Below are positions 1-28,621 of a stretch of DNA of 28,621 nt, one piece after another (position 1 is the stretch's first letter; each line of letters starts with the position of its first letter). The stretch comes from a virus. The notes beneath the pieces were generated by a model. That model was not told the origin of the DNA. It was given only the letters and a program-made list of their open reading frames with translations, and ran no database searches. The DNA is taken from positions 1-28,621 of the IMG/VR virus record IMGVR_UViG_3300032267_000283; one strand, given 5' to 3'. The position numbers and the translations under genes were made by a program.

Positions 1-123
1 ATGTTACAAAGCCTATGAGATACTTAATACCACTATTGATACTTATATCCTGCTCAGCTCCTAAGCGTGCTCAATGGCACTATAAGAAAGCATTAAAGAA
101 TGGACTGCAGTTAGTCCAGGATA
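1..123. repeat. Terminal direct repeat, left copy
   Basis: Bases 1-123 are identical to 28499-28621. The endolysin reading frame that ends at 28516 ends equivalently at base 18, and the spanin start at 15 equals 28513, so genes are continuous across the joint. This is what a circular or circularly permuted genome gives when an assembler reports an overlap of one k-mer length. A true short terminal redundancy cannot be excluded from sequence alone. Confidence 0.95.
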
Positions 124-437
124 GTGATACCATTCGGATAACTACCATTGATAGCATCCCAGTGATTATGAATGATACTATCGTATGGCAGAAGTATATC
201 ACAACTAAGGATACAGTTATTAAATTCAACAATATATACGTACCTAAGACTAGATGGCAGACTCGTATTGAGTACAGGTATAAGACCAAAATTGAAAAGA
301 TACGAGGCAATACAATCACAAAAAAACATGAGGTGACTAAGTATAGATGGTCATGGTGGCCATTTTGGTTAGGGCTTGCTATACCATACATACTTAGATT
401 GGCGTGGAACGCTATCCTCAGTAAATTAAATAGATGA
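15..437 (+). CDS. Unimolecular spanin-like lysis protein (u-spanin candidate)
   Basis: The 140-residue product begins with a short lipoprotein signal: a hydrophobic stretch ends in a lipobox LISC with the lipidated cysteine at residue 13. The middle is polar and rich in T, I and V, consistent with a beta-rich periplasmic domain. A tryptophan-rich hydrophobic segment (WSWWPFWLGLAIPY onward, about residues 112-133) near the C-terminus could cross the inner membrane. An outer-membrane lipoprotein end plus an inner-membrane end in one polypeptide is the layout of u-spanins such as phage T1 gp11, which fuse the two membranes in the last lysis step. Its start overlaps the endolysin stop as ATGA across the circular joint, directly after holin and endolysin. 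The function is inferred from topology and position, because spanins share little sequence. An unrelated lipoprotein is the alternative. Confidence 0.7.
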   Translation: MRYLIPLLILISCSAPKRAQWHYKKALKNGLQLVQDSDTIRITTIDSIPVIMNDTIVWQKYITTKDTVIKFNNIYVPKTRWQTRIEYRYKTKIEKIRGNTITKKHEVTKYRWSWWPFWLGLAIPYILRLAWNAILSKLNR

Positions 438-1207
438 GAAAACGTTTATTTTATGACATTGAGACATCTTTCAATGTCGGTGTGTTCTGGAGGACAGGAT
501 ACAACCTAACAATTAACCCGGGTGATATCATTCATGAACGTGCAATCATCTGCATCTGCTATAAATGGGAGGGTGAGGATGAAATTCACAGCCTAAATTG
601 GTCAAAGAGCCAGAGTGATAAGAAAATGATTGAGGCCTTTGTCAAAGTATTGGAGAAAGCAGATGAGATAGTGGCCCACAATGGGGATAGGTTTGACCTT
701 AAATGGATACGTACACGAGCTTTATTCCATGGTATCAATGTAATGCCATCACCCAAGACCATAGATACCCTTAAATGGGCTAAAAGGTACTTTAATTTTA
801 ATTCAAATAAACTAGACTACATAGCTAAGCTACTCAAGGTAGGTGCTAAGATGGAGACAGGAGGCCTTGACCTATGGAAAGATATTGTTTTTCGCAAAGA
901 TCAGGAGGCATTAGATAAGATGGTGGCCTATTGTAAGATGGATGTGGAGGTACTTGAGGCAGTATTTGATAAACTCAACAGCTATGCCATTGTAAACCAT
1001 AACTATGCCATCCAATACGGAGGTGAAAAGTATGAATGTCCTGAATGTGCAGGAATAAACGTAAAATACAATAAGAAAGTAGTCACAGCTGCAGGCACTG
1101 TACACCATTGGATACTATGCAAGGACTGTAAAAAGCACTACAAAATAAATCACCTGGTATTCACTAAATATCAGGAATATCTCTACAATCGTAAACAAAT
1201 ATCTTGA
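434..1207 (+). CDS. DEDDy-type 3'-5' exonuclease with C-terminal zinc ribbon
   Basis: This is a 257-residue DnaQ/RNase H-fold exonuclease. The Exo I motif is DIE (D8, E10), Exo II is HNGDRFD (D88), and Exo III is YCKMD with Y166 and D170 in the YxxxD spacing of the DEDDy subclass. It resembles the exonuclease domain of family B polymerases and phage ribonuclease H-like proteins. Residues 202-232 hold two CxxC pairs (CPEC and CKDC) forming a probable zinc ribbon that may bind DNA. It probably degrades or trims DNA 3' ends during replication or recombination. It overlaps the spanin stop as ATGA, so it should be expressed with the lysis genes, which is odd for a replication enzyme. No polymerase domain is present. 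Confidence 0.85.
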   Translation: MRKRLFYDIETSFNVGVFWRTGYNLTINPGDIIHERAIICICYKWEGEDEIHSLNWSKSQSDKKMIEAFVKVLEKADEIVAHNGDRFDLKWIRTRALFHGINVMPSPKTIDTLKWAKRYFNFNSNKLDYIAKLLKVGAKMETGGLDLWKDIVFRKDQEALDKMVAYCKMDVEVLEAVFDKLNSYAIVNHNYAIQYGGEKYECPECAGINVKYNKKVVTAAGTVHHWILCKDCKKHYKINHLVFTKYQEYLYNRKQIS

Positions 1208-1289
1208 GTTTATAGACGTATTTTTGCGGAGATTAATCAGCTTATAGCCTGAATTAAGTGATTTTCACCAACATTATGTGATATTCCTT

Positions 1290-1308
1290 ATTTAGAATCA
1301 TTCTAAAT
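1290..1308. promoter_or_regulatory. 19-bp palindrome upstream of the early promoter
   Basis: ATTTAGAAT and ATTCTAAAT are perfect inverted arms of 9 bp around a single central C at 1299. The palindrome lies 23 bp upstream of the -33 element of the early promoter, in a non-coding gap. It is a candidate operator for a dimeric HTH protein, such as the one encoded at 9406-9642. Binding is not demonstrated. Confidence 0.45.
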
Positions 1309-1319
1309 TTGTGGAAAAT

Positions 1320-1339
1320 TATGCAAAATTGTTTGCATA
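1320..1339. promoter_or_regulatory. 20-bp palindrome overlapping the -33 element
   Basis: TATGCAAA, a 4-base centre and TTTGCATA form perfect 8-bp inverted arms. The right arm contains the TTTG (1332-1335) used as the -33 box, so a bound protein would block or alter polymerase contact there. Its centre is about 30 bp from the centre of the upstream palindrome, close to three helical turns. Confidence 0.5.
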
Positions 1340-1361
1340 TATGAAACTTTATATATCTTTG
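1332..1361 (+). promoter_or_regulatory. Bacteroidota-type early promoter
   Basis: TTTG at 1332-1335 and TATCTTTG at 1354-1361 fit the Bacteroidota host consensus TTTG / TAnnTTTG, with an 18-base spacer. Transcription should begin near 1366, about 20 bases before the first start codon at 1389. It would drive the operon 1389-3874, which ends at an intrinsic terminator. Confidence 0.65.
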
Positions 1362-1388
1362 TCAGGTATTAACACTTAAAAATTATAT

Positions 1389-1556
1389 ATGAAACAGTTT
1401 GAAAGAGCCCTTGACTTTATCAAGACACACGAAAACAACGCAGAGGTACTTGCTTTATTCTTAGAGCAGCTGCTTGTAGAAGCTAATGAGGAAATGACTC
1501 AGACAGCACTAGATAACACCGAAGATTTTTTAACAATTCTAAACGCTAACAGATGA
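1389..1556 (+). CDS. Small acidic hypothetical protein (55 aa)
   Basis: This is an ATG-started frame, MKQFERALDFIK onward, of 55 residues. It is helical in character and rich in E, L and N. It is the first gene after the early promoter, with a leader of about 20 bases, and its TGA overlaps the next ATG as ATGA, which supports real translation. No family was recognised. A first-position early protein is often a host-takeover factor, but nothing in the sequence shows this. Confidence 0.65.
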   Translation: MKQFERALDFIKTHENNAEVLALFLEQLLVEANEEMTQTALDNTEDFLTILNANR

Positions 1557-1651
1557 AAAAAGAACTATTTAATGTAGTAGCAAGTGTAGCTGTAATTTTT
1601 GCTACCATGGTAGCAATGTATAACGTTTTAATCTTTATGATATGCAAGTAA
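1553..1651 (+). CDS. Very small single-span membrane protein (32 aa)
   Basis: MKKELFNVVASV begins a 32-residue peptide that is almost entirely one hydrophobic segment (about residues 6-30) preceded by a charged N-terminus. It is probably an inner-membrane peptide. It is joined by ATGA overlap to the gene before it, and its last codons overlap the start at 1642, so it sits in a chain of translationally coupled genes. No function can be assigned. Confidence 0.55.
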   Translation: MKKELFNVVASVAVIFATMVAMYNVLIFMICK

Positions 1652-1932
1652 CAATAGATAATAGCACAGCATTCTTTGAATTTGATGAGGTGCATGGTAG
1701 CTGTGAGTTTAACATAACTAACATTACCGAGGAGTATTATGAGGTAGAGATAACTAACGTATTGGCTACTCAGGTAATTGGTGAGGTGGAGCTTGACTAC
1801 ATCCTAACTGATTTTGAACTTGACCAACTCAATGAGGAAATCATTTGGTGCATCCAGGATACCAACCTTGTAAGAGATATGCAGGAGTTTGATAATGGGT
1901 TTGATGAGGATGATTGGAGGTATGATGCATAG
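1642..1932 (+). CDS. Acidic hypothetical protein (96 aa)
   Basis: This is a 96-residue, strongly acidic protein with many D and E and few K or R. The N-terminal half looks beta-rich and contains a repeated pattern of I/V-T-N. It starts inside the end of the 32-residue membrane peptide gene. Small acidic early phage proteins sometimes mimic DNA, but there is no specific motif here to support that. No family was recognised. Confidence 0.75.
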   Translation: MQVTIDNSTAFFEFDEVHGSCEFNITNITEEYYEVEITNVLATQVIGEVELDYILTDFELDQLNEEIIWCIQDTNLVRDMQEFDNGFDEDDWRYDA

Positions 1933-2173
1933 AGATATATCAGAGATGGCTAGATGGTGGACAAAGCAGTCATTCGCAGGAGATAAGGGAGGCTCCTTTA
2001 ATACCTCCCTATATTTAGAATACTTAAAATGTAAGAACACATGTATAGATTATTGTACTACTATGAAAAAAGGCTCTCGGAGAGTTATGACTATCACACA
2101 AGAGCCCTCTGCCTATGGAAAAAAGCACAACTCAGGGCAGCAGGTACTCATGTTTACGGAACATTCAAAATAA
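1922..2173 (+). CDS. Hypothetical protein, overlapping its downstream neighbour
   Basis: The chosen start is the tandem ATG at 1922/1925, which overlaps the previous stop, giving 83 residues. The frame is open further upstream to 1889 but that part lies inside the preceding gene. The first half (ISEMARWWTKQS, then SFNTSLYLEYLKC) reads like a genuine small phage protein. The second half, from about 2050, is of less protein-like composition and overlaps another frame at 2041-2184. The true C-terminus may once have been shorter. A hairpin with AGGGAGG/CCTCCCT arms lies inside the gene (1986-2010). Confidence 0.5.
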   Translation: MMHRDISEMARWWTKQSFAGDKGGSFNTSLYLEYLKCKNTCIDYCTTMKKGSRRVMTITQEPSAYGKKHNSGQQVLMFTEHSK

Positions 2174-2184
2174 AAAAAGTATGA
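2041..2184 (+). CDS. Small basic hypothetical protein (47 aa)
   Basis: The frame gives MYRLLYYYEKRLSES and continues with alternating charged and aromatic residues, a composition typical of a short helical basic protein. Its TGA overlaps the methyltransferase ATG at 2181 as ATGA, the same junction style used throughout this genome. It overlaps the 1922-2173 frame by 133 bases in another frame, so at least part of one of the two is probably not a conserved protein. No family was recognised. Confidence 0.5.
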   Translation: MYRLLYYYEKRLSESYDYHTRALCLWKKAQLRAAGTHVYGTFKIKKV

Positions 2185-3425
2185 AAACAACAATTAAAGT
2201 AGGAAGTGACTTCTCAGGAGTAGGAGCATTCAACCAGGCCCTAATGAGATTAGGGATAGATTATCAGGAAGTATTCGCCTGTGATATGGATAAGTTCGCT
2301 AGGCAAACATTCATCCATAACTATGGAGAGCCGGAGTACTATCCTATGAATGTATATGATAGAGAGATACCAAAGGAGAGTTTAGATATCTATATGACAT
2401 CACCTCCATGTCAGGCATTCAGCACAGCGGGTAAAAGATTAGGTAAAGAGGATGCAAGAGGTATTTTATTCTTTAACAGTTTAGAATTTATTCAGGTTAA
2501 TAATCCACGTTGCTTTATTTTTGAGAATGTAAGAGGATTACTATCTCATGATAAGGAGAATAAAAAGGATAAGATAGGCAGAACTTTTAAGGAGTGGATA
2601 GATTATCTAGGTGGTAAATCAGTTAATGGAATAACTACTATGATGCCAATAGATGGGGCTGTACCTTATCATCTACATTACAAAGTATTGAATGCTAAGA
2701 AACATGGAGTGCCACAAAATAGAGAGAGGGTATTTTTAATAGGCATTAGAGATGATCAGGATAATACATTCACATGGCCAGCTGAGGAGGAGTTAACTAA
2801 AAGATTAAAGGATGTACTTGAGCCTATTGTAAATGATAAGTATTTTTTGAGTGAGAAAATGATTAATGGATTCTTAGCTCATAATAAAAGACATATTGAG
2901 GAGAAAGGTCAAGATGGATTTAATTGGAAACCAAAGGATGAAACACAAATAGCTAACTGTTTAAGAGCAAATGCAGCACTTTGTGCTACTGATAATAGTA
3001 TTAAAATAGGTTATATTAATCAGGATACTCAGGCATCTGCATTATATAGTGATGATGGATTAGCTCCTACAATGTGTGCAGGATCACATGGATATGCTAT
3101 GGGATATATTCAAGTTAAATCAGGCACAGCTAAAGGATATGAGGAAGCTACTGAGGGTGATAGTATTAACTTTTCTGTACCTAATAGTGAAACGAGAAGA
3201 GGTAGAGTAGGTAAACAAGTAGCTCAAACATTAGATACTGGATGCAATCAGGGGGTGATGGATAACTACAAAATCCGTAGACTAACCCCTCGTGAATGCT
3301 TCCGATTAATGGACTTCCCTGATACATTCACCTGGCCTGTATCAGATAGTCAAGCCTACAAGCAAGCAGGCAATAGTATAGTAGTAAGAGTACTAGAGAA
3401 AATTATTAATAATCTACCATTATGA
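2181..3425 (+). CDS. DNA (cytosine-5-)-methyltransferase, orphan
   Basis: This 414-residue enzyme contains the ordered C5-methyltransferase motifs. Motif I is DFSGVG (residues 10-15) for S-adenosylmethionine, motif IV is SPPCQ with catalytic C77, motif VI is ENVRG (115-119), motif VIII is QNRERVF (179-185), and near the C-terminus are RRLTPRECFRLMDFPD and QAGNS (motifs IX-X). The variable target-recognition region lies between VIII and IX. The frame is open from 2115, but 2181 is preferred because it begins at the family's usual N-terminus and overlaps the previous stop. No partner endonuclease is encoded nearby, so it probably protects phage DNA from host restriction or marks it. The region around 2450-3240 looks more AT-rich than its neighbours, a hint of separate ancestry. 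Confidence 0.93.
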   Translation: MKTTIKVGSDFSGVGAFNQALMRLGIDYQEVFACDMDKFARQTFIHNYGEPEYYPMNVYDREIPKESLDIYMTSPPCQAFSTAGKRLGKEDARGILFFNSLEFIQVNNPRCFIFENVRGLLSHDKENKKDKIGRTFKEWIDYLGGKSVNGITTMMPIDGAVPYHLHYKVLNAKKHGVPQNRERVFLIGIRDDQDNTFTWPAEEELTKRLKDVLEPIVNDKYFLSEKMINGFLAHNKRHIEEKGQDGFNWKPKDETQIANCLRANAALCATDNSIKIGYINQDTQASALYSDDGLAPTMCAGSHGYAMGYIQVKSGTAKGYEEATEGDSINFSVPNSETRRGRVGKQVAQTLDTGCNQGVMDNYKIRRLTPRECFRLMDFPDTFTWPVSDSQAYKQAGNSIVVRVLEKIINNLPL

Positions 3426-3874
3426 ATGCAGAACTTTTTGAACTCAGCAAGGTGCTTAATGAGGATATAGTGGATATAATTAAGGCATATCAGCTGAACA
3501 CACCTAGCAGAAAGCAGGAGATAGTTAGCAAGAGGTACTACCTGTACAACTATATGTATGAAAACAGGCACATGACCACTACCATGATTGGTCACTACTT
3601 TAATCGCGATCATAGTACGGTGGTCCATGGCATCCAAGAGCACAAGTATTGGTACCATAGAAAAGACCAAAACTACCTCAAGATGATATACCCCATTCCA
3701 GAACTCATTAGACCCAAGAGGTCAGACATTAATATCTTTGATGTCGATGTTATGCCAATAGATGACGAGGAAACTAGGGTCACAATCACAGGTAACTTCC
3801 CTACTAAATTATTAAAAAGTTTTCAAGAGAGAATGACTAAGAATGAGATTGTATCTACATTTGAGCTATCATAA
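3422..3874 (+). CDS. Stand-alone DnaA domain-IV-like DNA-binding protein (putative initiator)
   Basis: In this 150-residue protein, residues 29-77 match the DNA-binding domain IV of DnaA. The part SRKQEIV...YLYNYM corresponds to the helix before the HTH, IGHYF to the turn, and NRDHSTVVHG (61-70) to the signature RDHTTVLHA whose D, H and T contact DnaA-box bases. Here the first T is S. There is no AAA+ ATPase domain. The remaining C-terminal half (residues 90-150) is unrecognised and may mediate partner contacts. It overlaps the methyltransferase stop and is followed by a terminator and an iteron cluster. This suggests it marks the phage origin or represses the primase-helicase promoter. Direct evidence is the motif and the gene order; the role is inferred. 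Confidence 0.75.
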   Translation: MNAELFELSKVLNEDIVDIIKAYQLNTPSRKQEIVSKRYYLYNYMYENRHMTTTMIGHYFNRDHSTVVHGIQEHKYWYHRKDQNYLKMIYPIPELIRPKRSDINIFDVDVMPIDDEETRVTITGNFPTKLLKSFQERMTKNEIVSTFELS

Positions 3875-3893
3875 TTTTTTAAGGGTTAATACT

Positions 3894-3920
3894 AAGGAGG
3901 GGCTTAGGCTCCTCTTTTTT
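3894..3920 (+). terminator. Intrinsic terminator after the early-left operon
   Basis: GAGGGGC (3897-3903) pairs with GCTCCTC (3908-3914) around the loop TTAG, with one G-T wobble, and is followed by six T (3915-3920). It lies 20 bases after the DnaA-like gene and ends the operon begun at the early promoter. It also insulates the origin region to its right. Confidence 0.85.
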
Positions 3921-3928
3921 ATGACCGT

Positions 3929-4106
3929 ATGACGATGTGACAGTTCTCTTATATAGGGTCCTTAAAAAATAGAGCATTAAAAAAGTTTGTACTTTGGAAA
4001 ATTTATCGTCATATCGTCATGAAATCACTGAAACATAAGCCTGCATTGGTTTATATCCATGACGATGATTTTATTTTATCGTCATAAACTGTCTTTTTAT
4101 CGTCAT
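3929..4106. other. Candidate replication origin with six ATCGTCAT iterons
   Basis: The 8-mer ATCGTCAT occurs six times in 178 non-coding bases. The copies are at 3929-3936 (reverse), 4005-4012, 4013-4020 (tandem), 4059-4066 (reverse), 4078-4085 and 4099-4106. Three direct copies are preceded by TT, giving TTATCGTCA, which matches the DnaA box TTATCCACA at 7 of 9 positions. An A/T-rich stretch at 3961-3990 could be the unwinding element. A DnaA-like protein is encoded immediately left and the primase-helicase immediately right, the usual surroundings of a phage origin. The array could alternatively be an operator of the primase-helicase promoter, or both. Confidence 0.7.
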
Positions 4107-4111
4107 TAATT

Positions 4112-4119
4112 TATATTTG
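4112..4119 (+). promoter_or_regulatory. TATATTTG -7 element just before the primase-helicase start
   Basis: TATATTTG fits TAnnTTTG and ends 4 bases before the ATG at 4124, so a transcript starting a normal distance downstream would be leaderless or nearly so. No good TTTG -33 box is seen at the expected distance, where two iterons lie instead. This suggests a promoter controlled by the iteron-binding protein. Moderate to low confidence. Confidence 0.4.
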
Positions 4120-4123
4120 TAAC

Positions 4124-6439
4124 ATGTATAACCCAAAAATATCAGTCTTCAGGAGCTTATTTAACTCCAAAGAGACACCTTTCACACTTGAGGCAATAGA
4201 AGTGTACAATAGAATTAAGCAAGGTAACCCCGAGCTGATTAGTAAGATTAAGAAACTGCGAGCTGGAGATAGTGAAAGCAAGATGCAACTCATGGCAATC
4301 ATGTTTAACGGCACATTCTCTGAACGTAAGGATGATGGACTCATCCAACACTCAGGATTGTGTGTCCTAGACTTTGATAAGTACCCCGATGCTAAGACAT
4401 TGAAAGCTGAACGGAACAGGCTTAAGGAATGCCCCTACGTTTACATGATGTTCACCTCACCTAGTGGAAATGGACTCAAGGTAGTTATCCGTACACCTGA
4501 AAGCAACAAGTTTGAACACAAGCGGAGGTTTGAAGCATACAAGGAATACATCCAAAGTGATTATTTTGATGTAGCTAACAGCAATGTGAGCAGGGTATGC
4601 TTTGAAAGCTATGACCCTGATGCCTACCTCAATGAGTTCTGCGAAGTGTTCCAAGGTATCACCGAGGATAAGGGATACCACAAGGCTGAAAAGATAGCAG
4701 TGCTCCCCATTGCTAATGAGGACCGTATCATTGAGCTCATCATGAAGTTTAATCATGGGGTGTTTGAACAGGGCAGGAATAATTGGACCTTTAAGGTAGC
4801 CTGCTGCATGTGTGAGTATGGGGTAGATCAGTATGCTGCTAAGAATTACCTACTGCAATATCAACAGGAGGACTTTACAGCGAGTGAAATCAATAACACT
4901 GTAGCCAATGCGTACAAATCAAGCAACTTCAACACCAGGTACTTTGAGGATGCCAACACTGTTAACAAGGTCAAGCTAAAATTAAAAGAGGGTATCAAGG
5001 ATGAGGACATCCAAAAACAGCTAGGTGTTAGTAGTTCAATCATTGAGTCAGTAAAAGAGGAGGTGCAGAACTCAGATGATGTGTTTTGGCAAGCAGATGG
5101 TAAGAAAATTACTATTGTGCCGCATGACTATGCTAAATTCCTGCAGAAACATGGCTTTGCTAAGTATTACCCGGAACGCAGTAACAAACCTACCTATGTG
5201 TACATTGAGGAAAACAAGGTTAGTGAAAGCTCAGTGGAGCTGATTAAGGACTTTGTACTCAAATACTGCCTAGCCAAGGGTGAACTTGATGTCTACAATC
5301 ACTGTGCTAAGTCAGCAAATTTGTTTACTGAGTCACACCTGAACATGCTAGAGTCTATTGATATGCGTATCCTGCAGGATACAAGGCATGTATCTTACAT
5401 CCCATTCAATAATGGAGTGGTGCATGTATCCAAAGACAAGCTAGAGCTACTTAGCTACATTGATATAGATGGGTACATTTGGAGGGAGCAGATAATCAAA
5501 AGAAATTATACCCAAATCGAGATACACGATAATAACTTCCAAGATTTTGTACATAAAGTATCAGCCCAGGATGAGCAGCGTATCAAAGCAATGGAGTCAA
5601 CCCTTGGCTACCTCATCCATACGTTTAAGGATAAGACTGACCAAAAGGCAATCATCTTCAATGACCAAGAGATAGATGATAACCCCAATGGAGGTAGTGG
5701 TAAGAGCTTGATGTTGACAGCCATCGGCAATATCCGCAAAATAATTAAGATAGATGGTAAAGCCTACAACCCTAGCAAGAATGACTTTGTGTACCAACGT
5801 GTTAACATGGACACTCAGGTGCTAGCATTTGATGATGTTAAGAAACACTTTGACTTTGAGCAGCTATTCTCACTAATCACTGAGGGCATACCGGTCAACC
5901 GAAAGAATAAGGATGAGATCTACATCCCATTTGAACGTTCACCCAAGATAGTTATCACCACCAACTATGTGATTAGTGGTGCCGGTACCTCACATGACCG
6001 TAGGAGGCATGAGATAGAGTTCTTTCAGTACTTTAACTCACAGCGTAACCCACAGGATGAGTATGGTAAGCTATTATTTGATGAGTGGAATAAGGATGAA
6101 TGGGCTCACTTTGATAACTACATGCTATCTAACTTGCAGATGTACCTGCAGAATGGATTGGTTAGAAGTGTATCTATAAATGCAGATGCTAAGCGTTTCA
6201 TCCAAAACACCTGTAAAGAATTCTATGACTTTGTACATGATGGAAATATATCATTGGATGTAAGACACTACAACAAAGCATCGTTTGAGGCATTTCAAGC
6301 AGATACCAACGGCTTCAAAGACCTAGATAGCAGGAAGTACATCAAATGGGTGCAAGCTTACGCAAGTTATAAAGGCTATAAATTCACAAAAAACCGAGAC
6401 CAACATGGCAGGTACTTTGAATTAACTAAGCAAGATTAA
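4124..6439 (+). CDS. Primase-helicase: VirE-N/BT4734-type primase domain plus SF3 helicase
   Basis: This 771-residue replication protein starts with a BT4734/VirE N-terminal domain of the archaeo-eukaryotic primase type. Residues 78-86 contain GLCVLDFDK with the hDhD metal-binding pair D83/D85, and SPSGNGLKVVIR (112-123) supplies the other core motif. The C-terminal part is a D5/SF3-type helicase with Walker A GGSGKS (about 524-529), Walker B VLAFDD (about 565-570), and the sensor segment PKIVITTNY. It would synthesise primers and unwind DNA at the phage origin. The N-terminus NPKISVFRSLF is typical of the family, which supports the ATG at 4124. The nuclease gene follows, with its ATG sharing the last base of this stop codon. 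Confidence 0.92.
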   Translation: MYNPKISVFRSLFNSKETPFTLEAIEVYNRIKQGNPELISKIKKLRAGDSESKMQLMAIMFNGTFSERKDDGLIQHSGLCVLDFDKYPDAKTLKAERNRLKECPYVYMMFTSPSGNGLKVVIRTPESNKFEHKRRFEAYKEYIQSDYFDVANSNVSRVCFESYDPDAYLNEFCEVFQGITEDKGYHKAEKIAVLPIANEDRIIELIMKFNHGVFEQGRNNWTFKVACCMCEYGVDQYAAKNYLLQYQQEDFTASEINNTVANAYKSSNFNTRYFEDANTVNKVKLKLKEGIKDEDIQKQLGVSSSIIESVKEEVQNSDDVFWQADGKKITIVPHDYAKFLQKHGFAKYYPERSNKPTYVYIEENKVSESSVELIKDFVLKYCLAKGELDVYNHCAKSANLFTESHLNMLESIDMRILQDTRHVSYIPFNNGVVHVSKDKLELLSYIDIDGYIWREQIIKRNYTQIEIHDNNFQDFVHKVSAQDEQRIKAMESTLGYLIHTFKDKTDQKAIIFNDQEIDDNPNGGSGKSLMLTAIGNIRKIIKIDGKAYNPSKNDFVYQRVNMDTQVLAFDDVKKHFDFEQLFSLITEGIPVNRKNKDEIYIPFERSPKIVITTNYVISGAGTSHDRRRHEIEFFQYFNSQRNPQDEYGKLLFDEWNKDEWAHFDNYMLSNLQMYLQNGLVRSVSINADAKRFIQNTCKEFYDFVHDGNISLDVRHYNKASFEAFQADTNGFKDLDSRKYIKWVQAYASYKGYKFTKNRDQHGRYFELTKQD

Positions 6440-6897
6440 TGAAAAAAGAATATAAGGCACTGCTCCATGAACTGAAGCTTCAACGCTATGCCATTACTCA
6501 TCCTAATTACCCACAAGACTATATACCAAAGACTATGTACAAAGACTCAACAGCAAACGGATTGACCAAGGCAATCTGTGATTTTATTAACTACCAAGGA
6601 TATCAAGCTGAACGCATTAACACAATGGGTACAGCAAGAGAAAAAAAGACTACTGCCGGTAAGGTCATTGGTGTTACCTGGACCAAAGGAACATCTACAG
6701 CAGGGAGTGCTGATATATCTGCTACCATTAAGGGCCGTAGTGTGAAAATAGAGGTCAAGATTGGTAAGGATAGACAGTCTGAGGCTCAAAAGAGATACCA
6801 GGAGAACATTGAAAAGGCAGGAGGTACATACTACATCGCTAGAAACTTTGATGATTTTGTAGAATTTTTTAATGATTTTGTAAATAAGTGCAATTAA
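6439..6897 (+). CDS. VRR-NUC domain nuclease
   Basis: This 152-residue protein is a PD-(D/E)XK nuclease of the virus-type replication-repair family. The catalytic set is visible as GSADI (D92), KIEVK (E105, K107) and the following QSEAQ (Q117), and the C-terminal part GGTYYIARNFDDF is typical. These enzymes cut branched DNA such as Holliday junctions or flaps, so it probably resolves replication or recombination intermediates before packaging. The residues between 60 and 85 are basic. It follows the primase-helicase with a 1-base overlap. Confidence 0.88.
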   Translation: MKKEYKALLHELKLQRYAITHPNYPQDYIPKTMYKDSTANGLTKAICDFINYQGYQAERINTMGTAREKKTTAGKVIGVTWTKGTSTAGSADISATIKGRSVKIEVKIGKDRQSEAQKRYQENIEKAGGTYYIARNFDDFVEFFNDFVNKCN

Positions 6898-6909
6898 TTT
6901 GTATATTTG
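6877..6909 (+). promoter_or_regulatory. Bacteroidota-type promoter for the recombination operon
   Basis: TTTG at 6877-6880 and TATATTTG at 6902-6909 are separated by 21 bases, within the range of the host consensus. The predicted start near 6914 leaves a leader of roughly 18 bases before the ATG at 6932. It overlaps the end of the nuclease gene. Confidence 0.6.
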
Positions 6910-6931
6910 TAGAAATTAACAACTTAAAATT

Positions 6932-7474
6932 ATGGCAACAGTAAGAAAACAAGCAGCTGAGCAAACAGCACCCGAGGTAATTACCCTCAACATCTATCAG
7001 AAACTGCACCTAGCTAAGCAGTCAATGGGTAAGGTCATTAAGAATGCCACTAACCCACATTTCAAGCGTTCATACGCTGATATTAACTCTATTATTGAGA
7101 CGGTTGAGCCTATCTTATTGGATTGTGGATTGCTACTCTTGCAACCCGTAAGAGGTGGTAAAGTATTCACTGAGATAATTGATATTGAAACAGGAGATAG
7201 TATGGAAAGTTCACTTGAATTACCTGCTATTATAGATCCTCAGAAGTTACTTAGCTGCATTACTTACTACCGTAGAGGAACATTGGTCAGTTTACTATCC
7301 CTACAGGCTATAGATGATGATGGTGAGACTGCAAGCAGAGCACCCAAGGCAAAGCCTACGCTAGATGGGGAGAGATGGGATAAGGCACTAACAGCAGTTA
7401 AGAATGGTAAGTTCACACCTGAACAAATCAAAGAGATGTACAACCTAACTAAAGAGCAGGAGGCACAGCTATGA
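6932..7474 (+). CDS. ERF-family single-strand annealing protein
   Basis: This 180-residue protein matches the ERF recombinase superfamily: the N-terminal KLHLAKQSMGKVIKNATNPHFKRSYADI and the signature DPQKLLSCITYYRRGTL (102-118), followed by the acidic DDDGE (128-132). ERF proteins form rings on single-stranded DNA and anneal complementary strands, acting with a 5' exonuclease in phage recombination. A YqaJ-type exonuclease lies two genes downstream, completing such a pair. The C-terminal 40 residues are charged. It has its own promoter, and its stop overlaps the next start as ATGA. Confidence 0.88.
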   Translation: MATVRKQAAEQTAPEVITLNIYQKLHLAKQSMGKVIKNATNPHFKRSYADINSIIETVEPILLDCGLLLLQPVRGGKVFTEIIDIETGDSMESSLELPAIIDPQKLLSCITYYRRGTLVSLLSLQAIDDDGETASRAPKAKPTLDGERWDKALTAVKNGKFTPEQIKEMYNLTKEQEAQL

Positions 7475-7701
7475 CACCACAGGAGAAAGCAAAGCAGTTA
7501 TTCATGAGAAATTTTGAAATAACAGTTGATGATTATTGTGCTAAACAATGTGCACTTATTGCAGTTGATGAGATACTAGATTTAGGACTTCACAGTGTAG
7601 GAGATTATAGAAATGATCAAGCTACAATAGATGATTTTTCAACAGTTACTTGGTACATTAATTATTGGCAAGAAGTTAAACACGAAATAACACAGATATG
7701 A
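7471..7701 (+). CDS. Conserved small phage protein (76 aa)
   Basis: This acidic 76-residue protein begins MTPQEKAKQLF and includes YCAKQCALIAVDEIL and a tryptophan-rich C-terminus (YWQEVKHEI). Similar short proteins are common between recombination genes in Bacteroidota phages, but no function is known to me. ATGA overlaps link it to the ERF gene on its left and the exonuclease on its right, so it may act with them. Confidence 0.8.
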   Translation: MTPQEKAKQLFMRNFEITVDDYCAKQCALIAVDEILDLGLHSVGDYRNDQATIDDFSTVTWYINYWQEVKHEITQI

Positions 7702-8321
7702 AATTCAGAGCATCACAACTAGGCAAGTTAATGACCTCCTCCAGAACTAAGGGGGAGGCATTGAGTCAAACAGCTAAGAGCTATATCATTCAGAAAGCCA
7801 AAGAGGATTTCTTTGACTACAGGAGTGAGCTGAACAGCAAGTACATCACCAAAGGATTAGCACAGGAACAGGACAGTATCGACCTACTTAACCTAGTTAG
7901 GCTAGAGGACTACATAAAGAGCTCGGAGAGGGTAGAGAATGAGTGGCTAACCGGATGCTGTGATATTATCACTGAGACAAGTATCATAGATATTAAGACC
8001 TCGTGGTCATTAGATACGTTCCCTGCTACTAACTACGAGCTCAAGGACCTAAGTGACTATGAGTGGCAAGGACGTGCTTACATGTGGTTATATGACATGC
8101 CATCTTTCGAGCTGTGCTATGTCATGGTATCTACTGCACCTGAGCTATTGGGTGAGTATGAGAATGGAGCTCTGCACTATGTAGATCATATTGCACCTGA
8201 GAAGCGAATTACATCCATTACCTTTGCTAGAGATAAGGAGATAGAGATACAGATGGCAGAGAGATTAATCCTAGCTACTGAATTTTATAACGAAGTATTA
8301 ACCCAATTAAAAAATAAATAA
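7698..8321 (+). CDS. YqaJ/lambda-exonuclease-like recombination nuclease
   Basis: This 207-residue nuclease has a PD-(D/E)XK core. The N-terminal RASQLGKLMT motif is typical of YqaJ-type proteins, E57 lies in the KGLAQEQDSI helix, and D89 (GCCDI) with D98 and K100 (IDIKTSW) form the metal site. YEWQGRAYMWLY is the C-terminal helix of the family. It should resect DNA ends to give single strands for the ERF protein. ATGA and 1-base overlaps link it to its neighbours. Confidence 0.9.
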   Translation: MKFRASQLGKLMTSSRTKGEALSQTAKSYIIQKAKEDFFDYRSELNSKYITKGLAQEQDSIDLLNLVRLEDYIKSSERVENEWLTGCCDIITETSIIDIKTSWSLDTFPATNYELKDLSDYEWQGRAYMWLYDMPSFELCYVMVSTAPELLGEYENGALHYVDHIAPEKRITSITFARDKEIEIQMAERLILATEFYNEVLTQLKNK

Positions 8322-8533
8322 TGAAAACAAGAGAAGAATTTTTTGAGGCAGCAGTAATAGCTGCCATGCAAGGCCTACTAGCTGCATCAGGACACTACCG
8401 GGATGAGCTGATTAAAAACCCCTGCGAGTATGTAGCCACTGCTGCTAGAGAATATGCTGCAGAGTTAACTGATCAGGTATATGGACCTCCTATTGATTTT
8501 CCTAATGAACGTATATTCGGTAAGCAATCATGA
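8321..8533 (+). CDS. Hypothetical protein (70 aa)
   Basis: This 70-residue protein is alanine-rich and helical in its first 50 residues (FFEAAVIAAMQGLLAASG), then has a proline-containing tail (YGPPIDFPNERIFG). It starts at the last base of the exonuclease stop codon and overlaps the following start. No family was recognised. It lacks a signal peptide, and the hydrophobic part is short and interrupted, so it is probably cytoplasmic. Confidence 0.75.
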   Translation: MKTREEFFEAAVIAAMQGLLAASGHYRDELIKNPCEYVATAAREYAAELTDQVYGPPIDFPNERIFGKQS

Positions 8534-8751
8534 AAGCAACACTAGAATTTAACTTACCTGATGAGCAGGCAGAACATTATTGTGCCATCAAAGGCCAGGA
8601 TATGCTTAATGTACTATGGGAGCTCAAAGCAGAGCTCCGTAGTATGTTGAAGTATGGAGAGCTACCGGATACACAATATGAGATAGTAGAGAAGATACAG
8701 AACTTCCTAATGAGTAGCTTAGATGATCACGATATAAACCTAGAAAAATGA
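8530..8751 (+). CDS. Conserved hypothetical phage protein (73 aa)
   Basis: This 73-residue acidic protein begins MKATLEFNLPDEQAEHY, followed by AIKGQDMLNVLWELKAELR. Short proteins with this N-terminal pattern (a beta strand, then Leu-Pro and a helix) are recurrent in phages, commonly near recombination or replication genes, but their role is unknown to me. It is linked by ATGA overlaps on both sides. Confidence 0.78.
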   Translation: MKATLEFNLPDEQAEHYCAIKGQDMLNVLWELKAELRSMLKYGELPDTQYEIVEKIQNFLMSSLDDHDINLEK

Positions 8752-8996
8752 GATACCCAATTATATTCTTATCAGCTCTAGTCATTGAAATATGCAGCAC
8801 TTTCTACATTAGGTTTGTATCTGAGGGTAACACACCAGGTATGATATTCTTTGCAGCCATTAGTCCATTCTTAGGGCTTCCATTCCTAACCTACATGATA
8901 GAGGCTACTAATTGGAATGAAAGGATATTTAATGCCGTAGCACTGAGTGCTGGATACATAACAGGAACAGTAATAGTAATAACTTTAATACAATGA
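8748..8996 (+). CDS. Small integral membrane protein (82 aa)
   Basis: This 82-residue protein has three hydrophobic segments (about residues 3-22, 30-50 and 60-81) separated by short polar loops, so it is most likely an inner-membrane protein. It overlaps its neighbours by 4 bases on each side. No enzymatic motif is visible. Possible roles such as superinfection exclusion or membrane remodelling are guesses only. Confidence 0.75.
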   Translation: MRYPIIFLSALVIEICSTFYIRFVSEGNTPGMIFFAAISPFLGLPFLTYMIEATNWNERIFNAVALSAGYITGTVIVITLIQ

Positions 8997-9085
8997 TTAT
9001 ATTAGCAGCAATTTTAATAGCCCCTGCAATAGTGTGGGGATGGATAAGCACAATTAATTACATCAAATACATAAACCATGAGTAA
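8993..9085 (+). CDS. Single-span membrane peptide (30 aa)
   Basis: The frame begins ATGATTATATTAGC and encodes 30 residues. A hydrophobic span (MIILAAILIAPAIVWGWI) is followed by a short polar tail. Its start overlaps the previous stop as ATGA and its end overlaps the next start at 9078, filling the only gap between those genes. It is too short for a homology judgement. Confidence 0.55.
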   Translation: MIILAAILIAPAIVWGWISTINYIKYINHE

Positions 9086-9434
9086 ATTCAAAGGAGAGGT
9101 GGTATTCGTTACCCCAACAACGTCTGTATCAGACAAATTTAAGAAGAGAGAAGTAACCCTGAAGAGTACAGATGAGTACCCTCAGTACGTTACGTTCCAA
9201 CTAACACAGGATAAATGCGATCTAGCTAACAACCTGAAAGCAGGTGATGCGGTAGAGGTGAGCTATAACCTAAGAGGCCGTAAATGGGAGGCACAAGATG
9301 GTACCATTAAGTACTTCAACTCTATTGAGGCATGGACTATGAGCCTGAGCTCAAGTACTCAAAACAGTGCTGTTGATAAATTGCGTAAAACTTTTGACAC
9401 TACAGATGAGAGCAGTGACGATCTACCTTTCTGA
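9078..9434 (+). CDS. DUF3127-type single-stranded DNA-binding-like protein
   Basis: This 118-residue protein has the pattern KREVTLKSTDEYPQYVTFQ, KCDL, VSYNLRGRKWE and KYFNSIEAW. This matches the DUF3127 family of Bacteroidota, thought to have an OB fold related to single-strand binding proteins. The C-terminus ends in an acidic tip, DDLPF, very like the SSB tip (DDDIPF) that recruits replication and repair proteins. It follows the recombination genes and overlaps the HTH gene. Its function as the phage SSB is inferred from fold family, tail and context. Confidence 0.8.
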   Translation: MSKFKGEVVFVTPTTSVSDKFKKREVTLKSTDEYPQYVTFQLTQDKCDLANNLKAGDAVEVSYNLRGRKWEAQDGTIKYFNSIEAWTMSLSSSTQNSAVDKLRKTFDTTDESSDDLPF

Positions 9435-9642
9435 GGACCAACAGCTATCCGAATGGATGCGAAAAGAGATACGGGGCAAGCTATCCAAGAGATATAAGCT
9501 AACTCATCTATCTGAGGACATGGGGGTAAACTATGCTAAGCTATATCGCTTCATGCAGGGTAGGAATGTGACCACTGAGATTTACGACTCATTTTTTAGA
9601 GTATATTTGTCTAAATGGAACTCTTACTTATCATACCTATAG
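9406..9642 (+). CDS. XRE/Cro-like helix-turn-helix regulator (78 aa)
   Basis: The start is taken at the ATG at 9406, overlapping the DUF3127 gene; the frame is open to 9367. A basic helix (WMRKEIRGKLSKRYK) precedes LTHLSEDMGVNYAKLYRFMQGRNV, which fits the four-helix XRE-type HTH (L-x-x-L-S, G-V, then the recognition helix Y-A-K-L-Y-R-F). It probably binds as a dimer to a palindrome; the two palindromes at the early promoter are candidate sites. With no integrase or opposing repressor present, it more likely tunes early expression than lysogeny. Confidence 0.75.
   Translation: MRAVTIYLSEDQQLSEWMRKEIRGKLSKRYKLTHLSEDMGVNYAKLYRFMQGRNVTTEIYDSFFRVYLSKWNSYLSYL
9602..9609 (+). promoter_or_regulatory. 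Possible internal -7 element
   Basis: TATATTTG occurs 5 bases before the ATG at 9615. The nearest -33-like box is only TTTA at 9581-9584, 17 bases upstream. It lies within the HTH gene, so it may be chance. If active it would give a nearly leaderless transcript for the membrane protein. Confidence 0.25.
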
Positions 9643-9863
9643 CTTGGTGGTGGTGCAATTTTGAGCCACTGCAAGCAACTATTACTAGGATTTACTTGTC
9701 CTTAAGACCAGACACATGGGCCATAGTCTTACTAGATGCATTGAGCTGTAGTAAGTGTGTGGCCTTTTGGCTTACATTGGCATGGCATCAGGATTTTATC
9801 CTAGCATGTCAAGCAGCACTGGGTGCATACATTTTAGAATTATGTTTGAACAAACTGACATAG
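9615..9863 (+). CDS. Small membrane protein with CxxC motif (82 aa)
   Basis: This 82-residue protein has a very hydrophobic N-terminus (LLLIIPIAWWW) and a second segment containing SCSKCVAFWLTLAW, followed by a third hydrophobic stretch. The CSKC-x-x-FW pattern recurs in small membrane proteins of Bacteroidota phages. It overlaps the HTH gene by 28 bases and the following gene by 22. No function is assigned. Confidence 0.7.
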   Translation: MELLLIIPIAWWWCNFEPLQATITRIYLSLRPDTWAIVLLDALSCSKCVAFWLTLAWHQDFILACQAALGAYILELCLNKLT

Positions 9864-10060
9864 ATACAGTAGATAAGATAGATGCTACTGCGGATGCTAT
9901 TAAGTACTCTAAGCACTCCTGTGTTCAGCTGTACAAGATTAGGATGAAGTACGATGGTCCACAGCCTAGGGAATGCTTTTGTGCATCGGTTAGGAGAAAG
10001 GTATGGTACAAAGATTTTATGGTATGGTATGAAAAAACTCTTAGACAGGTACATCAATAA
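9842..10060 (+). CDS. Hypothetical phage protein (72 aa)
   Basis: The start is taken at the ATG at 9842; the frame is open to 9755 but that part is in the preceding gene. The product has an acidic N-terminus (QTDIDTVDKIDATADAIKY) and a C-terminal CFCASVRRKVWYKDFMVWYE segment with clustered C, W and Y. Such ECFC...WY endings occur in small Bacteroidota phage proteins of unknown role. It ends inside the next gene. Confidence 0.65.
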   Translation: MFEQTDIDTVDKIDATADAIKYSKHSCVQLYKIRMKYDGPQPRECFCASVRRKVWYKDFMVWYEKTLRQVHQ

Positions 10061-10574
10061 CCATTACCATGAGGTAAGGGCTTACACGCTGTACTTTCTA
10101 ACTAAGCTAGGGAGTAAGATTGAGGCAGATACCGTAATAAATAACAGTTACCTGCATGTGCTAACCATCAATGAGGATGCTGATACTGAAGACCAGGTGA
10201 AAAGTTACCTATTGAACACCATCAAGTATCAGATACTATGGAACACATCACTGAGCCATAGGGATGACAGGATAACTTCAATGGAGTATAAGCCCAGTGA
10301 GCAGGTAGATGATGAGCAGGACCTGCGAGATAAGATACTTGAGGATAAGATATACAGCACTCACAAAGGGATGATTGAGATATATAGATCACAAATAAGT
10401 GACAACGTGCACAGGATAGTGTTTGAGGCATACATAGACAAAGGATACACTACAGCTAGAGGGATGGCTAAGTACTTTGATATACCGGTTACCTCAGCTC
10501 ACTACCTGATAACTGAAATTAAACAAAATTTACGCAATTTACAATATAGGTATGAGACTATCTCAAATAATTAG
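10029..10574 (+). CDS. Sigma-70-like (ECF-type) transcription factor, putative late sigma
   Basis: The ATG at 10029 gives 181 residues; the open frame extends to 9954 but overlaps the previous gene. Residues 10-75 look like sigma region 2: HEVRAYTLYFLTK, then ADTVINNSYLHVL (in the place of the AEDLVQD-type motif), then QVKSYLLNTIKYQILW. Residues 128-172 look like region 4: GYTTARGMAKYFDIPVTSA reads as a helix-turn-helix. An acidic linker separates them. The layout matches small sigma-like proteins that other Bacteroidota phages carry before their terminase genes. It is the last gene before the late region, and the first late-promoter motif lies in its 3' end. The exact sequence match to known sigma factors is weak by eye. 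Confidence 0.65.
   Translation: MKKLLDRYINNHYHEVRAYTLYFLTKLGSKIEADTVINNSYLHVLTINEDADTEDQVKSYLLNTIKYQILWNTSLSHRDDRITSMEYKPSEQVDDEQDLRDKILEDKIYSTHKGMIEIYRSQISDNVHRIVFEAYIDKGYTTARGMAKYFDIPVTSAHYLITEIKQNLRNLQYRYETISNN
10521..10551 (+). promoter_or_regulatory. Late-promoter motif, copy 1 (before 10552)
   Basis: AAACA at 10521-10525 and CAATATAGGT at 10542-10551 directly abut the ATG at 10552. Spacing is identical to copies at 13051, 19925 and 25176. It lies within the 3' end of the sigma-like gene and would start the terminase transcription unit. Confidence 0.6.
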
Positions 10575-10728
10575 CATACTAGCTACATTCACTGCATTAA
10601 CAGGTGCATTCTTTCTAATGAGAGATAACTACTTCTATGGATGTAGAGCCTTTGGGATATGGGTGGTCTTATATTACGCATGGCTATTTTTAGAACAATA
10701 CGAATATGACAAAGAAAGTAAAGAGTGA
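10552..10728 (+). CDS. Small membrane protein (58 aa), first late gene
   Basis: The frame begins MRLSQIISILATF and encodes 58 residues with two hydrophobic segments (about 5-22 and 34-48) and a charged tail (EQYEYDKESKE). Its ATG immediately follows the late motif TAGGT and overlaps the end of the sigma-like gene. It continues into the next start at 10706. No family was recognised. Confidence 0.65.
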   Translation: MRLSQIISILATFTALTGAFFLMRDNYFYGCRAFGIWVVLYYAWLFLEQYEYDKESKE

Positions 10729-10912
10729 GTATATCGGTAAGTACATTACCGTATATCTAAATGGGAGAGAGGTATCTTTCACCATTGCTGAAGAGACAGC
10801 TAATGAGGCTGAGTTCTGGATTGAGAAAGGTATAGGACATATCTTTGAAGAGTCTGAGCCTAAGAGTAAGAAATTCAAAGGAGTGGAGCCTGATGCCAAC
10901 ACCGAAGCCTAG
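10706..10912 (+). CDS. Hypothetical protein (68 aa)
   Basis: This 68-residue protein has a basic N-terminus (MTKKVKSEYIGKYITVYLNG) that looks like a small beta domain, and an acidic C-terminus ending KKFKGVEPDANTEA. It overlaps the preceding membrane protein by 23 bases and the following gene by 20. The position before the terminase genes suggests a packaging or head-related role, but no motif supports one. Confidence 0.7.
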   Translation: MTKKVKSEYIGKYITVYLNGREVSFTIAEETANEAEFWIEKGIGHIFEESEPKSKKFKGVEPDANTEA

Positions 10913-11351
10913 AGAAACTGAGGAGCAGTTCATCTCAAGATGCATGAGTGACCCTGAGCCAATGGGTAAGTATCCAGATGAAGCTCAGAGATATGCTGTA
11001 TGTAAGTCTATTTTTGATGGACCTCTTATAGCTTATCGTAGGGCTTTTGAAGAGAGCTACAATGACTATCCTAAACAAGCTACTGAGAATGCTAAAATAG
11101 CAATCAGGTGGGCTAAAGAAAATGGATGGGGTGATTGTGGTACAGCTGTAGGTAAAGCTCGTGCCAATCAGCTAGCTAATGGGGAGAATATCACACGTGA
11201 TACCATTGCTCGCATGGCAGGCTTTGAACGTCACAGGCAGAACTCACAGAAAGAGTTAGGAGATGGGTGTGGTAGATTGATGTGGCTTGCATGGGGTGGT
11301 GATGAGGGGATTGAATGGGCTAGTAGAAAACTTAAAGAAATAGATAAATGA
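10893..11351 (+). CDS. Conserved phage protein with RCM...YPDEAQRYAVC motif (152 aa)
   Basis: The ATG at 10893 (MPTPKPRETEEQFI) is chosen over the open frame at 10845. The segment MPTPKP-x-E-x2-F-x2-RCM-x-D...YPDEAQRYAVC is a recurrent phage module found alone or at the N-terminus of head proteins. The second half (YPKQATENAKIAIRWAKENG, CGTAVGKARANQLA, GCGRLMWLAWGGDEGIEWA) is a further conserved helical domain. It precedes the small terminase with an ATGA overlap, so a role in DNA packaging or head assembly is plausible but unproved. Confidence 0.75.
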   Translation: MPTPKPRETEEQFISRCMSDPEPMGKYPDEAQRYAVCKSIFDGPLIAYRRAFEESYNDYPKQATENAKIAIRWAKENGWGDCGTAVGKARANQLANGENITRDTIARMAGFERHRQNSQKELGDGCGRLMWLAWGGDEGIEWASRKLKEIDK

Positions 11352-11770
11352 GACCAAAACACATAGAAACACCTGAAGCAATGTGGGATCTATTTGAAGC
11401 CTACAAACGTTGGTGCAAGGAAAATCCTCGCTATTCTTATTCCTTATCTACTAAGACAGGTGAGGCTACTGCAGTTCCATTAGAGAGACCACTTACTCAA
11501 GTGGGTTTCAGGACTTTTGCAGCAGATAAGGGGCAAACAGTGAATGATTATTTTTGTAACAAGGGAGATAGATATTCTGAATATGCCACAATCTGCTCAC
11601 GCATAGAGGAGGCAATCCGCATGGACCAGATAGAGGGAGGCATGACCGGGCAGTACAATGCATCCATCACTCAGAGATTGAACAACCTAACCGAGAGAGT
11701 TGACACCACAACCAAGGGTGAGAAGATAGACAGCATCAAGGTAACCATTGTGAGACCTGATGCAGATTGA
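11348..11770 (+). CDS. Terminase small subunit (gp3-like)
   Basis: This 140-residue protein resembles Bacteroidota/P22 gp3-type DNA-packaging proteins. The pattern PEAMWDLFEAYKRWCKENP is followed by ERPLTQVGF, the RYSEYATICSRIEEAIRMDQIEGG helix and NASITQRLNNLTERV. The C-terminus forms a beta hairpin (DSIKVTIV). It would bind the packaging initiation site and hand DNA to the large subunit encoded next. It overlaps the upstream gene as ATGA, and a small gene follows before the large subunit. Confidence 0.88.
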   Translation: MRPKHIETPEAMWDLFEAYKRWCKENPRYSYSLSTKTGEATAVPLERPLTQVGFRTFAADKGQTVNDYFCNKGDRYSEYATICSRIEEAIRMDQIEGGMTGQYNASITQRLNNLTERVDTTTKGEKIDSIKVTIVRPDAD

Positions 11771-11927
11771 GTTTATGTGTGCAGTGGTGGAGGACTACAT
11801 CTACAGACTCAAGGGAGTACAGGTTAGGATAGACAGGAGGGCAGTAGCTACCGATGGCAGGCAGATGGCTATGCTAATGAATGCATATCAGATAGCAAAT
11901 GGAAATAAAGAGCACAGTCATATTTGA
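11760..11927 (+). CDS. Small hypothetical protein between terminase genes (55 aa)
   Basis: The frame starts at the ATG at 11760 inside the end of the small terminase gene and encodes 55 residues (MQIEFMCAVVEDYIYRLKG onward), basic in its middle. It overlaps the large terminase start by 29 bases. It fills the gap between the two subunits and has the same overlap style as its neighbours. No family was recognised. Confidence 0.6.
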   Translation: MQIEFMCAVVEDYIYRLKGVQVRIDRRAVATDGRQMAMLMNAYQIANGNKEHSHI

Positions 11928-13050
11928 GAAAAACTACGAGGCACTCAATGACCCTGGGATAAGGTTTGTAATTAACGAGGGTGGCTCCCGTTCATCAAAG
12001 ACCTATAGCCTTTGTCAGTTAGTTATCATCTACTGCCTGCAGAACAACAACAAGGTAGTAAGTATCATCCGTAAGACATTCCCTGCTCTAAGGGCAACAG
12101 TACTTAGAGACTTCATTGAGATACTCAAGGAACTCAATATCTATTCAGTAGAGGACCACAATAAGAGTGAGCACATCTACACGTTCCCTAATGGGTCCAT
12201 TGTGGAGTTTTTTAGTGTGGATGATGAGCAGAAGATAAGGGGTAGGAAGAGAGACATTGCATGGTGTAACGAAGCCAATGAGCTGTACTTTGATGACTTC
12301 ACTCAGCTGAACATGAGAACAGAGAGTAAGCTAATCTTTGACTACAACCCCAGTGAGTCAACCTCATGGCTGTATGAGTTACCACAGGAGGAGAGCATCC
12401 TGATAAAGTCAACGTACAAAGATAACCCATTCCTACCTCAGAGCATTAGAGCTCAGATAGAGGACCTCAAGAGAACGGATGAGGCACTGTATCAAATCTA
12501 TGCCCTAGGTGAGAAAGCCATCAGCAAGAGCAACATCTACTCTCAGTGGTCATTCATCCCTCATCGGCCTGCTAGGTTTGTCAACTATGTGTATGGGTTA
12601 GACTTTGGATACAATCACCCTACTGCACTCATGCGAGTCTATTGGTGTGACAATGACATCTACATTGAGCCGGTCATCTATGAGAGCTACCTGACTACTC
12701 CAATGCTCATAGACAAGATGCAGAGCTTCAACGTGGAGAAGACCGTCACCATAGTAGCAGACTATGCTAGGCCTGAGATTATAGCCGAGCTCAACAATGC
12801 AGGGTATGATGTGCAGAACGCTAACAAGGTAGTAAAGAAAGGCATTGATAACATCAAGACATTCGGAGTCCTATGCCAAGATGATAAGGCCATCAGAAAA
12901 GAATATGAAAACTACAAGTGGAAAAAAGTAGGGGACATGATTACTGATGAGCCGGTCAAGATGTGGGATGATGCAATGGATGCAATCAGGTATGCCACTA
13001 CTCACATCCGACAGGAGTACTATACGGATGACTCTTACTATGCGTTTTAG
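11899..13050 (+). CDS. terL: Terminase large subunit
   Basis: This 383-residue packaging motor belongs to the Terminase_3 type. The Walker A variant is GGSRSSKT (28-35), Walker B is DIAWCNEANE (119-128), and the C-terminal nuclease has GLDFG (D235), ADYARPE (D288) and DDAMDAIRY (D361). It would translocate DNA into the prohead at the portal and cut concatemers with the small subunit. The length is slightly short for the family, but all motifs are present. The next late-promoter motif begins directly after its stop codon. Confidence 0.96.
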   Translation: MEIKSTVIFEKNYEALNDPGIRFVINEGGSRSSKTYSLCQLVIIYCLQNNNKVVSIIRKTFPALRATVLRDFIEILKELNIYSVEDHNKSEHIYTFPNGSIVEFFSVDDEQKIRGRKRDIAWCNEANELYFDDFTQLNMRTESKLIFDYNPSESTSWLYELPQEESILIKSTYKDNPFLPQSIRAQIEDLKRTDEALYQIYALGEKAISKSNIYSQWSFIPHRPARFVNYVYGLDFGYNHPTALMRVYWCDNDIYIEPVIYESYLTTPMLIDKMQSFNVEKTVTIVADYARPEIIAELNNAGYDVQNANKVVKKGIDNIKTFGVLCQDDKAIRKEYENYKWKKVGDMITDEPVKMWDDAMDAIRYATTHIRQEYYTDDSYYAF

Positions 13051-13081
13051 AAACACTTTGCCTGCATAGAATAATATAGGT
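13051..13081 (+). promoter_or_regulatory. Late-promoter motif, copy 2 (before 13083)
   Basis: AAACA (13051-13055) and TAATATAGGT (13072-13081) occur in the same register as the other copies, one base before the ATG at 13083. It starts at the base after the large terminase stop and would drive the tail-tip, hub and tape-measure genes. Confidence 0.7.
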
Positions 13082-13082
13082 T

Positions 13083-14549
13083 ATGGCAATGACATTAAAG
13101 GCTGCACCTCAGCGACTCACTCCAGCATATAACCCTGTCAAGTATATCTACGACAGCACCAACAAAAACCTAGCAGGGTTTAAGTATATCTTTGAGGTGT
13201 ATGAGTCAGGCACTGCCAATCAGATAGCTGAGTACAGGGTGCTACCTGTTTACTCTACAGGCTATGGTGAGATAGACCTAACTAAGCTACTTCAAGCCTA
13301 TGTAAGCTATGACCTATTCCCTACTAACACCACAGTGTACAACGCACCTAACAGTCACTACAAGTATGACCTTAAGGTAGGTGAGGAGTATCTTACTACC
13401 ACCACGTTTACCTCAGCCATGACTCAGTATATTACTGCTCCCTATGTTGGTAGAGTACAGCTCAATGGTACTAACACATTTGTGGTAGGTGATCAGATAG
13501 TGTTAACGCAGTCAGGGCTAGGTGCAGTGAATGCTAACCTTGATGGACTGTATACTGTGCTCGTAGCTACACCTACCTCCATTGTTATCAATTTTCTTTG
13601 GAGCTCCATAACGAATGCTAACAAGGATGTGGAGATAACCTATGCAGATGGTAGAAAGACTACCACATACAATATCATTAGTGACCTGAACAACTTTGTG
13701 TTCAATGGTGCACTGCCATGGACTCAATGGCCATCATGGGATGAGAATAACTATGACTTGAGTAGTAACACTGATAAGTTCCTTAGCTCCATTCCTGCTA
13801 CCAACTTCTACGCTACACTATCTCAAGACCTATGGATGAACGCAGTCTATGGTGCTATACCTGGAGGAACGCATAGAATAATATTCACCAATGATGGGGG
13901 TGATGTATTGAGAAAGACAGTGGGAGCATCTAACCACATAACAGGGAATGCGGTAGGTCCTAACAACGCAGGCACCTTGACTGTAGTCTCAGGCTCACTG
14001 CCATTGATTAAGCCTACGACTGAATACTATGAGTACTACTATGAGCACAATGGGGCACAGGTAACACAGAGCTACCGAGTTAACATAGATAGGAGAACAC
14101 AGAAGCAAGAGTATAGCATTATATTTCTAGACCGTTATGGCTCATGGGGTAGCTTTGCATTCACAGGTAGAGCATATCAAAGGGGAACAGTTCAGCGTGA
14201 GCAGTACAACATGGATGTACTCGGCAAGATAGCTAGCACTGAATGGACCTATGACCTGATAGATAGGGGGTACATTAACAGCTATGTAACAGTGGAGGAA
14301 ACCATTGACCTCAATACTGATTGGATGACTGAGGAGATGGCTACCTACTTCACTGAGTTAGTTAGTTCACCCTATACATACTTCAAGATAAGCAACTACG
14401 ATGAGAGCTGTGACATCCCAGAGAGCACTGAGTACATCAGCTGCAATATAGTGAACTCTACCTATGAGTACTATAAGCAACGGAATAAGAATTTAATTAA
14501 GCAAAGCATTACAATCAAGCTAGCTAATAACGACATGGTAAATGGTTAG
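13083..14549 (+). CDS. Tail-tip-associated structural protein (putative)
   Basis: This 488-residue protein is rich in T, Y, N and beta-type residues, as virion surface proteins often are. The segment SIIFLDRYGSWGSFAF (roughly residues 350-365) and the C-terminal IKQSITIKLANNDMVNG resemble proteins found before the hub gene in tail modules of Bacteroidota phages. It lies between the large terminase and the hub, and overlaps the hub start by 8 bases. It probably forms part of the distal tail, but no enzymatic motif is visible. Confidence 0.65.
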   Translation: MAMTLKAAPQRLTPAYNPVKYIYDSTNKNLAGFKYIFEVYESGTANQIAEYRVLPVYSTGYGEIDLTKLLQAYVSYDLFPTNTTVYNAPNSHYKYDLKVGEEYLTTTTFTSAMTQYITAPYVGRVQLNGTNTFVVGDQIVLTQSGLGAVNANLDGLYTVLVATPTSIVINFLWSSITNANKDVEITYADGRKTTTYNIISDLNNFVFNGALPWTQWPSWDENNYDLSSNTDKFLSSIPATNFYATLSQDLWMNAVYGAIPGGTHRIIFTNDGGDVLRKTVGASNHITGNAVGPNNAGTLTVVSGSLPLIKPTTEYYEYYYEHNGAQVTQSYRVNIDRRTQKQEYSIIFLDRYGSWGSFAFTGRAYQRGTVQREQYNMDVLGKIASTEWTYDLIDRGYINSYVTVEETIDLNTDWMTEEMATYFTELVSSPYTYFKISNYDESCDIPESTEYISCNIVNSTYEYYKQRNKNLIKQSITIKLANNDMVNG

Positions 14550-17262
14550 GATACAACTAGCAACAGGATACCTTGATGTTAAGGAGGGTACTTCATTCCC
14601 TTTGACATTTCAGGTAGGAGACATCAGAGATATTAGTCAAAGGAAAGGTAACTTCTCTAAGACTATTGTATTGGTAGGCAGTAAGAATAACAATGACCTG
14701 CTTAACCACTACTACGATGTTAACATTGTGGCAGGCACATTCAACATCAATGCAGTGACTACCTGCTCAGTTATCCAGGATGGGATACCTGTCATGGAGA
14801 ACGCAAGCCTACAGCTCACAGCCATTAAAAAGGTGCAGATCACTGAGCAGTATGAGGAGCATGTAGAGTATGAGGTATTGGTCAAGGAAAGCAAGGCAGA
14901 TTTCTTTACAGCCATCAATAACCTTGAGTTAACCGATATAGATTTCAGTGATCTCAATCACGCATACGATGCAGCCAATGTAATTAGCAGATTTAGTAAC
15001 ACTCAGGTCAATGGCTTCAAGTACTTTCTACCTACAAGTGGGGATGCAATATATAACACTCAGGAGTTTAAGCCTGCTATCTTTGCCAAGACTTACTTCG
15101 ATAGGATATTCCAAAACTCAGGCTTTACATACAACTGGCCTAGCCTAAGTGATACTAAGTTTGATAAGCTAATCATTCCTTACAACGGAGGCATTGATAA
15201 CCTTGACTACTTAGACTTTGTGGTGCGAGCACAGAAGACTACACCGAGTACAGTGACATCACCTGCTCAGGTCATACAGACTACACCATTCTATACATTC
15301 ACAGGACTCACCGAGCTAGAGGACTTACAAAATATATTCAATCCGGTAACAGGAACATACACTACACCATACAACATTAGCTCAGCCAATGCTCAGTACT
15401 ATGAGTTTAATGTAGTGGTAAGCTACACCCTTGAGCTAATCAATACGAGTGGTGTAACAGCAACGGTACCATTGCCTCCATTCTACAGGGTAAGGTATCG
15501 CAACACATTCAACAATGCTGTTGTGCAAGGACCTACTCATGTGGGCCCAGCATCAGTGCCTGTAGGTACTACTACATTCGCAACTGATACGGTAGCTTTC
15601 ACTCAGCAGGTTAGTAGCCCTACCCTACTCAATCAGTTCACGAATATACAGATGCAGATACAGGCTGCACAGACTTCGTTAAGTACATTCTACAGCCCTA
15701 ACATAGCCCTAAGACTCAATGTACTTTCAGCAGATATAAGCATCACACCTAGCAGTAACATCCTAGTCATTGGTGGTGTGATTGATGTCAATGACTACGT
15801 GCCTAAAAAGATTAAGCAGAATGACTTTGTTAAGGCTGTATTCAACATGTTCAACCTGTATGCGGATGTAGATAAGACTCAACCTAATCAGCTCAACCTA
15901 ATCCATAGGGATGACTACTACGATGCAGGTAAGGAAGTGAACTGGACTCATCTACTAGCTAAGGACAAAGAACAGTCACTGTCATTCCTACCTGAGCTAA
16001 CAAGTAAGAAAGTAATACTCACATACAAGGCAGATAAGGATGGTCCGAATACGATCTATACAAATGCTACCAATCAGATATACGGGCAGGCAGAGATTAT
16101 CTTTGACAACGAGTACGTCAAGGATGTAACCACTAAAGATGTATTGTTCAGCCCTACACCAATCATCAGGACACCATTCAATGCATACGTGCCAATGATT
16201 GCAGGAGCACAGCCTGATACTAACATCCGTATCTTGTATGACTCCACAGCTGAGATAGGATTGAGCACATGCCAAGCATTCAAGATATTTAACTATGGTA
16301 CGGTAGGTGTAACTAACATAACTACCTATCCGTATGTAGGTCACTTCGATAAGCCACTCAATCCTACATGGGATTTGAATTTTGCTACCTGTGCATTCTA
16401 CTACTATATGCCAACTACCCTAACCGATAACAATCTATACAATAGATATTGGAGGCGGACCATGGGGCAGATTAATAGTGGCAAGATGTTGACTGCATTC
16501 TTTAATCTTAAAGAGTCTGACATCCAACCATTAGAGCTCAATGATAAGATTAGGATTGATAACTCATGGTGGAACATTAACAAGGTTATTGATTACAATG
16601 CCAATGGCAATCAGCTCACACAGGTAGAGCTAATCAGTATAGATAGTGAGGTGAACTTCATGCCCTTTGCTGCAGGCTTCCCAACGCCAGGGATAGGCTT
16701 AGGTAGTATTGGTGCTATCACTCAGGTAGCCAATGATAGTATCATCAAGACTAAGACTGCCAACAGTAACGTGATACCTAACAGCAACTCAGGCTTAGTG
16801 ACCGGTAAGGGTAACAATGTTAACGAGGGACTCAAGGTGGTAGTGGTAGCAGATGATGCTACGATTGAGGAGGATGGTATCTACACTGATAACCTAGTAG
16901 TCTATGGTAAGGTGAATGGGATACCTGTTGACCCTCCCTACTACAGATACACTGCATTGCTTAATCAGAGTGGGATAGCTGACCCAACAGTAGATGTGAA
17001 AGAGTCTAGCTTTGGAGATATAGTATGGACTAGAGTAGGCCCAGGTGATTACATAGGCACCATTCAAAATTGGGAGATAGGTACTATCCTACCGAGTGAA
17101 ATAATAGTGATCGTGAGCAATACTATTTTTAATTGCCTTATCTCAGCACTCTATCAAATCACAAACAATACAATAGTTATTAACACAACTCAAATAGGCG
17201 TAGGCTTTGCAGATAACCTGCTATTCTACACACCTATTGAAATAAGATATTACAAGCCATAA
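14542..17262 (+). CDS. Tail hub / tip protein (putative)
   Basis: This 906-residue protein starts with GYLDVKEGTSFPLTFQVGDIRDISQRKGNFSKTI..., a pattern of large tail-tip proteins in Bacteroidota phages. The middle (FVKAVFNMFNLYADVDKTQPNQLNL and later ELNDKIRIDNSWWNINKV) resembles hub domains that interact with the tape measure. The last 120 residues (YRYTALLNQSGIADPTVDV..., then WTRVGPGDYIGTI) match a short beta domain often attached to fibres. It lies directly before the tape measure gene (1-base gap). No peptidase motif is certain. Confidence 0.7.
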   Translation: MVRIQLATGYLDVKEGTSFPLTFQVGDIRDISQRKGNFSKTIVLVGSKNNNDLLNHYYDVNIVAGTFNINAVTTCSVIQDGIPVMENASLQLTAIKKVQITEQYEEHVEYEVLVKESKADFFTAINNLELTDIDFSDLNHAYDAANVISRFSNTQVNGFKYFLPTSGDAIYNTQEFKPAIFAKTYFDRIFQNSGFTYNWPSLSDTKFDKLIIPYNGGIDNLDYLDFVVRAQKTTPSTVTSPAQVIQTTPFYTFTGLTELEDLQNIFNPVTGTYTTPYNISSANAQYYEFNVVVSYTLELINTSGVTATVPLPPFYRVRYRNTFNNAVVQGPTHVGPASVPVGTTTFATDTVAFTQQVSSPTLLNQFTNIQMQIQAAQTSLSTFYSPNIALRLNVLSADISITPSSNILVIGGVIDVNDYVPKKIKQNDFVKAVFNMFNLYADVDKTQPNQLNLIHRDDYYDAGKEVNWTHLLAKDKEQSLSFLPELTSKKVILTYKADKDGPNTIYTNATNQIYGQAEIIFDNEYVKDVTTKDVLFSPTPIIRTPFNAYVPMIAGAQPDTNIRILYDSTAEIGLSTCQAFKIFNYGTVGVTNITTYPYVGHFDKPLNPTWDLNFATCAFYYYMPTTLTDNNLYNRYWRRTMGQINSGKMLTAFFNLKESDIQPLELNDKIRIDNSWWNINKVIDYNANGNQLTQVELISIDSEVNFMPFAAGFPTPGIGLGSIGAITQVANDSIIKTKTANSNVIPNSNSGLVTGKGNNVNEGLKVVVVADDATIEEDGIYTDNLVVYGKVNGIPVDPPYYRYTALLNQSGIADPTVDVKESSFGDIVWTRVGPGDYIGTIQNWEIGTILPSEIIVIVSNTIFNCLISALYQITNNTIVINTTQIGVGFADNLLFYTPIEIRYYKP

Positions 17263-17263
17263 G

Positions 17264-19489
17264 ATGAATGAAGTAGAAATACCATTAAAACTCGGTGGCA
17301 TTGGTGCCATCAAGGCAGAATTAAAATCATTAAAGAGTGCCATTGCTGATGCAACTGACCCTGAAGATATTGCCAGGTTATCACAGCGAGCAGGGGAACT
17401 CAAGGACCAACTATCCGATGCCAATGAGGCAGTGAATACCTTTGCTACTGGGTCCAAGTTTGAGCAGGTATCCAATAGCTTAGGTGGTATCAAGGATAGT
17501 TTACTTAGCCTTGACTTTGATGAGGCTGCTCAAAAGGCTAATGTCTTTAAGAAAACCCTAGGCAACCTTGACCCTAAGGCTATAGGTGGTGCATTCAAGT
17601 CACTCACATCTGTTATCATGACTGTTGGTAGTGCATTCGTTTCATTAGGTGCTACCATTCTAGCTAACCCTATCTTTTTATTGATAGCTGTTATCATTGC
17701 TATTGTGGCAGCCATTGTGATATTCCTGCATAAGATAGGAGTGCTACAGAAAGTACTTGACTTTTTGATGATACCTATTAACGCATTGATTGAGGGTCTC
17801 AAGTCTTTGAGTGATTGGCTAGGATTGAGTACCTATGCTGCAGATGAGAACGCTGAAAAGATGGCTAAGGCCAATGAGAAAATAGCAGAGAGTTCAAAGA
17901 AACGTACTGAGACACTATCTGAAAACTTTGACCAGGAGATTGCCATGGCTAAGATAGCCGGTAAGGATACCACTCAGCTTGAGCTAGAAAAATCAAGAGC
18001 ACTGGAGAAAGAGTCCATTAAGCGAAAGGCTGCAGCTAAGAAAGCACTTGATGCAATGGCACACCAGGAGGGTGAGGAGGCTATTAAGAAACGTCAAGAG
18101 TTAAGAAAGCAGATAGATGCTGAGAATAAAATAATCAAGACAGGAGTCAATGAGCGTAAACGTATCAAAGCTCAAGAGATAGAGGACCAAAAAGAGGCAG
18201 ATAAGAAAGCAGCAGATGATGCAGCAGCAGCAGCAGATAAGGCAGCAGCAGCAGCAGAGAAAGCTAGGGAGAAAGCAAAGCAGGCAGCTAAGCAAAGATT
18301 GGATAACGCTAGGACACTTAGAGACTTTGAACTATCACAGATACAGGATGCCAATGCAAGAGAGGTAGCTATAGTAAATGAGAAGTATGCAAGGTTAATG
18401 AATGACCTGAAAACAGATGCTACCAAAACAGCAGAGGAGAAAGCTAAGTTTAATGAGATGTTCAGAACGCAACAGCAACAGGAACTCGATAAGCTAGCAA
18501 CAGATAAGGCTAAGATTGAAGCGGATAACTTAAAGAAAGGCAATGACATGATTGCTGATCTACAGCTACAGCTAATGGAGGAGGGAACAGCCAAAGAGTT
18601 AGCTATGACCAAGGCCAAGTATGATAAGCTACGTGCTCAGACTCTAGCAGATGTTACACTAACTGAGGAGCAGAAGAAAACATTAACTGATTTGTACACT
18701 CAACAGGAGGAGGCAGAAAATCAGAAGAGAGCAGATGCTAAATTGAAGCAACAGCAAACGTTAGCTAAGACATTGGCAGATGCAGAGCTCACTGAGGACC
18801 AAAGAAAATTTCAAGCACTACAGATTAAGTATGAAGAGGACTATAAACTAGCAGAGGGTAATGCTGCTTTACAGTTAGCTCTTGCTGAAAAGTTAAAGAC
18901 TGATAAGCAAAAGATTGAGGATGATGCTCGCAAAACATCTATAGAAAATGATAAAAAAGAAAGGGATGCAAGACTACAAATAGCATCCGATATAGCCAAT
19001 GGAATTAATACCGTAGGTGCTGCATTCATCAAGGACCAAAAGAAACTAGAGAAGTTCAACAAGGCAAACGCATTGATACAGATTGGTATTGATACAGCCA
19101 AGGCAATCTCATCATTAGTTGCTGCATCTCAAGCTAACCCATTGAACGCAGTATCAGCAGGTGCTGCAGGTATTGCTCAGTTCGCTACAGGTATCATCCA
19201 GATTGCTACCAATGTTGCTAAGGCTAAGCAGATACTTACATCAGGTGGTACTCCAACATCAGGAGGAGGAGGAGGAGGAGCTAGTGAGGGAGGTGGTGCA
19301 GGTGCAGGTGTAGCACAATCCGTACCTCAAGGTGCTCAGCTCTTTGGCTCAGCTAACACAGGCAATGTGATGAGTGCAGGAGGTGGTAGCAATAACAGCT
19401 CTATGACTGTCACAGCTGTAGTATCTGAGACACAAATAACAAACGTACAGAATAAGATAACTAAGATTAATAAAAACGCTGAACTCTAA
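17264..19489 (+). CDS. Tape measure protein
   Basis: This 741-residue protein has the expected mix of a hydrophobic segment (about residues 115-165, including IFLLIAVIIAIVAAIVIF), a second weaker one after it, and a long K/E/A/Q-rich coiled coil (about 195-590). Within the coil, three units with similar KYxxLxxD...EE...L patterns repeat. It ends with an Ala/Gly-rich region and a conserved-looking tail (TAVVSETQITNVQNKITKINK). Tape measures set tail length; at about 1.5 angstrom per residue this suggests a tail near 110 nm. Presence with no sheath gene implies a siphovirus. Confidence 0.92.
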   Translation: MNEVEIPLKLGGIGAIKAELKSLKSAIADATDPEDIARLSQRAGELKDQLSDANEAVNTFATGSKFEQVSNSLGGIKDSLLSLDFDEAAQKANVFKKTLGNLDPKAIGGAFKSLTSVIMTVGSAFVSLGATILANPIFLLIAVIIAIVAAIVIFLHKIGVLQKVLDFLMIPINALIEGLKSLSDWLGLSTYAADENAEKMAKANEKIAESSKKRTETLSENFDQEIAMAKIAGKDTTQLELEKSRALEKESIKRKAAAKKALDAMAHQEGEEAIKKRQELRKQIDAENKIIKTGVNERKRIKAQEIEDQKEADKKAADDAAAAADKAAAAAEKAREKAKQAAKQRLDNARTLRDFELSQIQDANAREVAIVNEKYARLMNDLKTDATKTAEEKAKFNEMFRTQQQQELDKLATDKAKIEADNLKKGNDMIADLQLQLMEEGTAKELAMTKAKYDKLRAQTLADVTLTEEQKKTLTDLYTQQEEAENQKRADAKLKQQQTLAKTLADAELTEDQRKFQALQIKYEEDYKLAEGNAALQLALAEKLKTDKQKIEDDARKTSIENDKKERDARLQIASDIANGINTVGAAFIKDQKKLEKFNKANALIQIGIDTAKAISSLVAASQANPLNAVSAGAAGIAQFATGIIQIATNVAKAKQILTSGGTPTSGGGGGGASEGGGAGAGVAQSVPQGAQLFGSANTGNVMSAGGGSNNSSMTVTAVVSETQITNVQNKITKINKNAEL
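18214..18259 (+). repeat. GCA trinucleotide repeat inside the tape measure gene
   Basis: Runs of GCA encode poly-alanine blocks in the coiled coil (AAAADKAAAAAEK). A GGA run encoding glycine lies at 19261-19280. Both are in frame, so length variation would change the coil without frameshifting. Confidence 0.7.
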
Positions 19490-19926
19490 TGAACTCACTA
19501 CAAGCAATCATCGACCACATTGAGCAGTTCTACAATAGCCATCTACAAGTAAAGAAAGTAGGTAGTGATTTCAAGGAACAGCTATTTAACTTCGCTACTC
19601 AGGATGAGAAGTATCCTATTGTTTTTATTGTACCGGTAACTGTTAACCCTGCAGATAACACCTCAGAGTTTAACTTTGACATCTACTGCTTTGACATCAT
19701 CCAAAAAGATAGGGCTAACATCATCACAATCCTAAGTGATACACAGCAGATATTGAATGACCTGTATGTTTACTTTACCTATAGCAACGACTATAGCTTT
19801 GATGTGATTGGTGTACCTAACTTCCAACCTTTGAACAATGATCTACTTGACTATGCTGCAGGCTATGTCATGAATATAACCTTAACTGTGAATGATTGGA
19901 CCAACTGTGCTGTGCCTTTACAATAA
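19489..19926 (+). CDS. Tail completion / terminator-like protein (putative)
   Basis: This 145-residue protein begins MNSLQAIIDHIEQFYNSHLQVKKVG and has alternating strands (YPIVFIVPVTV, FNFDIYCFDI). It is similar in size and pattern to small tail proteins of the terminator/completion type. It starts at the last base of the tape measure stop and precedes a late-promoter motif. The assignment rests on size, secondary-structure impression and position only. Confidence 0.6.
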   Translation: MNSLQAIIDHIEQFYNSHLQVKKVGSDFKEQLFNFATQDEKYPIVFIVPVTVNPADNTSEFNFDIYCFDIIQKDRANIITILSDTQQILNDLYVYFTYSNDYSFDVIGVPNFQPLNNDLLDYAAGYVMNITLTVNDWTNCAVPLQ

Positions 19927-19955
19927 ACATTTCGGAGGGTTAAAGTAATATAGGT
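19925..19955 (+). promoter_or_regulatory. Late-promoter motif, copy 3 (before 19956)
   Basis: AAACA (19925-19929) and TAATATAGGT (19946-19955) abut the ATG at 19956 with no gap. The spacing is the same as in copies 1, 2 and 5. Only two bases overlap the previous stop, so it lies in a gap created for it. Confidence 0.7.
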
Positions 19956-20732
19956 ATGAGTTCAAATTTTTGGTGGGGAGATTGGAGACCTAACCTCACA
20001 CCTCACACAGGGAATTTACAGCCAACTGATTTGATTGAGTGCACCTCTATTGTGGGTGGCTTGCCTGTCAACACAGCCATTACAGGTGCTCAGATAATTG
20101 CAGCAGCATCGGGTGGTAGTGCAACCTGGGGAGGTATCACAGGAACGTTATCTAGTCAAACAGATTTACAGACTGCCTTGAATGCTAAGCAGGATACATT
20201 AGTATCCGGTACAAACATCAAGACTGTTAATGGTAACTCATTGGTGGGTAGTGGGAATGTAAACATAGGTCCTAGACTAATAGGATGGAGTGGTATACTA
20301 GGCACTCCTACTACAGGTACTGCAGTAGGTATATGTCATTCAATTTTGATACCTGCTAATACATTAGGTACTAACAATATCCTGCAGTTAGTATTTAGAA
20401 TGTACCGACAATCAGGTAACTTAGGTCAGTTGTATGGTAGGATATACAGTAACACTACCAATAGCATAAGTGGTGCTACATTAATCGGTGGTTTATTTAC
20501 CATCAATGGTGGAAGTGTTCAGTTCGTAGCCTACTGTGAACGTAACTACAGCTATGATGGTACTAATCTTAGAACTATAGCAGCCACTTCATTCTCAGAA
20601 TATGCAGCAGGAACAATTCAATCTACTGCATTTAATAGAACTGTTAACCAATATATATTGTTTACCATGCAAGCACAGAATTTAGCTGATACAGGTAACG
20701 TTGATTTAGTAAAAGTATTTGCTTATGTTTAA
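19956..20732 (+). CDS. Tail fibre / receptor-binding protein (putative)
   Basis: This 258-residue protein has an N-terminal part attaching to the virion and a characteristic fibre shaft repeat, ITGTLSSQTDLQTALNAK, then QDTLVSGTNIKTVNG and GNSLVGSGNVNIG (about residues 65-110). This pattern is common in phage tail fibres. The C-terminal 150 residues are T/N/G-rich and beta-like, suiting a receptor-binding domain. It begins right at a late-promoter motif. This short fibre is the likeliest host-range determinant in the genome. Confidence 0.75.
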   Translation: MSSNFWWGDWRPNLTPHTGNLQPTDLIECTSIVGGLPVNTAITGAQIIAAASGGSATWGGITGTLSSQTDLQTALNAKQDTLVSGTNIKTVNGNSLVGSGNVNIGPRLIGWSGILGTPTTGTAVGICHSILIPANTLGTNNILQLVFRMYRQSGNLGQLYGRIYSNTTNSISGATLIGGLFTINGGSVQFVAYCERNYSYDGTNLRTIAATSFSEYAAGTIQSTAFNRTVNQYILFTMQAQNLADTGNVDLVKVFAYV

Positions 20733-20868
20733 TATAAACGGAATAGAATATACAATCACTGGACCTATTGAGGTGATTAGTGATACTCAGCTGCATGTTG
20801 AAACTGATAAGGGTATCATTCTAGTGGATGATACAATGGAAATATATAAAGCATTAACAAATGGCTAG
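20725..20868 (+). CDS. Small hypothetical protein after the fibre (47 aa)
   Basis: The frame overlaps the fibre stop (ATG at 20725) and encodes 47 residues, MFNINGIEYTITGPIEVIS onward, acidic and beta-like. It overlaps the next start by 8 bases. Such short genes after a fibre can be assembly or adaptor proteins, but no evidence identifies this one. Confidence 0.6.
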   Translation: MFNINGIEYTITGPIEVISDTQLHVETDKGIILVDDTMEIYKALTNG

Positions 20869-21313
20869 ATACGCAAATACAGGTGAGTTCAATGTGCTAT
20901 ATCCTACTAGGAGGAAAATGGCTACAATCCTAAAAAGAATAATCAGGAATGATGTTGTGGATGGTGAGGGTACACTCGTAGAAAGTATCCGTATCAATGC
21001 CAAGATAACAGGCTTCCAAAAGTTGGAGATACAAATAGTGGCCATGTACTACTTTATATTCCTGAACAATGGAGCTTATCTATGGAATGGTGGAGTGATA
21101 ACCCCTCGTGATTTCGTGGCACAATTTACGGATGAGCTAAATGCTGCAGGTATCACAGCAGAAATTTATAGACAGTACACTGCATGGCTCACAAAAAAGT
21201 ATCCATTGGTAGAGGCTGTTGAAGTGCTTGAAAAACAGCAGAAAATTGTGTACACATTTGAGGCAGTTGACCCGCCTCCAGGCTTTACTCCTGGGTTTCC
21301 ATTAGATGTCTAA
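20861..21313 (+). CDS. Neck / tail-completion protein (putative, HK97 gp10-like position)
   Basis: This 150-residue protein contains LVESIRINAKITGFQKLEIQIVAMYYFIFLNNGAYLW, which has the length and strand pattern of small neck or tail completion proteins. The second half holds AEIYRQYTAWLTKKYP. It ends tail-to-tail with the minus-strand gene, overlapping its last 12 bases. The assignment is tentative. Confidence 0.55.
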   Translation: MARYANTGEFNVLYPTRRKMATILKRIIRNDVVDGEGTLVESIRINAKITGFQKLEIQIVAMYYFIFLNNGAYLWNGGVITPRDFVAQFTDELNAAGITAEIYRQYTAWLTKKYPLVEAVEVLEKQQKIVYTFEAVDPPPGFTPGFPLDV

Positions 21314-22042
21314 CTCTTTCTTCATTGAAAGGATATTGAAAACATAAACGAGTGGTAAGACACCTATCTTATCACTCTTAGTTATGTCCCCATTTGTCAA
21401 GCCATAGATGGTTTGCTCCCATGACCACTTTACTTGAGTTTGCTCTTTCTCAATTTCTTTAATCTCTTCAGGGTCCATGTTAGCTTTCTCTTCATCAGTG
21501 AGTGGAGTATCTAGATCACCGGTGAATAAGTTTTCATAGGTCTTAAGAAAGTTATCTCTGAACTTCAGAAACTCATGTATCAATCCATACACATCAGTGA
21601 TTGGTAGGTCATGAAATTTCTCAGCTCTAATGTTGCAGTCAAAGTCATAAGGCTCCATGATTTCATCATCCCATTCATTGAGTTTAGTTTGACGGTACAG
21701 GATAGCACATACCTTATCAAGATTTGTGATGTAGTTATTGCTAAAGAAATAGTCAAGGTCAATGTACTCGTAAAGGGTTAGCTTACTGAGTGGCTTGAGA
21801 GTTAACCCTAACACCTCATGCTTGTATCTTTTGGATGGCTCAGAGGTACACCATCTAGACTCGTTAACAAGTTCTGCTAACTCATCCACGTCAAGGTCCT
21901 CAATGACATCAATAGGCTCATCCGATAAAATAGAGAGAGCCTCACTGTTGTAGTGGTAGGCTCCCTGTTCTCTATCTATCTGACTAAATTCAATGAACTG
22001 CTCAAGCGTTACTTGGCTCCACTGCTTCGGTAGCTTGATCAT
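21302..22042 (-). CDS. Putative tail assembly chaperone 2 (minus strand)
   Basis: This 246-residue protein lies on the reverse strand, starting at 22042. Its N-terminus (KLPKQWSQVTLEQFIEFSQI) resembles that of the neighbouring minus-strand gene, so the two look like diverged relatives. The C-terminus WSWEQTIYGLTNGDITKSDKIGVLPLVYVFNIL is like the end of tail-assembly chaperones that bind the tape measure. The two minus genes overlap by 41 bases. Reading through the frame between them would need a shift of +1 or -2, and a TAG stop lies just before this ATG, so a classical -1 frameshift fusion is not supported. Confidence 0.7.
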   Translation of the reverse strand: MIKLPKQWSQVTLEQFIEFSQIDREQGAYHYNSEALSILSDEPIDVIEDLDVDELAELVNESRWCTSEPSKRYKHEVLGLTLKPLSKLTLYEYIDLDYFFSNNYITNLDKVCAILYRQTKLNEWDDEIMEPYDFDCNIRAEKFHDLPITDVYGLIHEFLKFRDNFLKTYENLFTGDLDTPLTDEEKANMDPEEIKEIEKEQTQVKWSWEQTIYGLTNGDITKSDKIGVLPLVYVFNILSMKKELDI

Positions 22043-22550
22043 TAGCTTGTTGTCCTATTTTTTGTGCGATAAACATCATGTATGGAATGGAGATAGCTGC
22101 ATTCAATTTACGGATGAGCTTTGCTTTCTGCTTGATGTGTGCATCGGTGTAGTGCTCAGTAGGTGTAAGGTCTTCACGTTTGAACATGATTGCCAACATC
22201 TCAGAGATATATCCTTTCTCTTTTCTTAGTGCTACTTTCTCAATCATCTTAGTATCACGTACAGTTAACTTCATTTGTGCTTTGTAGATGTACCCCTCAA
22301 TCTCTAGCTCCTCAATAGTTGGGTAGTCTTTGCGTTCTGCTGAGTTAAATTCTTTTACCATCCCTACAAAGTCAGCCACATCATAGTCCCAAAACTCAGA
22401 CTCAGGTATCCCAAGGTAAGCGAACACCTGGAGGTGCTTATCAATGGGGTCAAGTTCCTGATTGTTATTGATTTCAGTAATGACTTCAAACTGTTCAATG
22501 GTGAGCTCTTCAAGTTGGTTGGGAATTTCCCTGTTTAAGATAGTTATCAT
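22002..22550 (-). CDS. Putative tail assembly chaperone 1 (minus strand)
   Basis: The ATG at 22550 gives 182 residues; an upstream TTG at 22568 lies inside the -7 promoter box and is rejected as a start. The N-terminal segment (REIPNQLEELTIEQFEVITEI) has the T-I-E-Q-F pattern of tail-assembly chaperones of Bacteroidota phages. The rest is helical and acidic, with a basic patch (HIKQKAKLIRKL). Together with the next gene it forms the only reverse-strand unit in the genome. Family assignment is by pattern only. Confidence 0.7.
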   Translation of the reverse strand: MITILNREIPNQLEELTIEQFEVITEINNNQELDPIDKHLQVFAYLGIPESEFWDYDVADFVGMVKEFNSAERKDYPTIEELEIEGYIYKAQMKLTVRDTKMIEKVALRKEKGYISEMLAIMFKREDLTPTEHYTDAHIKQKAKLIRKLNAAISIPYMMFIAQKIGQQANDQATEAVEPSNA

Positions 22551-22562
22551 AGTTAAATTTTT

Positions 22563-22592
22563 GAACAAATATACGTTTTTTTTAATATAGGT
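22563..22592 (+). promoter_or_regulatory. Late-promoter motif, copy 4 (before 22595)
   Basis: GAACA (22563-22567) and TAATATAGGT (22583-22592) lie two bases before the ATG at 22595. The spacer is one base shorter than in the other copies and contains a run of eight T. It would drive protease, capsid and major tail genes. Confidence 0.6.
22566..22573 (-). promoter_or_regulatory. Host-type -7 element for the minus-strand genes
   Basis: On the minus strand, TATATTTG occupies 22573-22566 and predicts a start near 22561, 11 bases before the ATG at 22550. A clear TTTG at the -33 position is not seen. It overlaps the AACA half of the plus-strand late motif. Confidence 0.5.
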
Positions 22593-22594
22593 AG

Positions 22595-23575
22595 ATGGCT
22601 AAAAAAGATATCCCTACTTACAAAATAACTATTGACCCTGAATACGCTGAAAACGGACAGGACTTAGGCATTGAACAGATAGCATTCACATCCAATCCTG
22701 CAATCAAGGTCAAAGGGATGGCATTCAATTCTCAAGCTAAGGCTTTATTCTTTACGGATGAGCTCAAATATAGAGTAACTGCACCTGCTTTGATACCTAT
22801 GGAGATATATCGCTTTGATGAGGATACAGATGAGGAGTACAATGTCAAGTTTACTAAGGAGGAAATTGAGAAAATTCATGGAAAATTCATGCAGCAGATG
22901 GTCAACCGAGACCTATTTAACCTGGAGCATGATCAATCTCAGACAGTTCCTGCCTATGTACTTGAGGCATGGATAGTAGACAACCCAAAAAAGGATAAGG
23001 CATACTCATCATTTGGCATTGAAGTGCCTGAGGGTACGCTAATGGTAACTGCTCAGGTAACTGACAAAGAGTACTATGCTGAGCTTGTAGCACAGGAGCA
23101 GATAGGTTTCTCTATTGAGGGATACTTAGGCATGAAATTAAACGAGCAAAAACAATCCCAAAATAAAACACAAATGAATGAGTTAATGTTGCCAGATGGC
23201 GAGCACATCATCAACGAAAAAATCTATATCATCAAGGATGGTAAAGTAGTTGAAGTAAAAGATGTTGAAAAAGAAGAGGTATCTGAAGAGATAGCCCTAG
23301 AGGACACTGTAGTTGAAGAGGAAGTAACAGCAGAAGTTCCTGCAGAGGAAACTACCATGGCAATAGATCCTGCAGTAGATGCAGAGGCTATCCTTGCTAT
23401 AGTTAAGCCTGTAATGGATGAGCAAATGAATGCTTTACTTGCTATGATTGCTGAAATCAAAAATCAATTAGAGGAAGTTCTATCTGTAGAGGTAGAGGAT
23501 GAGGAGATGAGTGAGGCTGTGACTTTAAGTGCACATCAAAAACTAAGTAACTTTGTAAAATTTAATAATAAATAA
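22595..23575 (+). CDS. Prohead serine protease (XkdF-like) fused to scaffold region
   Basis: This 326-residue protein has an XkdF-type N-terminal protease: FNLEHDQ with H112, VLEAWIVD (122-129), KAYSSFGIEVP and GFSIEGYL with probable catalytic S173. The C-terminal part (about residues 215-310) is rich in E, V and A and looks like a coiled scaffold, followed by a helical tail. Protease-scaffold fusions cut the scaffold out of the prohead during maturation. The major capsid gene follows after one base. Confidence 0.85.
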   Translation: MAKKDIPTYKITIDPEYAENGQDLGIEQIAFTSNPAIKVKGMAFNSQAKALFFTDELKYRVTAPALIPMEIYRFDEDTDEEYNVKFTKEEIEKIHGKFMQQMVNRDLFNLEHDQSQTVPAYVLEAWIVDNPKKDKAYSSFGIEVPEGTLMVTAQVTDKEYYAELVAQEQIGFSIEGYLGMKLNEQKQSQNKTQMNELMLPDGEHIINEKIYIIKDGKVVEVKDVEKEEVSEEIALEDTVVEEEVTAEVPAEETTMAIDPAVDAEAILAIVKPVMDEQMNALLAMIAEIKNQLEEVLSVEVEDEEMSEAVTLSAHQKLSNFVKFNNK

Positions 23576-23576
23576 A

Positions 23577-24521
23577 ATGCGTAAATTAAGATTTGATTTG
23601 AACATTGATGCTAGTGCGTTACTAGCACCCAACGCTGAGGCATTCTATGCTCAAGCATATTTAGGAAGCACTGAGATTGCTGATAACTTCCGTACACTTC
23701 CAGGTATCAAGTATAAGACTAAGATTGGTACAGTTACTTTTGGTACAGGATTGTTAGCTACATCTCCATGTAACTTCCCTAACCTTAACACAGATGACTT
23801 AAGCTCACATGAAGTAGACGTATGTGCTCTTTCTGCTATGGCTCAGGTATGTCAGTTTGACCTTGAGCAGTCATTCGTATCTTTACAAATGTCAGCAGGA
23901 TCTAATGGTGATTTCTCTGTAGCTAATTTCTTTAACTTCTATTGGTCAGAAATGGCTAACGCTGTGAACGGACAAATTGAAGCTCTACGTTGGAAAGGTG
24001 ATATCTTATCTGTTAACCCACAACTTGCTTTGTGTGATGGTTACGAGAAGCAATTAGCCGCTTCAGAATTAGCAGGTGATGTTATCAATGGTGGCGGTGG
24101 TGCTATCACTACATTCTCAGGTGTTGGTGGATTAGGTGCAAAATTAGAGGCTGCTTTTGCTTTAGTTCCTGCAGCTATTGCATCACGTACAGCTGATTTA
24201 CGTATCTACATGCCTACTCAATTAGTTAACATCTACCGATTAGGAGTAGCTTCAGGTAACACTCAAGCGTTCATCACTCAAGATTTGTCTTTGACTTACT
24301 TAGGTATCAAAATTGTTCTTTGTCCAGGAATGAGCAACAACAAATTTGTGATCACATTGAAAGATAACTTAATCTTTGCTTTTGATGGTGAGGGAGACCC
24401 ATCTGACCTACGTGCAGTGAACTTATCTGACACTGTTGCTGAGCCTGTAATCAGAACTCGTGCTAACATGAAAGTTGGATTTAGCTTTGTTAATCCTACA
24501 GACATCGTTTACTACGCATAA
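23577..24521 (+). CDS. Major capsid protein
   Basis: This 314-residue protein directly follows the protease-scaffold and resembles HK97-fold capsid proteins of Bacteroidota phages. The N-terminal arm is followed by GIKYKTKIGTVTF (E-loop-like), a long helix around EMANAVNGQIEALRW, a glycine-rich loop (GGGGAITTFSGVGG) and the C-terminal beta segment. Codons are more regular than in other genes, as expected for a highly expressed protein. A strong hairpin lies just after it. Confidence 0.88.
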   Translation: MRKLRFDLNIDASALLAPNAEAFYAQAYLGSTEIADNFRTLPGIKYKTKIGTVTFGTGLLATSPCNFPNLNTDDLSSHEVDVCALSAMAQVCQFDLEQSFVSLQMSAGSNGDFSVANFFNFYWSEMANAVNGQIEALRWKGDILSVNPQLALCDGYEKQLAASELAGDVINGGGGAITTFSGVGGLGAKLEAAFALVPAAIASRTADLRIYMPTQLVNIYRLGVASGNTQAFITQDLSLTYLGIKIVLCPGMSNNKFVITLKDNLIFAFDGEGDPSDLRAVNLSDTVAEPVIRTRANMKVGFSFVNPTDIVYYA

Positions 24522-24532
24522 TAATAATCCAT

Positions 24533-24560
24533 AGAGGGGGGCAACCCCCTTTATATAATA
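24533..24560 (+). terminator. GCAA-tetraloop hairpin after the capsid gene (partial terminator or stabiliser)
   Basis: GGGGG (24536-24540) pairs with CCCCC (24545-24549) around GCAA, a GNRA tetraloop; A24535 pairs with T24550. It is followed by TTTATATAATA, a weak T-run, so it may let some transcription through or protect the 3' end of capsid mRNA. No new late motif follows, so the tail gene depends on readthrough. Confidence 0.6.
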
Positions 24561-24570
24561 CTTTTACACA

Positions 24571-25122
24571 ATGGCTACATGTCAATCTTTAGAGACTATC
24601 GTAAAACCATGCGATAACAACATTGGTGGTATCTATGGTGTTTGGATAAATACACAGGATGAGATAGCTTCTATCACTCCTGCTGACCCATCTATAGTAA
24701 CTGGTGCCAATGCCTGGCAAATTACAGGTATTACATTAATACCGGGTGGTGATTTATTCCAACCATTTGAGGTACGTCGAAACACATCCAACTATACAGA
24801 GGATAGCACTATTGACTTAGTTAATGGTAGCTCTTTTGTAACTCAGACAGTTAATTTAGTATTCCATAGAAGAGATGCTGATAAGTCACGTGCTATTAAA
24901 ATCCTAGGAACAGGACAGCAATACTTGACAGCTATCATCTTAGATGCTAATGGCTTATATTGGTACTTCCCATACTTGCAGTTATCTGCAACAGGTGAGG
25001 GCTCAGGTACAGCTCGTGCAGATGGGTCTAAATATACCGTAACTTTGATGGCTGAAAACCCTTACTTAGCTTACAACATTGATATGACACCTCTTGCACT
25101 TTCTGCAATCGGAGTTCAATAA
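24571..25122 (+). CDS. Major tail protein (tail tube, putative)
   Basis: This 183-residue protein has the size, beta-rich character and place (after capsid) of a tail tube protein. It opens with MATCQSLETIVKPC and contains GGIYGVWINT, the paired pattern TQTVNLVFHRRDADK and GQQYLTAIILDANGLYWYF. Similar proteins are major tail components in Bacteroidota siphoviruses. An intrinsic terminator follows its stop codon. Confidence 0.78.
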   Translation: MATCQSLETIVKPCDNNIGGIYGVWINTQDEIASITPADPSIVTGANAWQITGITLIPGGDLFQPFEVRRNTSNYTEDSTIDLVNGSSFVTQTVNLVFHRRDADKSRAIKILGTGQQYLTAIILDANGLYWYFPYLQLSATGEGSGTARADGSKYTVTLMAENPYLAYNIDMTPLALSAIGVQ

Positions 25123-25145
25123 GCAATTCTACCTCTCTATATTAG

Positions 25146-25173
25146 AGCCCTGCCATATGGTAGGGCTTTTTTT
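25146..25173 (+). terminator. Intrinsic terminator after the major tail gene
   Basis: AGCCCTGCC (25146-25154) pairs with GGTAGGGCT (25159-25167) around ATAT, with one G-T pair, then seven T (25167-25173). It closes the unit begun at 22595; the next late motif starts three bases later. Confidence 0.9.
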
Positions 25174-25175
25174 AT

Positions 25176-25206
25176 GAACATTTGACAAAGCTAAATTAAT
25201 ATAGGT
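25176..25206 (+). promoter_or_regulatory. Late-promoter motif, copy 5 (before 25207)
   Basis: GAACA (25176-25180) and TAATATAGGT (25197-25206) directly abut the GTG start at 25207. The motif follows the terminator at once. This unit would run through portal, connector, holin, endolysin, spanin and exonuclease. Confidence 0.7.
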
Positions 25207-25557
25207 GTGATATACTTAGATCAAGGTGTTATTAATCAGTTTGTACTGACTCTTTCAGAGGTCACTACGGTTACTACACCACACTATTTATTTGTATTCA
25301 CCAATGAAATGAATACCACTAGCACACCACAGCTCTTCACATCCGCTGATACAAGTGCATGGCCCGAAAGATACAATCTGTTTACTCTAGATGAGCCAAC
25401 AGATATATCACTCTTGAAAGGTCAGTTTACTTATCAGGTATATGAAAGCTCAACACCATTCGTTTTGCCTCTTACAATAGCACAAACTACAGGTGTAGTA
25501 ATTGAAGAGGGGAGAATGGTTGTAAGTGGTCCTGCAGGTACATCAATATACGATTAA
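25207..25557 (+). CDS. Conserved phage structural protein (116 aa, GTG start)
   Basis: This 116-residue protein begins MIYLDQGVINQFVLTLSEV and contains HYLFVFTNEM, PERYNLF and GQFTYQVYESS, a pattern of small conserved structural proteins in Bacteroidota phages near the portal gene. A GTG start is chosen because it abuts the late motif and no ATG lies between it and the conserved N-terminus. Function is unknown; it may join the head or neck. Confidence 0.75.
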   Translation: MIYLDQGVINQFVLTLSEVTTVTTPHYLFVFTNEMNTTSTPQLFTSADTSAWPERYNLFTLDEPTDISLLKGQFTYQVYESSTPFVLPLTIAQTTGVVIEEGRMVVSGPAGTSIYD

Positions 25558-25559
25558 CT

Positions 25560-26855
25560 ATGGCTTGGTACGATAGATTTATTAACACAAAACCAAAAGG
25601 TCCTGAAATGGTAGAGGGCTATCAATCATTCAGCACCCCATTCCTACCGGTAGGGAGAGGTAACTTGACACTGCCCTATGTGAATGGTAGATATTCTACT
25701 AACATGTGGGTGCGTTTTGGAACGGATAACCTGTATCCACAAATGCTCAATCAAATGTACTACAGCTCACCTTTACATGGTGCTATTGTAGACTATAAGA
25801 CCAACGCTGTTATTGGTGGAGGGTTTAACCTTACCACCGACAAGCTCACACCTCAGGAAAAACTTGAGATGTTTACCTTTGAAAAGAAAGCTAACCTCAA
25901 GCACACTGTTAAGGCAGTTACTAAGCAGTTAATTATTCACAATCGTGTGTACTTTAAGCTATATTTTGGTGAAAAAAAGAAACTAATCAAGATTGAGAAT
26001 GTCTCACCTGACAAAGTAAGGGTATCTAGGTTTGGAGATATGTACTATTTATGTGATGACTGGAGCACTAACATAGACATCAAAGAGATTAAGCCATACC
26101 ACATCACTTGTAAAGACGAATGCCAGCTATATTCCTACGAGGTACAGTCAGTTGGTCAGGACTTTTACTCACTACCAACATACAGCTCTGCATTAAACTT
26201 TGCTTTTTTAAGTGGTGAGCTATCTTACTTCGCAAAAAGTAACATTCAAAATAGTGTATTCCCTAGCTTTGCTATGATGTTCCCAAAGAGACCACAGTCT
26301 GAGGAGGAAAAACACATGATCAAGGAAACTATTGACAGACTTAAGGGTGCAGCCAATGCCGGTAAGGCAGTTGCATTCTTTGCCAATAGTGCGGACCAAC
26401 TACCTAAGATTGAAAGCCTACCTACTAATGGCAATGATAAGCTATTTCATGAGGCATCTGCATTGAATACAGAACAGATTTGTTTTAGCCATACCATTGA
26501 CCCTATCTTAATGGGTATCCGTACCACTGGTAGCTTGGGTAATGGCAGTGACATCAAGCAAGCCTATGTGATATTTGAAAAAAACGTGGTCATGGAGTTA
26601 CGTCAACAGGTAACTACTATCTTTAATGAGATACTAACCATTGCTCGCATCCCTGCTGAGTTCACAATCAATAACTATCAAATTATTGGTGATACTATTA
26701 TTGAGGTAGATGAGAAGACTGCTCAAGTTAAGGATGCATTGAACAATTTAAGTGATGCACTACTAAGCAAAGTACTTGAAAAAATGACTACCAATGAGAT
26801 ACGAGCTCTAGCATCTTTACCTCCTATTGATGAACCTACTCAACCTATTGTATAA
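25560..26855 (+). CDS. Portal protein
   Basis: This 431-residue protein is of the portal type. It starts with a conserved N-terminal arm (MAWYDRFINTKPKG). Then come FGTDNLYPQML and SSPLHGAIVDYKTNAVIGGG, the clip/stem region (ELSYFAKSNIQNSVFP), and the LGNGSDIKQAYVIFEKNVV segment with C-terminal helices. It forms the dodecameric DNA entry ring contacted by the terminase. Its ATG is separated from the upstream stop by only two bases. Placement after capsid and major tail is unusual. Confidence 0.85.
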   Translation: MAWYDRFINTKPKGPEMVEGYQSFSTPFLPVGRGNLTLPYVNGRYSTNMWVRFGTDNLYPQMLNQMYYSSPLHGAIVDYKTNAVIGGGFNLTTDKLTPQEKLEMFTFEKKANLKHTVKAVTKQLIIHNRVYFKLYFGEKKKLIKIENVSPDKVRVSRFGDMYYLCDDWSTNIDIKEIKPYHITCKDECQLYSYEVQSVGQDFYSLPTYSSALNFAFLSGELSYFAKSNIQNSVFPSFAMMFPKRPQSEEEKHMIKETIDRLKGAANAGKAVAFFANSADQLPKIESLPTNGNDKLFHEASALNTEQICFSHTIDPILMGIRTTGSLGNGSDIKQAYVIFEKNVVMELRQQVTTIFNEILTIARIPAEFTINNYQIIGDTIIEVDEKTAQVKDALNNLSDALLSKVLEKMTTNEIRALASLPPIDEPTQPIV

Positions 26856-27421
26856 TGCTGTACTTTATAACTGAGGCATACCTCAAAACAAACACACCCA
26901 TTACAGCCAATGTGGATGTTAATGACGTAACTCCCTACATTGCAACACAAGCGGCATTAAGAGTTCAGCCTATCTTAGGCACCACGTTCTACAATTACAT
27001 GTTGACTCAGTACAATGCTCAGCTATTAACACCTGATGAAATAGATCTAGTTGAGTTCATTCAGCCAGTCATTGCATGGAGGTCAGCTGAGGATGCTGTA
27101 TTTGGGTTGACATATCAGCTAAAAAACAAAGGACTTCAGACTCAAAACGGAGATTATTCTGCAAGCGTATCCAGGAATGAGGTAGCTTTTGGGATGGAAC
27201 ACTATGCACAAAAGGCTAGTTTCTTTGAGCAACGTTTAATCAGATGGCTACTTGCTAACCGTAATCTGTTCCCTATATTTACATCTACAGCTAACCAGGA
27301 TACTGACCTCAGACCAATGTTCCAAAACTGCTCATGCATCACTCAATGGCAGGATACCTGCACAGGTATGTGTGGTAACTTCCTTGAGAATGGGTACAAT
27401 AACAGCATCCTAATCTTATAA
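26855..27421 (+). CDS. Head-tail connector (DUF6712-like)
   Basis: This 188-residue protein begins MLYFITEAYLKTNTPITANVDV and has helical segments (IQPVIAWRSAEDAVFGLTY, FFEQRLIRWLLANRNLFP) matching small head-tail connectors. The C-terminus is cysteine-rich (CSCITQWQDTCTGMCGNF), a feature of this group in Bacteroidota. It overlaps the portal stop and the holin start by a single base at each end. The role is inferred. Confidence 0.75.
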   Translation: MLYFITEAYLKTNTPITANVDVNDVTPYIATQAALRVQPILGTTFYNYMLTQYNAQLLTPDEIDLVEFIQPVIAWRSAEDAVFGLTYQLKNKGLQTQNGDYSASVSRNEVAFGMEHYAQKASFFEQRLIRWLLANRNLFPIFTSTANQDTDLRPMFQNCSCITQWQDTCTGMCGNFLENGYNNSILIL

Positions 27422-27912
27422 TGAAGTCACAGCTCGCAATACTACTAGCTACAATGCAGGCAAATTGGGTCAAGCTAACAGCTACCATTGCTGCATTCTT
27501 AATGCCTATCTCAGGCTTATTGTTTTTAGTAGGCTTTGTGATCGTACTTGATACTATCACAGGGGTATGGAAATCAGTTAAAAACAAGGTTAAGATAACT
27601 AGCAGAGGTCTATCTGCCATCATTAGTAAGATGCTACTCTATGAGGTGACCGTTATTATGTTTTATATGATTGATAAATTTATATTAAATAATATCATCT
27701 TACAATTTTTCTCAGTAGATTTATTGCTCACAAAGATACTTGCACTCATCCTGGTATCAATAGAGGTCATGAGTATCAACGAAAACTACAAAGCAGTGAA
27801 AGGCCTTGACCTATGGCAGGCAATGAAAAACTTATTTTCAAGAGCTAAGGATATAAAAAAGGACCTAGATGAAATTAGACACAAGCAAGATATTTCAGGA
27901 ACGCCTATCTAA
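27421..27912 (+). CDS. Holin (phage holin 4-like)
   Basis: This 163-residue protein has hydrophobic spans at about residues 20-45 (AAFLMPISGLLFLVGFVIVL), 70-90 (LLYEVTVIMFYMIDKFIL) and 98-118 (TKILALILVSIEVM), with charged ends and a basic loop (KSVKNKVKITSRG). It lies directly before the amidase, overlapping its start by 44 bases. It would form the membrane lesion that releases the endolysin. The family resemblance is moderate. Confidence 0.82.
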   Translation: MKSQLAILLATMQANWVKLTATIAAFLMPISGLLFLVGFVIVLDTITGVWKSVKNKVKITSRGLSAIISKMLLYEVTVIMFYMIDKFILNNIILQFFSVDLLLTKILALILVSIEVMSINENYKAVKGLDLWQAMKNLFSRAKDIKKDLDEIRHKQDISGTPI

Positions 27913-28516
27913 CTCTCAGTATTTCCACGAAGAGTCTGAGAAAAAACAAATATATCTACACCACACTGCAGGCAATGGTAATCCTGTAGCTGTATCACGT
28001 TGGTGGAACAGTAACGGAGATAGGATAGCAACTGCATTTGTAATAGGTGAAAAGGGTAGCATAGTACAGTGCTTCAGTTCTAAGCATTGGGCTTACCATC
28101 TAGGCATAGATAGTCAAGATTTCTCAGCTCATGGACTCAAGTACCAAAACTTAAACAAGCTAAGTGTAGGTATTGAGATATGTAACTGGGGTCCATTGAA
28201 GCTAAAAGATGGGAAGTACTATAACTATGTCAAGGGAGTGGTAGATCCATCAATGGTAACCACATTAGATACACCCTACAAAGGCAATAAGTATTGGTAC
28301 AAATATACGGATGCACAAATTGAAAGCACTCGACAGTTGGTGGAGTATCTATGTGAGACCTATGACATTCCTAAGACTTACCGGTCAGAGATATTCAGCA
28401 TAGATAAAGAGGCGTTCAAAGGAACTGCAGGGATCTACACGCATAACTCAGTGAGAAAAGATAAGGCAGATATTTATCCATGCCCTCGAATGATTAAGAT
28501 GTTACAAAGCCTATGA
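27869..28516 (+). CDS. Endolysin, N-acetylmuramoyl-L-alanine amidase (amidase_2)
   Basis: This 215-residue enzyme is of the T7-lysozyme type. Zinc ligands are visible as YLHHTAG (H31), THNSVRKDKADIYPCP (H192 and C205), with GIEICNWG (101-108) in the core. It cleaves the amide bond between muramic acid and the stem peptide. No signal peptide is present, so release needs the holin. It ends at 28516, inside the terminal repeat, and its stop overlaps the spanin start. Confidence 0.92.
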   Translation: MKLDTSKIFQERLSNSQYFHEESEKKQIYLHHTAGNGNPVAVSRWWNSNGDRIATAFVIGEKGSIVQCFSSKHWAYHLGIDSQDFSAHGLKYQNLNKLSVGIEICNWGPLKLKDGKYYNYVKGVVDPSMVTTLDTPYKGNKYWYKYTDAQIESTRQLVEYLCETYDIPKTYRSEIFSIDKEAFKGTAGIYTHNSVRKDKADIYPCPRMIKMLQSL

Positions 28517-28621
28517 GATACTTAATACCACTATTGATACTTATATCCTGCTCAGCTCCTAAGCGTGCTCAATGGCACTATAAGAAAGCATTAAAGAATG
28601 GACTGCAGTTAGTCCAGGATA
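28499..28621. repeat. Terminal direct repeat, right copy
   Basis: This is an exact duplicate of bases 1-123. It contains the last codons of the endolysin and a truncated second copy of the spanin gene, which would start at 28513. The partial spanin copy is not a separate gene. Confidence 0.95.

Follow-up and report, generated by a model that had tools for sequence, protein, structure and literature searches.

Overlapping divergent promoters of two predicted classes at a conserved phage gene junction: a probable early/late arrangement based on sigma exchange

The window analyzed here, that is, the whole stretch of 28,621 nucleotides, is a 28.6-kb virus record that comprises a replication block and a packaging and structural block, with a single pair of minus-strand genes located within the structural block. 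The first minus-strand gene is separated from a prohead-protease-like gene on the plus strand by an intergenic gap of only 44 bp (22551-22594). The genes and predicted signals at and around this junction are:

21302-22042, minus strand: 246-aa protein, second gene of the minus pair, with its own ATG and a 41-nt overlap with the first gene (open reading frame and alignment)
22002-22550, minus strand: 182-aa protein, first gene of the minus pair (open reading frame conserved in 98 loci; no family match)
22560-22561, minus strand: predicted transcription start, which would leave a 10-11 nt leader before the ATG at 22550 (from the spacing in F. johnsoniae)
22566-22573, minus strand: -7 box TATATTTG of the host primary-sigma type, the putative promoter of the minus pair (exact match)
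22564-22567, plus strand: -35-like element AACA of the predicted late promoter (AACA in 95 of 98 relatives, TACA in 3)
22583-22590, plus strand: -10-like element TAATATAG of the same promoter, separated by 4 nt from the ATG at 22595
22593-22595, plus strand: predicted late transcription start at or beside the AUG (from the distance between AACA and the start codon)
22595-23575, plus strand: prohead protease-like protein (Peptidase_S78_2/XkdF), first gene of the predicted late operon (PF14550, E=1e-8)
23577-24521, plus strand: capsid-like virion structural protein (phrog_1623, head and packaging, E=6e-10)
25144-25169, plus strand: predicted intrinsic terminator (11-bp stem and T run) closing the late operon, directly 5' of the next late promoter

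The products of the minus-strand pair had been described in an earlier note on this DNA as chaperones, an identity for which we find no support. Neither protein has a significant match in Pfam, PHROG or PDB, no slippery heptamer was seen by eye at the overlap of the two genes, and the tail assembly chaperone rows obtained with Foldseek/BFVD are insignificant and come from a poor model (pLDDT 58). A G/GT-like frameshift is common, albeit not universal, in tail assembly chaperones. An 11-bp hairpin at 21350-21377, within the end of the second minus gene and just beyond the convergent plus-strand gene, could be the terminator of the upstream late operon.

The two sets of promoter elements are interlocked. 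The minus-strand box and the plus-strand AACA have two bases in common, CA at 22566-22567, in agreement with the overlap proposed in the earlier note, and the plus-strand motif that it had placed at 22563-22592 is indeed present, with its limits corrected to 22564-22590 (AACA-N15-TAATATAG, followed by the ATG at 22595). The further proposal that divergent promoters of two classes overlap here holds up as well: both elements are kept as a unit in all 98 related loci, all from metagenomic contigs, which represent 39 distinct 45-mers with many near-duplicates and extend down to 52% protein identity. Across these loci, the minus box is TATATTTG in 94 and TAAATTTG in 4, and lies 14-17 nt from the minus-strand start codon. 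In one clade (L162-L164), the late -35 element has drifted to TACA whereas the minus box is intact, which argues that the minus box is under selection of its own.

We scanned the composite pattern over IMG/VR and analyzed at least 113 loci. Among the matches listed (113 loci), 107 have a homolog of the protease and 104 a homolog of the minus-strand gene, and divergent-ORF junctions account for 104 of the 113 sites among the matches listed compared with 1 of 29 for a control pattern of the same composition. Because most of the composite matches belong to one family, these counts indicate that the element is specific to this junction, not that it recurred independently. A palindromic operator at the gap was considered and rejected because its left half is not conserved.

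The plus-strand motif belongs to a class with four further copies in the window:

10522-10549, plus strand: late promoter AACA-N16-CAATATAG, within the 3' end of a sigma-like gene; present in distant relatives
13052-13079, plus strand: late promoter AACA-N16-TAATATAG, 5' of ORF 13083
19926-19953, plus strand: late promoter AACA-N16-TAATATAG, 5' of ORF 19956
25177-25204, plus strand: late promoter AACA-N16-TAATATAG, 5' of ORF 25207 and the portal gene

This motif class is real. The window contains 5 matches to the pattern AACA-N15/16-[TC]AATATA-N2-5-[AG]TG vs 0.037 expected (300 Markov resamples, with a maximum of 1). AACA is located 15 or 16 nt 5' of all 4 plus-strand copies of TAATATAG in the window and of 218 of the 243 plus-strand copies in the best 80 relatives, the number retained in our first search for relatives. 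The spacer is 15 nt at the junction vs 16 nt at the other four sites. Each of the five copies is followed, after 2-4 nt, by the start codon of an ORF of the packaging, structural or other late regions, namely, a 58-aa ORF, ORF 13083, ORF 19956, the protease-capsid genes, and ORF 25207 with the portal gene. The 58-aa ORF (10552-10728), whose ATG is just 3' of the 10522-10549 promoter, is unannotated, falls below the length of the 60-aa ORF list and directly precedes the terminase genes; the same promoter arrangement is found in distant relatives.

The distance from the -10-like box to the start codon is 2-3 nt where the spacer is 16 nt and mostly 3-4 nt at the 15-nt site, so that AACA and the start codon are separated by a nearly constant distance at all late sites, which suggests initiation at or beside the AUG and predicts leaderless late mRNAs. 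Leaderless mRNAs are rare in F. psychrophilum (5.5%; PMC9723704), and in F. johnsoniae, 87% of the leaders are longer than 10 nt (PMC6847099). We also considered TTTG-N19-TAATATAG, which would make the plus-strand motif a promoter for the host sigma, and rejected it because the TTTG is missing from the remaining late sites as well as in some clades.

The spacers of the late promoters at 19926 and 25177 also open with a conserved TTT, so that conservation of the spacer alone is insufficient to identify a box at the junction; none of the other late promoters has AATATA after AACA. The argument for the minus box accordingly draws on its fit to the host consensus and on the clade with TACA. Promoters of F. 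johnsoniae have a -7 element, TAHHTTTG, located 4-5 nt from the transcription start, as well as AT-rich blocks at -18 and -28 and a -33 element that is weak (PMC6847099). Both TATATTTG and its sole variant TAAATTTG fit this consensus, the position at which they differ being free in it. There are 7 copies of TATATTTG in the window vs 2.5 expected, a number reached in none of 100 shuffles, and when the 44-bp gap is resampled, TAHHTTTG appears on the minus strand by chance in 1.8% of the cases and TATATTTG in 0.16%. As a sequence class, the -7 boxes are real. Three of the other copies precede genes on the plus strand:

4112-4119, plus strand: early-type box TATATTTG before the helicase/primase-like ORF 4124; kept or nearly so in most relatives
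6902-6909, plus strand: early-type box TATATTTG before ORF 6932; kept in most relatives; TTTG upstream at N21
9602-9609, plus strand: early-type box TATATTTG before ORF 9615 and the sigma-like gene; kept in close relatives

Relative to the box at 22573-22566, an A-tract and the late -10 box sit at about the -18 and -28 positions; the TAATATAG at 22583-22590 doubles as the AT-rich block ~28 nt upstream of the predicted minus-strand start. No -33 TTG was found at N17-23 for the minus promoter, and it is missing at the 4112 and 9602 boxes too; in Flavobacterium, the -33 TTTG is reported as weak and hence not defining (PMC6847099). A scan for E. coli-type promoters gave a count below that of its own shuffles. 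A second minus-strand TATATTTG, at 22772, was rejected as the minus promoter because it is kept in only 17 of 79 relatives.

The boxes at 4112-4119 and 9602-9609 end 4-5 nt before an ATG, a distance that suggests that leaders may be absent from some early mRNAs as well. Directly 5' of the first of these boxes and the ATG of ORF 4124, at 4060-4111, there are spaced repeats of the ATCGTCAT type, which are replaced by GTTGTCACGGA repeats in the distant relatives L124, L130, L137 and L159; an operator or origin iterons are possible roles for these repeats.

The promoter type, together with kinship to the cultured Nonlabens phage P12024S, leads us to infer that the hosts of this large phage family are probably Bacteroidota. 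The search of a genome collection for the host yielded a sole match, to one contig of a pond MAG.

One of the genes that follow an early-type box encodes a candidate for the factor that reads the late class:

10029-10574, plus strand: phage ECF-type sigma-like protein, 181 aa, with sigma2 and sigma4, the proposed late sigma factor (AlphaFold model, Foldseek, co-occurrence)

Sequence searches with this protein against Pfam, PHROG and PDB found no match to any sigma family. Its homologs share a common start at MK. For a model built from 30 homologs (pLDDT 78.5), sigma factors, sigma complexes and sigma-like chains lead the Foldseek rows, and sigma factors or proteins resembling them make up nearly all of the VIA list. 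Sigma2 is matched by residues 1-75 and sigma4 by residues 107-177, with rmsd of ~2.3-3 (for example, 5uxx_C, Z 7.5 and rmsd 2.4, and 2h27_D, Z 6.7 and rmsd 2.8), where all Z values are below 8, which is modest for helical folds. According to the model, the protein would contain sigma2 and sigma4 without sigma3, as an ECF sigma requires. Among the structural matches of the model, chain C of 9n9q, an RNA-guided transcription complex, ranks first.

The distribution of the promoters points in the same direction. Promoters with an AAC-type -35 element and a 16-nt spacer co-occur, and co-vary by clade, with homologs of ORF 10029: distant homologs (49-67% identity) adjoin AACA-N16-[TC]AATATA sites, and one clade of these has CAATATAA at all its sites. 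On the basis of the fold and this co-occurrence, we propose that the product of ORF 10029 may act as the late sigma factor. Given that its gene lies 3' of the conserved TATATTTG at 9602, the late sigma would itself be produced from an early promoter.

A comparable arrangement exists in P12024S, which has a related protease gene (32% identity) and encodes a protein annotated as containing sigma-70 region 2. The late-type sites of P12024S have the form AACA-N15/16-CGTTAATATA-nn-ATG, and at two divergent junctions, 5400 and 23949, the sequence AACAAATATA-N-CGTTAATATA-nn-ATG is found, in which AACAAATATA yields a minus-strand TATATTTG facing small minus-strand genes unrelated to the pair in the window. 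At 3019, the two boxes are adjacent and have no bases in common. Where relatives of P12024S lack the minus gene at the homologous position (L184 at 713, and L187), the box is gone too; at position 2989 of L184, the minus gene is reduced to a stub and the box is retained. Among P12024S-type relatives with less than 75% identity (L189-L195), no matching promoter was found 5' of the probed gene. An hhalign comparison of the ORF 10029 protein with P12024S_33 yielded nothing significant, so that these may be separate sigma proteins. In L182 (JQ823122.1, 26626-26770), there is an unannotated 26-aa minus-strand ORF with a TAGATTTG box, apparently 5' of another P12024S late promoter, and at the annotated P12024S_43 the sequence is TATATTGC, in agreement with the SM5 motif TAnnTTGY (PMC9723704).

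Taken together, these observations, which establish the elements, how they overlap, how well they are conserved and that they go together with the sigma-like gene, are best accommodated by a divergent early/late promoter that works by sigma exchange. We regard this as the probable explanation, in which the sigma that reads each class, the points of initiation, the order of events and the exclusion are inferred. Under this scheme, host polymerase with the primary sigma would read the minus-strand TATATTTG, so that the two minus genes would be transcribed from about 22561; the same early promoter class would drive the replication genes and, through the 9602 box, the phage sigma-like gene. The phage sigma would then direct polymerase to AACA-N15/16-[TC]AATATAG promoters, that of the junction among them, and the late polymerase would start leaderless mRNAs for the protease, the capsid protein and the next gene, as far as the terminator at 25144-25169. 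At the junction, the -7 box of the minus promoter overlaps the late -35 element, and the predicted minus start has the late -10 box ~28 nt 5' of it, a placement such that one polymerase is expected to cover both sites. Mutual exclusion would follow from this geometry, so that the late sigma-polymerase would silence the minus pair as it activates the plus operon; the assignment of early and late timing is read from gene content only. A stronger version is more tentative, and we hold it to be possible but somewhat short of an even chance: the junction would be a self-contained switch in which the phage sigma, without a repressor, replaces leftward early transcription with rightward transcription of leaderless late mRNAs, in a module reused wherever an early minus gene adjoins a late operon, in the family of the window and in P12024S.

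The most serious alternative, unlikely yet with an appreciable share of the probability, is compactness: both promoters would be real, a tiny gap would force them to overlap, exclusion would play no part in regulation, and both strands would be transcribed throughout infection from different genome copies. Many copies of a phage genome exist late in infection, and gaps of 33-65 bp with start codons near the promoters force an overlap, just as the 44-bp gap with its short leaders would have one regardless of whether exclusion matters; the adjacent, unshared boxes at 3019 in P12024S fit this explanation as well. It accounts less readily for the common CA, which persists in 98 of 98 loci despite the varying gap length, and for the recurrence of the element in P12024S. 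A different reader of the late class, either host polymerase with another phage activator or a host ECF sigma, in place of ORF 10029, appears distinctly less likely. The hosts carry several ECF sigmas (PMC9723704) and ORF 10029 lacks a sequence-level match to a sigma family, but both halves of its model match sigma2 and sigma4, and the motif and the sigma homolog co-occur and co-vary by clade.

That AACAAATATA is a site-specific extended -35 element, or an activator or repressor site of the plus promoter, with the minus genes starting elsewhere, seems improbable. The block right after AACA is invariant and ATTTGAACAAAT is palindrome-like in some loci, as such a site might be, but the left half of the palindrome varies, the block fits TAHHTTTG including the free positions, and P12024S-type phages without any minus gene lose the box. 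A chance coincidence in an AT-rich gap, where TAHHTTTG turns up in 1.8% of resamples, can be dismissed almost entirely in view of the conservation in 98 of 98 loci with 39 distinct sequences and of the divergent junctions at 104 of 113 sites among the matches listed vs 1 of 29 in the control.

The proposed sigma exchange at this junction has both precedents and distinctive features. In phi29, early and late promoters are divergent and close together. The phi29 early promoters A2b/A2c and the late promoter A3 share one control region in which a single event turns early transcription off and late transcription on (PMC10899789). The junction resembles that region in having overlapping divergent early and late promoters, by geometry and conservation, with promoter activity predicted; unlike in phi29, where the host sigma reads both classes and p4/p6 make the switch, a phage sigma is the proposed switch here, and the core boxes themselves interlock. 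Phage sigma factors produced from host-type promoters, SPO1 gp28 and gp33/34 and T4 gp55, open a new class of late-gene promoters. The proposed phage sigma would likewise be made from a host-type promoter and open the late class, with the difference that it is an ECF-type two-domain protein in a Bacteroidota-type phage, with an ECF-like AAC -35 element and start codons 2-4 nt after the -10 box, so that leaderless mRNAs are predicted. The TATATTTG/TAAATTTG box with AT-rich blocks near -18 and -28 resembles the Bacteroidota primary-sigma promoter (PMC6847099, PMC9723704), whereas the minus promoter lacks the -33 TTTG and has its box on the -35 element of another promoter. In plasmid pLS20, overlapping divergent promoters form a genetic switch that uses DNA looping and a regulator (PMC4207663), unlike the sigma exchange proposed for the phage.

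In the literature on temporal gene control in Bacteroidota phages, we found little, and nothing direct. The present analysis gives a concrete map of two promoter classes for a phage of a probable Bacteroidota host, as well as a candidate late sigma factor that sequence family searches miss. It also predicts that late mRNAs lack leaders, a rare condition for mRNA in the hosts, and the bases common to both promoters of the small element allow their mutual exclusion to be tested directly, also in the cultured phage P12024S.
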